DNA from: Pseudoglutamicibacter albus
GTDB taxonomy: Bacteria; Actinomycetota; Actinomycetes; Actinomycetales; Micrococcaceae
DNA length: 64,000 nucleotides
Assembly: GCF_022346425.1 (NCBI RefSeq)
Contig: NZ_JAKRCW010000001.1
Location: forward strand, 186,001-250,000
Reading direction: 5' to 3'
The notes under the pieces were generated by a model that saw only the letters and a list, made by a program, of their open reading frames with translations, made no database searches and was not told the origin of the DNA. A program made the translations under genes and the position numbers. Of the stretch, positions 1-64,000 are shown in pieces (the stretch's first letter is position 1; every line of letters starts with the position of its first letter).

Positions 1-98
1 TTGACCTTGATGTGGATGCGGTGGCGCCAGCGCGGGAGAAGCTGCCGGTATTGCAGAACTCCCGCTTGGAAAGTGAGAACCGTGTCCGCGTGATGTGA
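1..98 (+). CDS. C-terminal tail of an unidentified protein
   Basis: The frame starting at base 3 stays open from the window edge to a TGA at 96-98 and encodes about 31 residues of mixed charge ending in Arg-Val-Met. The rest of the gene lies outside the window, so the family cannot be identified. It may be a genuine gene end or a chance frame. Confidence 0.25.
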   Translation, partial: DLDVDAVAPAREKLPVLQNSRLESENRVRVM

Positions 99-457
99 GT
101 GATGCACTTGTAAGGGGCAGGTGAGTAGCGTGCTGTGGGCGAGGTTTACTCGGCACCCAAGCGGCGGCTCCGGATGCAAACTTCTCCGAGGGGAAGCGGA
201 TTATCTTCCACCTCGATAATCGGCCGCGGTAACGCTGGCGCATGAATCTCATTCTTACCCGGAAATACAACGACCCCGAGCGTGAAGCGCGGGGTCGTGG
301 GGTAAGGTGCACCGATCTACATCGGCGCTCGATGCCATTGTAAGCAGCCGGCTCAACGACATGCTGTCGGTCGGCGGTTAGCTTCGGTCAATGCGCGAGA
401 TGCGCAAGACGTAGCGCTAGACATCAAGAGCAGAGCGTTGCAAGCTTCCTCGTCTCG
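99..457. other. Intergenic stretch without a recognisable gene
   Basis: I see no convincing coding frame here. A short perfect hairpin (arms 270-277 and 291-298) is followed, on the minus strand, by a T-containing run. It could be a weak terminator for the permease fragment that ends at 458. Confidence 0.4.
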
Positions 458-960
458 TCACTTCCTGCGCGTCAGGGCGAGTAGTGTCAGCCCGATGCCT
501 GCCACGGTCCAGGCCGCCAGTACCAGCAGAGCCTGCCCACCGACGGAGTAGGTGTCAGAGACCAGTCCGGCGCGGATCACGTCCCCGGCGGGCATGACCG
601 GCAGTAGCTTGTGCACTCGGGCGTACCAGTCGGGTAGCCGTTCCACCGGGAAGGTCACGGGGGAGAACATGAGCACGAAGAACACCATCACCTGGCTGAC
701 GACCTGCGCCAGCATCGCCGGTAGGGTCACAGCGATCGCGTAGCCCACAGCGGTGGCCATCACGGTCACCAGGAGCGCTCCGGTAATCAGCAGCGGCCAG
801 TCTAAAGAGAACTCCACATCGAACCGCCACCACGCTGCCAGTCCGGCAACCACCACGCTGGGCAGGGCCACGAGCACCCAGAAGGTGAGGTAGGCGGTTA
901 GCGCCCCTGCCGACCGGGGCGTGACGCTGCTGGTCCGGGACGTTGAAATGGTGCCGCGGG
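458..960 (-). pseudogene. ABC-2 type transporter permease, 5'-truncated
   Basis: The frame encodes four or more hydrophobic segments and an ABC-2 permease C-terminal region, including the FSPVTFPVERLPDW-type stretch before the last transmembrane segments. It ends with a basic ALTRRK tail. This is the membrane half of an ABC-2 exporter. Only the C-terminal part is present, about 165 residues against the usual 250 or so. Upstream of about 960 the frame stays open but no longer looks like a permease, and no partner ATPase is adjacent. I read it as a gene fragment left by rearrangement. An internal GTG at 877 could start a 139-residue product, but no good ribosome site precedes it. Confidence 0.55.
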
Positions 961-1138
961 GTGTGGCGGTTCCGGTGAGTCGAAGCCTGGCACGCGAAGC
1001 GGGGCCGAGGCGCTCAGCGCCAAGACGCGCGAGGCCCTGCGTGAGGCGATGGGTCAGCGGCTGCGTCGGGTGATGCCGAAGCCGACCGCTGACTAGCTGG
1101 ATGCGCGAGGCCTCCCGACCAGCGTAGAACTTCTTGCC
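961..1138. other. Degenerate spacer between the permease fragment and fic
   Basis: This stretch has no clear gene. Its frames are open only because of the high GC content. It probably contains the rearrangement junction that removed the 5' half of the permease. Confidence 0.35.
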
Positions 1139-2473
1139 TCAGCTCTGTGCCGGCCTGCCTGGTACGGGTCGGTTCGGTTCGCTGATGCGGGTATCGAACC
1201 GGGTGCTCGCCCACTTTCGTTGGGTTGAGTTCAGCAATTCAATGAGGTCTTTGGAAACGAAACCGCGTTTCCCCTTTCCCACATTGAGTGACTCAAGCAC
1301 CCCGGTTTTCAAGAGATGGTCAAGAGCGTTCTTCGCTGACGTGGTGGTTGTTCCGGTTAGTTGGGCTGCCAGGCCGACGGTGAGCATCGGGAGCTTGGGT
1401 AGAACATCAAGAATTTTCCACACGGTTGAGTCTTCCCGCGGTATTCGTTTGCCGGTCTGCTCGGCATAGGTGGCGACCATCTCGCGGGCATCGCGTTCAA
1501 ACTCGTCGAGCTCATCCCTGAGCGCAGCCGCAAGATCCACAGCGTCATCAGCGGCCGCGATGAATGTCCGGAGCCATGTGTTGATGCCTTCGCTGACGTT
1601 GAGCTCGCGGACAGGTTCAGCGTCCGATGCGAGCTCAGCACCGTTCGGGATGCCACGGAACGCCATGAGCCCGGCAATGTATTCATCTGAGCGTGTGAGT
1701 AGAACCTGGCTGATGGGCAGTACGGAGCTTTCTGTGAGGCCGCCCCGGACAAGTACGGTGTGGATGAGCGCGCGGCCGATGCGCCCGTTGCCGTCAGCGA
1801 AAGGGTGCAGGGTTTCGAACTGCGCATGCACCAGGCCGGCCTGGATAAGGCACCCTACGGCGGCGCCGCTCATGAATTCCACGAGGTCCTCCACGGCAGG
1901 AACTAGAACGTCTTCCGTGGGAGGGATGAACTCGGCTTCCCCTGGGTGGATCTCGCTCCCGCCCACCCAGTTCTGCCTGTCACGAATCCCTGAGGCGCCA
2001 AGGTGGGGTAACAGCTCTGTCTGTAGCTCTTCGATGCTGGCCCAAGTGATGTTTTCGGCTGCGCCGAGGCGTTCAACTGCGCTGGTGAGGGCCGCGATGT
2101 TAGCGGCGACTTCTGCCGCCACCGATGGATGCCTCGTGTCAGGGGTGCTGTTCGTGGCTTGTTCGAGTCGTTTGAGCTCTTCGACCACAATGTTTCGTGC
2201 GTTAGACCGTAACCCCTCCATGTAGGAGCTTGAGACGGCTTCGCTACGCAGAAGGTGCCGTGAGACGGCTTCGAGTTTGCCTGCGGCGTCGTGAAACTTC
2301 AGGTTTCGGATGCGCCGTTCCACGCGCCCGGCTTCGGCTGCTACTTCTGGATCGATGCGCCATTCAGGTGTGGTGAGTGAGAACGGCTGATACGCCCAGT
2401 AGGTTCCGTGCCAGCGGTCGCGCGGGCGCCGTGCATGATCAGAGGGGGTCCACTCCCTAGCTGTCCACGACAT
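1139..2473 (-). CDS. Fic family protein with C-terminal winged helix
   Basis: Fic enzymes transfer AMP or another phosphate-containing group from a nucleotide to target proteins. The core motif HPFADGNGR is intact at about residues 223-231. An N-terminal inhibitory motif of the (S/T)xxxE(G/N) type, SSSYMEG, sits at about 81-87, which places the protein in the self-inhibited class with an N-terminal inhibitory helix. Residues ~370-430 look like a winged helix-turn-helix followed by a basic RGFVSKD segment, as in Fic proteins that bind DNA. The ATG at 2473 is preceded by GGAAGG at suitable spacing; a TTG twelve codons upstream (2509) lacks one. The protein is 444 residues, normal for the family. 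The gene stands alone on the minus strand and is preceded by three regularly spaced operator-like repeats, suggesting autoregulation. The target is unknown. Confidence 0.92.
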   Translation of the reverse strand: MSWTAREWTPSDHARRPRDRWHGTYWAYQPFSLTTPEWRIDPEVAAEAGRVERRIRNLKFHDAAGKLEAVSRHLLRSEAVSSSYMEGLRSNARNIVVEELKRLEQATNSTPDTRHPSVAAEVAANIAALTSAVERLGAAENITWASIEELQTELLPHLGASGIRDRQNWVGGSEIHPGEAEFIPPTEDVLVPAVEDLVEFMSGAAVGCLIQAGLVHAQFETLHPFADGNGRIGRALIHTVLVRGGLTESSVLPISQVLLTRSDEYIAGLMAFRGIPNGAELASDAEPVRELNVSEGINTWLRTFIAAADDAVDLAAALRDELDEFERDAREMVATYAEQTGKRIPREDSTVWKILDVLPKLPMLTVGLAAQLTGTTTTSAKNALDHLLKTGVLESLNVGKGKRGFVSKDLIELLNSTQRKWASTRFDTRISEPNRPVPGRPAQS

Positions 2474-2505
2474 ACGCACCAACCTTCCAGCAAGCGATGT
2501 GTATC

Positions 2506-2595
2506 TCAAGGATAAACCTTATTCTTGAGAGAATGCATGGTGTAGTCAAGGATAATCCTTATCTTTGACGGCTGTTCTCGCGCAGCCAAGGATAA
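2506..2595. promoter_or_regulatory. Three operator-like repeats at 40-bp spacing upstream of fic
   Basis: CAAGGATAA occurs at 2507, 2547 and 2587, exactly 40 bp apart (about four helical turns). The first two are extended to palindromes of the form GATAA-N3-TTAT(C); the third is a half site. They lie in the fic promoter and leader. I infer binding by a dimeric regulator, possibly the winged helix of Fic itself. Confidence 0.7.
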
Positions 2596-2635
2596 CTGGG
2601 AAGTTTGCGTGCGCTCCGGGTACTGAAAACCAAAA

Positions 2636-2675
2636 CGACGGTGGCGCATGCGTTATCTCGCATGCGCCACCGTCG
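2636..2675 (-). terminator. Intrinsic terminator of the E1-E2-SDR operon
   Basis: A perfect 17-bp stem (arms 2636-2652 and 2659-2675) has a 6-nt loop. Read on the minus strand it is followed by a T-rich tract (CGTTTTGGTTTTC). It lies 75 bp past the stop codon at 2750 and closes the minus-strand operon. Confidence 0.85.
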
Positions 2676-2749
2676 CTGTCAGCCGTGCTCTTAGCCGGCG
2701 ATGTACTAGCCCGCCAGATCCTAGCCAGCTAGGTATAAGCGACCTTGCG

Positions 2750-3505
2750 TTAGCCGGCCATGTGGAGGCCGCCGTTGATGTGGATGACGTCGCCGGTCAC
2801 GAAAGACGCGGCATCGGAGGTCAAGAACAGTACAACGGACGCGACCTCTTCAGGCTCACCGAAACGGCCCATCGGCGTTGAGTTGAGCGTCGCTTCACCC
2901 TTCTCAGCAATGAAGCTCTTGGTCATGGACGTCGCGATGATGCCCGGCGCAACCGCGTTCACGCGGATGCCGCGTGGGCCGAGCTCCCACGCGAGGCTGC
3001 GGCTGAAGGAGACGAGCGCGCCCTTCGTCGCCGCGTAGTGCGCGTGGTTCTTGCTTCCGCGTGCACCGGCCATCGAACCGAAGTTCACGATCGAACCGCC
3101 GTCGTGGATTTCTGGTTCGAGGTCGCGGGTCAGCGCGAACACGGCATCGAGGTTGATGCTCAGGGTGCGCCGCCACTCCTCATCTGGCATGCCGGCAACC
3201 GGATGTTCCGGGTAGATACCCGCCGCCAGAACCATGTGGTGCACACCGCCGCGCTCCTTGATCGCGGAAACCACCTGGGCGCGGGACTCGGCGTCAGTCA
3301 GGTCTGCGGCGACAGTGGTCACGGAGCCTGGCTCCGAAAGCTCGGAAGCAAGCTGCTCCAGCGGTTCCGGCCGCAAGTCAACAAGGACCAAGTCGGCGCC
3401 CGATGCGGAATACAGGTGAGCGCACTCGGCACCAATGCCGCCAGTTGCGCCGGTGATCAGAACAGTGTTCCCGGCGAATGCGTCAGTAGAGAAGACCTGG
3501 CTCAT
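2750..3505 (-). CDS. Short-chain dehydrogenase/reductase (second of a pair)
   Basis: A classical cytosolic SDR of about 251 residues that oxidises an alcohol or reduces a ketone with NAD(P). Visible features are the Rossmann motif TGATGGIG near the N-terminus, NFGSMAG with the catalytic Ser, and YAATKGA with the Tyr and Lys. The C-terminal SFVTGDVIHINGG stretch is typical of the family. The ATG at 3505 overlaps the upstream SDR stop by four bases (ATGA), so translation is probably coupled. It is the last gene of the E1-E2-SDR-SDR operon and is followed by a strong terminator. The substrate is not deducible; the operon partners suggest a hydroxy-keto compound of the acetoin/butanediol type or a hydroxy acid. 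Confidence 0.9.
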   Translation of the reverse strand: MSQVFSTDAFAGNTVLITGATGGIGAECAHLYSASGADLVLVDLRPEPLEQLASELSEPGSVTTVAADLTDAESRAQVVSAIKERGGVHHMVLAAGIYPEHPVAGMPDEEWRRTLSINLDAVFALTRDLEPEIHDGGSIVNFGSMAGARGSKNHAHYAATKGALVSFSRSLAWELGPRGIRVNAVAPGIIATSMTKSFIAEKGEATLNSTPMGRFGEPEEVASVVLFLTSDAASFVTGDVIHINGGLHMAG

Positions 3506-4305
3506 GCGTCTGTGTCCTTCGGCATGTTGGTTGGCCATGTGTACCAGTCTCCGGCGATCGTCATGCCGCCGTCGACTACCAGGGTGTGGCCGGTGATGAA
3601 CGATGCGGCAGGGCTTGTGAGGAATACGATCGGCGCCGCGATCTCCTCGGGTTCCGCCCAGCGGTCCAGCGGGATGCGGGACCGGACTGGCTCGATGTCC
3701 AGCAGGCCTTGGTCCGTGAGCTTCTTGTTGAATGGGGTGAGCGTGTAGCCGGGTGCGACCGCGTTGACGCGGATCCCGTCACCAGCCCACTCAACGGCCA
3801 GCGATTTGATGAAGCCGATCACGCCGTGCTTCACGGTGTTGTAGCTGGCGCGTTTCGGCATGCCCTGAACACCCGCGACCGAGGAGATCGCAACGATCGA
3901 TCCCTTGGACTCGGCAAGAAGCGAGTGCGCGGCCCGGCACGAACGCATCATTCCGGACAAGTGAACGTCCAGTAGCGGCTCCCACTGCTCGTCCGTCATC
4001 TCCGCGGTAGCAACAGGCTTCGCGTTACCTGCGGAGGTCACCAGCGCATCCAAGCGGCCCTCGTGCTCGCGGATCGAAGCGAACGCCGCATCGACCGCTT
4101 CACGGTTGGTGACGTCGGCGATGATCCCGCGGGCGTTCTCACCGAAGCTGGCAACAGCCTTGTCCAGCTGTTCTTCGTTGATGTCCATCAGGACCACACG
4201 GCCACCGTTAGCCACCCACTGCTGGGCGACCGCGTAGCCGATTCCGGAGGCGCCGCCGGTGATGGCGGCCGTAGGTTTCTGTGTTTCTGTGGTCTGTTTT
4301 TCCAT
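3502..4305 (-). CDS. Short-chain dehydrogenase/reductase (first of a pair)
   Basis: An SDR oxidoreductase of 267 residues. The cofactor motif TGGASGIG lies at ~16-23, the catalytic Ser in AISSVAG, and the Tyr/Lys pair in YNTVKHG. The C-terminal SFITGHTLVVDGG segment is intact. An Asp after the second strand (VVLMDIN) points to NAD rather than NADP. The gene lies 65 bp after the E2 stop and overlaps the next SDR by four bases. Two consecutive SDRs in one operon suggest two successive or stereochemically distinct oxidations feeding the thiamine-dependent complex. Its C-terminal tail after the VDGG motif is longer than usual. Confidence 0.9.
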   Translation of the reverse strand: MEKQTTETQKPTAAITGGASGIGYAVAQQWVANGGRVVLMDINEEQLDKAVASFGENARGIIADVTNREAVDAAFASIREHEGRLDALVTSAGNAKPVATAEMTDEQWEPLLDVHLSGMMRSCRAAHSLLAESKGSIVAISSVAGVQGMPKRASYNTVKHGVIGFIKSLAVEWAGDGIRVNAVAPGYTLTPFNKKLTDQGLLDIEPVRSRIPLDRWAEPEEIAAPIVFLTSPAASFITGHTLVVDGGMTIAGDWYTWPTNMPKDTDA

Positions 4306-4370
4306 GGTCTATCTCGATTCTTCGATTGACGCGGTGGTTGACTGCGCAGGATTTGCGCGGGCTGGCCGCG

Positions 4371-5744
4371 TCAGACGATCAGGGACAGCGGGTTTTCGAG
4401 GTGGTTCTTCACTTTGTTGAGGAACTGAGCGGCGACAGCGCCGTCGAGGACGCGGTGGTCGGCGGACATAGTGATGGTCATCATGGTCGCCACGGTGAGT
4501 TCGCCGTCGCGGACAACAGGCCGCTGTTCGGCCGCGCCGACCGCGAGGATCCCCGCGTGAGGCGGGTTGATGATCGCGGAGAATTCCCGCGTACCGAACA
4601 TCCCGAGGTTGCTCACCGAGAACGAACCGCCTTCAAGCTCGTGCTGGCGGATCTTCCCCTCAGCAGCGCGGTTCTTGTAGTCGGCCGCAGCGGCGCTGAC
4701 GGACCCCAGGGTCCGCGAGCCCACATCGGTGATGACCGGCGTGAGCAGGCCCTTCTCGGTTGCGATGGCAACCGCGACGTCGGCGGTCTTGTGGCGGCGG
4801 ATCGTGCCGTCGTGCCACGTGGAGTTCGCCTCCGGCATCTCCGCGAGAGCACGGCCGATGGCCAGCAGGATGAAATCGTTGACCGTGATCTTGCCTTCGG
4901 ATTCCGCGCGGGCAGTGTTGACTTCCTTACGGAACGCGAGCAGCTTGTCCACCTGGACATCGCCGGTGAGGTAGAAGTGCGGGATCTCGTTGACGGACTG
5001 CGTCAGGCGCCGCGCAATCACCTTACGCATAGGCGAGGCGGCTTCTTCGGTCCAGTTCTCTTTCGCGGTGCTGTCTTGCGCGGCGTTGCCTTCTACGGCG
5101 TTCTTTTCTGCAGTGGCGCCCGATGCGGTTGCCGGCTGGGTTCCCGACGTGGCGGTCTGAGATGCCTCAGCTGGCGCCGCTGCGGCGGCCGCTTCGACAT
5201 CGCGGCGGGTGATCCGGCCCGATGGGCCGGTACCCTCGATGCCGTTGAGGTCGAGTCCCTTTTCTTTAGCCAAACGACGCGCAAGCGGGGAAGCGAAAAG
5301 CCGCTCCCCGGAGCGCTGGCCGGAACCCTGCCTCGTGTCTGCCTGGCCGGTACCCTGCTCAGCAGCGGGCTCGGCATTTTCCTCGCCAGTAGCTGCCTGG
5401 GTGGCTGTTGCCTCTTCAGCAGCCCCCGCATCGTGGGTAGACCCCGCATCATCGGACCCGACCCCCGCTTTCGCAAGAGCGGCCTCGACGGCGCCATCGT
5501 CGTCGCCGGCCTGCGAGAGAACAGCGATCGGCGCCCCGACCTCAACGACGGCGCCCGGCTCAATGAGCAGGCGTGCTACGGTCCCGGAGTCCTCCGCGTT
5601 GAGCTCAACGGTGGCTTTTTCGGTTTCGATATCGGCGAGGTGCTGACCTGAAGTTACCTCGTCGCCAACGGAGATAGCCCAGCTGGCGAGACCCGCATCT
5701 TCTGCGTCGGCGACAATCGCCGGCATGGTGATTACATATGCCAT
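4371..5744 (-). CDS. 2-oxo acid (or acetoin) dehydrogenase complex E2 acyltransferase
   Basis: This is the dihydrolipoamide acyltransferase core of a thiamine-dependent dehydrogenase complex; it passes the acyl group from lipoate to CoA. Domains in order are one lipoyl domain (1-78, lipoylated Lys in IETEKATVE at ~43), an Ala/Gln/Thr-rich linker, a peripheral-subunit-binding domain (~149-183), a second flexible linker, and the catalytic domain (~233-457). The active-site motif DHRVLDG is near the C-terminus. Length (457) is normal for a one-lipoyl E2. GGAAG precedes the ATG, and the gene begins 14 bp after the E1 stop. No E3 gene is in the window, so E3 is presumably shared with housekeeping complexes. 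AcoC-like or branched-chain E2 roles cannot be separated from sequence alone. Confidence 0.92.
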   Translation of the reverse strand: MAYVITMPAIVADAEDAGLASWAISVGDEVTSGQHLADIETEKATVELNAEDSGTVARLLIEPGAVVEVGAPIAVLSQAGDDDGAVEAALAKAGVGSDDAGSTHDAGAAEEATATQAATGEENAEPAAEQGTGQADTRQGSGQRSGERLFASPLARRLAKEKGLDLNGIEGTGPSGRITRRDVEAAAAAAPAEASQTATSGTQPATASGATAEKNAVEGNAAQDSTAKENWTEEAASPMRKVIARRLTQSVNEIPHFYLTGDVQVDKLLAFRKEVNTARAESEGKITVNDFILLAIGRALAEMPEANSTWHDGTIRRHKTADVAVAIATEKGLLTPVITDVGSRTLGSVSAAAADYKNRAAEGKIRQHELEGGSFSVSNLGMFGTREFSAIINPPHAGILAVGAAEQRPVVRDGELTVATMMTITMSADHRVLDGAVAAQFLNKVKNHLENPLSLIV

Positions 5745-5758
5745 CGGTTTACTTCCAA

Positions 5759-7972
5759 TCAGTTGAGGCCCAGGCCGCGGGCTACTTCGTCGAATCCAGC
5801 GGCAACATCGTTCGCATCGGCGTTCGCGGCGGCTTCGAGCACCTTAGAAATGGACGGGCTGGCTTCCTGGCCGGTGACCCGCTGAACAGGCTGGTCGAGG
5901 TAATCGAACAGGCGACGTTGGATTTCATCCGCGAGCCATGCACCGTAGGAGGTGCCTTGCGAACCCTGCTCGACGATGAGGACGCTGTTGGTCTTCTTGA
6001 CTGACTTTTCGATGGTGTCCCAGTCGATGCTTGCGCGGTCGAGCCAACGCAGGTCGATGACTTCCGCATCGAGGTCGTCGCGCGAATCAGCGACCGCCAA
6101 GCAGACGCCAACCATGTTGAGGTAGGACAACACCGTGACGTCCTTGCCTTCGCGGCGCACGGCTGCCGTACCGAGCGGGAGGCGGTAGTTCGGATCGACG
6201 TCCGGGATGTCTTCCTTCTGCCCGTAGAGGTCCACATGCTCGAGGACAAGCACCGGATCCTCAAGGTCAAGTGCGGTGTTCATGAGGCCGATGTAGTCAG
6301 CCGCGGTCGACGGCGCGACGACGCGCCAGCCCGGGTTGGTCGCGAAGACGCCGGCAGGATCCATTGAGTGCTGCGAACCGTACCCGGCACCCATCGCGAC
6401 CTTCGAGCGGAGCACCACCGGCATCGCCGACTGGCCCCCGAACATGTGGCGGGCCTTGCCGATCTGGTTGAACACCTGGTCAGCGGCAACCCACATGAAG
6501 TCGGAGTACATGAACTCGACGATCGGCTTGTAGCGGGTGGTCATCGACAACCCGCCAGCAAGCCCAGTGAAGGCGTTTTCGCTGATCGGCGTGCCCAGAA
6601 CACGGTCCGGGAACTGGTCGGAAAGCCCCTTGGTTGCGCCGTTGGTTCCGCCCTTGAGGCGGTGCACGTCCTCACCGAGGACCACGACGCCCGGATCTTC
6701 TTCCATGCGGTAACGGATCGTGTCTGCGATCGCGTCAACGAAGCGCTCGGAACGCGTAGGCGCGCTCGCGTCAGGCTTCTCGGGGCCGGTCACGACCTCG
6801 TGGAGCTTGGCGTCGGAACGGATGTGGTCGTCCACCCCGGCGGTGTCTGGCCAGAGTCTCGGGATGACGCGGCGCTTGTCGCGCTTGGACTCCGGGTCCT
6901 TTTCGACGAGGCGGTCCAGGACTTCGTCGATCGAGGCCTTGATGCGCTGTTCGAGGTCGCGGTCCTGTTCTTCCGTGATGAGTCCGCGGCGGATCATTTC
7001 GCGGGCCACGCGCGTGATGGGGTCGCGTTCGCGCCACTTGGTTTCTTCGTCCTTGGTGCGGTAACCGAATGCGGAGCCTGGGAATGGCCCGTTCTGGTGG
7101 AAGAACCGGTAGGTTTCAGCCTCGATGAGGGTTGGGCCGTTGCCTGCACGCATGTGCTGAACGGCCTTCTGCTGCGCGAGGTACACGGCGAGTGGATCCA
7201 TGCCGTCCACCTGGAAGGAACGGATGCCGAACCCTGGGCCGCGTGCCGCGAGGTTGTGTTCGCCGGTGACGTCCTCAATGAAGGTAGAGACGGCGTAGAG
7301 GTTGTTCTCGAGGAAGAAACACTGCGGCAGCTTCCATGCCGCGGCGAGGTTGAAGGTTTCAAGCGTGGAGCCGATGTTGGAGGCGCCGTCGCCGAAGTAC
7401 GTGACGGTTGCGCCCATGTCCTCAGACCCTTGTACCTTGGCATCTTGGCGTTGTGCCCACGCGTTGCCCGCGGCCAGTGGAACGCCGCCGCCGACGATGG
7501 CGTTGGTGCCGAGCGCTCCTGCCTCTAGCCACTGCAGGTGCATCGAGCCGCCGCGTCCGCCGCTAAAGCCAGCGGCGAGGCCGAAGATCTCAGACAAGGT
7601 GCGGTGAATGAACTCGACGAGGTCGTCGCCCTTGATGCCATCAACCACGGTCATGCCCTCGGGGCGGAGATAGGAAAGCCCCTTAGCGAGGAACTGGTGG
7701 TGGCCGCGGTGCGTGCCGTTCACGCCATCGGTTGGACGCAAGGCCAGCACGGAACCGACAGCGGCACCTTCCTGCCCGATGCTGGAGTGGGCCGGGCCGT
7801 GAACGAGGCCTTCACCTGCGGCGGCGAGGACGGCTTCTTCGAAGGCGCGGACAGCGCGCATCTGCACGAGCATGGTCTCCAGAAGCTCGGGGCTTGCGGC
7901 ATCCCAGTCTTCTTGCGTTGTTTTCAGGACTTTGGCGTCAGTGCTGACGCTCACATCGCTCAGTTCTGGCAT
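5759..7972 (-). CDS. Fused E1 alpha-beta thiamine-dependent dehydrogenase
   Basis: This is the thiamine diphosphate E1 component that decarboxylates a 2-oxo acid or cleaves an acetoin-like diketol. Alpha and beta subunits are fused in one 737-residue chain: alpha about 1-375, beta about 400-737. In alpha the ThDP/Mg site is the GDG at ~194-196 followed by NN at ~223-224. The beta part shows LGEDV, SENAFTGLAGG and the GSQHS segment with its conserved His. The ATG has a textbook AAGGAG five bases upstream. It is the first gene of the minus-strand operon and its promoter carries a TGGATCCA palindrome shared with the regulator and the GntP permease. The fused form is less common than separate acoA/acoB or pdhA/pdhB genes. 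Substrate not determined. Confidence 0.92.
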   Translation of the reverse strand: MPELSDVSVSTDAKVLKTTQEDWDAASPELLETMLVQMRAVRAFEEAVLAAAGEGLVHGPAHSSIGQEGAAVGSVLALRPTDGVNGTHRGHHQFLAKGLSYLRPEGMTVVDGIKGDDLVEFIHRTLSEIFGLAAGFSGGRGGSMHLQWLEAGALGTNAIVGGGVPLAAGNAWAQRQDAKVQGSEDMGATVTYFGDGASNIGSTLETFNLAAAWKLPQCFFLENNLYAVSTFIEDVTGEHNLAARGPGFGIRSFQVDGMDPLAVYLAQQKAVQHMRAGNGPTLIEAETYRFFHQNGPFPGSAFGYRTKDEETKWRERDPITRVAREMIRRGLITEEQDRDLEQRIKASIDEVLDRLVEKDPESKRDKRRVIPRLWPDTAGVDDHIRSDAKLHEVVTGPEKPDASAPTRSERFVDAIADTIRYRMEEDPGVVVLGEDVHRLKGGTNGATKGLSDQFPDRVLGTPISENAFTGLAGGLSMTTRYKPIVEFMYSDFMWVAADQVFNQIGKARHMFGGQSAMPVVLRSKVAMGAGYGSQHSMDPAGVFATNPGWRVVAPSTAADYIGLMNTALDLEDPVLVLEHVDLYGQKEDIPDVDPNYRLPLGTAAVRREGKDVTVLSYLNMVGVCLAVADSRDDLDAEVIDLRWLDRASIDWDTIEKSVKKTNSVLIVEQGSQGTSYGAWLADEIQRRLFDYLDQPVQRVTGQEASPSISKVLEAAANADANDVAAGFDEVARGLGLN

Positions 7973-8023
7973 GAGCTCTCCTTAAGGTTCTGCAGGTGGC
8001 GGTTGTGACTAAGGCTACATCCG

Positions 8024-8248
8024 AATGGATCCAATCACAATATGGTTGAGGCTGGTTGGCTCAGTTGCAGCGCGGTGTGCGATGGAGCGTTTGTGGCTGC
8101 CCTTCGTCAAGTAGACATCCGTCTAGAGGGGCATCATTTAGCGGTTATCAGCTGTTTTGTCAGCTGGTGATCTATGTTCGCGAGGTAAAGTGAGGGTCGA
8201 ATTCGGTGCAAGGCGGCGGAAGTCTGTGTTTTAACTGTTTGGATCCAA
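8024..8248. promoter_or_regulatory. Divergent promoter region with two TTGGATCCAA-type operators
   Basis: A TGGATCCA core lies at 8026-8033, about 50 bp before the E1 start. The full palindrome TTGGATCCAA lies at 8239-8248, about 60 bp before the GntR-type regulator. The same palindrome recurs upstream of the GntP gene (12016 and 12089). I infer that it is the binding site of the adjacent FadR-type regulator, which would control both divergent units. Confidence 0.75.
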
Positions 8249-8308
8249 GATGGGTGCTGGCTAAGATTTCAGATAGAGAATCGCACTGGTTTCGCATAAA
8301 GGTAGGCA

Positions 8309-8962
8309 ATGGCGAGTCGAGAAACACAGTCTGCAAGCGAGCGGATCGCAGCAGAGTTGAGAGCAAGGATCCTTAAGGGAGACCTTCTTCCGGGGGAGAG
8401 GATTCGCCAGGAGGCCATCGCCGAGGAGTTCGGAGTGAGCCGCCTACCGATCCGCGAGGCCCTCCGCATTCTTGAATCCGGTGGACTGATTCGCCTTGTG
8501 GCTTCCACGGGTGCGTGGGTTGCATCCATGAGTCCGGCGGAGCTTGAGGAAAGCTATCGGATCCGCGAACGCCTTGAACCGCTTCTCTTAGGGCTCGCGG
8601 TCCCGTTTCATAACGCGGAGTCGCTGAGCGAGATTGAGAAAGTCGCCGAGGCCGTTGAGCAGGCTGAAACCGTCGAGGAGTTCGTGGACCTTGACCGGAA
8701 GTTCCACCTGAAGACCTTCGAAGGTCCGCCGGTAGACACCCTGCGATCCATGGTGGTGCGCTTGTGGAACACGACTCAGCACTATCGCCGTGCCTTCGTT
8801 GAGCTGCAGTGGGATAAAGGTCTGGAAGAGACGTTCATTGAGCACCGGCTGCTGTTATCAGCCATCGCCCGAGGCGACGTCGATGCAGCTGAAGACTTGA
8901 TGGCGATGCACATCCGCAAAACCCGCCTCGCGTTGGCGGATACGCCTGGCATTTTTCAGTGA
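8309..8962 (+). CDS. GntR/FadR-family transcriptional regulator
   Basis: A ligand-responsive repressor of 217 residues. Residues ~5-70 form a GntR winged helix-turn-helix (KGDLLPGERIRQEAIAEEFG, then SRLPIREALRIL). The rest is an alpha-helical FCD domain, with family-typical metal or ligand residues (a conserved Asp in the DLDRKFH segment, and EHRLLLSAI with its His). The ATG at 8309 has AAGG upstream. It is transcribed away from the E1-E2-SDR operon and just before a VOC-fold gene that starts within 100 bp. Palindromes in both flanking promoters and ahead of the GntP gene point to local control of the whole pathway, probably by a small organic acid. Confidence 0.92.
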   Translation: MASRETQSASERIAAELRARILKGDLLPGERIRQEAIAEEFGVSRLPIREALRILESGGLIRLVASTGAWVASMSPAELEESYRIRERLEPLLLGLAVPFHNAESLSEIEKVAEAVEQAETVEEFVDLDRKFHLKTFEGPPVDTLRSMVVRLWNTTQHYRRAFVELQWDKGLEETFIEHRLLLSAIARGDVDAAEDLMAMHIRKTRLALADTPGIFQ

Positions 8963-9045
8963 CGCTGTTTTCGGTAACGCCTTTTCGAAAGCTCTGTTTT
9001 CAGCAGCGCCCGCCTGCCCTGCATCTAAGTATGAAAGGAATGACT

Positions 9046-9591
9046 GTGCCTAGCTCTGAACCCACTCGAGGAATCCCTGGACTGCGGGGCACGGACCACA
9101 TCGGGTTCACGGTCCCTGACATCGACGAGGCACACGATTTCCTGACCCGCATCTTGGGGTGCGAGTACGTGTACTCGCTGGGCCCGTACCCGGCTAATCC
9201 GGAGTTGATGCAGACAAATCTCAACGTGCATCCGGATGCGGTCATGAAGCAGATCCGTTTCTACCGTTGCTTCACGGGAGCTAATTTCGAGGTGTTCCAC
9301 TACGAAGCGCCTGACCAGGTGCAGACTATGCCTAAGAATAGCGACATCGGTGGCCACCACATCGCGCTCTATGTGGATGACCTCGATGCCGCGGTGGAGT
9401 GGCTTCGCTCCAACGGCGTGAAAGTTCAGGGCGAGCCGGTAGCTAGTTCGGCGGCGAGTGAAGGCCAGCGGTGGGTGTATTTCCAGGCGCCGTGGGGCAT
9501 GCAGTTCGAGCTGGTGAGCTTCCCGAACGGCAAGGCATATGAACGCGAAGCCGATGTGAAGCTGTGGAATACCCGCTTCCCGTCAGAGTAA
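9046..9591 (+). CDS. VOC-superfamily protein (glyoxalase/bleomycin-resistance fold)
   Basis: A metal-dependent vicinal-oxygen-chelate protein of about 182 residues. The N-terminal DHIGFTVPDIDEAHDF and central GGHHIALYVDDLDAAVEWL segments are the paired beta-alpha-beta-beta-beta modules; both carry the His expected for metal binding, and the GMQFELVSF segment supplies the terminal Glu. GTG at 9046 is six bases after AAAGGA, the best ribosome site; ATGs at 9031 and 9040 are alternatives. It follows the regulator closely and is probably co-transcribed. Family members are isomerases, dioxygenases or lyases; here it may process an intermediate of the neighbouring catabolic pathway, but the reaction is unknown. 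Confidence 0.85.
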   Translation: MPSSEPTRGIPGLRGTDHIGFTVPDIDEAHDFLTRILGCEYVYSLGPYPANPELMQTNLNVHPDAVMKQIRFYRCFTGANFEVFHYEAPDQVQTMPKNSDIGGHHIALYVDDLDAAVEWLRSNGVKVQGEPVASSAASEGQRWVYFQAPWGMQFELVSFPNGKAYEREADVKLWNTRFPSE

Positions 9592-9705
9592 AAAGCGGCT
9601 GGCCCGCGTAGCAACTGGCTAGAGAAACAGCGCGGAAGCTAACTGACGTGATAACCACGTGGGGCGGCGTCTGATCTTAGCTTTCAGGTTCATCTGAATG
9701 CATAA

Positions 9706-9761
9706 AACTGCTCCCCACTAGTCGGTAACTGATTTCTCAGTCCAACTAATGGGGAGCAGTT
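9706..9761. terminator. Long imperfect inverted repeat after the VOC gene
   Basis: Arms 9706-9722 and 9744-9761 pair over about 16 bp with one mismatch. The loop is ~21 nt and there is no T-run on either side. It sits between the convergent VOC gene and the NTF2-like gene. It may act as a bidirectional terminator or be a remnant of mobile-element ends. Confidence 0.45.
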
Positions 9762-9783
9762 CATCACAGCCCGGCACTGTTTC

Positions 9784-10191
9784 TCACGCCTGACCCCAGA
9801 AACGGTCTTCTGCCGGCCCGTCCGAAGAGAACAGTCGCACCTGCGTGATCCGACCCTCGGAGACGGTGAGTAGGTCGAGGCCGGCTTGGTCCAACGTCTC
9901 GCCGTCGCGGCGGCCCGTGAAGCGCACCGGGGCGGCGACGACGTCGCCGTTCGTCATCAGGGGACCGGCCGGGGCTACCGCGAAGGTACCTTGGCTGACC
10001 TCCATCATCCCGCCGATCAGGGCGCCGACGGCTTCCGGACCGCGGTGCAAGCCGGAGAACCGGTTCTGGCCAGGTTGGTGCCATTCGACCTTCGGATCCA
10101 GGGCGGCCATCGCCTGCTCAACGTTACCGTCTGCGAGATTCTGGAAGTAGCTGCCGACGACTTCGGCGGGGGTGGGGGTGTCCATGCTCAT
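9784..10191 (-). CDS. NTF2-like / SnoaL-type protein
   Basis: A small alpha+beta-barrel protein of 135 residues of the nuclear-transport-factor-2-like (SnoaL) superfamily. The N-terminal helix (EVVGSYFQNLADGNVEQAM), the LDPKVEWHQPG strand and the alternating beta segments to LTVSEGRITQVRLFSS are characteristic. Members are often small-molecule isomerases, hydrolases or uncharacterised pocket proteins. The ATG at 10191 has AGGAG upstream. The frame is open further upstream, but that stretch looks like remnant DNA. It is monocistronic, convergent with the VOC gene, and no substrate is evident. Confidence 0.8.
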   Translation of the reverse strand: MSMDTPTPAEVVGSYFQNLADGNVEQAMAALDPKVEWHQPGQNRFSGLHRGPEAVGALIGGMMEVSQGTFAVAPAGPLMTNGDVVAAPVRFTGRRDGETLDQAGLDLLTVSEGRITQVRLFSSDGPAEDRFWGQA

Positions 10192-10575
10192 CACTCCTAC
10201 AGTGGTTGGTGACGCGACGTTTCCGTCACTTTTACACTGGTGTGCGTATAGCCTCTTGTCAAGGTCCGATTTCATAGAGGATCTTCTTCTTGGTGTTCTA
10301 AGCCGCAACCAGCGTTGACCGATGCTGGTTGATCCACTCATCGTGGGCTTCGACAGTGTGCGCAGGCTCCAGGTCCTGGGACTGTCTCCCAGGACCTGGC
10401 AGCGCTGATTACTGCCGCGCCGGATCCTCGATCCCAAGATCGAACACCCTTGAGGTAGCCCGGACCTTCCTCGCGGATACCACCTGACCGGTATCTCAAA
10501 ACCACCGTTCTGGAATACAAAACCCCAGGTCACAGCCCCACGGGCCCGAAATTAAACTCATGTCGCTAAGTTAGG
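10192..10575. other. Spacer with transposase-like remnant and hairpin
   Basis: No intact gene lies here. On the minus strand around 10300-10357 a short frame ends in WINQHRSTLVAA and a stop, resembling the tail of an integrase-type transposase. A perfect 13-bp hairpin (arms 10369-10381 and 10387-10399, 5-nt loop) follows. I interpret this as debris of an old insertion sequence; the family is uncertain. Confidence 0.35.
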
Positions 10576-11910
10576 TCAGGCTATGCCGAGGCCCAGGTAG
10601 AGGATGATGCCGAGAACCGCGCCGATCGATGTGATGACGATGTTGGTCACGAAGAAGTAGCCGTACGATTCGCGGTGCGTCAGCTGGGTGACAGTGATCG
10701 CGGTGATGTAGCCGCCACTGTATGGCATCGAGTCAAGGCCCGCTGCGGACATCGCGAGGACGCGGTGCATTGCGTCCAGCGAGATGCCGTCCGCCTTGGC
10801 GAGTTCGACGTATTCAGGGCCGAGCGCATCGGAGAACACCTGCAGGCCGCCGGATGCGGAACCGGTTGCGGCGGAGATGGTTGCCACGGCGATTGCGCCG
10901 GAGATCATTGGGTTCATATCGAGGCTCATGGCCCATTCGACAACGGAATTGAAGCCGCTGGACATCGCGACGACGCCGCCGAAACCGACCACGACCGCGG
11001 TGTTCATCAGGGCGATGAGGCTGTCCTGCCCACTGTTGTTGAACCGTTCCAGCATCCCGTCTTTGAGTTTAGGGAAGTGCAGGATGATGGTGATCAGCAC
11101 ACCCGCCGCCAGTGCGATGTTGACGGCGAAGACGGTTTCAAGGATCGGGTTGAGCGTGAAGATGAGGCCGATGACCACCACGATCGGGATGACCGAGCGG
11201 AAGAAACCCGGAACACCGGTGCGGTCGGAGATGTCGATGCGGCTCATGTCATCGCGGGAGCCTGGCACGAAGCCGATGCCTTTTGCGGCGAGGCGCTTCT
11301 GGGAGAAGCGCAGCCACAGCATGCCGAGCATGAACATCACGATCGAGCAGATGATGCCCATGACCGGAGCCGCGTAGGAGGTGGTACCGAAGATTTTCGC
11401 GGGGATCAGGTTCTGGATGGCCGGGGTGCCGGGCATCGAGACCATGGTGAAGCTGGCGCAGCCGAGGAAGAGCGCGGCGGGGAAGAGGCGCTTGGGGATG
11501 TCTTCCTCTTTGAACAGGACAAGCGCGATCGGGTAGATCGAGAAGACGGTCACGAACAAGTTGACGCCGCCGTAGGAGAGGATCGCCGCAGCGAGGACCA
11601 CCACCAGCAGTGCCTTGTGCTTGAGCGGAATCCGGAGGACCTGGAGGGCGATGGATTTCGCGGCGAGGCTACGGCTGAGCAGTTCTCCGAACAGGGTTCC
11701 GAGGAAGAACAGCACGATGTAGTTGGCGACGTAGTTCGCGGTTGTTTGGCCGAAACCTTGAACGAGTGCGTCGGAGACGTTCATCCCGTTGAAGAGGATG
11801 ACGACAAGCGAGGCGGCGAGGGTCGCGGGGACCATGCCGAGGCCGCGGAACGCTAGAAGGATCATCGTTCCGAGCCCGGCGAGGATGCCTAAGAGGCCGA
11901 GGAGGGTCAT
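10576..11910 (-). CDS. GntP-family permease (gluconate/organic acid:H+ symporter type)
   Basis: A polytopic inner-membrane carrier of 444 residues with about 12 hydrophobic segments. The family-like features are a FFLGTLFGELL stretch, SYGGVNLFVTVFSIYPIALVLF, and MVSMPGTPAIQN in the middle. The C-terminal half has the conserved GSASGG-type turn (ATGSASGGLQ). GntP carriers import gluconate, related sugar acids or other hydroxy acids by proton symport. Three palindromic TTGGATCCAA-type sites lie 100-190 bp upstream, the same element found at the E1 operon and its regulator, so it is likely the uptake system of that pathway. The start ATG at 11910 has only a weak ribosome site. Confidence 0.88.
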   Translation of the reverse strand: MTLLGLLGILAGLGTMILLAFRGLGMVPATLAASLVVILFNGMNVSDALVQGFGQTTANYVANYIVLFFLGTLFGELLSRSLAAKSIALQVLRIPLKHKALLVVVLAAAILSYGGVNLFVTVFSIYPIALVLFKEEDIPKRLFPAALFLGCASFTMVSMPGTPAIQNLIPAKIFGTTSYAAPVMGIICSIVMFMLGMLWLRFSQKRLAAKGIGFVPGSRDDMSRIDISDRTGVPGFFRSVIPIVVVIGLIFTLNPILETVFAVNIALAAGVLITIILHFPKLKDGMLERFNNSGQDSLIALMNTAVVVGFGGVVAMSSGFNSVVEWAMSLDMNPMISGAIAVATISAATGSASGGLQVFSDALGPEYVELAKADGISLDAMHRVLAMSAAGLDSMPYSGGYITAITVTQLTHRESYGYFFVTNIVITSIGAVLGIILYLGLGIA

Positions 11911-12015
11911 GATTCGCTCACAATCATTCGAATGATGGGGCGGCTGCTAGCGGGATGCGGCCGCTTCATTAATCACCCGCGCGATGTGGGTGACATCACA
12001 GGAATATTCCCACGA

Positions 12016-12098
12016 TTGGATCCAAAAGGCAATGCGTGTGGGTGTTCCATTGAGAGTTCTAGGCTTATGTGGCCGAAAATGGATCCCTTTGGATCCAG
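12016..12098. promoter_or_regulatory. Cluster of three TTGGATCCAA-type operators upstream of the GntP gene
   Basis: The full palindrome TTGGATCCAA is at 12016-12025. A TGGATCC variant at 12080-12086 and TTGGATCCAG at 12089-12098 follow almost back to back. They match the sites flanking the FadR-type regulator at 8239 and 8026 and link the permease to that regulon by inference. Confidence 0.75.
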
Positions 12099-12232
12099 TG
12101 CAGGCGATGCTGATGGCTTGGTGAAGCCATTGCACCTACCCGTTAACAGCAACGGTGCCGAGTGCCGTCACCTAGGTGATCGGCCGCCCGGCACCGTCGT
12201 TTGGTACTGAAACCAGCTCAGCAGGACCTGGC

Positions 12233-12898
12233 TCAGAGGCTCGCTACTGGGTCCTGCCCGTCCTTGAACGCAATGAACCGTTCCTCTGGAAGCTGCTCTA
12301 CGTCAACCAGATGCGCCAGCACCTGCGCAACCAGTTCCCGGCTAGTTTCCGTGCTCTCCGGTACACCGTTGTTCGGATTGAAACGCTGCATACCGGCGGG
12401 CGCATCCTCATCGGTGAGGAGCCCCGGGCCAACGATGGCGTAGTCCAGGCTCGTGCCCTGCAGGTGCTCGTCGGTGGCACGCTTGGCCAGCACGTAGTGG
12501 TGGAAGGGGTCTTCTTCGTCGATGGGGTGCACGAACGAGGTCGCGAAGCTCACCATGAGGTAGCGGGGCTTGCTAGCGGCACGGGTGGCGGCATCGATCG
12601 ATGCGATCGCGGCGTCTCGGTCGATGGCGTAGGTCTGGTCGACACCGTTGCGGCCGCCGTTGCCCGCGGCCCAGATGACGACGTCTTTGTCGCGTAGCAG
12701 CTCATCCCACGCGGCGTCGTCGAAGTCGAGCATCTCGGCGATGCGAGGCCGTGCGCCGAGGGCTACGATGTCCGCCTCATATTCGGGCTTCCGGATGAGG
12801 GCCTCGACGTTGTGGCCGGCTTTGGTCAGCAACGGCAGGGTGCGCAGGGCAACTCGTCCGTGGCCGCCAATGACAAGGACATTCTTAGATGTACTCAC
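12233..12898 (-). CDS. NAD(P)-binding NmrA/SDR-like protein
   Basis: An atypical SDR of about 221 residues. Residues 1-25 form the Rossmann dinucleotide site (VLVIGGHGRVALRTLPLL), followed by VIWAAGNGG and YLMVSFATSF in the positions of the NAD-ring and catalytic strands. The Tyr-x3-Lys motif is present as YVLAKRA, and AIVGPGLLTDE is typical of NmrA-like and NAD(P)-binding YwnB-type proteins. These act as stress-related reductases or redox sensors. I take the GTG at 12898, because the longer upstream frame is rich in low-complexity residues. The gene is divergent from hsdM and has no operon partner. Confidence 0.85.
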   Translation of the reverse strand: MSTSKNVLVIGGHGRVALRTLPLLTKAGHNVEALIRKPEYEADIVALGARPRIAEMLDFDDAAWDELLRDKDVVIWAAGNGGRNGVDQTYAIDRDAAIASIDAATRAASKPRYLMVSFATSFVHPIDEEDPFHHYVLAKRATDEHLQGTSLDYAIVGPGLLTDEDAPAGMQRFNPNNGVPESTETSRELVAQVLAHLVDVEQLPEERFIAFKDGQDPVASL

Positions 12899-13093
12899 GC
12901 CAACCACCCTACGCGTGGGGTCTGGCGCGCGAGGCATGGTTGCAAGCCACCGCTTCGTATCCCCGCCATCGCCCACCTCACCCTCGCGTCCCACCACCGC
13001 GCGCCCACCGAGCCCGCCGTCACACGCTGGCATATCCTGTCAGAAAGCTTTCTTTTGGCTTCCATTCGCGTGCCTGGGTTGTGAGGGGTTGTT

Positions 13094-13770
13094 GTGGGTT
13101 CTTTGTCGCGTGAGGTTCAGCGGGACCGTTTGCACAGAACTATTTGGGAGGTTGCGAACGAGCTCCGTGGTGCGGTGGACGGTTGGGATTTTAAGAGCTA
13201 TGTGCTCGGGATGTTGTTTTACCGCTTCATTTCGGAGAACCTCGCGACCTTCATCGAAAAGAATGAGGGTGAGGGGTTCAGCTATGCGGACCTGACGGAT
13301 GAGCAGGCTGAGCCGATCCGCCAAATGATGGTGGATGAGAAGGGTTTCTTCATCCTTCCCTCGCAGCTGTTCGTGAATGTGCGTAAGCGGGCGGCGCAGG
13401 ATGAGAATCTGAACGAGACCCTGGAGAAGGTCTTCCAAAGTATCGAGGGTTCGTCGGTGGGTCATGCGAGTGAGGACGACCTCAAGGGCCTGTTCGATGA
13501 TCTTGATGTGAACTCGACCCGCTTGGGTAACACGGTGGAACGCCGTAACGAGAAGCTGCGCAAGCTGCTCAACGCGATCGGTGAGCTGGACATGGGCGAG
13601 CTGCACGATGAGGGCATCGACATGTTCGGTGACGCCTACGAATTCCTCATGCAGATGTACGCCTCCCAGGCCGGTAAGTCTGGCGGCGAGTACTACACGC
13701 CGCAGGAAGTCAGCGAGCTGTTGGCGCGCCTGACGGTGATCGGTAAGGACAGCGTGCAGCGTGTGTATGA
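13094..13770 (+). pseudogene. hsdM: Type I restriction-modification methyltransferase HsdM, 5' part (split by island)
   Basis: The N-terminal helical domain and start of the methyltransferase domain of HsdM, the N6-adenine methylating subunit. It includes the family segments DRLHRTIWEVANELRG, WDFKSYVLGMLFYRFI and SGGEYYTPQEVSELLARL. The frame runs to RVY plus the first two bases of the next codon at 13769-13770 and then enters unrelated DNA, where it soon stops. The missing part resumes in the correct phase near 23935 with DPAVGSG, methyltransferase motif I. The GTG start follows a GAGGGG ribosome site. The gene is therefore cut within motif I, and the local type I system is presumably unable to methylate unless the insert is lost. 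Confidence 0.93.
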
Positions 13771-13850
13771 AACTTTCATGTCACAACGGATACAAACGCG
13801 CGCCAACTACGATTTAGCCGCTTGACTGGTTCACTTCCAGCGAGCGAGGG

Positions 13851-14067
13851 TCATGGGCCGATCTTCCGGGAAACGAAGAGCTTGCGGTAATGGGGATCCC
13901 CGTCTTTACGCGGGTAATAGTGCCAGCCAATTCCTACCCAAAACTCGTCAGCGCCTTCGGAGAAAGCGATCAAGGGGTAACCTGCGTAGTGGCTGATCAG
14001 ATGCCTTGCAAGCTCAGCCCCATAGTGCTGTCGGCGAAGGTCATGACGGATTTCAAAGAACCAGATC
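13851..14067 (-). pseudogene. C-terminal fragment, GNAT-acetyltransferase-like
   Basis: A minus-strand frame of about 72 residues ends at 13851. It includes YGAELARHLISHY, then EFWVGIGWHYYPRKDG and LFVSRKIGP. The composition looks like the C-terminal half of a small globular enzyme, loosely GNAT-like, but the family is not certain. Its 5' part is removed by the ISL3 element that begins at 14068. Confidence 0.5.
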
Positions 14068-15493
14068 GGCTCTTCGCGAACGAGGGTGTAGTCGGGTGAG
14101 CGCGTCGGTGGCCGGGTAGGGGTCGAGGTCTCCCGGATGATGGAAGTTCTTCACGCTCGCCATCCCGAAAGACCTCGACGTGCTCCACTCTACTTTCGCG
14201 ACCCCTGACCTGACCACGTTCTGCCGCCTGGATGAACTCGGACTCGAAGCGGTCGGCCAGCTGATCGAGCGGGACCGGGCGATGATCGAGTGTCGGCCGG
14301 TCGAGGTGGACCCCTGGTGTCGGAAGTGCGGGGCGGAGGGCGTGTCGCGGGACACGGTGACGCGTCGACTCGCGCATGAGCCGTTCGGGCATAGGCCGAC
14401 AACGCTTCTGGTCCGGGTCCGCCGCTACCGGTGCGCGCACTGCCGACGGACGTGGCGGCAGGACATGACTCGCGCCGCCGCGCCACGAGCGAAGATCTCC
14501 CGCCTTGGCGTGGAGTGGGCGCTGCGGGGCATCGTCATCGACCACCTCACCGTGACCCGTGTCGCCGCGGGTCTCGGGGTTTCCTGGAGCGCCGCGAACA
14601 CTGCGGTGCTCGCGGAGGGCAAGCGTCGACTCATCGACGATCCTGGTCGGTTCGACGGGGTCACCACGATCGGCGTCGACGAGCACGTCTGGCGGCACAC
14701 CCGCCTCGGTGACAAGTACGTCACCGTGATCATCGACCTCACCCCGGCCCGCGACAAGACCGGCCCCGCGCGGCTGCTGGACATGGTCGAGGGTCGTTCG
14801 AAGGCGGTGTTCAAGCAATGGCTCGCGGCGCGCCCACCCGAGTGGAGCAAGCGGATCGAAGTCGTCGCGATGGACGGGGTCGCAGGCTTCAAGACGGCCG
14901 CCGCCGAAGAACTCCCCGACGCCGTCCCGGTCATGGACCCCTTCCACGTTGTCCGCCTCGCCGGCGACGCGTTGGACCAGTGCCGACGCCGAGTGCAGCA
15001 GGACACGGTCGGGCATCGCGGCCGCGCCGGTGACCCGCTCTACAAAGCGCGCCGCACCCTGCACACCGGCGCGGACCTGCTCACCGAGAAACAGACCGCC
15101 CGCCTGGAGGCTGTGTCCGCGATCGAAGAGCACATCGAAGTCGAAGCGACCTGGGGTATCTACCAGCGCATCGTCGCCGCCTACCGGGAACCCGACAAGA
15201 AGAAGGCCAAACAGATGATGCACGCTGCGTTCGATGCGATCACCACCGGCGTCCCCGCCGCGCTCGTAGAGATCCGCCGGCTCGGCCGCACCATGGGCCA
15301 GCGCGCCACCGACATCCTCGCGTTCTTCGACCGCCCCGGCACATCGAACGGGCCAACAGAGGCGATCAACGGCCGACTCGAACACCTCCGCGGCTCCGCG
15401 CTCGGCTTCAGGAACCTCACGAACTACGTCGCGCGCAACCTGCTCGAAGCCGGAGGCTTCAGACCCCACCTACACCCTCGTTCGTGAAGAGCC
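14068..15493 (+). mobile_element. ISL3-family insertion sequence
   Basis: The element has terminal inverted repeats at 14068-14091 and 15470-15493 that match at 23 of 24 positions (GGCTCTTC, then CGAACGAGGGTGTAG) and one transposase gene between. The 8-bp flanks differ (ACCAGATC and GAGAAACC), so there is no target duplication. This implies that one flank was replaced by later recombination or deletion. Confidence 0.9.
14180..15487 (+). CDS. ISL3-family transposase
   Basis: A transposase of 435 residues. It has an N-terminal zinc-binding region (CRKCG at ~48-52 and RCAHCRRTW at ~84-92), a helix-turn-helix around 120-145, and a DDE catalytic domain. The DDE residues fit TIGVDEHVWR, VAMDGVAGF and a Glu near GPTEAINGR. 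It is similar in length and layout to the IS13869/IS1207 group of corynebacteria. The reading frame is intact and the terminal repeats are near-perfect, so the element could still be active. The stop codon lies within the right terminal repeat. Confidence 0.93.
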   Translation: MLHSTFATPDLTTFCRLDELGLEAVGQLIERDRAMIECRPVEVDPWCRKCGAEGVSRDTVTRRLAHEPFGHRPTTLLVRVRRYRCAHCRRTWRQDMTRAAAPRAKISRLGVEWALRGIVIDHLTVTRVAAGLGVSWSAANTAVLAEGKRRLIDDPGRFDGVTTIGVDEHVWRHTRLGDKYVTVIIDLTPARDKTGPARLLDMVEGRSKAVFKQWLAARPPEWSKRIEVVAMDGVAGFKTAAAEELPDAVPVMDPFHVVRLAGDALDQCRRRVQQDTVGHRGRAGDPLYKARRTLHTGADLLTEKQTARLEAVSAIEEHIEVEATWGIYQRIVAAYREPDKKKAKQMMHAAFDAITTGVPAALVEIRRLGRTMGQRATDILAFFDRPGTSNGPTEAINGRLEHLRGSALGFRNLTNYVARNLLEAGGFRPHLHPRS

Positions 15494-15547
15494 GAGAAAC
15501 CCCTCGAGCTGCGTCTCTGCGTGGGCTCAACGTCTAGCTCAAGGGAC

Positions 15548-15583
15548 TTGACCCCAGTCGAGAGTTAGGTTAGGCTAACCTAA
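15548..15583 (+). promoter_or_regulatory. Iron-regulated promoter with a perfect DtxR/IdeR box
   Basis: A 19-bp perfect palindrome with one central base (9-1-9) lies at 15565-15583 and matches the DtxR/IdeR consensus TTAGGTTAGsCTAACCTAA. It overlaps a plausible -10 (TAGGCT at 15571) that lies 17 bp after a -35 TTGACC at 15548. The GTG of the ECF S gene follows 17 bp later, after an AAAGGGGG ribosome site. Iron-loaded DtxR/IdeR should therefore block RNA polymerase directly. The -35 hexamer lies in a 15-bp string identical to the right end of the IS256 element at 23588. Confidence 0.9.
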
Positions 15584-15600
15584 GTGAAAGGGGGTTTGCT

Positions 15601-16194
15601 GTGACAGACCGATCCGGTACGGTTCGACGCTCAGCTCGCGGAGGATTAACCGACTCAATTCTAGGTACCCGAAATCTCATGATGGTGGCCTCCCTGTCGG
15701 TGGTCGGCCTCATCATCCTCATCCCACTGAACTACACCGCGCCGGCGGGTGCGGCTTCGCAGAGCGCAGTCTGGCTCGGGGTGTCCCTTCTCGGACTTTG
15801 GGTCATTCCCTACCTCCTTCCTCTGGCCGTTGTGCGAAGGCCGGGCGCTTCGCTGCTGGCCGCGCTGATCATCGGAGTTGTGAGCGTATTTACTACTCCC
15901 ACTGGGCCTGCCGCGATTGTCGGTAACGTCATTGGCGGGCTCCTGGTTGAGTTTCCCATGGCGTTGATGCTGTACCGGAAGTGGACGTGGTGGGCGTATC
16001 TGATCTCCGCCGCATTCTTCGGGGCATTTAACAGCCTGTTGTACCTCACGCTGCTCAAGCACGCGGTGGGAATCTCGGTATCGGGACTGATCGTGCTGGT
16101 GGGAGTCACGTCGTCCGTCATTGGCGGTTTGGCCGTCGTCGGACTAACCCGTTTGCTCAACAATGCAGGCGTAGGCGTAGACCATCGTGAGTGA
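15601..16194 (+). CDS. ECF transporter substrate-binding (S) component-like membrane protein
   Basis: A membrane protein of 197 residues with about six hydrophobic segments separated by short loops, no signal peptide, and an N-terminal basic cytoplasmic stretch. It fits the size and topology of the integral S components of energy-coupling factor importers, close in appearance to the MptD-type group. It overlaps the downstream ATPase-ATPase-T gene by eight bases and lies directly under the iron box. S components give specificity; here iron control and the YbtPQ-like partners suggest a metallophore or iron-related cofactor, which is inference. GTG start with AAAGGGGG. Confidence 0.82.
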   Translation: MTDRSGTVRRSARGGLTDSILGTRNLMMVASLSVVGLIILIPLNYTAPAGAASQSAVWLGVSLLGLWVIPYLLPLAVVRRPGASLLAALIIGVVSVFTTPTGPAAIVGNVIGGLLVEFPMALMLYRKWTWWAYLISAAFFGAFNSLLYLTLLKHAVGISVSGLIVLVGVTSSVIGGLAVVGLTRLLNNAGVGVDHRE

Positions 16195-18514
16195 AAGGCT
16201 GGCCTCCACTTTGAGCAGCGAGCAACGGTCTGTGAGCGAGTCCGCGCGGGCGCTCCTGGCGGTTGAGGATCTTTCCGTTCACTACTTGGGTCAGGACCGG
16301 TGGGTGCTGCAACGTCCAAGCCTGGTCCACCTGAGCGGTCAGGTAACGGCCGTCATTGGGCCCTCTGGATGCGGTAAAACTACCTTCGTCCGAGCCGTGT
16401 GCGGCCTTGTGCCCCACTGTCTGCCGTCCGAATACTCCGGCAGCGTTCAAATTGCCGGCGCCGAAATCGCCGACGCCACGGTCCAGTTGATCGCTACCAA
16501 TGTCGCCTACGTGGGACAAAATCCGGATGCCGCAGTCATTACCCGTACGGTGTATGACGATGTCGCGTTTGCGCTGCAGAACCTCTGCCTGCCTGTTCCT
16601 GAGATTGATCGACGGGTACGCGAGGCATTGGCTGCGGTTGGTCTGGAGACCAAGCTGTGGGAGAGCCCATGGAGATTATCGGGCGGCCAACGCCAGCGCC
16701 TAGCGATCGCGGTAGCACTGGCTATGCAGCCCCGCTTACTAGTCCTCGATGAGCCAACATCGATGATTGACACGCAAGGCACGGACGAGTTTTACAGCGT
16801 CATCCAACAGCTGGTTAGCGATGGCGTGGGCATCGTGGTGATCGACCATGACCTCGACCCGGTCCTACCCCTGTGCGATCACGTCATAGCGCTCAACGCG
16901 CAGGGCGCGGTGATCGCGCAGGGAACTCCACATGAGGTTTTTCTCAGTCATACCGCGGAACTTGAGGCATGCGGAGTGTGGCTGCCCCGTGCGTTACGCG
17001 ACGAATCCCCGCACCACGCCTTGACCTGTGAGCAGGCGGGCATTCGAGTTCCCCGCATCACGGATATCTGTGGTGATTCGGTGCAATATCAGAGGCGCAC
17101 CGAAGCAGGATGGGAAACCATCGATGCGATTGACACGCTCGACGGTGGAGGCAGCGCCACGGTAGAGCTGGCAGATTTCTGTGTTCCCGGACGTTCCCCA
17201 GCTATCTCTATGCGGCTACGGGGTGGCGAGTTTATCGCGCTTATAGGGCCGAATGGCGCAGGCAAAACATCCCTGCTCGCGGCGCTGGCGGGTCTCATAC
17301 CATCAAAGGCACAACGCGCTACGGTCTGCGGAGAGGTTGTGCGGCGAGGGCGGCACCAGGTCGGCTACGTGTTTCAAAACCCGGAACATCAGATGGTTTG
17401 TTCTACCGTGGCTGGCGAAATCTCCACGGGGGATGTTTCCGCGTCTAAAGCCGAGGCTATTGTGGAGCAATTCCATCTCTCCCAGTATCGAGACCAACAC
17501 CCGTTGACTCTCTCAGGCGGCCAGATTCGTAGACTATCGGTGGCTACGATGGTCGCCGAGAGCCGCGATGTGATTGTCCTTGACGAGCCCACGTACGGCC
17601 AGGATTGGGCGAATACCTGCGAACTCATGGCCTTCATCGACGAACTGCGCGCTGAGGGCAGAACCGTCATCATGGCCACCCACGACCTAGAACTTGCCCT
17701 ATCACGCTGCAGCCACATCATCGCGCTACCTGCTGTCGTTAGCGAAACTCGTGAATACACCGCATCCGCAGCACCAGCGAACCCGCCTTCGCCGTCCGTG
17801 CCCCGTGGACTCTTCTCATCGTTCAATCCTGTGACGTTGCTATTGGCGCTAATCCCGGCGATGGTCATGGTGTTCGTATGCAAGGACCCGGCCGTCAATG
17901 TTGGAGTGCTCATCGCAGCGAGCCTGGCCATGGTAGCCGCGAGAGCGAGTCGCGCTCGAACGGTCATGTCACTGCTAGCACCCTGGGTCATCGCAGCTGT
18001 GCTACTGCCGGTGTTCCGCTACAACTACACCATTGAAGAGGTCAGCCCACTCTACAATTACGGTGGCGAGCTTGCGGCAGCGAGCGGTATCGGGGCACTG
18101 TTGTCCCTCATGCTGCTTTCAGGCATCAGCACTCATCCGGAAGCGCTGCTTCGCACGTTGACGACGACGTTCAAGCTTCCCTATCGGGTCACTGCGGCGG
18201 GAACTGCGGCTGTCGCCTTCGTCACTCGTTTCCGGCGAGATTTCCAGCTGTTGCGCACAGCGCGGGCATTGCGGGGTATTGGGGCATCATGGGGGCCGTT
18301 AGCGCCCGCAATTCGATGGGTGGGTTCCCTCGTGCCGCTGGCGATCCTCGCCGTCCAGCACGGCGAACGGGTTGCCCTGTCGATGGATTCACGTGGCTTT
18401 AGCGCCTATCCGCGGCGCACGGAACTCCAACACACGCCGTGGCAGGTGCGAGATTGGTGCCTGGTGGGCCTCCTTTGGGCCGTTACTGCGTTGCTGTGGT
18501 GGTGGCGCCAATGA
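16187..18514 (+). CDS. Fused ECF importer protein: ATPase-ATPase-T component
   Basis: A 775-residue fusion that carries the whole energising module of an ECF importer. ATPase 1 spans ~25-270 (Walker A GPSGCGKT at 58-65, signature LSGGQ at 164-168, Walker B LLVLDEP at 184-190). ATPase 2 spans ~320-515 (GPNGAGKT at ~352, LSGGQ at ~441, VIVLDEP at ~461). The C-terminal T domain (~540-775) has five hydrophobic helices and the two Arg-containing coupling motifs, ARALRGIG and SRGFSAYPRR. Both ATP sites look complete. Separate ecfA/ecfA2/ecfT genes are the rule, so the triple fusion is notable. Start GTG overlaps the S gene; the stop overlaps the next gene's ATG. Confidence 0.9.
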   Translation: MSERLASTLSSEQRSVSESARALLAVEDLSVHYLGQDRWVLQRPSLVHLSGQVTAVIGPSGCGKTTFVRAVCGLVPHCLPSEYSGSVQIAGAEIADATVQLIATNVAYVGQNPDAAVITRTVYDDVAFALQNLCLPVPEIDRRVREALAAVGLETKLWESPWRLSGGQRQRLAIAVALAMQPRLLVLDEPTSMIDTQGTDEFYSVIQQLVSDGVGIVVIDHDLDPVLPLCDHVIALNAQGAVIAQGTPHEVFLSHTAELEACGVWLPRALRDESPHHALTCEQAGIRVPRITDICGDSVQYQRRTEAGWETIDAIDTLDGGGSATVELADFCVPGRSPAISMRLRGGEFIALIGPNGAGKTSLLAALAGLIPSKAQRATVCGEVVRRGRHQVGYVFQNPEHQMVCSTVAGEISTGDVSASKAEAIVEQFHLSQYRDQHPLTLSGGQIRRLSVATMVAESRDVIVLDEPTYGQDWANTCELMAFIDELRAEGRTVIMATHDLELALSRCSHIIALPAVVSETREYTASAAPANPPSPSVPRGLFSSFNPVTLLLALIPAMVMVFVCKDPAVNVGVLIAASLAMVAARASRARTVMSLLAPWVIAAVLLPVFRYNYTIEEVSPLYNYGGELAAASGIGALLSLMLLSGISTHPEALLRTLTTTFKLPYRVTAAGTAAVAFVTRFRRDFQLLRTARALRGIGASWGPLAPAIRWVGSLVPLAILAVQHGERVALSMDSRGFSAYPRRTELQHTPWQVRDWCLVGLLWAVTALLWWWRQ

Positions 18515-20292
18515 ACGTTTCGAAAGACTCGACTCGACAGGAGCCCGATGTGAGTATTTCCGTCGCCGCACTAATCCGCCCGGCCAAGGGCGCGATGGTC
18601 CTTTCCGCAGTCCTCACAGCCTTAGGCGCTATCGTCACGCTGGTGCCGTTCGTCGCCTTACACAACATGGCCGCGATCTGGCTTGACGGGCAGGTGCGCA
18701 CCGGCTGGACCGGAAAGCCGTGGGTTTGGGCCGTGATAGCGGTGCTTTCGCTGTTCGTGGGCCAATTGCTCTACCTGTTTGGATTGGGTGTCACCCACGA
18801 GGCAGAAGCCAAGCTCCGACATCGGTTGCGCGGCAATGTGGTCCAAGCGCTGGGCAGTTTGCCCTTGGGTAGGGTCTCGCAGGTGCCGCACGGGGCCATC
18901 CGCAAGATGGTGTGTGACGATACCGCAGCCATCCATACTCTCGTTGCGCATGTTCCCGGTGATGTCACCAACGCCGTGGTCTCGATGGTCGTAGGCCTCG
19001 GGTATCTCGTGTGGGTCGATTGGCGACTGGCGCTCGCGCTCTTTGGAACGTGGGCCGTAGCGATCGTGATCATCGTCAGCACGACCATGCGCGGCTATAG
19101 CGATATCACCGAGCGATTCGGACATGCCCAGACCGCGCTGGCCGCAGCCACCGTCGAAATGCTTGAGGGCATTAAGGAGATCAAGAATTTCCAGGCCACC
19201 GATGCGACCCGAACGCGCTTTAACGCCGCCCGCCAGCAATTTTCTGCCATCTCCTTCGACTGGGTTCGTCGCTCCGGCAGAGCGATTAGTCTGCTCGGTT
19301 CGCTACTGCGTCCAGCCACGGTCTTCGTCACGGTCGCGTTACTGGCGGCGCTATTCGTCGCACAGGATTGGAGCACGCTGTCGGCGACGCTGCCATTCTT
19401 CCTGATCGCTCCCGGTATCCCGGAGGGGTTCACGGTGCTAGTCGGTCTGATGCAGCATATCTATGAGTCGCAGCTGGCGGCTCGCACCACGGCAGAGCTA
19501 CTTTCCGAGAAACCCATGCCCGAAGGCAGCCGCACCCAAGAAGAGGGCCCAAACCCCGGCCAAGTTGAGGTCTGTGAGGTTTCCTTCTCCTACGAGCCTG
19601 ACGTGCCCGTTGTGCACGGTGTCTCCTTTACGGCTGAGCCCGGAACGGTCACGGCTCTGGTGGGCCCGTCGGGCGGAGGGAAGTCCACACTGGCCCGGCT
19701 GATTGCGCGCTTTTACGACGTCAATGATGGCGTGGTACGCATCAGCGGTGTGGATGTGCGCGAGGCGAGTTTTTCGTGGCTACTTTCCCGCGTCGCGATC
19801 GTCCTACAGGACGTAACGTTGTCGAACGATTCGGTCCATACCAATATCGCGCTGTCGAAACCGTCGGCAACGCGCGCCGAGGTCGAGGCAGCAGCCCGTG
19901 CGGCATGCATCCACGATCGCATTATGCGTCTGCCCGAGGGGTATGACACCGTGCTTGGCGAGGTTGGTGGCTTCCTCTCGGGCGGTGAGCGGCAACGCAT
20001 CACCCTGGCGCGAGCATACTTGCAGGATGCGCCGATCTTGATTCTCGACGAGGCCACCGCGCAAGCAGACCCCCAGTCGGAGCGTGCGATCCACGAAGCG
20101 CTCAGCACCTTGGCATCCGGGCGCACGGTGATCATCATCGCGCATCGACTCGCCACCATCCGAGACGCCGACCAGATCCTCGTGATTGAGGACGGCCACA
20201 TCACTCAGCGTGGTAGGCACGAGGACTTGGTCGACCAAGCGGGGACCTATAGCGAGATGTGGCGGGCCCAAGAACTCCATTACATGGCCTAA
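18511..20292 (+). CDS. ABC transporter, fused membrane and ATPase domains (YbtP/IrtA-like half)
   Basis: A type IV ABC half-transporter of about 593 residues. Residues 1-310 carry six transmembrane helices; residues ~345-585 the nucleotide-binding domain with GPSGGGKST (Walker A), LSGGERQRI (signature) and ILILDEATAQAD (Walker B). With the next gene it forms the exporter-fold heterodimer used in yersiniabactin-type (YbtPQ) and mycobactin-type (IrtAB) systems to import iron-siderophore complexes; direction is inferred from context. The ATG at 18511 overlaps the preceding TGA. A GTG at 18550 with a strong AGGAG is an alternative start. No siderophore-interacting reductase domain is present, unlike IrtA. 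Confidence 0.88.
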   Translation: MNVSKDSTRQEPDVSISVAALIRPAKGAMVLSAVLTALGAIVTLVPFVALHNMAAIWLDGQVRTGWTGKPWVWAVIAVLSLFVGQLLYLFGLGVTHEAEAKLRHRLRGNVVQALGSLPLGRVSQVPHGAIRKMVCDDTAAIHTLVAHVPGDVTNAVVSMVVGLGYLVWVDWRLALALFGTWAVAIVIIVSTTMRGYSDITERFGHAQTALAAATVEMLEGIKEIKNFQATDATRTRFNAARQQFSAISFDWVRRSGRAISLLGSLLRPATVFVTVALLAALFVAQDWSTLSATLPFFLIAPGIPEGFTVLVGLMQHIYESQLAARTTAELLSEKPMPEGSRTQEEGPNPGQVEVCEVSFSYEPDVPVVHGVSFTAEPGTVTALVGPSGGGKSTLARLIARFYDVNDGVVRISGVDVREASFSWLLSRVAIVLQDVTLSNDSVHTNIALSKPSATRAEVEAAARAACIHDRIMRLPEGYDTVLGEVGGFLSGGERQRITLARAYLQDAPILILDEATAQADPQSERAIHEALSTLASGRTVIIIAHRLATIRDADQILVIEDGHITQRGRHEDLVDQAGTYSEMWRAQELHYMA

Positions 20293-20306
20293 GGAGAAAC
20301 ACGCTC

Positions 20307-22049
20307 ATGTGGAACCTAATGATCAGGGTCGTCAACAGGGCCGAGTTGCGTACGTTGGTGGGCTGGTTCGCCTTCTCCGCTGTCCTACAAGGCATCACAC
20401 TGGCGTTGATGATCCCCTTCCTTCGGGCATTATTCTCCCGCTCTGAAACCCTTGGCACCTGGCTCGTCGTCGTTGCCATCCTCGGCGCGATCACGGTGAC
20501 GGTCGACACCTTCGCGATGTACCGCTCCTATCGGATCAGCGTCTATGAAGTATGCGATACCTTAATTGATCGCGTAGCAGATCATGTCTTGCAGCTGCCG
20601 CTTGGGTGGTTTAATGCCAAACGCGAAGCGGACGTGGCTAATGCGACATCCAAGGAGATCAACACCCTGTCGCATCTGGCATCAATGGTGATCCCGAACC
20701 TGTGCAACGCCTTCATCGTGCCGTTGGTGATGCTCGTTGCCACCGCATTCATTGAGTGGCCGTTAGCTGTGGTCATGGCAGTGTCGATCTTGCCGTTTAT
20801 TCTCACGTGGCGGAAAATGTCGGCGGCAACAACCAGAGCCAATGACATGGAAGACCGTACCTCGGCCGCCGCAGCCGGCCGGTTGATTGAGTTCGCCAGG
20901 CTACAACCGGTGCTTCGAGCCACGGGTGCCGCGACGTCGTGGGACCCCGTACAAGAGACTCTGCAAGCCGACTCTGAGGCGACGTTGGCCGGGCTTCGGA
21001 TCAAGGGCCGACCTGCCCAAGGATTCAACCTCATCGCTAACGTGACTTTCGCGGTGGTGCTCGCCTTGGGGCTGTCGTTCGTGACCGGAGCGCGTCTGGA
21101 CCCGATTGCGTATCTGGTGATCGCGGCGGTCAGTGCGCGCATGCTGCTGCCGCTCACAAAAGCCGCGCTCTACGCATCTGAGGTCGATAACGCCGCAGTG
21201 GCGTTGCGCCAGATGGGAATAATCCTTGATGCCGCGCCACTTGCCGAACCTGATTCCGAGCAGGCACGGGAACCGCGTGGGACGTCGATTGATTTCCGAG
21301 GAGTGTCGTTTTCCTACGAGTCAGGCCGGCCTGTCCTAGACGATGTCTCGCTCACCGCCCCGCAGGGAGCAGTCACCGCACTAGTGGGGCCGTCAGGGGC
21401 CGGGAAGTCGACGATCTTGCGTCTCACCGCAAGGTTTTGGGATGTCGACGCCGGTAGCGTGACCATCGGCGGGGTGGACGTGCGCGAGATTCCAACCACG
21501 CGGATCATGGAGCTGACCTCGATGGTGTTCCAGGACACCTACCTGTTTGACACCACGATCCGGGAGAATCTGCGGATTGCCCGTCCCAATGCGACGGACG
21601 CCGAGTTGGAAGAAGCAGCTCGCAAGGCGAGACTTGATCGGGTGATTGAGGCGCTGCCTCACGGTTGGGATACCGAAGTGGGGCCTGCCGGGCAGAGCCT
21701 GTCTGGAGGTGAGCGCCAACGAGTGGCAATCGCTCGGGCATTCATCAAGGATGCTCCGATACTGCTGCTCGACGAGATTACCTCGGCGCTGGACGGCGAG
21801 AATGAATCGGCGATTAGCGACGTCATCAGTCAACTATCTGAGGGCCGCACTGTGATCGTGGTAGCGCACAGACTATCCACCATAGATAGCGCCGATCAGG
21901 TGGTCTTCCTCGAACCCTTAGCGGACGGTGCTATCGTCGCCGAAACCGGCACGCCTAAGGAATTGTCTAGTCGGCCCGGACGGTTCCACGATTTCGTGGC
22001 TGCCGCCGATGCGTCGTATCGTTGGCAGCTGAGACACACCTCAGATTAG
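20307..22049 (+). CDS. ABC transporter, fused membrane and ATPase domains (YbtQ/IrtB-like half)
   Basis: The partner half-transporter, about 580 residues, with six N-terminal transmembrane helices and a C-terminal ATPase domain: GPSGAGKST, LSGGERQRVAIARAF and LLLLDEITSALD. The D-loop and the switch His (VVAHRLSTID) are intact. The Walker B Glu is present in both halves, so neither ATP site is obviously degenerate. AAGGAG lies ten bases before the ATG; the gene begins 14 bp after its partner's stop. This is the last gene of the iron-box operon, followed by the IS256 element. Substrate likely an iron-siderophore, by comparison with the YbtPQ, IrtAB and equibactin (eqb) loci. Confidence 0.88.
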   Translation: MWNLMIRVVNRAELRTLVGWFAFSAVLQGITLALMIPFLRALFSRSETLGTWLVVVAILGAITVTVDTFAMYRSYRISVYEVCDTLIDRVADHVLQLPLGWFNAKREADVANATSKEINTLSHLASMVIPNLCNAFIVPLVMLVATAFIEWPLAVVMAVSILPFILTWRKMSAATTRANDMEDRTSAAAAGRLIEFARLQPVLRATGAATSWDPVQETLQADSEATLAGLRIKGRPAQGFNLIANVTFAVVLALGLSFVTGARLDPIAYLVIAAVSARMLLPLTKAALYASEVDNAAVALRQMGIILDAAPLAEPDSEQAREPRGTSIDFRGVSFSYESGRPVLDDVSLTAPQGAVTALVGPSGAGKSTILRLTARFWDVDAGSVTIGGVDVREIPTTRIMELTSMVFQDTYLFDTTIRENLRIARPNATDAELEEAARKARLDRVIEALPHGWDTEVGPAGQSLSGGERQRVAIARAFIKDAPILLLDEITSALDGENESAISDVISQLSEGRTVIVVAHRLSTIDSADQVVFLEPLADGAIVAETGTPKELSSRPGRFHDFVAAADASYRWQLRHTSD

Positions 22050-22209
22050 CGGACGCGGTCCCGGTGTCAGGCGCCAAGCCCTAAACCCACAGCTCGAATC
22101 GGAGTACCTCGACACGTTTGGCACACGTGGTGCTGTCGCGAACATGGCGCTAGTGGGATCATTTGCGAACAGCATCTCGCTGATGAGCGAGGGCGCTACT
22201 AATCACCAA

Positions 22210-23603
22210 GGGAGTTGAGTCCCTCATAGTGGTGTAGCGGGGTGGTCGTGCTGGACAGCAGGGCGGTCACCGTGTGATCCTCGAGTTTCGTCCCCTACAA
22301 CTCACTCGCGAAAGGCCACACGATGACCGCTACCCATATTGTCGACCCTGCCGGGCTGCTTGGCGAACTGCTTGCCGAGGCGTCACCTGTTGCAGACTGT
22401 GATCAACGAGTTGCTGTCTGCGGATGCTGATGCGGTTGCGGGTGCCGAGTACGGCCGCCCAGATCCTGACCGACGTGCCCAGCGCAACGGCTACCGCCAC
22501 CGGCCTCTCGATACCCGTGTTGGGACCTTGGACATCGCGGTCCCGAAACTACGCCAGGGCACCTATTTCCCTGAGTGGCTGCTGGAGCGTCGCAAGCGCG
22601 CCGAGTCCGCATTGATCACTGTTGTTGCCGACTGCTATCTCGCTGGAGTCAGTACTCGCCGGATGGACAAGTTGGTCAAGACGTTGGGAATCGACCGGCT
22701 GTCGAAGTCCCAGGTCTCTCGCATGGCCGCCGAGTTGGACGAGCACGTCGCCGAGTTTCGACACCGTCCACTAGGCGATGCTGGGCCGTTCACGTTCGTG
22801 ACCGCCGACGCGTTGACGATGAAAGTTCGCGAGGGAGGTCGTGTGGTCAACGCGGTCGTCATGCTCGCGACCGGGGTCAACGCCGACGGGCATCGCGAAG
22901 TCTTAGGGATGCGGGTCGCCACGAGCGAGACCGGCCCGGCCTGGAACGAGTTTTTCGCCGATCTGGTCGCCCGAGGACTGTCCGGGGTCCGGCTGGTCAC
23001 CTCCGACGCCCACCAAGGCCTCGTGGAAGCGATCGCGGCGAACCTGCCCGGTGCCGTCTGGCAGCGTTGCCGCACTCACTACGCCGCGAACCTGATGAGC
23101 ATCACTCCCAAGAGCTTGTGGCCGGCGGTCAAGGCCATGCTCCACTCCGTCTATGACCAGCCTGACTCCGATGCTGTTCACGCCCAGTTCGACCGGCTGC
23201 TGGACTACACCGCCGAGAAACTCCCCGACGTCGCAGACCACCTCGATGCCGCCCGCGCTGACATTCTCACGTTCACCAGCTTCCCGACCGAGGTCTGGCA
23301 GCAGATCTGGTCGAACAACCCCACCGAACGGCTGAACCGCGAGATCCGGCGCCGCACCGATGCGGTTGGGATCTTCCCAAACCGGGAAGCGATTGTCCGG
23401 CTCGTCGGCGCCGTCCTGGCCGAGCAAACCGATGAATGGGCAGAAGGCCGCCGCTACCTCGGCCTGGAAGTCCTCGCCAAGAGCCGCCTCAACCTGATCA
23501 CCACACCCACAACCACGACCGATGCCGACATGCCCGCACTCGCAGGCTAAAACCCCAAACGAGAGGAAAACACCGTTACACCACTACAAGGGACTTGACC
23601 CCC
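22210..23603 (+). mobile_element. IS256-family insertion sequence
   Basis: Terminal inverted repeats at 22210-22240 and 23573-23603 match at 25 of 31 positions (core AGTCCCT and TAGTGGTGTA). They enclose one transposase frame. The flanking 8-mers differ, so no target duplication remains. The right end contains AAGGGACTTGACCCC, which also occurs at 15541 just before the iron-regulated promoter. Confidence 0.88.
22323..23550 (+). pseudogene. IS256-family transposase with N-terminal frameshift
   Basis: The body is a mutator/IS256-type transposase of about 400 residues. It includes [28 protein letters not shown], and the DDE residues in [13 protein letters not shown] and [11 protein letters not shown]. 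The natural N-terminus [20 protein letters not shown] starts at the ATG at 22323 but is out of phase with the body, which resumes as [17 protein letters not shown] around 22382. A small deletion near 22378-22385 explains this. Without the N-terminal start the body could only initiate at a TTG (22339) in another frame, so I regard the transposase as probably inactive unless frameshifted in translation. Confidence 0.8.
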
Positions 23604-23934
23604 AACTTGCTAAAAGCTTTGTAGTTGACTAGGAGTGCAGATGGTCGTCGGCCCACCTGCAAGAACGAATAGCAAGCGGTATCGTCTACAGGTAGAGGTG
23701 CTACCCGCATCATTTGTCGAGACCCCGCGTCTATTCTTGCGCGCGAGATCCCGACTGGTTCACCCCCTCTACGGACGCCAGCCGGGTAGCGACGTGCCAG
23801 ATACTCAGCGGTACAGCAGGCTAATCTCCAAACGTCCGCGGCAGCCGGAAATCCCAGTTCATAGCCGGTATCGAAGCTGTTCGATGGCCCTGCTCCGCAC
23901 TGGGGTCTTGTATCCATCGTGACCACTTGTGCGA
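23604..23934. other. Right end of the island, no clear gene
   Basis: A minus-strand frame of 116 residues is open across this stretch but resembles no family I recognise and has no ribosome site, so I do not call it. The inverted sequence TTGTATCCATCGTGAC (23908-23923) is the counterpart of the one at 13780-13795. Confidence 0.4.
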
Positions 23935-24820
23935 CCCGGCGGTTGGTTCGGGTTCGCTACTTCTTAAGTTCGCGAAGGTTCTGGGCCCTAATGGTGTGCG
24001 GCAGGGGTATTACGGTCAGGAGATCAACCTGACCACGTATAACTTGGCGCGTATCAACATGTTTTTGCATGACGTGAACTATGACAAGTTCAATATTGCG
24101 CATGGGGATACGTTGATTGATCCGCAGCATGGGGATGATCAGCCGTTTGATGCGATTGTGTCTAACCCGCCGTATTCCACGCGGTGGGAGGGCAAGAATA
24201 ATCCGTTGCTGATTAACGATGTGCGGTTCGCTCCTGCTGGTGTGTTGGCGCCGGTGACGAAGGCAGATCTTGCGTTCACGATGCATGTGCTCTCGTGGCT
24301 TGCGGTCGATGGTACGGCTGCGTTGGTGCAGTTCCCTGGGGTTTTGTATCGCGGGGGTACGGAGCAGAAGATCCGTAAATACTTGGTGGATAACAACTAT
24401 GTCGATGCGGTGATTCAGTTGCCGGAGGACATGTTCTTTGGCACCACGATTGCTGTTTGTGTGCTCGTGTTGAAGAAGTCGAAGAAGGATAACGACGTGT
24501 TGTTTATTGACGCGTCGAAGGACTTCGTGCGGCAGGGTAAACACAATGTGATGGCGCCCTCGCACCGCGACAAGATCGTTGAGATGGTCGCGGAGCGCAG
24601 CGAGGAACAGTATGTTTCCAAGCGGGCGAGCGCTGAGGAGATCGCGGCGAACGACTACAACCTCTCCGTAAGTTCTTATGTGGAGATGGAAGACACCCGC
24701 GAAAAGATCGACATTGAGGCGTTGAACGCCGAAATCGAGGAAATCGTAAAGCGCCAGGCTGAGCTGCGTACCAGCATCGACGCGATCGTCGCCGAACTCG
24801 AAGCAGGTGCAACCAAATGA
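23935..24820 (+). pseudogene. hsdM: Type I methyltransferase HsdM, 3' part (split by island)
   Basis: The C-terminal part of HsdM, in phase with the fragment ending at 13770. It begins with motif I (DPAVGSGSLLLKF) and contains GQEINLTTYNLARINM, the AdoMet/adenine motif IV NPPY (VSNPPYSTRW) and a C-terminal helical region with coiled-coil character that contacts HsdS. A TTG near 23927 could start a truncated product, but it would lack the whole N-terminal domain. It overlaps hsdS by four bases (ATGA). With the 5' part the intact protein would be about 520 residues, normal for HsdM. Confidence 0.92.
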
Positions 24821-25995
24821 ACCGCATCGAGCAAATGATCCAAGAGCTCTGCCCCAACGGGATTCAGTTTGTTCCTTTGGCAGAAATAGCCACAATCAAG
24901 AATGGACGCGACTACAAACACCTAGAAGAAGGGCCAGTTCCAGTCTATGGATCTGGTGGGATACTCGCGCATGTGAACGAGCCCGCATACGTAGGCGAGA
25001 CGGTACTCTTACCGCGTAAAGGGTCCCTTTCGTCAGTTTTCTATGTAGATGGTCCAGTTTGGACTGTTGATACTTGTTATTACACAGTTATTGATGAATC
25101 TACAATCCTGCCTAAGTTCTTCTATTACTACATGGTCATGAGCAGGTTGGAGAGGCTTAATACTGCGGGCGGGGTTCCTAGCCTAACGCAGCGAGTTCTT
25201 AACAAACTATTAGTCCCGGTTCCGCCGATTGAGGTGCAGCGGGAGATCGTTAAGATTCTTGATCTTTTTACTGAGCTCGAGGCTGAGCTGGAAACAGAGC
25301 TCAAAGCTGAGCTCGAGGCTCGCCGGAAGCAGTACGAGCACTACCGCGACCAGCTACTCACCTTCCCTGAAAATGGGGGGGTGACCTGGGTTGAGCTTGG
25401 TTCCCTTGGGAAATGGTATGGAGGAAGCACACCTAGTAAGAGCGAGAAGAAATACTGGGCCCAAGGAACAATTCCATGGGTCTCACCCAAGGACATGGGC
25501 GTTTCGCATATAGACAGAACAATTGATTTTGTCACTATGGACGCGATGAACTCAGCACGGGCGCGGCTCATTCCTGCCGGAGCCATCCTGGTCGTCACAC
25601 GTTCCAGTATCTTGGCGAAACGGTTCCCCGTTGCAATCGCAGCTAATGAAGTGACCATCAACCAGGACCTCAAAGCTCTTGTACCCCAGGGGAATGTTGA
25701 CGCTCGGTATGTTTTTCATGCGCTAAACGCATACGGGCGCCAGATCCTTTTGAAAGCCACCAAGCATGGCGGTTCCGTCAACTCAATCGAGTGGAAGCGT
25801 TTTGCTCGGTTCAAGATTCCAGTTCCGAATGTGTCGGAGCAGAAAAAGATTGCGGCCCACCTCGACAAGTTTGATGCTTTGGTGAACGACTTGTCGTCCG
25901 GTTTGCCTGCCGAGATTGAGGCTCGTCGGAAGCAGTATGAGTACTATCGAGACAAACTCTTGACATTCAAAGAACTGGAAACAGAAGCGGCATAA
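24817..25995 (+). CDS. hsdS: Type I restriction-modification specificity subunit HsdS
   Basis: The DNA-recognition subunit, 392 residues, with two target-recognition domains (about 12-145 and 190-335), each followed by a helical spacer. The two spacers are related: the first has an acidic repeat (ELEAELETELKAELE) followed by ARRKQYEHYRDQLLTF, the second EIEARRKQYEYYRDKLLTF. In the DNA the 12-mer GAGCTCGAGGCT occurs at 25273 and again at 25309. Such repeats allow recombination or slippage that changes spacer length and hence the spacing of the bipartite target. AT content is higher in the recognition domains than in the flanks, as is common for horizontally exchanged hsdS. Confidence 0.93.
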   Translation: MNRIEQMIQELCPNGIQFVPLAEIATIKNGRDYKHLEEGPVPVYGSGGILAHVNEPAYVGETVLLPRKGSLSSVFYVDGPVWTVDTCYYTVIDESTILPKFFYYYMVMSRLERLNTAGGVPSLTQRVLNKLLVPVPPIEVQREIVKILDLFTELEAELETELKAELEARRKQYEHYRDQLLTFPENGGVTWVELGSLGKWYGGSTPSKSEKKYWAQGTIPWVSPKDMGVSHIDRTIDFVTMDAMNSARARLIPAGAILVVTRSSILAKRFPVAIAANEVTINQDLKALVPQGNVDARYVFHALNAYGRQILLKATKHGGSVNSIEWKRFARFKIPVPNVSEQKKIAAHLDKFDALVNDLSSGLPAEIEARRKQYEYYRDKLLTFKELETEAA

Positions 25996-26037
25996 ACCCG
26001 CTTCCACTTCAGTTCGCGATAACGGCAGGGTAGGGGA

Positions 26038-29000
26038 ATGGCAGGCATGGAGAAGTCCGCACTTGAGAAACTGAGCCGCGGCACAATCGCGCCCATCGCG
26101 GTCAGTGATGAAGCCACCGTCGTCGCCACCTACGAAGCCGACACCAGCACATCGGACGCCTACCAGTCTGAAGCGCAACTCGAAGACGCCCTCATCACAC
26201 AACTCCAGGCGCAAGCCTACGAATACGCTGACATCCGTGACGAGGCTGCCCTCATCGCGAACCTCCGCACCCAACTCGAAGCGCTCAACAACATCCAATT
26301 CACCGACGCCGAATGGAAAACGTTCTTCGAAACCTCCATTGCCAGCGCCAACGAAGGACCCAAAGAAAAAACCTGGCGGCTCCACAACGCCAACACCCAA
26401 CTGCTACAACGCGAAGACGGAACCACCAAAAACATTCGGCTGCTTGATAAAACCCACATCCACAACAACAAACTCCAAGTCATCAACCAATACACCGTCG
26501 ACGCCGGAACCACCCCAGGCTCCGCGACCCACTCCAACCGGTACGACGTCACCATCCTCGTCAACGGGCTGCCACTCATCCATATCGAACTCAAACGCCG
26601 CGGAGTCAACCTCCGCGAAGCGTTCAACCAAATAGCCCGCTACCAAAACCAATCCCTCTGGGCAGGCCACGGACTCTTCGACTACGTGCAAGTGTTCGTC
26701 ATCTCCAACGGAACACTCACCAAGTACTACTCCAACACCACCCGGCCCAAACCAACCAACAACACCAAACGCGCCCCCAACACGTGGGCCTTCACCTGCT
26801 GGTGGGCAGACAGCCACAACAAAGTCATCCCAGACCTGAACGGCTTCACCCGCACCTTCTTCGCCAAACACACCATCCTCAACATCCTCACCAAATACTG
26901 CGTGCTACGCGAAGACGGCAACCTCCTGGTCATGCGGCCCTACCAAATCGCCGCGACCGAACGCATCCTCCAACGCATCGACGTAGCCGCCAACAACAAA
27001 ATGCTCGGCACCACCCAAGCCGGCGGCTACATCTGGCACACCACCGGCTCCGGCAAAACACTCACCAGCTTCAAAACCGCGCAACTCGCCACCGCGCTCC
27101 CAAGCAACCCTAAAGTCCTATTCGTCGTAGACCGCAAAGACCTCGACTACCAAACCATGCGGGAATACGACAGCTTCAAAAAAGGTGCCGCTAACTCCAA
27201 CACCTCCACCAAAATCCTCACCCAACAAATGGGGGACCCCAACGCGCGCATCATCATCACCACCATCCAAAAACTCTCCAACTTCGTTGCAGCCAACGCG
27301 AAACACCCGATCTACAACGAACACACGGTGATCATCTTCGACGAATGCCACCGATCCCAATTCGGTGAAATGCACAACGCGATCACCAAAAAATTCAAAA
27401 AATACAATATTTTCGGATTCACCGGAACACCGATCTTCCGCGACAACGCCGGCAAATCCTACGGCGCACGCGACGGCCGCGTAGTCCTACGCACCACCGA
27501 AGAAACCTTCGGCGAACAACTCCACACCTACACAATCGTCGACGCGATCAAAGACAAAAACGTCCTCCCCTTCAAACTCGCATACAACAACGTGCTGGCG
27601 CGCGCCGGCGGGGTGATGACCGAAGGCGCGACGCGTGGTCAAGAAGAAGCCGCACTCATGGCTCCCGAACGCATCAGCGCCGTCACCAGCTACATCCTCA
27701 AACACTTCGACCAACACACCCGCCGCGTCACCGAAGCCGGCGAAAGCACCACCTCCTACCTGCACACCGTCACCACCAACACCGCAGACATTGCCCGGCG
27801 CAGGGGTAGCGCGGGGGAAGCGATCACAGTCAAGCGGCGCGTCAACGGCTTCAACGCGATGATGGCCGTGCAATCCGTGGAAGCCGCCAAGCTCTACTAC
27901 AACGAATTCAAATCCCAACAGGCCGAGCTACCGGAGCATCAGCGGCTCAAAGTCGCCACGATCTTCAGCTACGGGGCCAACGAAGACCCCGAAGCCGGGA
28001 TCCTCGCAGAAGAAGGGTTCGACACCGGCAGGCTCACCGGTGAGAACCGCGAATTCCTCGACGCGGCCATCGCCGACTACAACAAGAGCTTCGGCACCAA
28101 CTTCGACGCCAACGGCGAGAACTTCCAGAACTACTACCGCGACCTCTCCATGCGGGTCAAAAACCGCGAGGTAGACCTGCTGCTTGTCGTGAACATGTTC
28201 CTCACCGGCTTCGACGCGCCAACCCTGAACACGCTCTACGTGGACAAGAACCTGAAATACCACGGGCTGATCCAGGCGTTCTCACGCACGAACCGCATCC
28301 TCAACCAGGTCAAGCGGTACGGGAACATCGTGTGCTTCCGCGACCTCCAAGAGAACACCGAAGACGCCCTCGCCCTGTTCGGGAACGCTGACGCGCAAGG
28401 CATCGCGCTACTTGAGCCGTACGAGCACTACCTGGAGCAGTACCGGCTCAAAGTCGCAGAACTGCTGGCCTTCCACGCACCGGGTTCCGGGATGCCCGCA
28501 AGCGAAGGCGAACAGCGTCACTTCGTTGACCTGTTCGGTGAGATCCTACGGCTGCGGAACTTGTTGGCCGGGTTCGATGAGTTCCCCGAGGATGACGAAC
28601 TCACCCCGCGTGAGATTCAAGACCTGCAGAGCGTCTACCTCGCAGTGCGGGATGAGATGCGAGCGGATGCCGATGCGGATGAACCGCAGCCGGAACAGCT
28701 TGAACTCGTATTCGAGATCGAGCTACTCCGGCAAGTTGAAGTCAACGTCGACTACATCCTCATGCTGGTCGAGAAGTTCCGTGAACCAATGCTGAAATCC
28801 CAGGTTCCGGACTACCAGTACAAGGAACAAGTACTGCAGGCGGTTGAATCCAGCCCGACCCTACGCGATAAACGCGACCTGTTTATGGACTTCATCGAAC
28901 TCGTCAACACCGACGCGAGCGTTGCCGAACAATGGGTCGCGTTCATCAGCCAACGCCGCGAACAAGAACTCGGAACACTCATCGAAGAAGAACGACTCCG

Positions 29001-29199
29001 CGAACCCGCCGCGCGGGACTTCATGGAGGGCGCCTTCAACGCCGGGGAAGTCCCCCGTATCGGAACCGACATCGGCAAAGTGCTGCCGCCGGTGAGCTTC
29101 TTCAACAAAACTGCCGACGGTGAGAGCCGCGCCGAAATCAAAGAACGGGTGCTCAACAAGATGACCGAGTTCCTGGAACGCTACGAACCCCTCGGGTGA
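26038..29199 (+). CDS. hsdR: Type I restriction enzyme HsdR (nuclease/translocase)
   Basis: The restriction and DNA-translocation subunit, 1,053 residues. The N-terminal PD-(D/E)xK-type nuclease region includes NRYDVTILVNGLPLIHIELKRRG (shown here in outline: Asp in NRYDVT and ELK downstream). The SF2 helicase core has WHTTGSGKT (motif I), FDECHRSQFG (motif II, DECH) and GFTGTPIF (motif III). QAFSRTNRI near residue 745 is motif VI. The C-terminal helical region ends SRAEIKERVLNKMTEFLERY. It lies 42 bp after hsdS in the same operon. The gene is intact although hsdM is not, a combination that would be dangerous only if the complex could form; HsdR cannot cut without HsdM. Confidence 0.95.
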   Translation: MAGMEKSALEKLSRGTIAPIAVSDEATVVATYEADTSTSDAYQSEAQLEDALITQLQAQAYEYADIRDEAALIANLRTQLEALNNIQFTDAEWKTFFETSIASANEGPKEKTWRLHNANTQLLQREDGTTKNIRLLDKTHIHNNKLQVINQYTVDAGTTPGSATHSNRYDVTILVNGLPLIHIELKRRGVNLREAFNQIARYQNQSLWAGHGLFDYVQVFVISNGTLTKYYSNTTRPKPTNNTKRAPNTWAFTCWWADSHNKVIPDLNGFTRTFFAKHTILNILTKYCVLREDGNLLVMRPYQIAATERILQRIDVAANNKMLGTTQAGGYIWHTTGSGKTLTSFKTAQLATALPSNPKVLFVVDRKDLDYQTMREYDSFKKGAANSNTSTKILTQQMGDPNARIIITTIQKLSNFVAANAKHPIYNEHTVIIFDECHRSQFGEMHNAITKKFKKYNIFGFTGTPIFRDNAGKSYGARDGRVVLRTTEETFGEQLHTYTIVDAIKDKNVLPFKLAYNNVLARAGGVMTEGATRGQEEAALMAPERISAVTSYILKHFDQHTRRVTEAGESTTSYLHTVTTNTADIARRRGSAGEAITVKRRVNGFNAMMAVQSVEAAKLYYNEFKSQQAELPEHQRLKVATIFSYGANEDPEAGILAEEGFDTGRLTGENREFLDAAIADYNKSFGTNFDANGENFQNYYRDLSMRVKNREVDLLLVVNMFLTGFDAPTLNTLYVDKNLKYHGLIQAFSRTNRILNQVKRYGNIVCFRDLQENTEDALALFGNADAQGIALLEPYEHYLEQYRLKVAELLAFHAPGSGMPASEGEQRHFVDLFGEILRLRNLLAGFDEFPEDDELTPREIQDLQSVYLAVRDEMRADADADEPQPEQLELVFEIELLRQVEVNVDYILMLVEKFREPMLKSQVPDYQYKEQVLQAVESSPTLRDKRDLFMDFIELVNTDASVAEQWVAFISQRREQELGTLIEEERLREPAARDFMEGAFNAGEVPRIGTDIGKVLPPVSFFNKTADGESRAEIKERVLNKMTEFLERYEPLG

Positions 29200-29363
29200 G
29201 AAAAGAATCAAAGGCAACACCCCTTATGTTGTTATGTTGTGAACCTCTCTAGAGCTGCCTTTGAAGTTCCTGGGTTTTAACGTCAAGATTGATTTGAAGG
29301 TTAAAGCTCAGATTTTGCGCCACCCGGTCGCCATGGCGCCGCCACATGTTTAAGGAACGCCCT

Positions 29364-32300
29364 ATGTTCACACGAATAACGTCCCCTCTATATAGGAGAA
29401 CGGGTAGCGCGCTCGCGGTGCTCGCGCTCGTATTCGGCATGACGGTGGCGCTCCCAAACCCAGCAACCGCAACACCCGACGCTGAAAGCGGCGCGGTCGC
29501 CACCGCCACTGCCGAAGCCACCTCAATCGAAACGGTTGCGCCGGCAACCGAAGCGGAAGCTCCAGGTGAGCTCGGCGCGCCCGGTGAGACTCAGACTGTC
29601 GAGTTGGGGGACGGCAACGTCCAGTACGGCCTCCGGCTCGCCCGCGACGGTGGGGCTGGTTGCATCATCACGAAAGCTAACGGCTACGAACCCGGCGACA
29701 ACACCCCGCGGGATGGCAATATTTGTGCCGGGGACATCGCTCACTACAGCATCGACCTCAACGTCAAAACCGCTGGCGAACCTAGCACCTTCAAACTCAC
29801 CCCAACCTGGCTCTCCGCCGAAGCCCGCGCCGCAGGCTTGCCTGAGCCAACCGTCAAACCAACCCTGAAAACCGGTTCCGCTAACTACGGCGGGGTCTCC
29901 GCCACAGTCGATGCCAACGGTGTTGTCACCGTGAAAGCGGACCCGAACATCAACGCGACCGTCTCGCTCGAGCTCACCGCCTCCACCATCGCCTCTATGC
30001 AGCTTTCGGACGGCACCAACCCTGAAGGCACGTTCAACCTCGGCCTCAAAGCAGTCAAGGAAGACGGCACCAAACTCATCACCGCGGTAGCGAACAAGAA
30101 ACTCAACGTACTGGTTGAGCCGCGTTTTGATCAGCGCCTCATCGAGCCAGAAAGCGGCGTCAACACCACCACCCGTAACGGCATCGAATACATCGGCATC
30201 AGCGCCCGCTCCGGCCTGCCCGCCTACCCGAGCGACCAGAAACACAGCCCGGCACCGGACAGCGCAACCCCGAACGGCCGCATCCTGCCGATCGACCCTG
30301 AAACCATCAGCCGCTACACCCTCGTGATGCCAGCCGATGCGCCGTTCAAGGCCGAGGATGTGCTCGTCTCCTATAACGGCAGCCCGTGGCAGAAAGCCAA
30401 GGTTGACGCCAACGGCAACCCGTACATCGACGGCAAATACGATAAAAGCAACCCGCCGTTCCGCTTCCTGATCCCTACCGAGGGTCTGCCGGGCGGTAAG
30501 ACCACGTTCACTACTCGCATGGACATCGTTGATAAAGACGGCAAGCCGACGCGCGTGAAAGACAGCCGCGGGGTTCCATCCAACATCCCAACCACGGTGG
30601 GTAATAAAGCGCTCGGCAACAACACCGCTGACCCAGGTGGCTTGAGTGAATGCAGCGCATCCACTGCTGATGAGAAGCAGGGCCTGCTCGCAGGCCAGTA
30701 CGGTTTCCCGAACAACAACTGCGCCAAGCAGGTTGTGGACCTGACCAAGTGGAAGTGCACCAACCCGAACGGTTGCCCGTCCGCTAAGGACGACGTCGGC
30801 ATCAACTGGGTAGAAACCGAAGAAAAAGGCAAGCAAGCCTTCGGCTATAAGCAGGCACTGGCCAGCGCGAACGTGCGTTTGAACGTCACTCCAGCTGACG
30901 TCAAAGACAACCCGACCATCTGTGCCGCATGGAAGCCGGGCACCCAACGCGTTGTTACTACCGGCAACACCTACGTGCCAACCATCCAGATTGGAGGCAC
31001 CGGCAAGGTCAACATCGAAAGCGTGTTCCCGGACGCCAAGGTGTACATCACCAAGCAAGACAAAACCAACGGCGGAGACCCAGACTGCGCCGGTGACGCT
31101 GGCTGGGAAGTGTTCTACGATGCCTCGGCTGGCGTGAAGGGCAACACCTTCGCAGAGCCGGGCAGCATGAAGCCGAACGAGATCGCTGGTATCAAGATCG
31201 TGATTCCCGGCGAGAACGTTATCCAGCAGCCAACCACCTTCCGGTACATGGCCACCACGGGTGACCCTCGCGTGGTCTCGACCCTGCCGACGGTGAAGGC
31301 CGCCAAGGGCGATGCCGAGTACTACAAGACCCTCAACTACGGTGCGGTCTACTCCGGCGATAAGAAGGTCCGCGGCAGTATGCAGGACACGATCCTCGCG
31401 GAGAAGCCAGCGGCCGGCGTCCGCGACATCTGGGGCACCCTAGGTGAGACGCGCGTGGCCGGTATCGGCGAGCAGAAGCAGCGGCTCACCACCGCCGGGC
31501 AGGTTGTGGTGAACAACGGAACGCTCGCGGCAGTGAACTCGAAGGACGCTGACGGCAACCCGACGCGCGTTCACATGCGCATCTATCTGTCCAAGTGTGT
31601 GACCGCTGACGAGGAAACGCTCTCGCCCGGCATGACGTATCACCGCGGCGAAATCTCGAACAACCCGAACGACTGCGCCCCGTCCAAGGACAACTACATT
31701 GAGCGCACGTGGGCGCTTTCGGATCAGAAGAACGAAACCGATGATCCGAATAATGACCCGTTCTTCCCAATCGACTGGGCCACCAAGAACGCCGCAAGTT
31801 CTTCCGTGTTCTTCCAGCCCTGGGACAACGGCCAGCCGCGGCCAGCGTTCACGGTAGTGACCCCGGTGTGGTCTGGACCGCGCCAGTCCTTCGATGTGGT
31901 CCATTCCTACCGCATCACCGGCACCCCGGAGCTGGATCTTGATAAGGCGATGCCGGCGCTGAAGAAGGACCGGACCATCAAGTCCTCCTCCAGCAAGGGG
32001 GCCTTCACCCCGGCTCAGGATGCGGCGAAGGAATACACGCCGTTGGACTCGATGGCTTCGCTGTCCACGCTTACGGTCCCTAACGTGGTGGCGGCTGGCT
32101 TGGCTAAGTCCACCGAAGACAAACTCGTGGACCACGACACGGCCTTCCAGCACGAGCTCAAGCTCAGCAACTACACCGAGGCACAGCTGGGTGCCACCCA
32201 GTTCATCGACGTGTTGCCGTTCAACGGCGACTGGCGCGGCACCACATTCAGCGGCGAATACTGGCTGAGCAAGGTCCCGGAGAACTCCGGTTCAAACACG

Positions 32301-34991
32301 GCCGAGGGCCACGAGATCTACTACACCTACGATGACCCGAACACGGTGTCTGTATGCCCAACGAACGCTCAAGGCAAGGATGACCTCGATGCGTGCGTGA
32401 ATGCCTCGCGGGCGACCAAGCGCGATATCGATAAGAAGCCGAGCGAAACCAAGTGGGAGCTGCTGACCCAGGAGGTTATCGAGGCCCAAGCCCAGCCGGG
32501 TGCCAAGCACATCACGGCGCTGCGTTTCGATAGCCCGCTGCTAAGCCCTAAGTCCGAGGACGCATACGTTCTGGACTTTGAGTCGTACGGCAATAAGCAC
32601 GGCGATAAGTACGTGAACTCCACGGGCATCGCCACGATGCACGCTGTCCGCGGCGAGACCGCCGACACCACCGGCGTCGGGGCCTTGCCTGTTCCGCAGC
32701 CGGACCCGGTCAAGACTGAGGTTTATGCCGCGAAGATCTCCGGTACCGTCTACCACGACGCGAACCGGGACGAAAAGCAGCAAGACGGCGAGAAGAACCT
32801 GCCGGGCTACACCGTGACCCTCTACGAAGTGGACGAGAACGGTGAGATCAAGAAAGACGAGAACGGAGAACCCGTCGCTGTCCAGACCACCACGAGTGAT
32901 AAGGACGGCAACTACACGTTCGAGTCTCTCAAGCGGGGCGACTACCGCGTAGTGGTGAGCCCGCTGGAGGAAACCGACATCAACACCCAAGCAGGTAAGG
33001 GCGAGAACACTGATGCCGGCTCCTGGACGGGCCAGGTCATCACCGTGACCGAACCGAACCCGGACAAGTATGACGCCAACAAGCCTCAAACCCACAGTAA
33101 GTATGACTTCGGTGTGTTCAAACCAGCCCCGAAGATTAGCCTCAAGAAGACCGTGAACGGTAAGGACTCTGACGAGGTAGCCGTTAACGGTGAGGCGAAG
33201 TTCGCCCTGGCCGGTGAGAACAACGGCAACGTTGACCTTGAAAAGGTCAAGCTGGTCGACACCTGGGCCGAAGGCAAGGACCCTCTTGACCTGACGTGCA
33301 CCATCACGCCGAAAACTGGCAGCGACTACGCGGGGGACGCGACTGAGGACCTGCTCAACGGCGAAGCCAAACTCGCGGTAGGGGACACCTATGAGTGCAT
33401 CGGAACCTACACCGTCACCCAGGACGATGTGGACGAACAAGTCACGCTGCCTAACAACGCCGATGTGACCGGTGCATACCTGTATAAGTCCGCCACCACC
33501 GACGAGGACAAGGAACTCCCTGTAGAAGACCACAGCAAGGCGACCGTCACTGTGCCGGAAGCTAAGCCCGCGCTTGAGGTGACCAAGACTGTTGATGGTC
33601 AGAAGTCAGTTATGAAGAAGGCTGGTGAGAAGGCCGAATGGTCCATCACCGGCAAGAACACCGGCAACGTAACCCTGTATAACGTGAAGCTCGCCGATGA
33701 GTGGGCCGGTGGCGACATTGAACTGACCTGCACGATGGGCGAGGAAGAGATCGATGTAGCCTCCGGTGACGTGACCCTGCCGGTGGGTGCCGAATTCACC
33801 TGCACGGGTGAAAGCGAGATCACCCAGGACCACGTGGATGCTGGCAACGAGCTACCGAACACCGTGACCCTGACGGGTTCTTCGAAGCCGGAGGGCGGCG
33901 AGAAGGTCAGCTCGAAGGACACCGCGACTGTCACCGTCCCGAAGAGTGAGCCATCGCTGAGCCTTCAGAAGACCGTCACCAACTGGGCTGAAGACGCCGA
34001 ACCGGCGCCTGAACCGCTCACGGTGGGCGACAAGGTCGAGTACAGCTTCATCGTCTCCAACAACGGGAACGTGACCGTCAAGGACGTCACGGTCGAGGAC
34101 CCGAAGGTTCAGGATCTCGACTGCGGCGAGGCAAACACCACGCTGGCTCCGGGGGAATCGTTTACCTGCACCGCATCGCACGTTCTGACCAAGGAGGACG
34201 TTGAGGGCCAGACCGAATACGTCAACACGGCGAAAGCGAACGGCTCCACGGTCCCGGGTGAGCCGGTCGAGTCGAATGACGCAGAAGCCAAGGTCAAGGT
34301 CGCAACCCCGAAGTTGGAGCTGGAGAAAACCGTCAAGGATAAGAAGGACAGCTACCTGGCCGGGGACAAGGTCGAGTACCTCTTCACCGTGACCAACACC
34401 GGCAAGCTCACCGTCAACGGCATCGAGCTGGATGACGCGATGCTCACCGAAGCCGACGTCGACGTCACGTGCGAGGCCGAAACCCTCGCGCCGGGCGAAT
34501 CGACCATGTGCGTGTCCGGTGAATACACCGTGACAGAGGCCGATGCGGACGCCGGCGAAGTCATTAACACGGCAACCGCATCCGGCACCACGAACAACGG
34601 GACACCGGTGAAGTCTAACGAGGCGAACGCCAAGATCACGGTCGAAAAGCCACGTGAACCGGAAGAACCAAGCGAACCAGCGCCGAGTGAATCGCCGGAG
34701 CCAAGTGAGCCGGCTCCGAGCGAACCTGCGCCAAGCGATCCAACACCGAGCGAACCGGCTCCGAGCGAGCCAGGCGATCCGAGTGAGCCTGCGCCGGAGG
34801 AACCGGGTGAATCGCCACAGCCAAGCGAAACCCCGGAAGCTAGTGAGACGCCGGCTCCGGAAACGCCGGAGGGTAGGAAGCCGGGCCTGGCTACCACGGG
34901 TGCTGAGGTGACGGTCGCTGTGTTGGCTGGGCTTGGCCTGGTAGCCGCTGGTGTGGCGCTCGTGCTGGTACGGCGTAAACGCCGCAGTTAG
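29364..34991 (+). CDS. Large cell-wall-anchored surface protein with LATTG sorting signal
   Basis: A secreted protein of 1,875 residues. A signal peptide spans ~1-36 (basic start, hydrophobic ALAVLALVFGMTVAL, then Ala-rich). A large N-terminal region of unknown fold (40-1120) is followed by an SdrD_B/Cna_B-like module at ~1124-1240 (ISGTVYHDANRDEKQQDGEK). Four DUF11-like repeats begin with a Lys-Thr-Val motif near 1257, 1403, 1532 and 1652, and a Pro/Ser/Glu-rich wall-spanning tail covers ~1765-1835. LATTG (~1842), a hydrophobic helix and RRKRRS form a sortase signal. LAxTG rather than LPxTG points to class E sortase. AAGGA precedes the ATG at 29364. It is probably an adhesin or fimbria-like protein. 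A strong terminator follows. Confidence 0.9.
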   Translation: MFTRITSPLYRRTGSALAVLALVFGMTVALPNPATATPDAESGAVATATAEATSIETVAPATEAEAPGELGAPGETQTVELGDGNVQYGLRLARDGGAGCIITKANGYEPGDNTPRDGNICAGDIAHYSIDLNVKTAGEPSTFKLTPTWLSAEARAAGLPEPTVKPTLKTGSANYGGVSATVDANGVVTVKADPNINATVSLELTASTIASMQLSDGTNPEGTFNLGLKAVKEDGTKLITAVANKKLNVLVEPRFDQRLIEPESGVNTTTRNGIEYIGISARSGLPAYPSDQKHSPAPDSATPNGRILPIDPETISRYTLVMPADAPFKAEDVLVSYNGSPWQKAKVDANGNPYIDGKYDKSNPPFRFLIPTEGLPGGKTTFTTRMDIVDKDGKPTRVKDSRGVPSNIPTTVGNKALGNNTADPGGLSECSASTADEKQGLLAGQYGFPNNNCAKQVVDLTKWKCTNPNGCPSAKDDVGINWVETEEKGKQAFGYKQALASANVRLNVTPADVKDNPTICAAWKPGTQRVVTTGNTYVPTIQIGGTGKVNIESVFPDAKVYITKQDKTNGGDPDCAGDAGWEVFYDASAGVKGNTFAEPGSMKPNEIAGIKIVIPGENVIQQPTTFRYMATTGDPRVVSTLPTVKAAKGDAEYYKTLNYGAVYSGDKKVRGSMQDTILAEKPAAGVRDIWGTLGETRVAGIGEQKQRLTTAGQVVVNNGTLAAVNSKDADGNPTRVHMRIYLSKCVTADEETLSPGMTYHRGEISNNPNDCAPSKDNYIERTWALSDQKNETDDPNNDPFFPIDWATKNAASSSVFFQPWDNGQPRPAFTVVTPVWSGPRQSFDVVHSYRITGTPELDLDKAMPALKKDRTIKSSSSKGAFTPAQDAAKEYTPLDSMASLSTLTVPNVVAAGLAKSTEDKLVDHDTAFQHELKLSNYTEAQLGATQFIDVLPFNGDWRGTTFSGEYWLSKVPENSGSNTAEGHEIYYTYDDPNTVSVCPTNAQGKDDLDACVNASRATKRDIDKKPSETKWELLTQEVIEAQAQPGAKHITALRFDSPLLSPKSEDAYVLDFESYGNKHGDKYVNSTGIATMHAVRGETADTTGVGALPVPQPDPVKTEVYAAKISGTVYHDANRDEKQQDGEKNLPGYTVTLYEVDENGEIKKDENGEPVAVQTTTSDKDGNYTFESLKRGDYRVVVSPLEETDINTQAGKGENTDAGSWTGQVITVTEPNPDKYDANKPQTHSKYDFGVFKPAPKISLKKTVNGKDSDEVAVNGEAKFALAGENNGNVDLEKVKLVDTWAEGKDPLDLTCTITPKTGSDYAGDATEDLLNGEAKLAVGDTYECIGTYTVTQDDVDEQVTLPNNADVTGAYLYKSATTDEDKELPVEDHSKATVTVPEAKPALEVTKTVDGQKSVMKKAGEKAEWSITGKNTGNVTLYNVKLADEWAGGDIELTCTMGEEEIDVASGDVTLPVGAEFTCTGESEITQDHVDAGNELPNTVTLTGSSKPEGGEKVSSKDTATVTVPKSEPSLSLQKTVTNWAEDAEPAPEPLTVGDKVEYSFIVSNNGNVTVKDVTVEDPKVQDLDCGEANTTLAPGESFTCTASHVLTKEDVEGQTEYVNTAKANGSTVPGEPVESNDAEAKVKVATPKLELEKTVKDKKDSYLAGDKVEYLFTVTNTGKLTVNGIELDDAMLTEADVDVTCEAETLAPGESTMCVSGEYTVTEADADAGEVINTATASGTTNNGTPVKSNEANAKITVEKPREPEEPSEPAPSESPEPSEPAPSEPAPSDPTPSEPAPSEPGDPSEPAPEEPGESPQPSETPEASETPAPETPEGRKPGLATTGAEVTVAVLAGLGLVAAGVALVLVRRKRRS

Positions 34992-35054
34992 TGGCGGGGC
35001 CGCTGGCCGGGAAAGAGACCGGCCAGCAACGCACCAGCTCACCGGCTGAGTCAT

Positions 35055-35103
35055 AAGGGAAGGGCCGGCAACGCCTAATGGTGTTGCCGGCCCTTCCCTT
35101 TTT
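35055..35103. terminator. Strong bidirectional intrinsic terminator
   Basis: A perfect 18-bp stem (arms 35055-35072 and 35083-35100) has a 10-nt loop and ends in TTCCCTTTTT on the plus strand. It separates the convergent surface-protein gene and DASS symporter gene. The minus-strand side begins with AAGGGAAGG, so it is weaker in that direction. Confidence 0.92.
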
Positions 35104-35119
35104 GTCTGAGGTGTTCGCG

Positions 35120-36673
35120 CTACAGCGAGACTCCGAACACGAGTGGCACGAGCGTGTAGAGCATAACCATGACCATCACGATGGAGATGAGGTTGAGCCA
35201 GATACCTGCCCGGACCATCTGTTTGATGGTGATTTCGCCGGAGCCGAACGCGACGGCGTTGGATGGTGTCGCGACCGGCAGCATGTAGGCCGAGCACACA
35301 GCTAGGGTCACGGCGATCGTCATGAACAGCGGGTTGATGCCCATGCCGATGGCGACGGCGCTGAAGATCGGGAAGAACGCGGCCGCGGTCGCGGTGTTGG
35401 AGGTCAGCTCGGTGAGCACGAGCGCGACCAGGATGATCGCGAGGATGATCAGGACCTTCGGCAGGGCGGTCCAGCCGGTCACCTGGTTACCGATCCACGC
35501 GGAGAACCCGGTAGCGGTGAACATCGCGGACAGTGACAAGCCGCCACCGAACAGCAACAGCAGGCCCCACGGGATTTCTTTCGCGGAAGACCAACGCAGC
35601 AGCGGCTGACCAGTTGAGTCTTCGCTACGCTTCTTTGCGGGCACCAGGAAGCATACGACCGCGGCGGCCATCGCGACCTGGGAGTCGCTGATGCGGGCGA
35701 GGAACGGCAGGTTTTCGGCAACCCAAGCGACGTCCTTGAGGAACGGCACAACAACCCAGAACAGGATCGCGGCCACGAAAATCCAGGAGACACGGCGTTC
35801 AGCGGTGCTCATCTTGCCGAGCTTGCGGAATTCGCTTTCGATCATTTCCTTGCCGCCAGGCAGTTCGTTGATCTCCGGGCGGAAAACGAACTTGGTCAGC
35901 ACGAGCCACGCGAGCCCGGTCATGATGATCGCCCAGGGCACACCTACGAGCATCCACTGGCCGAACTGAATGTCGATGTCGTGGTTCTTCGCGAGGTGAC
36001 CCTTCATGAGCGCCATCGGCGGCTGGCCGATGAGGGTTGCGGTGGAACCGATCGTGACACCGTAGGCGACACCGAGCAGAAGGGACGCTGCGAGGCGCGG
36101 GCTGGCCGCATCGGGGTCGACTTCGCGTACGAGGCTGAGGATCGAGGCGGCGATTGGGGCCATGATGACCGCGGTTGCGGTGTTGGAGACCCACGCGGAG
36201 ATGAATGCGGAGGCGATCATCACGCCCAGCACGATCTGCGAGGGCCGTGTACCGACCAGGCGGATGGTCCACAGCGCGATCCTGAGGTGTAGCTGCGATT
36301 TCTCCGTGGCTAGGCCGAGGATCACGCCACCCATCACCAGGAAGACCACCGGGTCAGCGTATGGTGCCGCGACTTCGCGCATCGGCGCCATCCCGAACAG
36401 CGGGAACATCACCAGCGGCAGCAGCGACGTGACAGGGATCGGTGCGGCTTCGGTCATCCACCAGATGGCCATCCACAGCGCGATGCCGGCAACGGCCTTG
36501 CCTTCGAAGCTCAGTGAGTCTGGGAGGATGAAGCCCAGAATCAGGCCCGCGACGGGGCCGAGCGCGAAGGTCCACCAGTTGCGGCGGGTTGAACGATCAA
36601 GTGGATCGTTCGCGGAATCCTGCTGTTGCCCTTGCGGCTCAGCAGGCGCAGTCGAGTTAGATTCGGCAGACAC
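35120..36673 (-). CDS. DASS/SLC13-family anion symporter
   Basis: A sodium-coupled di/tricarboxylate or sulfate transporter of 517 residues with about 11-12 membrane segments. It has the two family SNT motifs, AWVSNTATAVIM and TELTSNTATAAAFFP, that bind Na+ and substrate, plus the conserved GLLLLFGGGLSL and MLPVATPSNAVAFG segments. The N-terminal 30 residues are a Gln/Ser-rich cytoplasmic tail. It is a single gene, convergent with the surface-protein gene; a C4-dicarboxylate is the likeliest substrate, though sulfate cannot be excluded. Confidence 0.92.
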   Translation of the reverse strand: MSAESNSTAPAEPQGQQQDSANDPLDRSTRRNWWTFALGPVAGLILGFILPDSLSFEGKAVAGIALWMAIWWMTEAAPIPVTSLLPLVMFPLFGMAPMREVAAPYADPVVFLVMGGVILGLATEKSQLHLRIALWTIRLVGTRPSQIVLGVMIASAFISAWVSNTATAVIMAPIAASILSLVREVDPDAASPRLAASLLLGVAYGVTIGSTATLIGQPPMALMKGHLAKNHDIDIQFGQWMLVGVPWAIIMTGLAWLVLTKFVFRPEINELPGGKEMIESEFRKLGKMSTAERRVSWIFVAAILFWVVVPFLKDVAWVAENLPFLARISDSQVAMAAAVVCFLVPAKKRSEDSTGQPLLRWSSAKEIPWGLLLLFGGGLSLSAMFTATGFSAWIGNQVTGWTALPKVLIILAIILVALVLTELTSNTATAAAFFPIFSAVAIGMGINPLFMTIAVTLAVCSAYMLPVATPSNAVAFGSGEITIKQMVRAGIWLNLISIVMVMVMLYTLVPLVFGVSL

Positions 36674-36825
36674 AGTTGTCCCCTTAAGTACTTAGTGATG
36701 TGGAGCACAGATTGCTGGTTGAATCTTATGACAGCAATAATGCTTCGAGAAGTACCTATTTGAGGGTTATTCAGAGCTTGTGTGTATAAGTGGGGTGTGG
36801 AGGGCTGCCCTGTGCGCCGGGAGCT

Positions 36826-39438
36826 TCACCGCAATCCAGCTCGTTCGGCCAGCACCTGGGCCGTCACTGAGCGCGAATCTGGTTGCGTACCCTGCTGGGC
36901 TACCGCGGCCGGCGTCCCGGTGGCCAGGATCTGGCCGCCCTCGTCGCCGGCTCCCGGGCCAACGTCGATGACGTGATCAGCCTGCGCCACCACCCGGAGG
37001 TCGTGCTCAACCACGACCACCGTCGCGCCGTCCTCTACCAAGCGACGCAACTGGGCAAGCAACAGGTCAACGTCCGCAGGATGCAGCCCCGTCGTCGGCT
37101 CATCCAAAAGGTACAGGCTGTGCTTGCGGCTGGAGCCGCGCTGCATCTCTGAGGCCAGTTTGATGCGCTGCGCCTCGCCACCCGAAAGCTCCGGGGAACC
37201 CTGCCCCAGCCGCAGGTAACCCAGGCCGAGCGCGTGCAGGAGCTCGACCGAGCGCAGAATCCGCGGCTCCTCCGCGAAGACTTCCAGCGCCTCATCCACG
37301 GTCAGCGCCAAAACATCCGCGATGCTGCGACCATTCCACTGCACCTCAAGGATCTCCGGCCTATAGCGCTTGCCGTGGCAGGCCGGGCAGGTCGTGTAGG
37401 TGCCCGGCAGGAACACCAGCTCGACCTCGATGCTGCCCGCGCCATCACACTCCGGGCAGCGGCCCTTCGTTGTGTTGTAGGAAAAGTCAGACACCGACAT
37501 GCCGCGCCGCTTAGCCTCCGGGGTTGCGGCGAAAAGCTTGCGGACGTGATCGAAAAGACCCGTGTAGGTCGCGACGGTGGAACGCACCGTGCGGCCAATC
37601 GGCTTCTGTGTGATGTGAACCAGGCGGCGGATCTTATCGAGCCCCGTAGCGTTATCCACCCGGAAATCCTCGGAAGGGTCGGAACCTGGCGTGAGTTCAG
37701 CATCGGCGTCCTCGGCGATGGCCTCATCCGCGCCGATCACCTGCTTGGCCGAGCAGGCCGCCGCGTCAGCCAGAACCCCGATGACCAGGGTGGACTTACC
37801 GGAACCCGACACACCTGTGACTGCCGTGAGTGCGCCGAGCGGGAAGTCCACATCGGCACCATCGAAAGCGCGCGCGTGCACGCCGGTCAGGGCGATGGAT
37901 TCACCGGTGCCGGCCGGGGTGTCCGTCAGCTCGGGGAAGTCCGCGTTCAGAGCCGCGGCAGTGGGGGAGCGTAGCTGCTTGGCTTTGGTGCGGAACTCAT
38001 TCGTGGGGCCGGAGAACACCAGCTGACCGCCGCGCTCGCCGGCGCGCGGGCCGATGTCCACGATCCAATCGCATCCGGCCACCAGGGACATATCGTGCTC
38101 CACCAGAAGCACCGAATTACCCGCATCGATGAAGCGCTGCAGAAGCTCCGAGACCGCCTTCCGCTCCACGACGTGCAGGCCCGCCGAGGGCTCATCCAGC
38201 ACATAGGTTGTGCCGAACAGGTTCGAATTCAACTGAGAGGCCAGCCGCAGGCGCTGATGCTCACCCGCGGACAAGCTGCGTGCCGGGCGGGAGAGGCTCA
38301 GGTGCCCCAGCCCCAGCTCGATCGCCGCGCGCACCGTAGGCAGAACCTGATCCAGCAGTAGCTTTTCGGCCTCGTCGTGCTCGTTCCACTGCTGCTTGCT
38401 GAGTCCTTCCAGGTGCTGGAGGCGGTCCTCCAGCGCGGCCAACACGTCCTTCAGTGCCAGGTTGTTGAATTCGTCGATCGCGTAGCCGGCGTAGGTGACC
38501 TGCAGGGTGTCCGGCTGGAAGCCGCGGCCCTGACACGTCGGGCACGTCGATGAATGCATGAAGGACAGCACGCGGCGGCGGTTCTTATCCGATTCGGTTT
38601 CTGCGAGGGTGTCGGTGAGGTAGGTGGCTACCGAGCGCCATTTGCCTTTATATGACCCGTGCACGGCGTTTTCGTCCCGCACAGGGTGGACGGTGACTAC
38701 CGGCTGTTCGTCGGTGAACAGGATCCAGTCGCGGTCCTTTTGTGGAATGTCCCGCCACGGGATCTCGAGCGGGTAGCCGAGGGTGTCTAGGATGTCCCGG
38801 AAGTTCTTGCCCAGCCATGCTCCGGGCCATGCGGCGATCGCGCCGTCCCGGATGGACAGGCTGGGGTTCGGCACCATCGACTCTTCCGTCGGTCGGTGCA
38901 CGGTTCCGGTTCCTTGGCATTCGGGGCACATGCCGGCGGTGGTGTTGGGGGAGAAGGCGTCGGAGTCGAGGCGGCCGTATTCGAGCCGCTCCCGCATGCC
39001 GGCAGGGTAGGTTCCGGAGCGCGAGAAGAGCAGCCGAATACTGTTCGACATGTTGGAGATCGTGCCGACGGAGGAGCGTGCCCCGCCCAGGGTGGTGGAC
39101 TGTTGTAGGGCCACCGTCGGCGGTAGGCCAGTGACCGAGCCGACGCGCGGGTTGACCGCACCACCGATGAGCCGGCGAGCGAAGGGGGCGACGGACTCCA
39201 GGTAGCGGCGCTGCGCCTCACCGTGGATGGTGCCGAAGGCGAGGCTGGATTTGCCCGAACCTGAAACGCCGGCGACCGCGACGAGGGTGTCGCGGGGCAG
39301 GCTGACATCGATGTGTTTCAGGTTGTGTAGGTGCGCGTCACGCACCCGGATCATGGGATCGTGCCCCGCTCGCGCCGTTGTGTGCGGAGTTGCGTGCGGA
39401 GCCGTGAACTCGGGCTGGGCGTGAGTCATGGTGGCCAC
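36826..39438 (-). CDS. UvrA-like ABC protein (excinuclease subunit A paralogue)
   Basis: A soluble twin-ATPase protein of about 870 residues, shorter than canonical UvrA (~950). It has the first Walker A VAGVSGSGKSSLAFGTIHGE, CPECQGTGTV and CPTCQGRGF zinc-hook segments, LSAGEHQRLRLA (signature 1), the second Walker A TGVSGSGKSTLVIG, CPECDGAGS with CPACHGKRY, LSGGEAQRIKLA (signature 2) and LLDEPTTGLHPADVD. Its length fits the UvrA2/drug-resistance UvrA-like class that probably does not load UvrB in repair. The start is GTG at 39438 or ATG at 39429; neither has a clear ribosome site. It follows two bases after the end of a frameshifted TetR gene, which suggests drug- or DNA-damage-linked regulation. 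Confidence 0.9.
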   Translation of the reverse strand: MATMTHAQPEFTAPHATPHTTARAGHDPMIRVRDAHLHNLKHIDVSLPRDTLVAVAGVSGSGKSSLAFGTIHGEAQRRYLESVAPFARRLIGGAVNPRVGSVTGLPPTVALQQSTTLGGARSSVGTISNMSNSIRLLFSRSGTYPAGMRERLEYGRLDSDAFSPNTTAGMCPECQGTGTVHRPTEESMVPNPSLSIRDGAIAAWPGAWLGKNFRDILDTLGYPLEIPWRDIPQKDRDWILFTDEQPVVTVHPVRDENAVHGSYKGKWRSVATYLTDTLAETESDKNRRRVLSFMHSSTCPTCQGRGFQPDTLQVTYAGYAIDEFNNLALKDVLAALEDRLQHLEGLSKQQWNEHDEAEKLLLDQVLPTVRAAIELGLGHLSLSRPARSLSAGEHQRLRLASQLNSNLFGTTYVLDEPSAGLHVVERKAVSELLQRFIDAGNSVLLVEHDMSLVAGCDWIVDIGPRAGERGGQLVFSGPTNEFRTKAKQLRSPTAAALNADFPELTDTPAGTGESIALTGVHARAFDGADVDFPLGALTAVTGVSGSGKSTLVIGVLADAAACSAKQVIGADEAIAEDADAELTPGSDPSEDFRVDNATGLDKIRRLVHITQKPIGRTVRSTVATYTGLFDHVRKLFAATPEAKRRGMSVSDFSYNTTKGRCPECDGAGSIEVELVFLPGTYTTCPACHGKRYRPEILEVQWNGRSIADVLALTVDEALEVFAEEPRILRSVELLHALGLGYLRLGQGSPELSGGEAQRIKLASEMQRGSSRKHSLYLLDEPTTGLHPADVDLLLAQLRRLVEDGATVVVVEHDLRVVAQADHVIDVGPGAGDEGGQILATGTPAAVAQQGTQPDSRSVTAQVLAERAGLR

Positions 39439-39439
39439 T

Positions 39440-39941
39440 CTATCGGGCAGGCCGGGCCGGTGTAGGTGGTGAAGGCTCGACGATCAGCGCTAGGCCCGCA
39501 TCGAGGTCTGCCAGTAACTGCTGAGCCGAGTTTTTCGGGCCGTTGAGGTCGTCGCTCGTGAGTCCGTTGACGAGTGTCGTGACCAGCCGAGCTCCTTGTT
39601 CAGGCGATAGCTTGCCGTTCAGTTTTCCATGCTGTTCAGCCGCTGCGAGCCCGTTGCATACTAGCGCCCGGAAGCTCTCCACCTCGGCGTCGTATAAGTC
39701 GGCTAGCCAACCGCGTAATGAATGCTTTCGCGATGATGTCGTTTCGCGTCCCCATTTGATACTGGACAGTCCCAGGTGCGACCCCCGCCTCTGCAGCGAC
39801 ATTGCGCACGCTCAGGGTATCGAGTCCTTTGTTGACCATCACTCGAATGGCGGCGTCGGCTATCAGCGCCGAGTTCGCATCGGTTTGATGGGCGTCTACC
39901 TTGCGACGATCGGTGGGGCCTACAGTGGCGAGGTTTCGCAT
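39440..39941 (-). pseudogene. TetR-family regulator, frameshifted
   Basis: The N-terminal helix-turn-helix is clear in one frame (IADAAIRVMVNKGLDTLSVRNVAAEAGVAPGTVQYQMGTRNDIIAKAF, given here only as its position, about 39720-39870). The ligand-binding helices continue in a different frame (DLYDAEVESFRALV to the end at 39440). The shift lies near 39690-39705. As sequenced the product would lack its dimer/ligand domain, so the adjacent UvrA-like gene may be derepressed. A sequencing error is possible. Alternative start codons are 39980 and 39941. Confidence 0.75.
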
Positions 39942-40083
39942 GAAGCTGAAGTTTCGCGCAAACTGTTTACTTCCCGTCATCCGCGTGGGTACGTTTCGCG
40001 TAGCGAATAAGAGAAATGCCTCGTGAGGGTCGGTTGAAGATGTGCCGGTGTTACCGGGGTTCGGGAAGGCGGAAGGCTGAACG

Positions 40084-41796
40084 ATGGCAACTATTGCTGA
40101 GAACGTGGTTGAAACTCTTGGGGCGAGTGGCGTAAAGCGAGTTTATGGCGTTGTAGGAGATTCCCTTAACGGTTTCACTGACGCGATTCGAGATTCAGAT
40201 ATCGAGTGGGTCCATGTCCGTCACGAAGAAGTCGCAGCCTTTGCGGCTTCTGCTGAAGCGGCGCTGACCGGTGAGCTTGCGGTGTGTGCCGGTAGTTGCG
40301 GACCGGGAAACCTTCACCTCATCAACGGGCTTTACGATGCTCAGCGGTCACGTGTGCCGGTCCTAGCGATTGCGGCTCAGATTCCCGGTGGGGAGATCGG
40401 TTCTGGCTACTTCCAGGAAACCCATCCTGTTGAACTGTTCCGGGAATGCTCGGTCTACGTTGAAGATGTGAGGTCGGCGCAGCAGATGCCGAGGGTTTTG
40501 CGGATTGCTATGAGAGAGGCACTCTCAAAGAGGGGAGTGGCTGTTCTCGTTGTTCCTGGTGAGATTTTCCTGGAAACAACGAAAGCTGCCGCCGAGGTAA
40601 TCGTGGAATCCAAGTCGCACCAGGTTCCGGTAGAAGCTGATCTGGTTCAGGCTGCCAAGCTTCTCAATGACTGCAAGAAGGTCACGATCCTGGCGGGAGC
40701 AGGCGCTGAGGGCGCGCACGACGAGCTAGTAGCGCTTGCCGATAGGCTGCAGGCTCCCATTGTTCACGCCCTGCGCGGTAAAGAGTCTATCGAATACGAT
40801 AACCCGTTTGATGTGGGGATGACCGGGCTGCTGGGATTCGAATCAGGGTATCGGGCCATGGAAGCCTGCGATACTCTCTTGATGCTGGGGACTGACTTCC
40901 CGTACCAGCAGTTCTTCCCAGAAGATGCCACGATCATTCAGGTTGATATTCGTGGAGAACAGATTGGTCGGCGCACCCCTGTCGATCTCGGTCTGGTGGG
41001 TGGAGTCAAAGAAACGATCGACCACCTGCTACCCAAGCTGCAAAAGAACAAGTCGAGCAAGCACCTCAAAGCGATGCTCAAGCATTACGGGAAGACCCGT
41101 AAGGACCTTGATGATCTGGCTACGCCTTCGCGTCGCACTATTCATCCCCAATACCTGACCAGGTTGATTGATGAGGGGGCTAGTGATGATGCGGTATTTA
41201 TTCCCGATGTTGGATCCCCGGTTATTATGGCTTCCCGGCACCTGACCATGAATGGGAAACGGAGACTCATTGGCTCCTTTATTCACGGTTCCATGGCCAA
41301 TGCCCTACCCCAGGCGATCGGCGCTCAACTCTCTCACCCGGATCGTCAGGTGATTGCCTTGGCGGGCGATGGTGGGCTCGCCATGCTCATGGGTGACCTT
41401 CTTACGCTCACAACGTATGACCTGCCGGTCAAGGTTGTGGTTTACAACAATTCTTCGCTGAACTTTGTTGAATTGGAGATGAAGGCAGCAGGGTTCGTGA
41501 CTCACGGAACCGGTCTCGATAATCCGAACTTTGCTTCCCTTGCGGAGGCGATTGGGATGAAAGGTTTCAGGGTGGAAAAGTCGAAGGACCTGCCCAGGGC
41601 GGTTGAGGATTTCTTGGCCCATGATGGCCCAGCGATTCTCGATGTGACAACCGAACGCCAAGAGCTCACCCTGCCTCCCACGATTGATGCCGAGCAGGTC
41701 AAGGGCTTCACAATGTACGCAGTCCGTACGGTGCTTGACGGCAGGGGAACCGAGCTCGTCGACCTGGCAAGGGCCAACCTGCGGCAGCTGTTCTAG
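40084..41796 (+). CDS. poxB: Pyruvate:quinone oxidoreductase (pyruvate oxidase type)
   Basis: A ThDP- and FAD-dependent peripheral membrane enzyme that converts pyruvate to acetate and CO2 and passes electrons to quinones. Length 570, normal for PoxB/Pqo. The N-terminal ThDP domain has catalytic Glu in VRHEEVAAFAA (~48); the middle FAD domain has the ILAGAGAEGA stretch; the C-terminal ThDP domain has AGDGGLAML followed about 30 residues later by YNNSSL. The C-terminal helix (VDLARANLRQLF) resembles the lipid-activation tail. The start has GGAAGG upstream. It is a single gene, divergent from the TetR gene; control is not evident. Confidence 0.93.
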   Translation: MATIAENVVETLGASGVKRVYGVVGDSLNGFTDAIRDSDIEWVHVRHEEVAAFAASAEAALTGELAVCAGSCGPGNLHLINGLYDAQRSRVPVLAIAAQIPGGEIGSGYFQETHPVELFRECSVYVEDVRSAQQMPRVLRIAMREALSKRGVAVLVVPGEIFLETTKAAAEVIVESKSHQVPVEADLVQAAKLLNDCKKVTILAGAGAEGAHDELVALADRLQAPIVHALRGKESIEYDNPFDVGMTGLLGFESGYRAMEACDTLLMLGTDFPYQQFFPEDATIIQVDIRGEQIGRRTPVDLGLVGGVKETIDHLLPKLQKNKSSKHLKAMLKHYGKTRKDLDDLATPSRRTIHPQYLTRLIDEGASDDAVFIPDVGSPVIMASRHLTMNGKRRLIGSFIHGSMANALPQAIGAQLSHPDRQVIALAGDGGLAMLMGDLLTLTTYDLPVKVVVYNNSSLNFVELEMKAAGFVTHGTGLDNPNFASLAEAIGMKGFRVEKSKDLPRAVEDFLAHDGPAILDVTTERQELTLPPTIDAEQVKGFTMYAVRTVLDGRGTELVDLARANLRQLF

Positions 41797-41932
41797 GTGG
41801 GATAACGTTTCCTCACAAACCGGATGGGGAGCTCGCCGATGCTATGTTGCAGTGTCCAAGTGCTTCCCACCCGGGTAAGGCAATGCCTGATAAAACCGCG
41901 TCGCGAAGTAGCGCAGTTACGGAGCTTCATGC

Positions 41933-41957
41933 CCGCCGAGTAGAACCGGCTCGGCGG
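41933..41957 (+). terminator. Short hairpin downstream of poxB
   Basis: A perfect 8-bp GC-rich stem (41933-41940 and 41950-41957) lies 137 bp after the poxB stop. It is not followed by a T-run, so it is only a possible terminator. No gene is seen in 41797-42121. Confidence 0.35.
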
Positions 41958-42121
41958 ACATTACTAAACGGGAGACACTCTAGGCACTAACCCTCAGAAT
42001 GTATGTCAGGGTCTTTTCTGGGTTTCCAAATCAAAACTGGAAACGTTCGTCGCATCTGAATGGCTCAGACATTCTGGTCTGTTTGTCACACTCTGTCCCT
42101 TCGAGGCATTTAGCCTCCCGC

Positions 42122-42229
42122 ATGAGCTTCTTCGGCAACACCACCGGCGGTGAGAGTCGCGCCGAAGTCAAAGAACGCGTGCTCGACAAGATGACCGAGT
42201 TCCTGGAACGCTACGAACCGCTCGGGTGA
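42122..42229 (+). pseudogene. 3' stub of a second hsdR gene
   Basis: The last 35 codons (MSFFGNTTGGESRAEVKERV, then LDKMTEFLERYEPLG and stop) are nearly the same as the C-terminus of the HsdR that ends at 29199. Nothing HsdR-like precedes it. It is the tail of a lost paralogous type I restriction locus or the product of a local duplication. Confidence 0.85.
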
Positions 42230-42384
42230 GCGGTGCTAACCGCCGGCAACTGCAAGTACGACCAGTCGCCCCAGATGAACTGTACGTAAGCCGCGTAAGG
42301 GGGCTGACAGCACTAGCCCTGTGGCACGACAAGCGCTAGCGATGTGGCGTCGCGCCCGCAGATCCGCTAATGTTGTCTCGCCAG

Positions 42385-42413
42385 CTATTGCAAATGAGAA
42401 TGATTAGCAATAG
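42385..42413. promoter_or_regulatory. Zur-box-like palindrome upstream of the surface protein gene
   Basis: A 29-bp interrupted palindrome has CTATTGC at one end and GCAATAG at the other, with AAT...ATT in the centre (core ATGAGAATGATTAG). It resembles actinobacterial Zur boxes (TGAAAATGATTTTCA type) and sits about 75 bp before the start codon at 42487. Zinc control is inferred from this and from the protein family. Confidence 0.6.
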
Positions 42414-42486
42414 GGAATTGTTGGCACCTGAATCATTGGCAACAGCGCCATCACCAGCAGAGTCATCACCAGCTAAGGAGCGGTTC

Positions 42487-45240
42487 ATGCGCGTCCTCCG
42501 GGCAACCCGTGCCTCCATCGCCGCTGCGGCCATCGCGGCAACCACCTTCGCCACCGCATCGGGCGTCACTGCCGCGCTGACCTTGGGCGCGCTGACCTTC
42601 GGCGCGGCTCCTGCCTACGCCGGCCCGGACGACGACCGCAGCGTTGAAACGAAAGCCCACATCGACGCCCCTAAGGTTTTCTGGAATAAGCAAGCTGGCA
42701 CGTTCGCGATCAACTCGCAGGCCAACGGGAAAACCGTACCGCTCGAGACCACCGCCAACTGGGTGGGCCGCGGCTACAACGACGACGGCAGCCAAAACTA
42801 CACGTTCCCCATCACCTCGGACCCGCGCCTGGACTTCCTTGGCAAGGACGGCCAGCTGCTCTACATGGCGCCGCAAGTTCCAGGGCCGGGCAACAGCCCC
42901 ATCTGGTCGGGTTTCGGGGCCGATACCGCGGTGCCTATCGAGCAGTTCCAAGACGGCAACTTTGCGCTGGAAATGGTCGGCTTCAACGGCCCTGGCCGGA
43001 TGGAGATGTTCAATTATTCGACGTTCGGTAGCCTGCCGGTGACGCGCCTGTTTTCTTCGCATGACAAGGTTTCGCGCACTGTGTGGCTGGACCCGGGCAC
43101 GCACACGCACAACATCACGACGTTCACCAAGCCGGGCCGCTACGAAGTCACGTTCGACGCGACCGCCCGCACAACCGACGGCCGCTTCATTTCCTCTAAG
43201 CCCACGACGCTGGTGTGGCGGGTAGGCGGTACCAACCCCGCCGATGAGAAGCTCGGCGACGTCCGCGCCGCCTACAACAAAGCGTCCAGTGTGGGTGCAG
43301 CGGTGCAGGGCGACGCTCAGGAAAGTGCGGCGGAGGGTGCCGCGGCTTCCAAACCGACGTTCACGATCGCCCCGCACGCCGGCAGTGAGCGTGACGGCGA
43401 CAAGAACCTCACCGACCTCACCTTCAACGCCGGCAACGAGGACGCTGAGGGCACGGTGGTGTTCTACATCGACGGCTACCACCTCGCCGAGGTTCCGGTG
43501 AAGAACGGCACCGCGACGTGGAGCGAGATGATCGGCTCGCAGACGTCGAATTTCCAGGCCGTGTTCGTGCCGACCAAGGGTGCCGCCCGCTGGATCAGCG
43601 CACCGCTGAGCGCCGCCACGGGGCAGAAGGCCGTGTCCACGCAGGAGGTCGGTCAGTTCCCTGAGGAAACCCCCGATGCGCCGGCCGGCGAGTTCTCGAA
43701 GGGTGAGGTCACGGTCGGTTCGCGCGATGTGTCCGTTACCGCGCGGCCGCAAAACAACAGCGACCTCATCACCATTGACACCAAGCCAGCGGATGATTCG
43801 CTGATCTATAACGTCACCGGCGGCTTCTATGAGGAAGGCTATGACGAGCCGACCTGCCCCGTTGAAGGCGTGAGCGGCCCGGGTCGCCGCACCATCGTGG
43901 CAGACAGCGAATACTGCAAGGGCGAGGGCTATTCGCTGCGCCTCACGCTGGAGCCGCAGCCGCGAGCAGCGATTGGCAACACTGACGTGATCGACCTCGG
44001 GCAGGTGAGCGGCGCCGGTAAGACGGTTGAGGCTCGGTTCGCTGGCATCGGCGAAAGCAACGAGCCTGCGCCGGGTGAGTCTGACCCGAACCCGGGTGAG
44101 GGCGACGACGGAAACGAAGGTTCCGACGGCGCGATCCTGGATACGCCTGTGACGATCAACAACGGCCACGTGGACTTGCGCGCCATGGAGGTTGACGGGC
44201 AGTTCTCGGTGGCGTTGGGTGATGATTCGCGTCAGCACGCCAAGGAGTCCGTGCTCCGAACCATCAACTCGACGACCCTGGAGGTCACCAAGCTCGCGAA
44301 GGTTAAGCGTGAGGGCAACGTGCTGGCCGATGAGAGCTATGACGTGCTCGGCCCGAAGGGTAGCGAGCTGTATGTTCTGCCGCAGGGTCAGCAGCCGGGG
44401 CGTGTGTGGCCGGGCTTCTCGAGCGAGGCCCTGGACCGCGTGAAGTACCCCGAGGGCGCAACCATGACGCTCACCCCGGTGAGCGCGCCTGAGGGCGGTA
44501 AGTGGTTCGCCTACACCGAGAACCTGGGCGCCATCAACCGGATGTACGCGTCTAGCGAGAAGGCTTCCGACGTGCCGCTGCCTCCGGGCACTCACATGCA
44601 CACCGCGTGGGCGTTCACTAAGCCGGGCACCTACACGATTGACGTGACGGCCCGCGCCAAGCAGTCCGGCGACGGTGAGCAGGGTGCCCAGGCCCGCAGC
44701 GCCGCTGGAAGTGGCAACGATGGGGAAGCGGTTGCTAAGACCCAACGCCTCACATTCGTGGTGGAGAAGAAATCCGCCACCGAAGAGCCTGGCGCTTCGG
44801 AAGCTCCGAGCGAGAATCCGACGGCGGAACCAACGGAAGAGCCGACGGAAGATCCAAGTGAGGAACCGACCGAGCAGCCGAGCGGGGAACCGTCCCAACA
44901 GCCGACCGCGGAACCGTCGCAACAGCCGACCGCGGAACCTAGCGTGGAGCCGAGCGACCAACCGTCTGAGCAACCAACCGAGGAGCCTTCGGTGGCGCCA
45001 AGCGCGGCGCCCACGCAGGAACCGGGCACCCAGCCGTCAACGGAACATCCAGGCGAAAGCCCTAGCTCTTCAGCTCAGCCGGGCGAGCCAGGCGATCGTG
45101 CTGGGGTGGGTTCCGCATCGGACGTGGGAAGTGACCTAGCACGCACGGGTGCGGCGGTGTTGGTAGCGGGCGTGATCGCTGGGGTGGCGGTCCTCACGGG
45201 TGTCGTGTTGTTGCTGGTTGCGCGCCGCCGCAAGGGCTGA
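42487..45240 (+). CDS. Cell-wall-anchored protein with His-containing surface-anchored repeats
   Basis: A secreted protein of 917 residues. Its signal peptide ends near 44 (FGAAPAYA). Two copies of an actinobacterial surface-anchored repeat (TIGR03769-like, choice-of-anchor M) carry the motifs GTHTHNITTFTKPGRYEVTF (~203) and GTHMHTAWAFTKPGTYTIDV (~700). An Ig-like insert (~325-370) lies between. A Pro/Glu/Thr tail (~770-870) leads to LARTG (884), a hydrophobic helix and RRRKG. The ATG at 42487 has AAGGAG. Proteins of this family are encoded with zinc/manganese ABC importers and Zur boxes in other actinobacteria. The THTH and THMH motifs suggest metal binding, by inference. No ABC genes are adjacent here. 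Confidence 0.88.
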   Translation: MRVLRATRASIAAAAIAATTFATASGVTAALTLGALTFGAAPAYAGPDDDRSVETKAHIDAPKVFWNKQAGTFAINSQANGKTVPLETTANWVGRGYNDDGSQNYTFPITSDPRLDFLGKDGQLLYMAPQVPGPGNSPIWSGFGADTAVPIEQFQDGNFALEMVGFNGPGRMEMFNYSTFGSLPVTRLFSSHDKVSRTVWLDPGTHTHNITTFTKPGRYEVTFDATARTTDGRFISSKPTTLVWRVGGTNPADEKLGDVRAAYNKASSVGAAVQGDAQESAAEGAAASKPTFTIAPHAGSERDGDKNLTDLTFNAGNEDAEGTVVFYIDGYHLAEVPVKNGTATWSEMIGSQTSNFQAVFVPTKGAARWISAPLSAATGQKAVSTQEVGQFPEETPDAPAGEFSKGEVTVGSRDVSVTARPQNNSDLITIDTKPADDSLIYNVTGGFYEEGYDEPTCPVEGVSGPGRRTIVADSEYCKGEGYSLRLTLEPQPRAAIGNTDVIDLGQVSGAGKTVEARFAGIGESNEPAPGESDPNPGEGDDGNEGSDGAILDTPVTINNGHVDLRAMEVDGQFSVALGDDSRQHAKESVLRTINSTTLEVTKLAKVKREGNVLADESYDVLGPKGSELYVLPQGQQPGRVWPGFSSEALDRVKYPEGATMTLTPVSAPEGGKWFAYTENLGAINRMYASSEKASDVPLPPGTHMHTAWAFTKPGTYTIDVTARAKQSGDGEQGAQARSAAGSGNDGEAVAKTQRLTFVVEKKSATEEPGASEAPSENPTAEPTEEPTEDPSEEPTEQPSGEPSQQPTAEPSQQPTAEPSVEPSDQPSEQPTEEPSVAPSAAPTQEPGTQPSTEHPGESPSSSAQPGEPGDRAGVGSASDVGSDLARTGAAVLVAGVIAGVAVLTGVVLLLVARRRKG

Positions 45241-45279
45241 ACCCCCGCTCGTGTGTTTAGCCTGTCTCGGGCCGGTGAT

Positions 45280-46656
45280 TCAGGCGAGCATGAAGCCCCA
45301 CACCAGAACCGATACTGCGAAGATGATTCCGAGCACGATGAGGATCAGGACCATATAGCCCATCACGTCGCGCAGCTTCAGCCCGGAGATAGCGAGCACT
45401 GGCAGAACCCAGAACGGCTGAACCATGTTGGTCCATTGGTCACCGATCTGCACCGCAACCGCAGTCGCAGCGTGATCCGCACCAAGCGCAGCCGCAGCCT
45501 CCGCCATCACCGGACCCTGAACAGCGAACTGACCGCCACCAGACGGCATCAGGATGTTCAAAATACCACCGGAAATGAACGACCAGAACGGCAGCGTTTC
45601 CGCGCTAGCGAACGTACCGAACGCATCAGCGAACGCAACAGCCAAACCGGACGCGCTCAAAATACCCATGATGCCCGCATAGAACGGGTACTGGATGATG
45701 ATGCCGGCAACAACCTTAACGCCATCGTTGACTGCCGTGAGGAACGCGGAAGGCCGCATGAACAGCAGGATTCCGAGGAACAGAAACATGAAGTTCACCG
45801 TGTCCAGGTTCAGCGTGCCGCCCTTGACGAAATAGCGGACCGCGAACAGCATCGCAATCAACCCGAAACCGATGCCAACAACGCGGGAATTGTTCAGGCG
45901 GCTAGCAATGGTCGGGGTGCTCTCCTGCACTGGCTTCACCGAAACCGCAGGGAAGTCTTCGCGGTTGATCTCGCGGACCTTCGCCGGGTCCTTCGGGTGC
46001 AGCAGCATGTTGAAAATCGGCAAAATGATAAGCACTGCCAGGTTCGTCAGCAGCAGGTACGGGGAGAACAGCGTATCCGTTAGCGGGATCAGACCAACCT
46101 GCTCTTCCATGAAGTTGCCAGGGGTCGCAAGCAGCAATGGAACCGAACCAGACAAGCCGATGCCGTACACCGCGAACCCGGAATAGCCGGCCGCAATCGC
46201 AAGCGGATAGTGCAGGCCCTTAACGTTCATCGCGAGCTTCTGCGCAACAATGCCGCCCATGACCAGGCCGAAGCCCCAGTTCAACCACGAGCCAATGCCG
46301 CCCACCAGCGTCGCCGCAACAATAGCGGCACGCGGCGAGGAGATCTTCGAGGTCAGCACGTCCAAGAAGCGGTCCACCGGCGGAGTCTTAGCGAGAACAT
46401 AGCCCGCCAACAGCACCACGGTCATCTGCATCGTGAAGGACAACAGACCCCAGAAGCCCTCACCCCAGTAGTCAACAACCTGGAACGGGCTGGAACCCTG
46501 GAAAATAATGGCCAGGATCATCGTCAAGACCGTCAAGATCATGGCGATGACAAGCGGATCCGGCAAGTACCGGTCCATCAAATTAGAGAAAAACTGGGCC
46601 GTCGCTTCGAGCGGTCCACGTCTCCGTTTTACGGTTTGAACCTCATTGTTCATCAT
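45280..46656 (-). CDS. AtoE-type short-chain fatty acid/organic acid carrier (copy 1)
   Basis: A polytopic membrane protein of 458 residues of the AtoE (TIGR00366) family, thought to import short-chain fatty acids. About 12 hydrophobic segments; conserved stretches include NWGFGLVMGGIVAQKLA, AAGYSGFAVYGIG and MPSGGGQFAVQGPVM, and the tail QPFWVLPVLAISGLKLRDVMGY. The start ATG overlaps the CRYL1-like dehydrogenase stop (ATGA at 46653-46656). It is the last gene of the cyclase-SDR-dehydrogenase-carrier operon. A close paralogue lies at 54580-56088. Confidence 0.9.
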   Translation of the reverse strand: MMNNEVQTVKRRRGPLEATAQFFSNLMDRYLPDPLVIAMILTVLTMILAIIFQGSSPFQVVDYWGEGFWGLLSFTMQMTVVLLAGYVLAKTPPVDRFLDVLTSKISSPRAAIVAATLVGGIGSWLNWGFGLVMGGIVAQKLAMNVKGLHYPLAIAAGYSGFAVYGIGLSGSVPLLLATPGNFMEEQVGLIPLTDTLFSPYLLLTNLAVLIILPIFNMLLHPKDPAKVREINREDFPAVSVKPVQESTPTIASRLNNSRVVGIGFGLIAMLFAVRYFVKGGTLNLDTVNFMFLFLGILLFMRPSAFLTAVNDGVKVVAGIIIQYPFYAGIMGILSASGLAVAFADAFGTFASAETLPFWSFISGGILNILMPSGGGQFAVQGPVMAEAAAALGADHAATAVAVQIGDQWTNMVQPFWVLPVLAISGLKLRDVMGYMVLILIVLGIIFAVSVLVWGFMLA

Positions 46657-47627
46657 TCCCCCAAGGGCTTATTGAGTGATTTTTGTTTTAGAAGTTGTCC
46701 ATCGCGCCATAGGACGCGCTGTTCCCAATCGCCTGGCGAAAGCAGCTCACCACGCTGGCGAACCACCTCCGCGACAAGGTCCTCAGTCCACGGTGTCCTG
46801 TTACCAATGTCATGTTCCATGCGCTGATACGACGGACCCATGCGGTCAGCATGAGCCGCGATCCCGCCGCGCGTGTTGAGATCCACCGTTTCGAACGGCC
46901 CCATGAAGGCCCAACGGCGGCCCAAGCCATCGCGGACAACTTTGTCGATGTCGTCGACGTCCGCCACGCCTTCCCGCACGAGCGCGTAAGCCTCCCGCAA
47001 CACCGCACCCTGGAGCCGGTTGAAGAGGAAACCCTCAATCTCCTTGTGCAGAACCACAGGTGAAAGCCCCGCTTGCTCATAGAGCGCGCGAGCCCGCTCA
47101 ACCGCGGCGGGCGAAGTGGCAGGGCTAGGGACCAACTCGATCACCGGGATCGCGTACGGCGGATTACCCGGGTGCGCCACCAGCGTCTGTTCCTCGATCC
47201 CGGTTCCTGCCGCGGACTTCGACGTCGGGATGAACGACGTCGACGAGCACACAACGCACTCCTCGGAGATCAGCTGAGCGAGCTCACTGAACAGTGAACG
47301 CTTCATCTCAAGCTTCTCCGGAATGCATTCCTGCACCAGCGCCGCGCCGGCAACCGCTTCCTCGAGGCGACCCGTGGTGGTGACGCGCTCAACCAGGGCG
47401 TCAACGTCGCCGTCGAAGAGGCCGTGCTTCTGCAGCAGCTCGCCGCGTTCGCGGATCTCCTGCGGGATCGCGTTCCGGCGCTCTTCCGCAGGCTCGAAAA
47501 TGGAAACCTGCATCCCCGCCTGCGCGAACACCACGGCGAAAGCAACCCCGATGGAGCCGCCACCCACCACTGCGATGTGGCCGTTGGCTACGGTGCCGGC
47601 TGAAGATGCGTTCTGTTGATTAGTCAT
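46653..47627 (-). CDS. 3-hydroxyacyl-CoA / L-gulonate 3-dehydrogenase family protein (CRYL1-like)
   Basis: A cytosolic NAD-dependent dehydrogenase of 324 residues with an N-terminal Rossmann site (AVVGGGSIGVAFA, ~20-32) and a helical C-terminal domain. AHPGNPPYAIPVIELVPSP, EIEGFLFNRLQGAVLREAY and the catalytic His in AHPGNPP closely parallel lambda-crystallin/L-gulonate 3-dehydrogenase and 3-hydroxybutyryl-CoA dehydrogenases. The substrate is a 3-hydroxy acid or its CoA ester. The start overlaps the SDR stop by eight bases and its stop overlaps the carrier by four, so the genes are tightly coupled. Expression is likely reduced by the upstream transposon, unless a promoter in the transposon substitutes. 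Confidence 0.9.
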   Translation of the reverse strand: MTNQQNASSAGTVANGHIAVVGGGSIGVAFAVVFAQAGMQVSIFEPAEERRNAIPQEIRERGELLQKHGLFDGDVDALVERVTTTGRLEEAVAGAALVQECIPEKLEMKRSLFSELAQLISEECVVCSSTSFIPTSKSAAGTGIEEQTLVAHPGNPPYAIPVIELVPSPATSPAAVERARALYEQAGLSPVVLHKEIEGFLFNRLQGAVLREAYALVREGVADVDDIDKVVRDGLGRRWAFMGPFETVDLNTRGGIAAHADRMGPSYQRMEHDIGNRTPWTEDLVAEVVRQRGELLSPGDWEQRVLWRDGQLLKQKSLNKPLGE

Positions 47628-48123
47628 GGTGTGCTCCTACAGTCATGCCGCCACATACATACAAGGTCTGGCCAGTGATGAAGCCGGCGTTAGCGCTCAG
47701 CAAGAAGACGGCGGCGTGGGCGACGTCATCGGGCGTTCCCATACGGCCAACCGGGATGCTGTTGACGATCGCCTTAGTTCGCTCAGATTCCGCTGGGTTC
47801 GCGTTCATGAACAGCTCAGTAGCGATGGGGCCCGGCGCCACGGCATTCACCGTGATGCCCTGCTGACCTTCCTCGAGAGCCCACGTGCGCGTCATGCCTT
47901 GCAGACCGGCCTTCGTAGCGGAATACGCGGTGCGCAACTCCTTACCCAGAGCCGCGCGCGACGCGATGTTCACGATCCGGCCGAAACCAGCCTCACGCAT
48001 CCCCGGCACCAACGCCTGAGCGCACAAGAAAGCGCTCCGCAGATTGAGGGCAACAGCGTTATCAAACTCTTCGACCGTCTGATCGCTGAGAGAGTTCGCG
48101 AAAACAGCGCCAACATTATTGAC
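47620..48123 (-). pseudogene. SDR dehydrogenase, 3' part (split by tet(33) transposon)
   Basis: The C-terminal two thirds of an SDR: NNVGAVFANSLSDQ (residue ~75 onward), IVNIASRAALG with catalytic Ser, AYSATKAGLQG with Tyr and Lys, and FITGQTLYVCGG. It continues in phase from the 5' part at 52966-53175 once the transposon (48124-52957) and one copy of the 8-bp repeat are removed. The intact protein would be 237 residues, normal for an SDR. As it stands only a hybrid or truncated protein can be made. Confidence 0.93.
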
Positions 48124-49003
48124 GGCTCTGTTGCAAAAATCGTGAAGCTTGAGCATGCTTGGCGGAGATTGGACGGACGGAACGATGACGGATTTCAAGT
48201 GGCGCCATTTCCAGGGTGATGTGATCCTGTGGGCGGTGCGCTGGTATTGTCGCTATCCGATCAGCTATCGCGACCTTGAGGAAATGCTGGCGGAACGCGG
48301 CATTTCGGTCGACCATACGACGATCTATCGCTGGGTCCAGTGCTACGCCCCGGAGATGGAGAAGCGGCTGCGCTGGTTCTGGCGGCGTGGCTTTGATCCG
48401 AGCTGGCGCCTGGATGAAACCTACGTCAAGGTGCGGGGCAAGTGGACCTACCTGTACCGGGCAGTCGACAAGCGGGGCGACACGATCGATTTCTACCTGT
48501 CGCCGACCCGCAGCGCCAAGGCAGCGAAGCGGTTCCTGGGCAAGGCCCTGCGAGGCCTGAAGCACTGGGAAAAGCCTGCCACGCTCAATACCGACAAAGC
48601 GCCGAGCTATGGTGCAGCGATCACCGAATTGAAGCGCGAAGGAAAGCTGGACCGGGAGACGGCCCACCGGCAGGTGAAGTATCTCAATAACGTGATCGAG
48701 GCCGATCACGGAAAGCTCAAGATACTGATCAAGCCGGTGCGCGGTTTCAAATCGATCCCCACGGCCTATGCCACGATCAAGGGATTCGAAGTCATGCGAG
48801 CCCTGCGCAAAGGACAGGCTCGCCCCTGGTGCCTGCAGCCCGGCATCAGGGGCGAGGTGCGCCTTGTGGAGAGAGCTTTTGGCATTGGGCCCTCGGCGCT
48901 GACGGAGGCCATGGGCATGCTCAACCACCATTTCGCAGCAGCCGCCTGATCGGCGCAGAGCGACAGCCTACCTCTGACTGCCGCCAATCTTTGCAACAGA
49001 GCC
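48124..49003 (+). mobile_element. IS6100 (left copy)
   Basis: Complete IS6-family element of 880 bp with 14-bp inverted ends GGCTCTGTTGCAAA / TTTGCAACAGAGCC. It is in the same orientation as the right copy and encodes an identical transposase. Confidence 0.96.
48155..48949 (+). CDS. tnpA: IS6100 transposase
   Basis: IS6-family DDE transposase, 264 residues from ATG 48155 (an internal ATG at 48185 gives 254). The N-terminal helix-turn-helix region (EEMLAERGISVDHTTIYRWV) is followed by the DDE core: LDETYVKVRGKW, LNTDKAPSYG and NNVIEADHGKLK. The sequence is the known IS6100 transposase. It mediates replicative transposition and cointegrate formation, which builds composite units such as this one. 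Confidence 0.96.
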   Translation: MLGGDWTDGTMTDFKWRHFQGDVILWAVRWYCRYPISYRDLEEMLAERGISVDHTTIYRWVQCYAPEMEKRLRWFWRRGFDPSWRLDETYVKVRGKWTYLYRAVDKRGDTIDFYLSPTRSAKAAKRFLGKALRGLKHWEKPATLNTDKAPSYGAAITELKREGKLDRETAHRQVKYLNNVIEADHGKLKILIKPVRGFKSIPTAYATIKGFEVMRALRKGQARPWCLQPGIRGEVRLVERAFGIGPSALTEAMGMLNHHFAAAA

Positions 49004-49039
49004 TTTGCGTCAATGCAGGGAGATAGCGAAGAGCGCGCT

Positions 49040-49240
49040 TCAACGGAGATGCTCGAATGGGTCCACGACGGATTGGAGTCCGTGGTCGCGGCAGACGTAG
49101 ATGATTCGCACGCCGTACCCGTCGGCGCCGCTCGGCTCGGGGTCGCATTCTGCGCGGCAGACGTTACAGAGCCGGTGCTCGTTGCTCCCCCAGACCGTGA
49201 CCTCGATATCGTCGGGGATCTCCATTCCGTCGAACTCCAT
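49040..49240 (-). CDS. Small Cys-containing hypothetical protein
   Basis: A frame of 66 residues with a CNVC motif, a third Cys in RAEC, and a fourth in IYVCRDHG. It is acidic at the N-terminus and looks like a genuine small globular or metal-binding protein rather than a shadow frame. No strong ribosome site is seen. It lies between IS6100 and the tetR gene within the transposon, and its function is unknown. Confidence 0.4.
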   Translation of the reverse strand: MEFDGMEIPDDIEVTVWGSNEHRLCNVCRAECDPEPSGADGYGVRIIYVCRDHGLQSVVDPFEHLR

Positions 49241-49340
49241 ATGCGGAGGTTAGCTGTCGCGGATTGAGTCGTGTCAAGATGCGGCACCGATGCTAAACCG
49301 CCGTTACCTATGGTCATCGCGCCGGTCGCGCACTCGACGC

Positions 49341-49505
49341 TTAGTTCTTGAGGTACTCGAGGACGGCGATGACGCGCTTGTTCCCTGTGCGCTCGTTAAG
49401 GTCGAGCATGGTGAAGATGCTGCTGATGTGCCGTTCCGCGATCGCGACGCGACATGCACACGGTCCCTGATTTGCTCGTTTGTGAGCCCCGTAGCCATGA
49501 GCGAA
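49341..49505 (-). pseudogene. LuxR-type helix-turn-helix remnant
   Basis: Minus-strand sequence reads MATGLTNEQIRDRVHVA and then, after a one-base shift, IAERHISSIFTMLDLNERT and KRVIAVLEYLKN with a stop at 49341. This is the DNA-recognition end of a NarL/LuxR-type response regulator, frameshifted and lacking its receiver domain. It travelled as debris beside the tet genes. Confidence 0.7.
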
Positions 49506-49587
49506 TCGTCAGTATCGCGGAGGAGGTGCTGCGGGAGCGGGAAAGGATTGACCTTACTGACGCAGAGACCCAAAGTGCGAGCATCCC

Positions 49588-50157
49588 TCATCGCTTTGAT
49601 GCCAGCCCTTCAACCATTGCAACTAACCCGAACTCGAAATCTAGGTCTTGATCGACAGGCTCACATCCGTTGTCGAGCGCTGTTTGTTCTTCTAGTACGA
49701 AACCGACCGTATAGCGGCTGATAGCCATGAGAGCTCGGACCGCAGAGCCCTCAGCGAATCCTTCGGACACGAGAAACTCGATCTGACTTTCGGGGGCATC
49801 CGAGCCCGCTGGCATCTGGTCACTCTTTTGACGGTGAAACTCTGCGTGCAGCCGTGCTCCATCCCGGACTGCCAGAAGCGCTGTCCGGAAGCTCCGCGCG
49901 TTGCGCAGGAGAAAGTCGTCCCAGCGCTCCCCTGACTCTGGGAGTGAGGCGTGGTGTTCGCGATCAAGCACATCAGCTGCGAGCGATCCGAGCAGGTGGG
50001 CCTTTGTCCGAAAGTGCCAGTAGAGCGCTGGCTGCTGCACCCGCAGATGCGCAGCCAGCGCCCGTGTGGTGAAACCGTCGATCCCCGTGTTATTGAGCAC
50101 ATGCCTCGCACCGCGCAAGACTGCTGCACGATCGAGTCGCGCTTGTTTCTGAGCCAT
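49588..50157 (-). CDS. tetR(33): Tetracycline repressor TetR(33)
   Basis: TetR-class repressor of 189 residues. The N-terminal helix-turn-helix is GFTTRALAAHLRVQQPALYWHF (~28-49), followed by the helical tetracycline-binding domain, including ARLHAEFH and the TVGFVLEEQ helix that supplies dimer contacts. It is divergent from tetA(33), with a palindromic operator region between. Tetracycline-Mg releases it from the operator, inducing the pump. Length is slightly below the ~207 of plasmid TetR(B). Confidence 0.95.
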   Translation of the reverse strand: MAQKQARLDRAAVLRGARHVLNNTGIDGFTTRALAAHLRVQQPALYWHFRTKAHLLGSLAADVLDREHHASLPESGERWDDFLLRNARSFRTALLAVRDGARLHAEFHRQKSDQMPAGSDAPESQIEFLVSEGFAEGSAVRALMAISRYTVGFVLEEQTALDNGCEPVDQDLDFEFGLVAMVEGLASKR

Positions 50158-50162
50158 GCTTG

Positions 50163-50198
50163 CACTTTATCATCGATAACTTTATCGTTGATAAGGTG
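50163..50198. promoter_or_regulatory. tet operator region
   Basis: A long imperfect palindrome covers the whole gap between tetR and tetA: CACTTTATC at one end, GATAAGGTG at the other, with TATCATCGATA and TATCGTTGATA inside. TetR dimers bound here would shut both promoters. The tetA GTG (50196) falls within its right arm, so transcripts may be nearly leaderless. Confidence 0.8.
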
Positions 50199-51419
50199 TC
50201 ATCTCTCACTTCCGCTCGTGGCTCGTTGGCCACGGTCCTCATCACGGCTAGCCTCGACGCCGCCGGCATGGGCCTGGTGATGCCGATTCTTCCCGCACTG
50301 CTACACGAGGCAGGGGTCACCGCTGATGCGGTTCCGCTGAACGTCGGAGTGCTGATCGCGCTCTACGCGGTAATGCAGTTCATCTTTGCCCCCGTACTGG
50401 GAACGCTGTCGGACCGATTCGGCCGCCGCCGGGTGCTGCTTGTTTCCCTGGCCGGTGCGACCGTCGACTATCTCGTGCTCGCCACGACGTCCGCTCTGTC
50501 GGTGTTCTATATCGCCCGCGCAGTGGCTGGGATAACCGGAGCGACCAATGCGGTCACCGCCACCGTGATCGCCGACATCACGCCACCCCACCAGCGCGCC
50601 AAGCGTTTCGGTTTACTCAGTGCCTGCTATGGCGGCGGAATGATCGCGGGGCCAGCCATGGGTGGACTGTTCGGTGCCATCTCGCCACATCTGCCGTTTT
50701 TGCTCGCTGCTCTTCTCTCAGCGAGCAATCTGGCACTCACCTTTATCCTGTTACGCGAGACCCGTCCTGATTCCCCTGCGCGCTCTGCGTCGCTCGCTCA
50801 GCATCGTGGTCGCCCCGGCCTCAGCGCGGTGCCTGGGATTACCTTCCTATTAATCGCATTCGGCCTTGTTCAATTCATTGGGCAGGCTCCAGGTGCGACC
50901 TGGGTGCTGTTTACTGAACACCGCCTCGACTGGAGTCCCGTCGAAGTTGGAATCTCCCTGTCCGTTTTCGGGATCGTACAGGTTCTCGTGCAGGCCCTCC
51001 TTACTGGCCGCATCGTGGAGTGGATCGGTGAGGCAAAAACAGTCATCATCGGGTGTATTACCGACGCCTTGGGTCTCGTAGGCCTGGCGATTGTCACTGA
51101 CGCATTTTCCATGGCACCTATCTTGGCGGCACTGGGGATCGGTGGCATCGGCCTCCCCGCTCTGCAAACCCTTCTCTCCCAGCGCGTCGATGAACAGCAC
51201 CAAGGGCGCCTCCAGGGTGTGCTCGCCAGCATCAACAGCGTCACATCGATCTTCGGACCGGTCGCTTTCACAACGATCTTCGCGCTCACTTACATCAACG
51301 CCGACGGCTTCCTCTGGCTCTGCGCCGCAGCACTCTACGTGCCCTGCGTGATTCTCATCATGCGTGGTACAGCAGCGTCCCCGAAGTTCGGCTCTTGGGC
51401 GAGCGGCGACTCGATGTGA
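50196..51419 (+). CDS. tetA(33): Tetracycline efflux pump Tet(33)
   Basis: Major-facilitator tetracycline/H+ antiporter of 407 residues from the GTG at 50196, the known length of Tet(33). It has twelve membrane helices. Loop 2-3 motif A is GTLSDRFGRRRVLL; the TetA-type motif in helix 4-5 is AVAGITGATNAVTATVIADIT; PALQTLLSQRVDEQHQGRLQG lies in the second half. A longer frame from an ATG at 50160 would run through the operator and is unlikely. The protein exports tetracycline-Mg complexes and gives tetracycline resistance. Confidence 0.96.
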   Translation: MSSLTSARGSLATVLITASLDAAGMGLVMPILPALLHEAGVTADAVPLNVGVLIALYAVMQFIFAPVLGTLSDRFGRRRVLLVSLAGATVDYLVLATTSALSVFYIARAVAGITGATNAVTATVIADITPPHQRAKRFGLLSACYGGGMIAGPAMGGLFGAISPHLPFLLAALLSASNLALTFILLRETRPDSPARSASLAQHRGRPGLSAVPGITFLLIAFGLVQFIGQAPGATWVLFTEHRLDWSPVEVGISLSVFGIVQVLVQALLTGRIVEWIGEAKTVIIGCITDALGLVGLAIVTDAFSMAPILAALGIGGIGLPALQTLLSQRVDEQHQGRLQGVLASINSVTSIFGPVAFTTIFALTYINADGFLWLCAAALYVPCVILIMRGTAASPKFGSWASGDSM

Positions 51420-51610
51420 GTTGTGAGACGTGAGCAGGAGCAACACGGCGGCGACACTGCTTCGCCATGGCCGACTAGCGAGACGGCGCCACCGGGAAAC
51501 TCGGCATCATCGACCAAGGACAGGTCAGCTGGGAGCCTGATAGACCCATCGAAATGTGCGTGCCGATCGCGGAGAAGGGCCGGGCGCATCGGATCGAGCC
51601 ATAGCACCAT
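51420..51610. other. Gene debris downstream of tetA(33)
   Basis: The plus strand contains a short frame (GKLGIIDQGQVSWEPDRPIE and onward, ending at about 51602) that resembles the end of an effector-binding domain of the MerR/GyrI type. No intact gene is present. Confidence 0.35.
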
Positions 51611-51613
51611 GAG

Positions 51614-51953
51614 TCTTCACGGAAGTGCGTCGACGGAGACTTGGTTGTGAACCGGGCCAAGGGAGAGCTGGAGGCCCTCTCCGAGTGGCTTGCCGATGAC
51701 ATGAGCTGGACGCTCATCGAGAAATCCACACACAGCGGCCCCAGTGCAGCCCGAGAGGTGCGCCCGCCGTTCTCCCGAGCGGGTGGAGGTCATTTCTGTC
51801 GTCACCCACGGACGACGCGCTTCCTGCGACGGCTACCTCGAGGCTGGAGGAATGCGCGTCCGTTTCAGCCATGCGTTCCGCTTCGTCAGCACCCCCAAGA
51901 CCTCGATGATCGCAGAACTGCGACGCTACTGCATCGAGACGCAGGTTGACTGA
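51614..51953 (+). pseudogene. SnoaL/NTF2-like protein, frameshifted
   Basis: One frame reads LSEWLADDMSWTLIEKSTHSG, and after a shift near 51765 another continues RVEVISVVTHGRRASCDGYL and MRVRFSHAFRFVSTPKTSM to a stop at 51953. Together they make a small NTF2-fold protein of roughly 110 residues. The frameshift makes it a pseudogene within the transposon. Confidence 0.65.
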
Positions 51954-52077
51954 GGCCTGTGCGGACAGCACGAACGACCCTTGAGCCCGTAATCTGGGAA
52001 CCGCAGAAACTACCCGATCGAAACGCAACTACTTTGCCGACCCTACGGGGTTGGCTCGCGGTCGTCGTCCTTGGCCG

Positions 52078-52957
52078 GGCTCTGTTGCAAAAATCGTGAA
52101 GCTTGAGCATGCTTGGCGGAGATTGGACGGACGGAACGATGACGGATTTCAAGTGGCGCCATTTCCAGGGTGATGTGATCCTGTGGGCGGTGCGCTGGTA
52201 TTGTCGCTATCCGATCAGCTATCGCGACCTTGAGGAAATGCTGGCGGAACGCGGCATTTCGGTCGACCATACGACGATCTATCGCTGGGTCCAGTGCTAC
52301 GCCCCGGAGATGGAGAAGCGGCTGCGCTGGTTCTGGCGGCGTGGCTTTGATCCGAGCTGGCGCCTGGATGAAACCTACGTCAAGGTGCGGGGCAAGTGGA
52401 CCTACCTGTACCGGGCAGTCGACAAGCGGGGCGACACGATCGATTTCTACCTGTCGCCGACCCGCAGCGCCAAGGCAGCGAAGCGGTTCCTGGGCAAGGC
52501 CCTGCGAGGCCTGAAGCACTGGGAAAAGCCTGCCACGCTCAATACCGACAAAGCGCCGAGCTATGGTGCAGCGATCACCGAATTGAAGCGCGAAGGAAAG
52601 CTGGACCGGGAGACGGCCCACCGGCAGGTGAAGTATCTCAATAACGTGATCGAGGCCGATCACGGAAAGCTCAAGATACTGATCAAGCCGGTGCGCGGTT
52701 TCAAATCGATCCCCACGGCCTATGCCACGATCAAGGGATTCGAAGTCATGCGAGCCCTGCGCAAAGGACAGGCTCGCCCCTGGTGCCTGCAGCCCGGCAT
52801 CAGGGGCGAGGTGCGCCTTGTGGAGAGAGCTTTTGGCATTGGGCCCTCGGCGCTGACGGAGGCCATGGGCATGCTCAACCACCATTTCGCAGCAGCCGCC
52901 TGATCGGCGCAGAGCGACAGCCTACCTCTGACTGCCGCCAATCTTTGCAACAGAGCC
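52078..52957 (+). mobile_element. IS6100 (right copy)
   Basis: Second complete 880-bp IS6100, directly repeated relative to the left copy, with intact 14-bp ends. Its right end abuts the second TTATTGAC target copy. Confidence 0.96.
52109..52903 (+). CDS. tnpA: IS6100 transposase (second copy)
   Basis: Identical in protein sequence to the transposase at 48155-48949: 264 residues, HTH followed by the DDE core. Two identical copies in direct orientation permit homologous recombination that would delete the tet region and leave one IS6100, with the SDR gene still broken. Confidence 0.96.
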   Translation: MLGGDWTDGTMTDFKWRHFQGDVILWAVRWYCRYPISYRDLEEMLAERGISVDHTTIYRWVQCYAPEMEKRLRWFWRRGFDPSWRLDETYVKVRGKWTYLYRAVDKRGDTIDFYLSPTRSAKAAKRFLGKALRGLKHWEKPATLNTDKAPSYGAAITELKREGKLDRETAHRQVKYLNNVIEADHGKLKILIKPVRGFKSIPTAYATIKGFEVMRALRKGQARPWCLQPGIRGEVRLVERAFGIGPSALTEAMGMLNHHFAAAA

Positions 52958-52965
52958 TTATTGAC

Positions 52966-53175
52966 CAAGCGGGTGATCGGGCCGTCGGCAAGCGCCTGCT
53001 CCAAAGCGGCGCGAGTGGATTCCGGGTCGGAAAGATCGCAATGGATAGCGTCGTCTCCGGCACGATCCAGGATGACTGTTTCGTAGCCAGCATCGTGGCA
53101 TTTCTTCGCGATCGCGGCACCAATACCGTTGGCCCCGCCAGTAATCAGGACACGTTCAGGGGTAGCAGTGGACAT
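52966..53175 (-). pseudogene. SDR dehydrogenase, 5' part (split by tet(33) transposon)
   Basis: The N-terminal 70 codons: Rossmann motif LITGGANGIGAAIA, VILDRAGDDAIHCDL and the segment up to the insertion point. ATG 53175 has AAGG upstream; it begins 41 bp after the cyclase stop, within the same operon. Its continuation is at 47620-48123. A frame readable across the insertion runs into IS6100 and adds an unrelated tail. Confidence 0.92.
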
Positions 53176-53216
53176 CAGCAAACCTTCTCAAATAGGGGAG
53201 TGGAAGTGTGTGGAAG

Positions 53217-54281
53217 CTAGATCGTGGCGATCGGGTTGAGCGGAGAACCTGCCGCGCCTGGAAGGTGAAGCGGCGGGGCGGTGAGCAGGAACGCGCTCCG
53301 GCCAGCCTCACGCAAGGCGTGGGCGAGATCTTGGGTGTACCAAAGCTCACCGAGCGGAACCCCGAGCTTGAAAAGGCAATGCTCGTGGAGTGGAAGGATC
53401 GCGGCAGGGCCCTCAACCGGCAACGCTGGATACAACTCAACCGCAGTGTTATCCGCAGCGATCGCCGCGATGCCCACATCAGTGATCCACTGCAGCAACC
53501 GCTGATCCCGCCCATCGAGCCCAGCACCCAGCGATTCGAGCTTCTGCGAGTCAGGCTTGCCGCCCATCGCCATCAGTTCCGTCGCGAACCCGGTGTGGAC
53601 CACCATGATGTCGCCCGGGCGGATATCCAGCTGGTCTTCGTTGATGATCTGCTGCAGGTCGTCGAAACCGACCGGCTTCCGGTCGCGGCCCAGGTGCTTC
53701 TCCAGGTCCACCAGAACCGCGCGTCCCTGGATAGGGTGCTGCGCCACCGAATGGATGCCGAGCGGCCCGAAATCGGCCGTCGATGTGGACGGATCAGTGA
53801 CGCTGCAGTCTTCCGGACGCTCCGGAGAGTGGACGTCAGTTCCGGCCCGGTAGCCGTTGTAATAGACGGGTTCCGGGACGCCGTCACCGTCTGCATCGAA
53901 CATAGACCCCGCGTGAGCCAGGGAATCCCACTGAGTTGAGTACTGGTTGTGCAGGACCACGAGGTCATCGTTGAGCACGTCGGTTGCGCCCTCATGCACC
54001 TGGCTGATTTGGCAATTCGCGTTGACCAAACCGTTGCGCAGATTAGGCCGGTGTACCGGCGGCAAACGGTTCGGGTTCAACACGGTGCCGCCAGGCAGGG
54101 TGAGCGGAAGGCTCAGCGAAAAGGTGCGGTGGTCCCGGACTTCGGCGAAGCCCTCCCGGACCTTCTCAGGGGTGAGCAGATTCAGCCGTCCGAGCACATC
54201 GTCAGACCCGAAGTCACCCCAGGTGGAGCCTTCAGGCTTCGACACCCAGCGGTTGTTTTCTGTGTAGCGGTGCGTAGCCAT
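53217..54281 (-). CDS. Cyclase-family hydrolase (kynurenine formamidase/isatin hydrolase-like)
   Basis: A metal-dependent hydrolase of 354 residues of the cyclase family. Conserved segments include FSLSLPLTLPGGT near the start, YSTQWDSLAHAGSMFD in place of the HxGTHxDxPxH metal motif (as in the long-form subgroup with Gln-Trp-Asp), ALPVEG and LPLHEHCLFKLGVPLGE. It probably opens a lactone, imide or formamide ring. ATG 54281 has a GGAGG ribosome site; the longer upstream frame is not needed. First gene of the operon cyclase-SDR-dehydrogenase-AtoE. Confidence 0.88.
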   Translation of the reverse strand: MATHRYTENNRWVSKPEGSTWGDFGSDDVLGRLNLLTPEKVREGFAEVRDHRTFSLSLPLTLPGGTVLNPNRLPPVHRPNLRNGLVNANCQISQVHEGATDVLNDDLVVLHNQYSTQWDSLAHAGSMFDADGDGVPEPVYYNGYRAGTDVHSPERPEDCSVTDPSTSTADFGPLGIHSVAQHPIQGRAVLVDLEKHLGRDRKPVGFDDLQQIINEDQLDIRPGDIMVVHTGFATELMAMGGKPDSQKLESLGAGLDGRDQRLLQWITDVGIAAIAADNTAVELYPALPVEGPAAILPLHEHCLFKLGVPLGELWYTQDLAHALREAGRSAFLLTAPPLHLPGAAGSPLNPIATI

Positions 54282-54508
54282 AGAACCTCCATTTATATGC
54301 GTCTGCTTCAAGTTCTAAGCGATTTATGCAAGAACTGTCTAATCGTTTGTGCATATGAATCTTGATTAAAAATCTATGACGCTTAGGGTTGGGTGCCTCA
54401 TGCCTGTTTAACCGCGAAATCACGCCGTTCTTCGGCGAGCGCAGGGGAGAGGATTGGTGGGTGAAAGGGCGCGGAGTTGACGTTATCCACGTCACGAAAG
54501 CGAAATAA

Positions 54509-54548
54509 AAGCGGGGGTTGTCGCGACGCATCGCGACAACCCCCGCTT
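54509..54548 (-). terminator. Intrinsic terminator of the second AtoE gene
   Basis: A perfect 18-bp GC-rich stem (arms 54509-54526 and 54531-54548) has a 4-nt loop. On the minus strand it is followed by TTTTATTTC. It ends the transcript of the gene at 54580-56088, upstream of the cyclase operon promoter region (54282-54508). Confidence 0.92.
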
Positions 54549-54579
54549 CGGTTAGCTCAGCCAGCCTCAGACTGGCGGG

Positions 54580-56088
54580 TTAGGTGAGGAGGAAACCCCA
54601 CACCAGAACGGAAATCGTGTAGATGATTCCGAGCACCACGAGGATCAGCACCAGGTAGCCCATCACATCGCGCAGCTTCAGCCCAGAGATAGCGAGAGCA
54701 GGCAGGATCCAGAACGGCTGGATCATGTTGGTCCACTGGTCACCAATCTGAACCGCCATCGCCGTGGCCGCCTGGTCCGCGCCCAGCGCGGTGGCTGCTT
54801 CCGCCATCACCGGCCCCTGAACAGCGAACTGGCCGCCACCAGAAGGCATGAACAGATTCAGGAAACCAGCGGAAATGAACGACCAGAACGGCAGCGACTT
54901 CGCGGTAGCGAACGCACCGAACGCATCGGCGAAAGCGACCGCCAAACCAGACGCACTCAAGATAGCCATGATGCCCGCATAGAACGGGTACTGGATGACG
55001 AGGCCAGAAATGATCTTGATGCCGTCATTCACGGCGTTAAGGAATGCCGATGGGCGCGCGAACAACAGGATCGCGAGGAACAGCAGCAAAATGTTGACCA
55101 TGTCCAGGTTCAGGTCGCCGCCACTGAGGAAGTAGCGGGCCACGTACACCATCGCGATCAACCCGAAACCAATGCCAATAACCCGGGAATCATTCAACCG
55201 GCTAGCAATAGTCGGGCTCTCAACCTGCGTGCGCTTCGTCGAAACCGTTCCGAAAGCAGCCCTATTAATCTCACGGACCTTCGCCGGGTCCGTAGGGTGC
55301 AACAGCATGTTGAACAGCGGCAAAATAACGAGCGTTGCCAACGTCGTCAGCAACAATTGCGGGGTGAAAATCGTTTCCGACAACGGGATCACACCCACTT
55401 GTTTCTCCATAAAGCTGCCTGGCGTAGCCAACAGCAGCGGGACTGGAGCCGAAATCCCAAAACCAAATACAGCAAAACCTGAATAGCCCGCGGCAATAGC
55501 GAGCGGATAATGCAAGCCCTTAACGTTCATCGCGAGCTTTTGCGCAACAATGCCGCCCATCACCAGGCCGAAGCCCCAATTCAGCCAAGAACCAACACCA
55601 GCAACCACAGTTGCGGTGGCGATAGCGACGCGCGGCGAATAAATCTTAGAAGCCAAGCTGTCCAGGAAGCGGTCCACCGGTGGTGTCTTCGCGAGCACAT
55701 AACCCGACAACAGCACCAAAGTCATCTGCATTGAGAAGGCCAACAGGTCCCATAAACCTGCGCCCCAGTAATCGACAACCTTGAGTGGGTTAGTGCCCCG
55801 AACTATGACCGCTAAAGCCATCGTCGTGACTGTTAGAAATATTGCTATGACGAACGGATCGGGTAGATATCGATCCATCAGATTCGAGAAGAATTGCACC
55901 GCCGCTTCAAGCGGCCCTCGTTTCTTCTTACGGGTCTGTAATTGGCTGGTCTTTAGTTGTGTGGATTCTGTCTGCGTTTGTGTTTCTGTTTGTGCGGATT
56001 GTGTCTGCGTTGTCTGCAAGCCATCTTCGTCTGGTTCTGCTTGATTTTGACGCTTCCGCTTGAGGGTTAGAACCCCGTTTTTCATCAT
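54580..56088 (-). CDS. AtoE-type short-chain fatty acid/organic acid carrier (copy 2)
   Basis: Close paralogue of the carrier at 45280-46656, 502 residues with the same membrane core. It has NWGFGLVMGGIVAQKLA, AAGYSGFAVFGFG and MPSGGGQFAVQGPVM. It differs by an N-terminal insertion of about 40 residues rich in Gln and Thr before the shared RGPLEAAVQFFSNLMDRYLP. The start ATG follows an AGGGGG site; a second ATG is adjacent. It has its own terminator. A short remnant related to the end of the CRYL1-like gene lies just upstream, so this copy arose from duplication of the dehydrogenase-carrier pair. Confidence 0.9.
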   Translation of the reverse strand: MMKNGVLTLKRKRQNQAEPDEDGLQTTQTQSAQTETQTQTESTQLKTSQLQTRKKKRGPLEAAVQFFSNLMDRYLPDPFVIAIFLTVTTMALAVIVRGTNPLKVVDYWGAGLWDLLAFSMQMTLVLLSGYVLAKTPPVDRFLDSLASKIYSPRVAIATATVVAGVGSWLNWGFGLVMGGIVAQKLAMNVKGLHYPLAIAAGYSGFAVFGFGISAPVPLLLATPGSFMEKQVGVIPLSETIFTPQLLLTTLATLVILPLFNMLLHPTDPAKVREINRAAFGTVSTKRTQVESPTIASRLNDSRVIGIGFGLIAMVYVARYFLSGGDLNLDMVNILLLFLAILLFARPSAFLNAVNDGIKIISGLVIQYPFYAGIMAILSASGLAVAFADAFGAFATAKSLPFWSFISAGFLNLFMPSGGGQFAVQGPVMAEAATALGADQAATAMAVQIGDQWTNMIQPFWILPALAISGLKLRDVMGYLVLILVVLGIIYTISVLVWGFLLT

Positions 56089-56122
56089 TCCCCCTAAGGG
56101 CTCGTTGAGTGTTCGTTTTACA
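56080..56122 (-). pseudogene. Remnant of the CRYL1-like dehydrogenase 3' end
   Basis: Read on the minus strand, about 12 codons (VKRTLNEPLGGM) align with the end of the intact dehydrogenase (LKQKSLNKPLGE) that precedes copy 1 of the carrier. The rest of the gene is gone. It is short, so the interpretation relies on its matching position relative to the paralogous carrier. Confidence 0.55.
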
Positions 56123-56313
56123 CACTTTCAACGCCGCGCGGCATCGCGTTAACGCCCGGCGAAGAGGACCCCTTTCCGTAGCTGCAAACTGGTATGCCGC
56201 GGACGTTGAGAAAGAGCGTATGCGCTACGTGAGGATGGAATGACGAACATGACGAAATGCAACGCGCCCCGGTCTGCTTGCGCAACGCCGCTACGCGGAA
56301 CGTCCATTATCGG

Positions 56314-56473
56314 AGGGCCTGTTCGGAGATATCTGTCCGCGGAACGTCACCCATTGTTTCCCTGCGAGTGTTTCAATGGGTTCATGAGCGAGAAACTTTT
56401 TGAACACGAATCTGAAGAGTCCATGAGCCGTGAACAGGCCGCCGCCCGCCTGCGCGACCTCGCCGATGCGCTT
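56314..56473 (+). repeat. Direct repeat, left copy
   Basis: About 160 bp, from GGGCCTGTTCGG through CTGTCCGCG and the first ~30 codons of an amphi-Trp gene, is repeated at 59083-59243. The copies differ by scattered substitutions. They bracket the Panacea/PemK genes and an IS3 remnant. Confidence 0.85.
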
Positions 56474-56503
56474 GATGAGATTCTCGCCGTGGGTAAATGT
56501 TAG
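56384..56503 (+). pseudogene. Truncated amphi-Trp domain gene
   Basis: Codes for MSEKLFEHESEESMSREQAA and RLRDLADAL, as in the intact gene at 59153, but then diverges after the repeat boundary into DEILAVGKC and a stop, 39 residues in all. The C-terminal beta part is missing, so it is not expected to be functional. Confidence 0.8.
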
Positions 56504-56816
56504 GCGCATCTTTAGTTAGTGCGTCCCTCCTAAGGCAGTCGGGAACACATCGATCGAGACCGCCCCGACGTGGGAGTCGTTCTTGAACGAGCACGCCTAC
56601 TCTCACTGGAGAAGCGCTCTGCCCCTCATCGCCACCCAGACGAGTGCTCTGGTATATCCTCGTAGTCGGCGAGGGGCTCGGCAGCGCTGAAGGCGGGCAC
56701 GCAGCACCCGACCGATTCTATAAACGTGGGTAACGGTTATTCGCCTATTAACGTGGTGATCCGAGGGGCAGTCTAATTCGGTGTTAGGCTTTAAGTATGC
56801 AGGGGAGGTGAAGTCG
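56504..56816. other. Intergenic stretch before the toxin-antitoxin pair
   Basis: No gene is visible. The last ~80 bp should contain the promoter of the Panacea gene (ACGTGGTGATCC region), but I cannot place -35 and -10 elements with confidence. Confidence 0.35.
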
Positions 56817-57416
56817 ATGGACTACTTGTGGCAGTTTATTTCTTGGACTACCAGACGTGAGGCTGATGAGGCGCTTGCCCCCTCTATTACGAATATGAAG
56901 GCGCAGAAGTTGGCCTATCTCGCGGAAAGTCTCTACGGACACTTGGAGTCTCGCGACCTTTCTGCAGGGGCGTTCCAGGCGTGGGAGCATGGTCCGGCCC
57001 AGCCAGAACTGTACCGGGCTATTAAATCTCGTGTTGGTGATAATCCTGCCGCTCCGTTGCCGCCTTTCTCGGGGGGTAATGCCCTTTCGAAGGATATTGA
57101 GGAAATCTACGAGGGGGTATGGGACAATTTCGGCGGAATGACTGCCAACCAGTTAAGAAACTTCACGCACACGTACGGCCCCTACGACCGTCATTATCGC
57201 CGCGATGTTCGAGACATCGACATTCCAAAGGACGAGATTCACGAAGCTTGGCCCGAGTTTATTAACGGCCTGCACATTTTCGAACGCTCGCCTGAAATGC
57301 GACGTCGGGTTGTGGCGCTCGCAAAGTTGCCCAGGACGGTTGCTTCCTCGCCAATGAGTGGGATCCATGGTGAAATAGTTCACGACGTCCTCGTGGGACC
57401 CTGTGTCGAGTCGTGA
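56817..57416 (+). CDS. Panacea (DUF4065/SocA-like) antitoxin candidate
   Basis: A cytosolic protein of 199 residues with the Panacea domain: KAQKLAYLAESLYGHL (~25-40), FQAWEHGPAQPELYRAI (~55-71) and, further on, LRNFTHTYGPYDRH. These are the family hallmarks (KLQKLLYY..., FEAWxxGPVxPxLY). Panacea proteins act as antitoxins for many unrelated toxins. The ATG at 56817 has GGGGAGG eight bases upstream; a TTG-type extension upstream is unlikely. The stop overlaps the start of a PemK/MazF-like gene by four bases, indicating one operon with antitoxin first. Confidence 0.85.
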   Translation: MDYLWQFISWTTRREADEALAPSITNMKAQKLAYLAESLYGHLESRDLSAGAFQAWEHGPAQPELYRAIKSRVGDNPAAPLPPFSGGNALSKDIEEIYEGVWDNFGGMTANQLRNFTHTYGPYDRHYRRDVRDIDIPKDEIHEAWPEFINGLHIFERSPEMRRRVVALAKLPRTVASSPMSGIHGEIVHDVLVGPCVES

Positions 57417-57799
57417 GTTTCTCGTTTCCGCTGGTTATCCGCCAAGGATGCCTTTATTACGTGAAAGATGAGAAAATTACCTTCATCTCCGAGGGTAAAC
57501 GAACTCGGCACGCTACTCGTCGTCCGGTTCTAGTCGTCTCCCGTGACAACGTGAATGATGAAGACTCTTATGAGGCAGTTTTTGTATGCCCAATTTCTAG
57601 TGGAGGCAACTCATCGGACTTTGACGTTAAAATTGCGGCTTTTGAAGGTGGGCAGCGAAAAAAGAGCTGGGTGAGAGTCGAACACCTTCAGCGCTTGCTT
57701 AAGAACGACTTGGAAGCATGTCTGTCGCAGGACGGGATTTCAGCTGCCGCTTTGGAGAATGTTCTTGCTAACATCGCAGAAATGTTTTTTCCCCGATGA
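57413..57799 (+). CDS. PemK/MazF-like toxin candidate
   Basis: A protein of 128 residues. RRPVLVVSRDNVND (~37-50), EAVFVCPISSGGN (~57-69) and SWVRVEHLQRLLKNDLE (~88-104) match the order of conserved strands in PemK/MazF endoribonucleases: RPxLVVS, then an xPxT/S turn, then SxVxxxxLxxL with the catalytic polar residue. The first Arg and Ser/Thr of the active site are plausible, but the sequence is divergent. GTG start overlaps the upstream stop. It probably cleaves mRNA when free of its partner. A Panacea-PemK pairing is unusual compared with MazE-MazF. Confidence 0.75.
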   Translation: MSFSFPLVIRQGCLYYVKDEKITFISEGKRTRHATRRPVLVVSRDNVNDEDSYEAVFVCPISSGGNSSDFDVKIAAFEGGQRKKSWVRVEHLQRLLKNDLEACLSQDGISAAALENVLANIAEMFFPR

Positions 57800-58592
57800 G
57801 CCCTCCGTGAGGAGGTATCTGGCGCCCTCTTCTCGAGCGGCCCGCGCTACTCCTGCATGCTAGGGGCGAGGTAAAGGGAATATCGACTACCTCCTATCGG
57901 TCTGGTCTTTTGTAGTGGGGGACTTGCTTGTGACTTCGGCACGATATTGAGTTTGCAGTGGGTGCGACGACTAGGTGAGGCTGGTTTCTGTGATCATCTC
58001 CACTGTGGCAGCGGGTCATAATTTGTTCAGTTCGTTTGAGTGTCGCTAGTGATATGTAGTATTTTGTTCTAGCTAACCCGGTGCCGATGGGCAAGTATTG
58101 AGTAGATAGTCGCGTGATGGAACGTGATGGAATCTTAAATCGGTATCCTGGTCTTGACATCTGTGCGCCGCTGGGGTCTACGGTTCCACTGTTCGGTGAG
58201 GTTGCCAGACCACGCTTTGTCCAGATCGGTTTGATGTTGCGATAAACGCCAAGAACTCGTGGCGACTCCCTCCAAAGAGGGGCAATCTGAGGTATTTTTG
58301 GTACCGTCGAGTTGACGAACCCACATAGGCTAGTGCCCAGGTGGGTGCATTACCGGGTTGTTGAATGACCGCCTGAAATGTCGCCAAGATATAGCCCATT
58401 GAATTTAGGATTTTCTCTTGGAGAGGTTCTTTATAAGGTGCGTGCGGTAACGCTGACAGGGTGCTTCAGACAATACTTCAGATATCGCGAAGTAACGCGA
58501 GCAGAAAAGTTAGAATTGATGCAACAAGAGAGGTAAAACTGCAGCATCAAGCGCACTGCCTGTTCGCTGAAGTTGCCGTGGTCTGGATAATA
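57800..58592. other. AT-richer stretch without an intact gene
   Basis: No frame has coding character I trust. A minus-strand frame at 58178-58399 (73 codons) is the longest; it has no ribosome site or family resemblance. Lower GC than the flanks suggests acquired DNA. It separates the toxin gene from the IS3 remnant. Confidence 0.4.
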
Positions 58593-58599
58593 AAAATGG

Positions 58600-59000
58600 C
58601 CTTATGCAGAGCAACAACGCTTATCCGTTAAGGATTGGCGAACAGCTTTTTACGATGATGATGCCCGCAACATTCATCAGATTTGGTTGGAACCTGATGA
58701 GGTTTATGGTGCTCGGCAGATCACTGTAGAACATGCTGAGCGCTACTGCACTTCGGATAACAGGAAGCCGTTGCTAAGTGAATGCGCTTAATCGGGATAG
58801 AAGTGGTTCCGCGCGGCACCTTATCCCCCTGCTAACTGCCCAATCTACGCACAGGTTGCCTTATCCAAACCTGCTCAAGCACATATCCGAAACCGCTGGG
58901 CTGATCTGGATGTGGATGTTGGACTTTACCTATCTGCCCACCGGCGAACCCTGGTTGCACTTGAACACAGTCGACGAGAACCATTCCCACAGGGTCTGAG
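58600..59000 (+). pseudogene. IS3-family transposase remnant
   Basis: Two disconnected frames carry recognisable OrfB pieces. The first is IHQIWLEPDEVYGARQIT (~58666-58725), the ordinary IxxIWxExxxxYGARxI segment. The second, near 58905, is WMWMLDFTYLPTGEPWLHL followed by DENHSHRV, the first catalytic Asp region of the integrase core. Stops and shifts lie between. The element is inactive. Confidence 0.75.
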
Positions 59001-59082
59001 ATCGGGCGATGAACAGCGTTCGCGGTGCACGCTTTGGTCGTAGTCCCTGGAGAAGGAACAAGTAATACGCGATTATGTTGCA

Positions 59083-59243
59083 GGGCCTGTTCGGGAAGTA
59101 TCTGTCCGCGTAACGTCACCTTGCGTTTCCCTGCGAGTGCTTGAATGGGTTCATGAGCGAGAAACTGTTTGAACACGAATCCGAAGAGTCCATGAGCCGC
59201 GAGCAAGCAGCCGCCCGCCTGCGCGACCTCGCCGACGCGCTCG
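59083..59243 (+). repeat. Direct repeat, right copy
   Basis: Partner of 56314-56473; here it continues into the complete amphi-Trp gene. Recombination between the copies would remove the toxin-antitoxin genes and the IS3 remnant (about 2.77 kb). Confidence 0.85.
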
Positions 59244-59383
59244 AACGCCAAAACAAGGTACGCGTCCAGTCCGGCGAAACCGACGTCATCGTAGACATGC
59301 CGGACCACGTCGGCTACGAATACGAAATCGAAGTCAAACAAGGCGGAAAGTCGGAGATCGAAGTCAAGATCTTCTGGAAGTAG
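59153..59383 (+). CDS. Amphi-Trp domain protein
   Basis: A small protein of 76 residues: acidic N-terminus, helix SREQAAARLRDLADALERQN and a beta-rich C-terminal part (VIVDMPDHVGYEYEIEVK) that ends IFWK. This matches the amphi-Trp family of small conserved proteins whose function is not established. The start ATG is in the repeated block and has no strong Shine-Dalgarno sequence. It is followed by a good terminator. Confidence 0.85.
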   Translation: MSEKLFEHESEESMSREQAAARLRDLADALERQNKVRVQSGETDVIVDMPDHVGYEYEIEVKQGGKSEIEVKIFWK

Positions 59384-59432
59384 GGCAGGCGGGGCGGACG
59401 CCTGAGAAACAACAGAGCCGCCTTAATACAAC

Positions 59433-59481
59433 GATGCCGCCGTGCACTGAACATGCCAGTGCACGGTGGCATCACGCTTTT
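59433..59481 (+). terminator. Intrinsic terminator of the amphi-Trp gene
   Basis: A 17-bp stem (arms 59433-59449 and 59457-59473, one G-T pair) with a 7-nt loop is followed by ACGCTTTT. It lies 50 bp after the stop codon and also separates the convergent FMN reductase gene. Confidence 0.85.
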
Positions 59482-59513
59482 AGTTGCGGTCGCAGTCGCA
59501 ACCGAAATAGCGG

Positions 59514-60080
59514 CTACGAACGCAGCGTGCGCATCGCGCCTTCAACTCGCTGCAGCTCTTCAAGCATCGTCTTCGCGGCGGCTACGTGATCCTCGGTGGC
59601 GATGAACTTGCCGTCCTCGAGGTACTTGCCGAAACCATGCAACGCGACCTGCTCCGTGAGCGGGAACAGCTTGAGCGTGGACGTGATCGGCTTCAACGTC
59701 TGCACCGCACGCATACCGCCCGAAGCGCCGCCGTAGCTCACAAAACCGAGCGGCTTGTAATGCCACTCAACCCACAGATAATCCAGGGCGTTCTTGATCG
59801 CGGCCGGGAAACCGAAGTTGTATTCCGGCATCACAAACACAAAAGCGTCCGAACCGTCCACGAGCTCCGACCACTTCTTAGTGTGCTCATGCTGGTAATC
59901 ACGCAGGCGCGGATGCTTCGGCTCGTCCATCATCGGCAAGTTGATCTCGCCGAGGTCAGCAACCTGAACCTCAAACCCATCAAACTCGCGCGCGACCTTC
60001 TCAAACCACCGCCCGATCGGCAACGCCTTACGGCCAGGTCGGGTACTAGCAATCACGATGGTCAACGTCGGCTTAGCCAC
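59514..60080 (-). CDS. NADPH-dependent FMN reductase
   Basis: A cytosolic flavodoxin-fold reductase of 188 residues. The FMN phosphate loop is IVIASTRPGRKALPIG near the N-terminus, the conserved MPEYNFGFPAAIKNALDYL supports the isoalloxazine, and SYGGASGGMRA completes the site. Such proteins (chromate/quinone reductase, YieF/ArsH-like group) reduce quinones, azo dyes or free FMN. GTG at 60080 is preceded by GGGAGGA at seven bases; a GTG five codons upstream contains that site and is less likely. Single gene. Confidence 0.9.
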   Translation of the reverse strand: MAKPTLTIVIASTRPGRKALPIGRWFEKVAREFDGFEVQVADLGEINLPMMDEPKHPRLRDYQHEHTKKWSELVDGSDAFVFVMPEYNFGFPAAIKNALDYLWVEWHYKPLGFVSYGGASGGMRAVQTLKPITSTLKLFPLTEQVALHGFGKYLEDGKFIATEDHVAAAKTMLEELQRVEGAMRTLRS

Positions 60081-60500
60081 GAAAATTCCTCCCACAAAAG
60101 TTCAACAAAAGAATCAGCCCCAGAACATCCTAAAGGGGGCCTCCCACGCCGATGAGGTGAGTGCGGCGGGGAGCTGCGGCAAATGTCCGGGGCTAATTCC
60201 CGGTCATGGACCGGCCATCGATGAGAAGTGAGGAAAACGAGTGGCGACACTAGAAGCCTGGACTGGTAGAATTACATACAGCTCATCTGCCATGTGTAGA
60301 CGGAGTATCTGGGCCGTCCGTTTCCGGGCGGCTCTCGCCTTTCACGCTTAAGTTTGCCCCATCGTAGGCCGGCTAGCCCGAGGAGCTCGGGTGGCATAAC
60401 ACCCGCGGTGCCGGGCCCGAATAGCTTCGGCGCGGGCTATGGTTTTCGTAAACACTCCACTCGTGGGATCGAAACCTACCTTCGCGACAAGGTCCCCACC
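60081..60500. other. GC-rich leader before the small Cys protein
   Basis: No gene seen. The stretch 60290-60450 is dense in short GC-rich inverted repeats (for example CCGTCCGTTTCCGGGCGG at 60318, and AGCCCGAGGAGCTCGGGT near 60371) and may fold as a structured leader RNA. I cannot match it to a known riboswitch or tRNA. Confidence 0.35.
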
Positions 60501-60680
60501 ATGTGCCGATGCGTCACCTGCAAAACCTGCGGCAAACCAACCTGGGCCGGCTGCGGCCAACACATCGAACAAGCGCTCGCCGGCGTCCCCAAATCACAAC
60601 GCTGCCAAGGCCACGCCAGAGAACCAGCTAGCGGCGGCATCGCACGCTTCTTCAGCAAACTGTTCGGTCGCAACGAATAA
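60501..60680 (+). CDS. Small Cys-rich conserved protein
   Basis: A protein of 59 residues beginning MCRCVTCKTCGKPTWAGCG, with five Cys and a His in the first 22 residues, followed by QALAGVPKSQRCQGH and a basic end RFFSKLFGRNE. It resembles short actinobacterial proteins with a single zinc-ribbon-like knuckle; the function is unknown. The ATG has AAGG eight bases upstream. It is convergent with the YhgE/Pip gene. Confidence 0.8.
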   Translation: MCRCVTCKTCGKPTWAGCGQHIEQALAGVPKSQRCQGHAREPASGGIARFFSKLFGRNE

Positions 60681-60734
60681 CAGCGCCGGCAAACACCGAG
60701 GTGCCGGCCAACACCGAGCCGCCGCTAACGCGGC

Positions 60735-63404
60735 CTACGCGTCGACGTCGGCTTCCGCCTCAGCCTTTGCTTTCGCCTCGGCTTCGGCTTTCGCTTGGGC
60801 GGCTTGCGCTTTCTTCTTCTCGCGCACCTTCCGCTTCGCCTTCTTCCGTGCCAACCGCAGCTTCTGCCGCTCGATCGCCCGAGCGCGCCGCTCAGCGGCC
60901 TCCGCCTTGATCTCGGCGTGCTCTTCCTTCATTCCCTCAATCGCAGAGGACTTACCGCCGCCCGGCAGGCCCGGCGCAAGGGTGGCCCAGTCACGCACAA
61001 CCTCAACGCGGGTCACCAGGAAGCACGCGAGCACCAGCATCAGGAACCCGGCGATCAGCCACCCCATCAGGATGCTCGCCGCCACGGACGTACTGAGGAT
61101 CACGCCGCCACCAATCAGGGAACGGAACGCCTCAACCGTGTACGTCATCGGCAAGTGCGGGTGAATATCGCGCAGAATCCCCGGCATCGTCTGCCACGGA
61201 TACGTGCCGCCGGCGGAGGCGATCTGCAACACAACCAGGATCAACGAAAGGAACCGCCCCGGTGCCCCCAGCAGGCTCACAAGGCCCTGGTTCACCGCGA
61301 GGAACGCGAGCGAACCCAACGTCACCAGCCCCCACAACAGGAACGGGTGCGCCACCTCAAGACCGAAAATGAACTGCACGATGATGGTGATGATCGCCGC
61401 TTGAACGATCGCCATGATCGCCGCCCGGCTATAGGAGGCGAAGGCCATCTGAATGAACGAATACCACTTGCCGCGGTACTTACGCACCAAACGCTCAGGG
61501 ATCGGCGCGAGCAGCATGAAGAACGCGATACCGCCAATCCACAACGCAAGCGACATGAAGTAAGGGCTCAAACCCGTACCGTTATTCGCCATCTGGTTGA
61601 TGCGCTCCAGCTCGCCGGTCACGGGTGCTGAGTTCACCTCGGACAGCTTCTTCTTCTCATCCTTAGTGAACGCCGGAACCTTATCCGCACCGTCCTTCAA
61701 AGCATCGGTGAGCTCGCCGGAGCCATCCACAAGATCACCCAAGCCGCTGTTGAGCCGGTTGGATCCATCGTGGGCTTTCTGCGCGCCATCATCGAGCTTG
61801 CCGGCGCCCGCTTGCAACTGGTTCGTGCCATCCCACAGCTTGTTAGCGCCATTCGATAGCTGCCCGGCACCCGCATTCAGTTTGCCGATACCAGCCACCA
61901 ACTCAGGTGCCTGCTGAGCCAACTGATGCGTGCCTTCCTTGAGCTGCTGAGCACCCTTGGCGAGCTCAGGGGACTTAGCCGCCAACTGGCCCAAACCATC
62001 CGAGAGCTTAGTCGCCCCCGTATTCAACTGGCTCGTTGCGGTGTTCAGCTCATTCGCGCCGCTCTTGATAGCGGCGTTACCGGCACGCAACTTCTGCAAC
62101 AGGTCCCCCGGAACCAGTGGCTTCGAGCCACCAGACAAGCCCGCGCTCTGAGCGGCTTGCCGCACCGAATTGATACCCGCGCGAATATCAGCGGTGTCCT
62201 TTTGCGCTGTCGCAAGACGCTGTGCGAACTGAGGGTTCTCCTTCAGAAACTGCTGGAACTCCGGGGAGCCATTCAGATCCGTGAGGAAACCTTCAATCCG
62301 CTGTGCGGCCGGGTCCAGGTTGATCGTGACGTCCGGGGTCAGCGCCTCGAAATCTTTCTGAGCCTTCTCCAAGGCACCCAGCAGCTGATCATTCGCGCCA
62401 GTCAGGGTCTGCGCACCCTGATTCAGTTGAGTGATCTTGCTGTTGAGCTCACCCGTGCCTGAGCTCAACTGCTTCGAGCCCGCCGACAACTTCTGAATCG
62501 CATCGTTAGCATCACCGGCACCCTTGGCAAGCTTGCCGGCACCTGTATCCAGTGCCTTCGCCGCACCAGGCAGTGATGCCGTCTTGGAGCTCAACTCACC
62601 CAAGCCACCGGCGAGCTCGCTCGCGCCGCTCGAGAGCCTGCCCGCACCAGAGTTCAGCTCGCCCGAGGCACCACGCAAACTACGCGTACCATCGGCCAGC
62701 TGCAACAGCCCCGAGCTCAACTCGCCTGAGGCATCGTGCGCTGTGGAGGCACCATCGGTGACCTTACCGGAACCATCCGCGGCCTCATTGAGAGAACCGT
62801 TGATGTCCGTGAGGCTCACATACACGTTCTCCAGGTATTCCTTAGCGAACTGGGAACGCAGCTCCGTGGTCAGCTTGTTCTCAACCGAGGAAGCGATCTG
62901 ACCCATGATGTAGTTAGTCGAATCGTTGGTCTGGATCGTGATGTGCGCCGAGGCTGCATCCTCAATCGAGGCTTCCTTCTGAGAAGCCTTCGCCGCATGC
63001 GCCAGATGATCCGTGAACCCCTCCGGGATGGTCAACACCGCGAGCGCCCGACCATGATCCAACGCGTTCTTCGCCTCCGCCGCGGTGGCGGTGTCCCAGT
63101 TCAGGTTCTTGTCCGAATCACTCTCCATCAGCTTCTTAGTGAGCTCATCACCCACATTGATGGTCTTGCCCTTGACCTCCGCGGCGGAATCCTCATTCAC
63201 GATCAACGCCGGAATATGGTTGAGGTTGCCTGTCGGATCCAAGTTGGAGAGGATCAGCATCGTCGCATAAATCAACGGGATACAGCCCACCGCAACCAAA
63301 GACACCGCGAGCCGGCCGTACTTCTTCAGGAAACCCTTGAAGCCGCCCGGCTGCGGTGATTCTTCCGACGGATGCTGTTGCTGTGACGGTGTGTTTGAAG
63401 CCAT
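60735..63404 (-). CDS. YhgE/Pip-family membrane protein
   Basis: A large membrane protein of 889 residues. One N-terminal transmembrane helix (~28-52) is followed by a long extracellular region of about 550 residues rich in repeating short helices of the type LxxGAxxLxxGxxxL. Five or six C-terminal helices (~620-830) form an ABC-2-like core. The last 60 residues are a Lys/Ala/Glu-rich cytoplasmic tail. The family includes phage-infection protein Pip of Lactococcus, type VII-secretion-linked EsaA relatives and ABC-2-type exporters. An adjacent TetR-family gene on the same strand probably regulates it. The start ATG at 63404 has only a weak ribosome site. Confidence 0.9.
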   Translation of the reverse strand: MASNTPSQQQHPSEESPQPGGFKGFLKKYGRLAVSLVAVGCIPLIYATMLILSNLDPTGNLNHIPALIVNEDSAAEVKGKTINVGDELTKKLMESDSDKNLNWDTATAAEAKNALDHGRALAVLTIPEGFTDHLAHAAKASQKEASIEDAASAHITIQTNDSTNYIMGQIASSVENKLTTELRSQFAKEYLENVYVSLTDINGSLNEAADGSGKVTDGASTAHDASGELSSGLLQLADGTRSLRGASGELNSGAGRLSSGASELAGGLGELSSKTASLPGAAKALDTGAGKLAKGAGDANDAIQKLSAGSKQLSSGTGELNSKITQLNQGAQTLTGANDQLLGALEKAQKDFEALTPDVTINLDPAAQRIEGFLTDLNGSPEFQQFLKENPQFAQRLATAQKDTADIRAGINSVRQAAQSAGLSGGSKPLVPGDLLQKLRAGNAAIKSGANELNTATSQLNTGATKLSDGLGQLAAKSPELAKGAQQLKEGTHQLAQQAPELVAGIGKLNAGAGQLSNGANKLWDGTNQLQAGAGKLDDGAQKAHDGSNRLNSGLGDLVDGSGELTDALKDGADKVPAFTKDEKKKLSEVNSAPVTGELERINQMANNGTGLSPYFMSLALWIGGIAFFMLLAPIPERLVRKYRGKWYSFIQMAFASYSRAAIMAIVQAAIITIIVQFIFGLEVAHPFLLWGLVTLGSLAFLAVNQGLVSLLGAPGRFLSLILVVLQIASAGGTYPWQTMPGILRDIHPHLPMTYTVEAFRSLIGGGVILSTSVAASILMGWLIAGFLMLVLACFLVTRVEVVRDWATLAPGLPGGGKSSAIEGMKEEHAEIKAEAAERRARAIERQKLRLARKKAKRKVREKKKAQAAQAKAEAEAKAKAEAEADVDA

Positions 63405-63422
63405 AAGTGTGAGCTCTTAAAT

Positions 63423-64000
63423 CTAGGAAGTCTGAATGCTGGTAGCGTGCCCGGGCCGGTGTTGAGGCCATAGCACTCGTTGTGCGAGGTTTTGCAGGGT
63501 TGTGGCTAGCCGTTCCACGGTCTCGTCGCGGGTTCCGGTGAGCCAGCCGATCGCCGCGCCAGCGACCCCGTCGGAGACGAACTGCAGCTGTTGCGCCAAG
63601 CTTGGCTCGTTGGAATCAGTGTGGTGTTCCTCAAGCGGGGCGGGAGTCGCGAACGGGTTGTTCCCCGCGTCCAGCCCCTCCTCGTACGCGAGCGCATTCC
63701 ACAGTTGCCGCGCCAACGCGTGAGTGATCGCCTGCACCACCCGATAACTACTTGGCCCCTGGGTGACGTTGAGGAAGAAATCCCTATCTTCTTGCAGATG
63801 GTTCAGCAGGTTGCGGATCGCGTCCGCACTACGCCTAGTGCTTCCGTCTCTGTTGCTACCGGCGACGGGCCCGTCCTGCTCCCAAGCAGTGAACAGCAGC
63901 TGCTCGAGGTTGTGGACGGCGGCCGCCACGGTGAGCCCGGTCAGGTCACCGAAATGCTGATACAGCGTGGGCCGCGACGTGTGTGCTTCACGTGCAACCA
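63423..64000 (-). CDS. TetR-family regulator (5' end beyond window)
   Basis: A regulator of at least 192 residues whose start lies outside the window. The visible part begins in the recognition helix (VAREAHTSRPTLYQHFGDL), then the ligand-binding helices, to a stop at 63423. It is 19 bp upstream of the YhgE/Pip gene in the same direction, so it probably controls that gene as an efflux-type regulator. The GTG at 63929 is internal and not the true start. Confidence 0.88.
   Translation of the reverse strand, partial: VAREAHTSRPTLYQHFGDLTGLTVAAAVHNLEQLLFTAWEQDGPVAGSNRDGSTRRSADAIRNLLNHLQEDRDFFLNVTQGPSSYRVVQAITHALARQLWNALAYEEGLDAGNNPFATPAPLEEHHTDSNEPSLAQQLQFVSDGVAGAAIGWLTGTRDETVERLATTLQNLAQRVLWPQHRPGHATSIQTS

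What the first reader, a model, noticed from the sequence alone, without database searches (positions are those of the whole stretch)
2506..2595. Three operator-like repeats at exact 40-bp intervals in front of fic
CAAGGATAA at 2507, 2547 and 2587, with palindromic extensions (GATAA-N3-TTATC), is a phased array on one DNA face. The Fic protein has a C-terminal winged helix that could bind it. AMPylation activity may thus be coupled to its own transcription.
Basis: partly seen in the sequence, partly recalled or inferred. Interest (0 to 1): 0.6.

Follow-up and report, generated by a model that had tools for sequence, protein, structure and literature searches.

The report
Self-binding operator array before fic gene
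In front of a bacterial gene for a Fic protein (an enzyme that can attach AMP to other proteins and often acts as a toxin) lie repeated binding sites spaced exactly 40 bases apart; relatives with quite different site sequences keep the same 40-41 base spacing, which suggests that the enzyme binds its own promoter and controls its own production.

Summary
Two near-perfect 23-bp palindromes (2506-2528, 2546-2568) and one half-site (2586-2595) lie 40 bp apart, 33-122 bp before the ATG of fic; no shuffled sequence matched. The third repeat is only a half-site. The array is kept, at exact spacing, before fic in two further Pseudoglutamicibacter genomes and two Brevibacterium (fic 79-95% identical). 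The palindrome stems are conserved while loops and flanks are not. Across 126 Fic homologues of the same domain layout, 53% have a significant promoter palindrome, against 7% of control genes and 1 of 36 short Fic/Doc genes. Without using palindromes at all, direct repeats in these promoters peak at exactly 40-41 bp (26 of 59 protein clusters; background 2.3; p about 2e-21). The peak recurs in Fic genes on viral contigs but not in controls, although site sequences differ from clade to clade. The C-terminus is modelled as a winged helix. The best reading is that Fic represses its own promoter as an oligomer with a fixed ruler. Self-binding by a Fic-HTH protein is published (CccR). I found no report of the family-wide ruler or the diversified operators. 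Coupling to AMPylation remains untested.

The parts
1139..2473 (-). fic: class II Fic protein, 444 aa, with C-terminal winged helix
   Evidence: Pfam Fic E 1.7e-13; PADLOC SoFic E 5.6e-62; structural match to 7cb8 Z 40.1 over 377 residues and SoFic 3eqx Z 35.7 over 348 residues
2506..2528 (.). operator palindrome 1 (gene-proximal)
   Evidence: conserved in 5 loci
2546..2568 (.). operator palindrome 2, centre 40 bp from palindrome 1
   Evidence: conserved in 5 loci
2586..2595 (.). third, half-site only (CCAAGGATAA), 40 bp further
   Evidence: mean pairwise identity 0.67 in five loci, against 0.39 for the rest of the upstream
2509..2514 (-). candidate -10 (TATCCT) inside palindrome 1; TSS not mapped
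   Evidence: arm TTATCCTTG invariant in 5 loci; a TANNNT at the same +6 position is in 23 of 67 family palindromes
2549..2554 (-). candidate -10 (TATCCT) inside palindrome 2; alternatively the scan's -35 TTGACT (2549-2544) with -10 AAGAAT (2526-2521) spans both palindromes
2483..2488 (-). ribosome-binding site GGAAGG of fic
   Evidence: sequence; AAGG invariant in the 5 loci
2213..2230 (-). inhibitory motif S82xxxE86G87 of class II Fic
   Evidence: S82, S83 and E86 invariant in A1
1772..1807 (-). Fic motif HPFADGNGRIGR (residues 223-234)
1256..1426 (-). C-terminal winged helix-turn-helix (residues 350-406)
   Evidence: AlphaFold2 model: helices 350-357, 366-373, 377-390; strands 394-399, 402-406; 10 of 19 A1 members match Pfam MarR_2
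2634..2677 (-). intrinsic terminator of the upstream operon, separating it from fic

Best explanation
The array is the operator of fic, and its reader is the Fic protein itself. A Fic dimer or higher oligomer places its C-terminal winged helices on the inverted half-sites CAAGGATAA. It occupies two palindromes and a third half-site at a fixed 40-bp period over the fic promoter, and so represses its own transcription. The 40-41 bp interval is a structural ruler of the Fic oligomer. Relatives that recognise different half-site sequences keep the same interval, so protein geometry rather than DNA sequence is conserved. Shown here: the array, its conservation, the family-wide palindromes and ruler, and a modelled winged helix. 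Inferred: binding by Fic, repression, oligomeric state, and the position over -10/-35.
For: (1) The array is kept at exact spacing and position in five loci of two genera. Stems are 80% invariant, the 3-nt loops 0%, upstream flank 10%. (2) Between the genera only fic is shared next to the array; no regulator gene is common. (3) The 23-bp palindrome occurs only before fic in the three congeneric genomes and in none of 56 other relatives' genomes. (4) Of 7 hits of the related motif CAAGGNTA-N5-TANCCTTG in 297 genomes, 5 are directly before fic and 1 about 300 bp from another fic; the reversed control gave 0. (5) Significant promoter palindromes: 67 of 126 homologues, 18 of 255 control gene starts, 1 of 36 short Fic/Doc genes. 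(6) Direct repeats peak at 40-41 bp in 26 of 59 protein clusters (background 2.3, p about 2e-21; 25 of 58 without this clade). The peak recurs in 9 of 29 clusters of Fic on viral contigs (p about 4e-10) and is absent from control genes and short Fic/Doc. (7) The C-terminus is modelled as a winged helix and the whole protein matches solved Fic-wHTH structures. (8) CccR, of the same layout, binds and represses its own promoter (PMC9755527).
Against: No binding or expression data exist for this protein. 19 of 59 clusters show neither a significant palindrome nor the ruler, and only 2 of 7 named plasmid homologues reached 9 of 11 matches at lag 41. The published CccR site has half-sites 36 bp apart, not 40-41. 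Operator similarity follows winged-helix similarity beyond the Fic core (Mantel p 0.007), but also the core beyond the winged helix (p 0.003), so the reading domain is not singled out. A regulator encoded elsewhere in the genome is not formally excluded.
Confidence: 0.8

Rival explanations
1. A separate transcription factor encoded elsewhere binds the array and controls fic.
For: The window holds a GntR-type regulator at 8309-8959 (by its sequence), and nothing here proves that Fic is the binder.
Against: No regulator is shared next to fic between the two genera. The sites occur only before fic. Different Fic clades have different half-sites with the same 40-41 bp spacing, which a single trans factor would not explain.
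Confidence: 0.12
2. The palindromes act as RNA hairpins (attenuator or processing sites) in the fic leader.
For: Each palindrome could form a 10-bp stem with a 3-nt loop.
Against: On the transcribed strand both window stems carry an A-C mismatch. The third half-site has no partner arm. A 40-41 bp direct-repeat ruler and family palindromes overlapping -10-like hexamers at a fixed position fit DNA operators. No T-run follows the palindromes.
Confidence: 0.04
3. Chance or residual repeat without function.
For: CAAGGATAA alone is common in the genome (11 copies).
Against: Zero palindromes in shuffles; stems are conserved in five loci while loops and flanks are not; the 40-41 bp signal is family-wide.
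Confidence: 0.01

Closest known systems
CccR of Yersinia pseudotuberculosis (PMC9755527)
   Same: Class II Fic with C-terminal HTH. The dimer binds inverted repeats in its own promoter near -35/-10 and represses itself.
   Different: Its footprint is AGATAATCAT-N26-ATGATAATCT (half-sites 36 bp apart), not tandem 23-bp palindromes at 40 bp. It is a secreted T6SS effector; nothing suggests this for the window protein. I did not fetch its gene.
SoFic / Sofic (Shewanella oneidensis, E. coli; 3eqx, 3zcn; PMC12249575)
   Same: Same fold over 348-355 residues including the C-terminal domain (Z 35.7, 18-19% identity). The window protein also matches PADLOC's SoFic model.
   Different: Below NCBIfam's equivalog cut-off for SoFic (54 against 550 bits). 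In the passages of PMC12249575 that I searched there is no promoter binding by Sofic. Anti-phage activity of the window protein is untested.
Fic protein of Mycobacterium marinum (PDB 7cb8)
   Same: Best structural match, Z 40.1 over 377 residues, full length.
   Different: 28% identity. I found no paper in the library on its DNA binding.
CbFic2 of Coxiella burnetii (PMC10628234, 8cil)
   Same: Class II Fic with C-terminal winged helix that binds DNA; DNA induces dimerisation.
   Different: Assayed with random DNA only, so no operator is known. DNA changed its AMPylation and deAMPylation activity, which is untested here.
phd-doc type II toxin-antitoxin
   Same: A Fic-fold toxin whose transcription is set by operator palindromes (established knowledge).
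   Different: There the DNA-binding part and the inhibitor lie in a separate antitoxin gene. Here inhibitor motif, enzyme and DNA-binding domain are in one protein.

Membership tests
Class II Fic proteins | Fic motif HPFx(D/E)GN(G/K)R | tested here: met
   HPFADGNGRIGR at 223-234, core residues invariant in A1
Class II Fic proteins | N-terminal inhibitory motif (S/T)xxxE(G/N) | tested here: met
   SSYMEG, S82/E86 invariant in A1
SoFic (NCBIfam NF046030 equivalog) | Score above the curated cut-off of 550 bits | tested here: not met
   54 bits
SoFic (PADLOC model) | Match over most of the model | tested here: met
   E 5.6e-62, model positions 5-359 of 361
Self-repressing Fic-HTH proteins (CccR type) | C-terminal HTH/winged helix | tested here: met
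   Model residues 350-406; MarR_2 in 10 of 19 A1 members
Self-repressing Fic-HTH proteins (CccR type) | Inverted repeats over its own promoter | tested here: met
   Inverted repeats in the private upstream region of fic; the promoter itself is inferred, not mapped
Self-repressing Fic-HTH proteins (CccR type) | Protein binds these repeats and represses its own gene | not testable with these tools
   Needs EMSA, footprinting and a reporter
phd-doc type II toxin-antitoxin | Separate DNA-binding antitoxin gene next to the toxin gene | tested here: not met
   No antitoxin-like gene found between the array and fic; the adjacent genes are a transporter-permease fragment and a dehydrogenase operon

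The most novel reading that the evidence does not exclude
A Fic oligomer reads its promoter with a fixed 40-41 bp ruler conserved far beyond this genus while the half-site sequence diversifies, and occupancy of this array also sets the enzyme's state. Operator DNA would then act as the antitoxin of a one-gene defence system, and loss of host DNA or of promoter occupancy during phage attack would release active AMP-transferase.
Probability: 0.15. Interest if true: 0.85.

Novelty: new variant of a known kind. Interest (0 to 1): 0.6.

Why it matters
Fic proteins with a C-terminal winged helix are widespread (92 of 297 Actinomycetes genomes sampled) and include the Sofic type implicated in phage defence, but how most of them are kept in check is not known. 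If the operator and ruler are right, one published case (CccR) becomes a rule for much of a family. The binding site of many uncharacterised Fic proteins could then be read from their promoters. The conserved 40-41 bp period makes a direct prediction about Fic oligomer geometry on DNA. The DNA-dependent activity of CbFic2 could then be tested with cognate rather than random DNA.

Tried and rejected
A trans-acting regulator next to fic: no shared neighbour between genera. RNA hairpins: see rivals. Tying the winged helix, rather than the whole protein, to operator sequence by Mantel tests gave no separation. The first negative-control script found too few Fic motifs and was redone by coordinates. 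A -10/-35 pair could not be fixed: two alternatives remain. Of seven named plasmid homologues, taken as a small out-of-sample test, four had an inverted repeat at p 0.033 or below and a fifth at 0.049, but only two had a 9-of-11 repeat at lag 41, so the ruler is common, not universal. A paper search for Fic with 41-bp direct repeats found nothing; absence from that open-access library is not proof of novelty. A direct look at the cccR promoter for a 40-41 bp repeat was left out, because that gene codes for an injected effector.

Full report
OBSERVATION. CAAGGATAA lies at 2507, 2547 and 2587 on the + strand. The first two belong to 23-bp palindromes, TCAAGGATAA-ACC-TTATTCTTGA and TCAAGGATAA-TCC-TTATCTTTGA, each one mismatch from perfect; no shuffle of the window produced such a palindrome. 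The third is a half-site. The gene fic runs on the minus strand (1139-2473), so the array lies 33-122 bp before its ATG. A strong terminator-like hairpin at 2634-2677 closes the upstream dehydrogenase operon. The array therefore sits in the private promoter region of fic.

THE PROTEIN. The 444-residue product has the Fic motif HPFADGNGRIGR and the N-terminal inhibitory motif SSYMEG, hence class II. The AlphaFold2 model (mean pLDDT 81) ends in three helices and a two-stranded wing at residues 350-406. Over its whole length it matches Fic of Mycobacterium marinum (7cb8, Z 40.1, 377 residues) and, with 18-19% identity, SoFic (3eqx, 3zcn; Z 35.7). PADLOC calls it SoFic (E 5.6e-62), but it lies far below the NCBIfam equivalog cut-off for SoFic.

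FOOTPRINT IN CLOSE RELATIVES. Two congeners (one is Pseudoglutamicibacter cumminsii) and two Brevibacterium carry fic 79-95% identical to this one, with the same two palindromes, exactly 40 bp apart, at the same distance from the ATG. In the five-way alignment the stems are 80% invariant (pairwise identity 0.91), the 3-nt loops 0% (0.27) and the upstream flank 10% (0.39). In three loci a T-A outer pair is replaced by C-G in at least one palindrome, so the symmetry is kept through change. The half-site copy is weakly kept (0.67). Neighbouring genes differ between the genera and no regulator is shared. The palindrome occurs nowhere else in the three congeneric genomes and in none of 56 other relatives' genomes.

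THE FAMILY. A profile search of 297 Actinomycetes genomes found homologues in 92; with earlier loci, 126 usable non-identical promoters were tested. The best inverted repeat between -140 and +30 beat all 60 dinucleotide shuffles in 67 of 126 cases. For 255 intergenic control starts in the same loci this was 18, and those control repeats are mainly GC-rich. Among 36 short Fic/Doc genes without the winged helix, and with the start chosen in their favour, it was 1 (p 5e-9). Half-site sequences form clade-specific classes: TAGCATCGG, TTCAAGGTTA, CTTGTGATACC, TTACCAACAC and others. The class CAAGGTTA-N5-TAACCTTG in homologues with only about 40% core identity has the same 21-bp frame as the window's CAAGGATA-N5-TATCCTTG. 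A scan of 297 genomes for the joint motif gave seven sites, five directly before fic and one about 300 bp from another fic beside an insertion sequence.

THE RULER. Searching around the family palindromes for further copies of their own arms, I found copies in 36 promoters, most of them exactly 40 or 41 bp away although the arm sequences are unrelated between clades. I then dropped all use of palindromes and asked, for every lag from 12 to 109, how many promoters hold an 11-mer direct repeat with 9 or more matches. Only 40 and 41 stand out: 22 and 35 of 126, against about 3 at other lags. By clusters at 60% protein identity it is 26 of 59 against a background of 2.3 (binomial p about 2e-21); without the window's own clade 25 of 58. 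Control genes (12 of 254, background 16) and short Fic/Doc genes (1 of 36, background 2.8) show no peak. An independent set, Fic genes on viral contigs from another collection, shows the same peak (9 of 29 clusters at 10 or more matches, background 0.45, p about 4e-10). The binomial values treat clusters as independent, which is only approximately true. In a small out-of-sample set of seven plasmid homologues two had a 9-of-11 repeat at lag 41, and 19 of 59 clusters have neither signal, so the ruler is common, not universal.

MECHANISM. The palindromes give dyads, the direct repeat gives the period, and sequence changes between clades while the period stays. The simplest cause is a protein oligomer of fixed geometry whose DNA-reading domain evolves, encoded by the one gene always present: fic. 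CccR, a Fic-HTH protein of Yersinia pseudotuberculosis, is shown by EMSA, footprint, calorimetry and reporter fusions to bind and repress its own promoter as a dimer with DNA-binding helices 70.2 A apart (PMC9755527). That is about 20.6 bp of B-DNA, close to half of the 40-41 bp period; this is my inference, and the published CccR half-sites are 36 bp apart. A -10-like TANNNT hexamer lies 6 bp from the dyad in 23 of 67 family palindromes. In the window it is TATCCT in both palindromes, within an arm invariant in all five loci. Occlusion of RNA polymerase, hence repression, is therefore more likely than activation, but no start site is mapped.

WHAT IS NOT SHOWN. Binding by this protein, repression, oligomeric state, and any link between promoter occupancy and AMPylation. 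CbFic2 shows that DNA can switch a Fic-wHTH enzyme between activities (PMC10628234); in CccR regulation and toxicity were reported as independent.

CONTEXT. In P. cumminsii fic lies beside a type I restriction-modification locus, with an Abi_2 gene about 1.5 kb beyond its other side. Helcobacillus has an HsdM gene directly after fic that is 92% identical to that of P. cumminsii, and Brevibacterium sp. has an HsdR gene nearby. The gene seems to travel in defence neighbourhoods, which fits the Sofic type, but phage defence was not tested.

VERDICT. Self-binding Fic-HTH proteins are known from CccR. The tandem-palindrome architecture, the clade-specific operators and the 40-41 bp ruler are, as far as the searched library shows, new.

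Noticed in passing
L275:2-4935, L275:8786-9691, L025:4417-5133, L024:5140-7218: fic relatives sit beside type I restriction-modification genes (HsdM 92% identical between P. cumminsii and Helcobacillus); an Abi_2 gene lies about 1.5 kb from fic in P. cumminsii.
   Followed up: partly
window 461-877 and L275:7324-7749: A transporter-like permease fragment directly downstream of fic is 99% identical between the window and P. cumminsii, more than fic itself (95%).
   Followed up: no
L161:1501-1521: An orphan CAAGGTTA-type operator about 300 bp from a different fic gene, with transposase reading frames on its other side; possibly a remnant of a disrupted fic locus.
   Followed up: partly
L004: A fic homologue (53% identical) whose open frame begins only at about residue 81, just before the inhibitory motif; no array was looked for at its true start.
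   Followed up: no
window 34334-34342: Single further CAAGGATAA in the window, not in an array.
   Followed up: no
viral contigs L164-L243: Many viral contigs carry Fic genes of this layout with promoter palindromes (22 of 68 scored significant) and the 40-41 bp repeat.
   Followed up: partly
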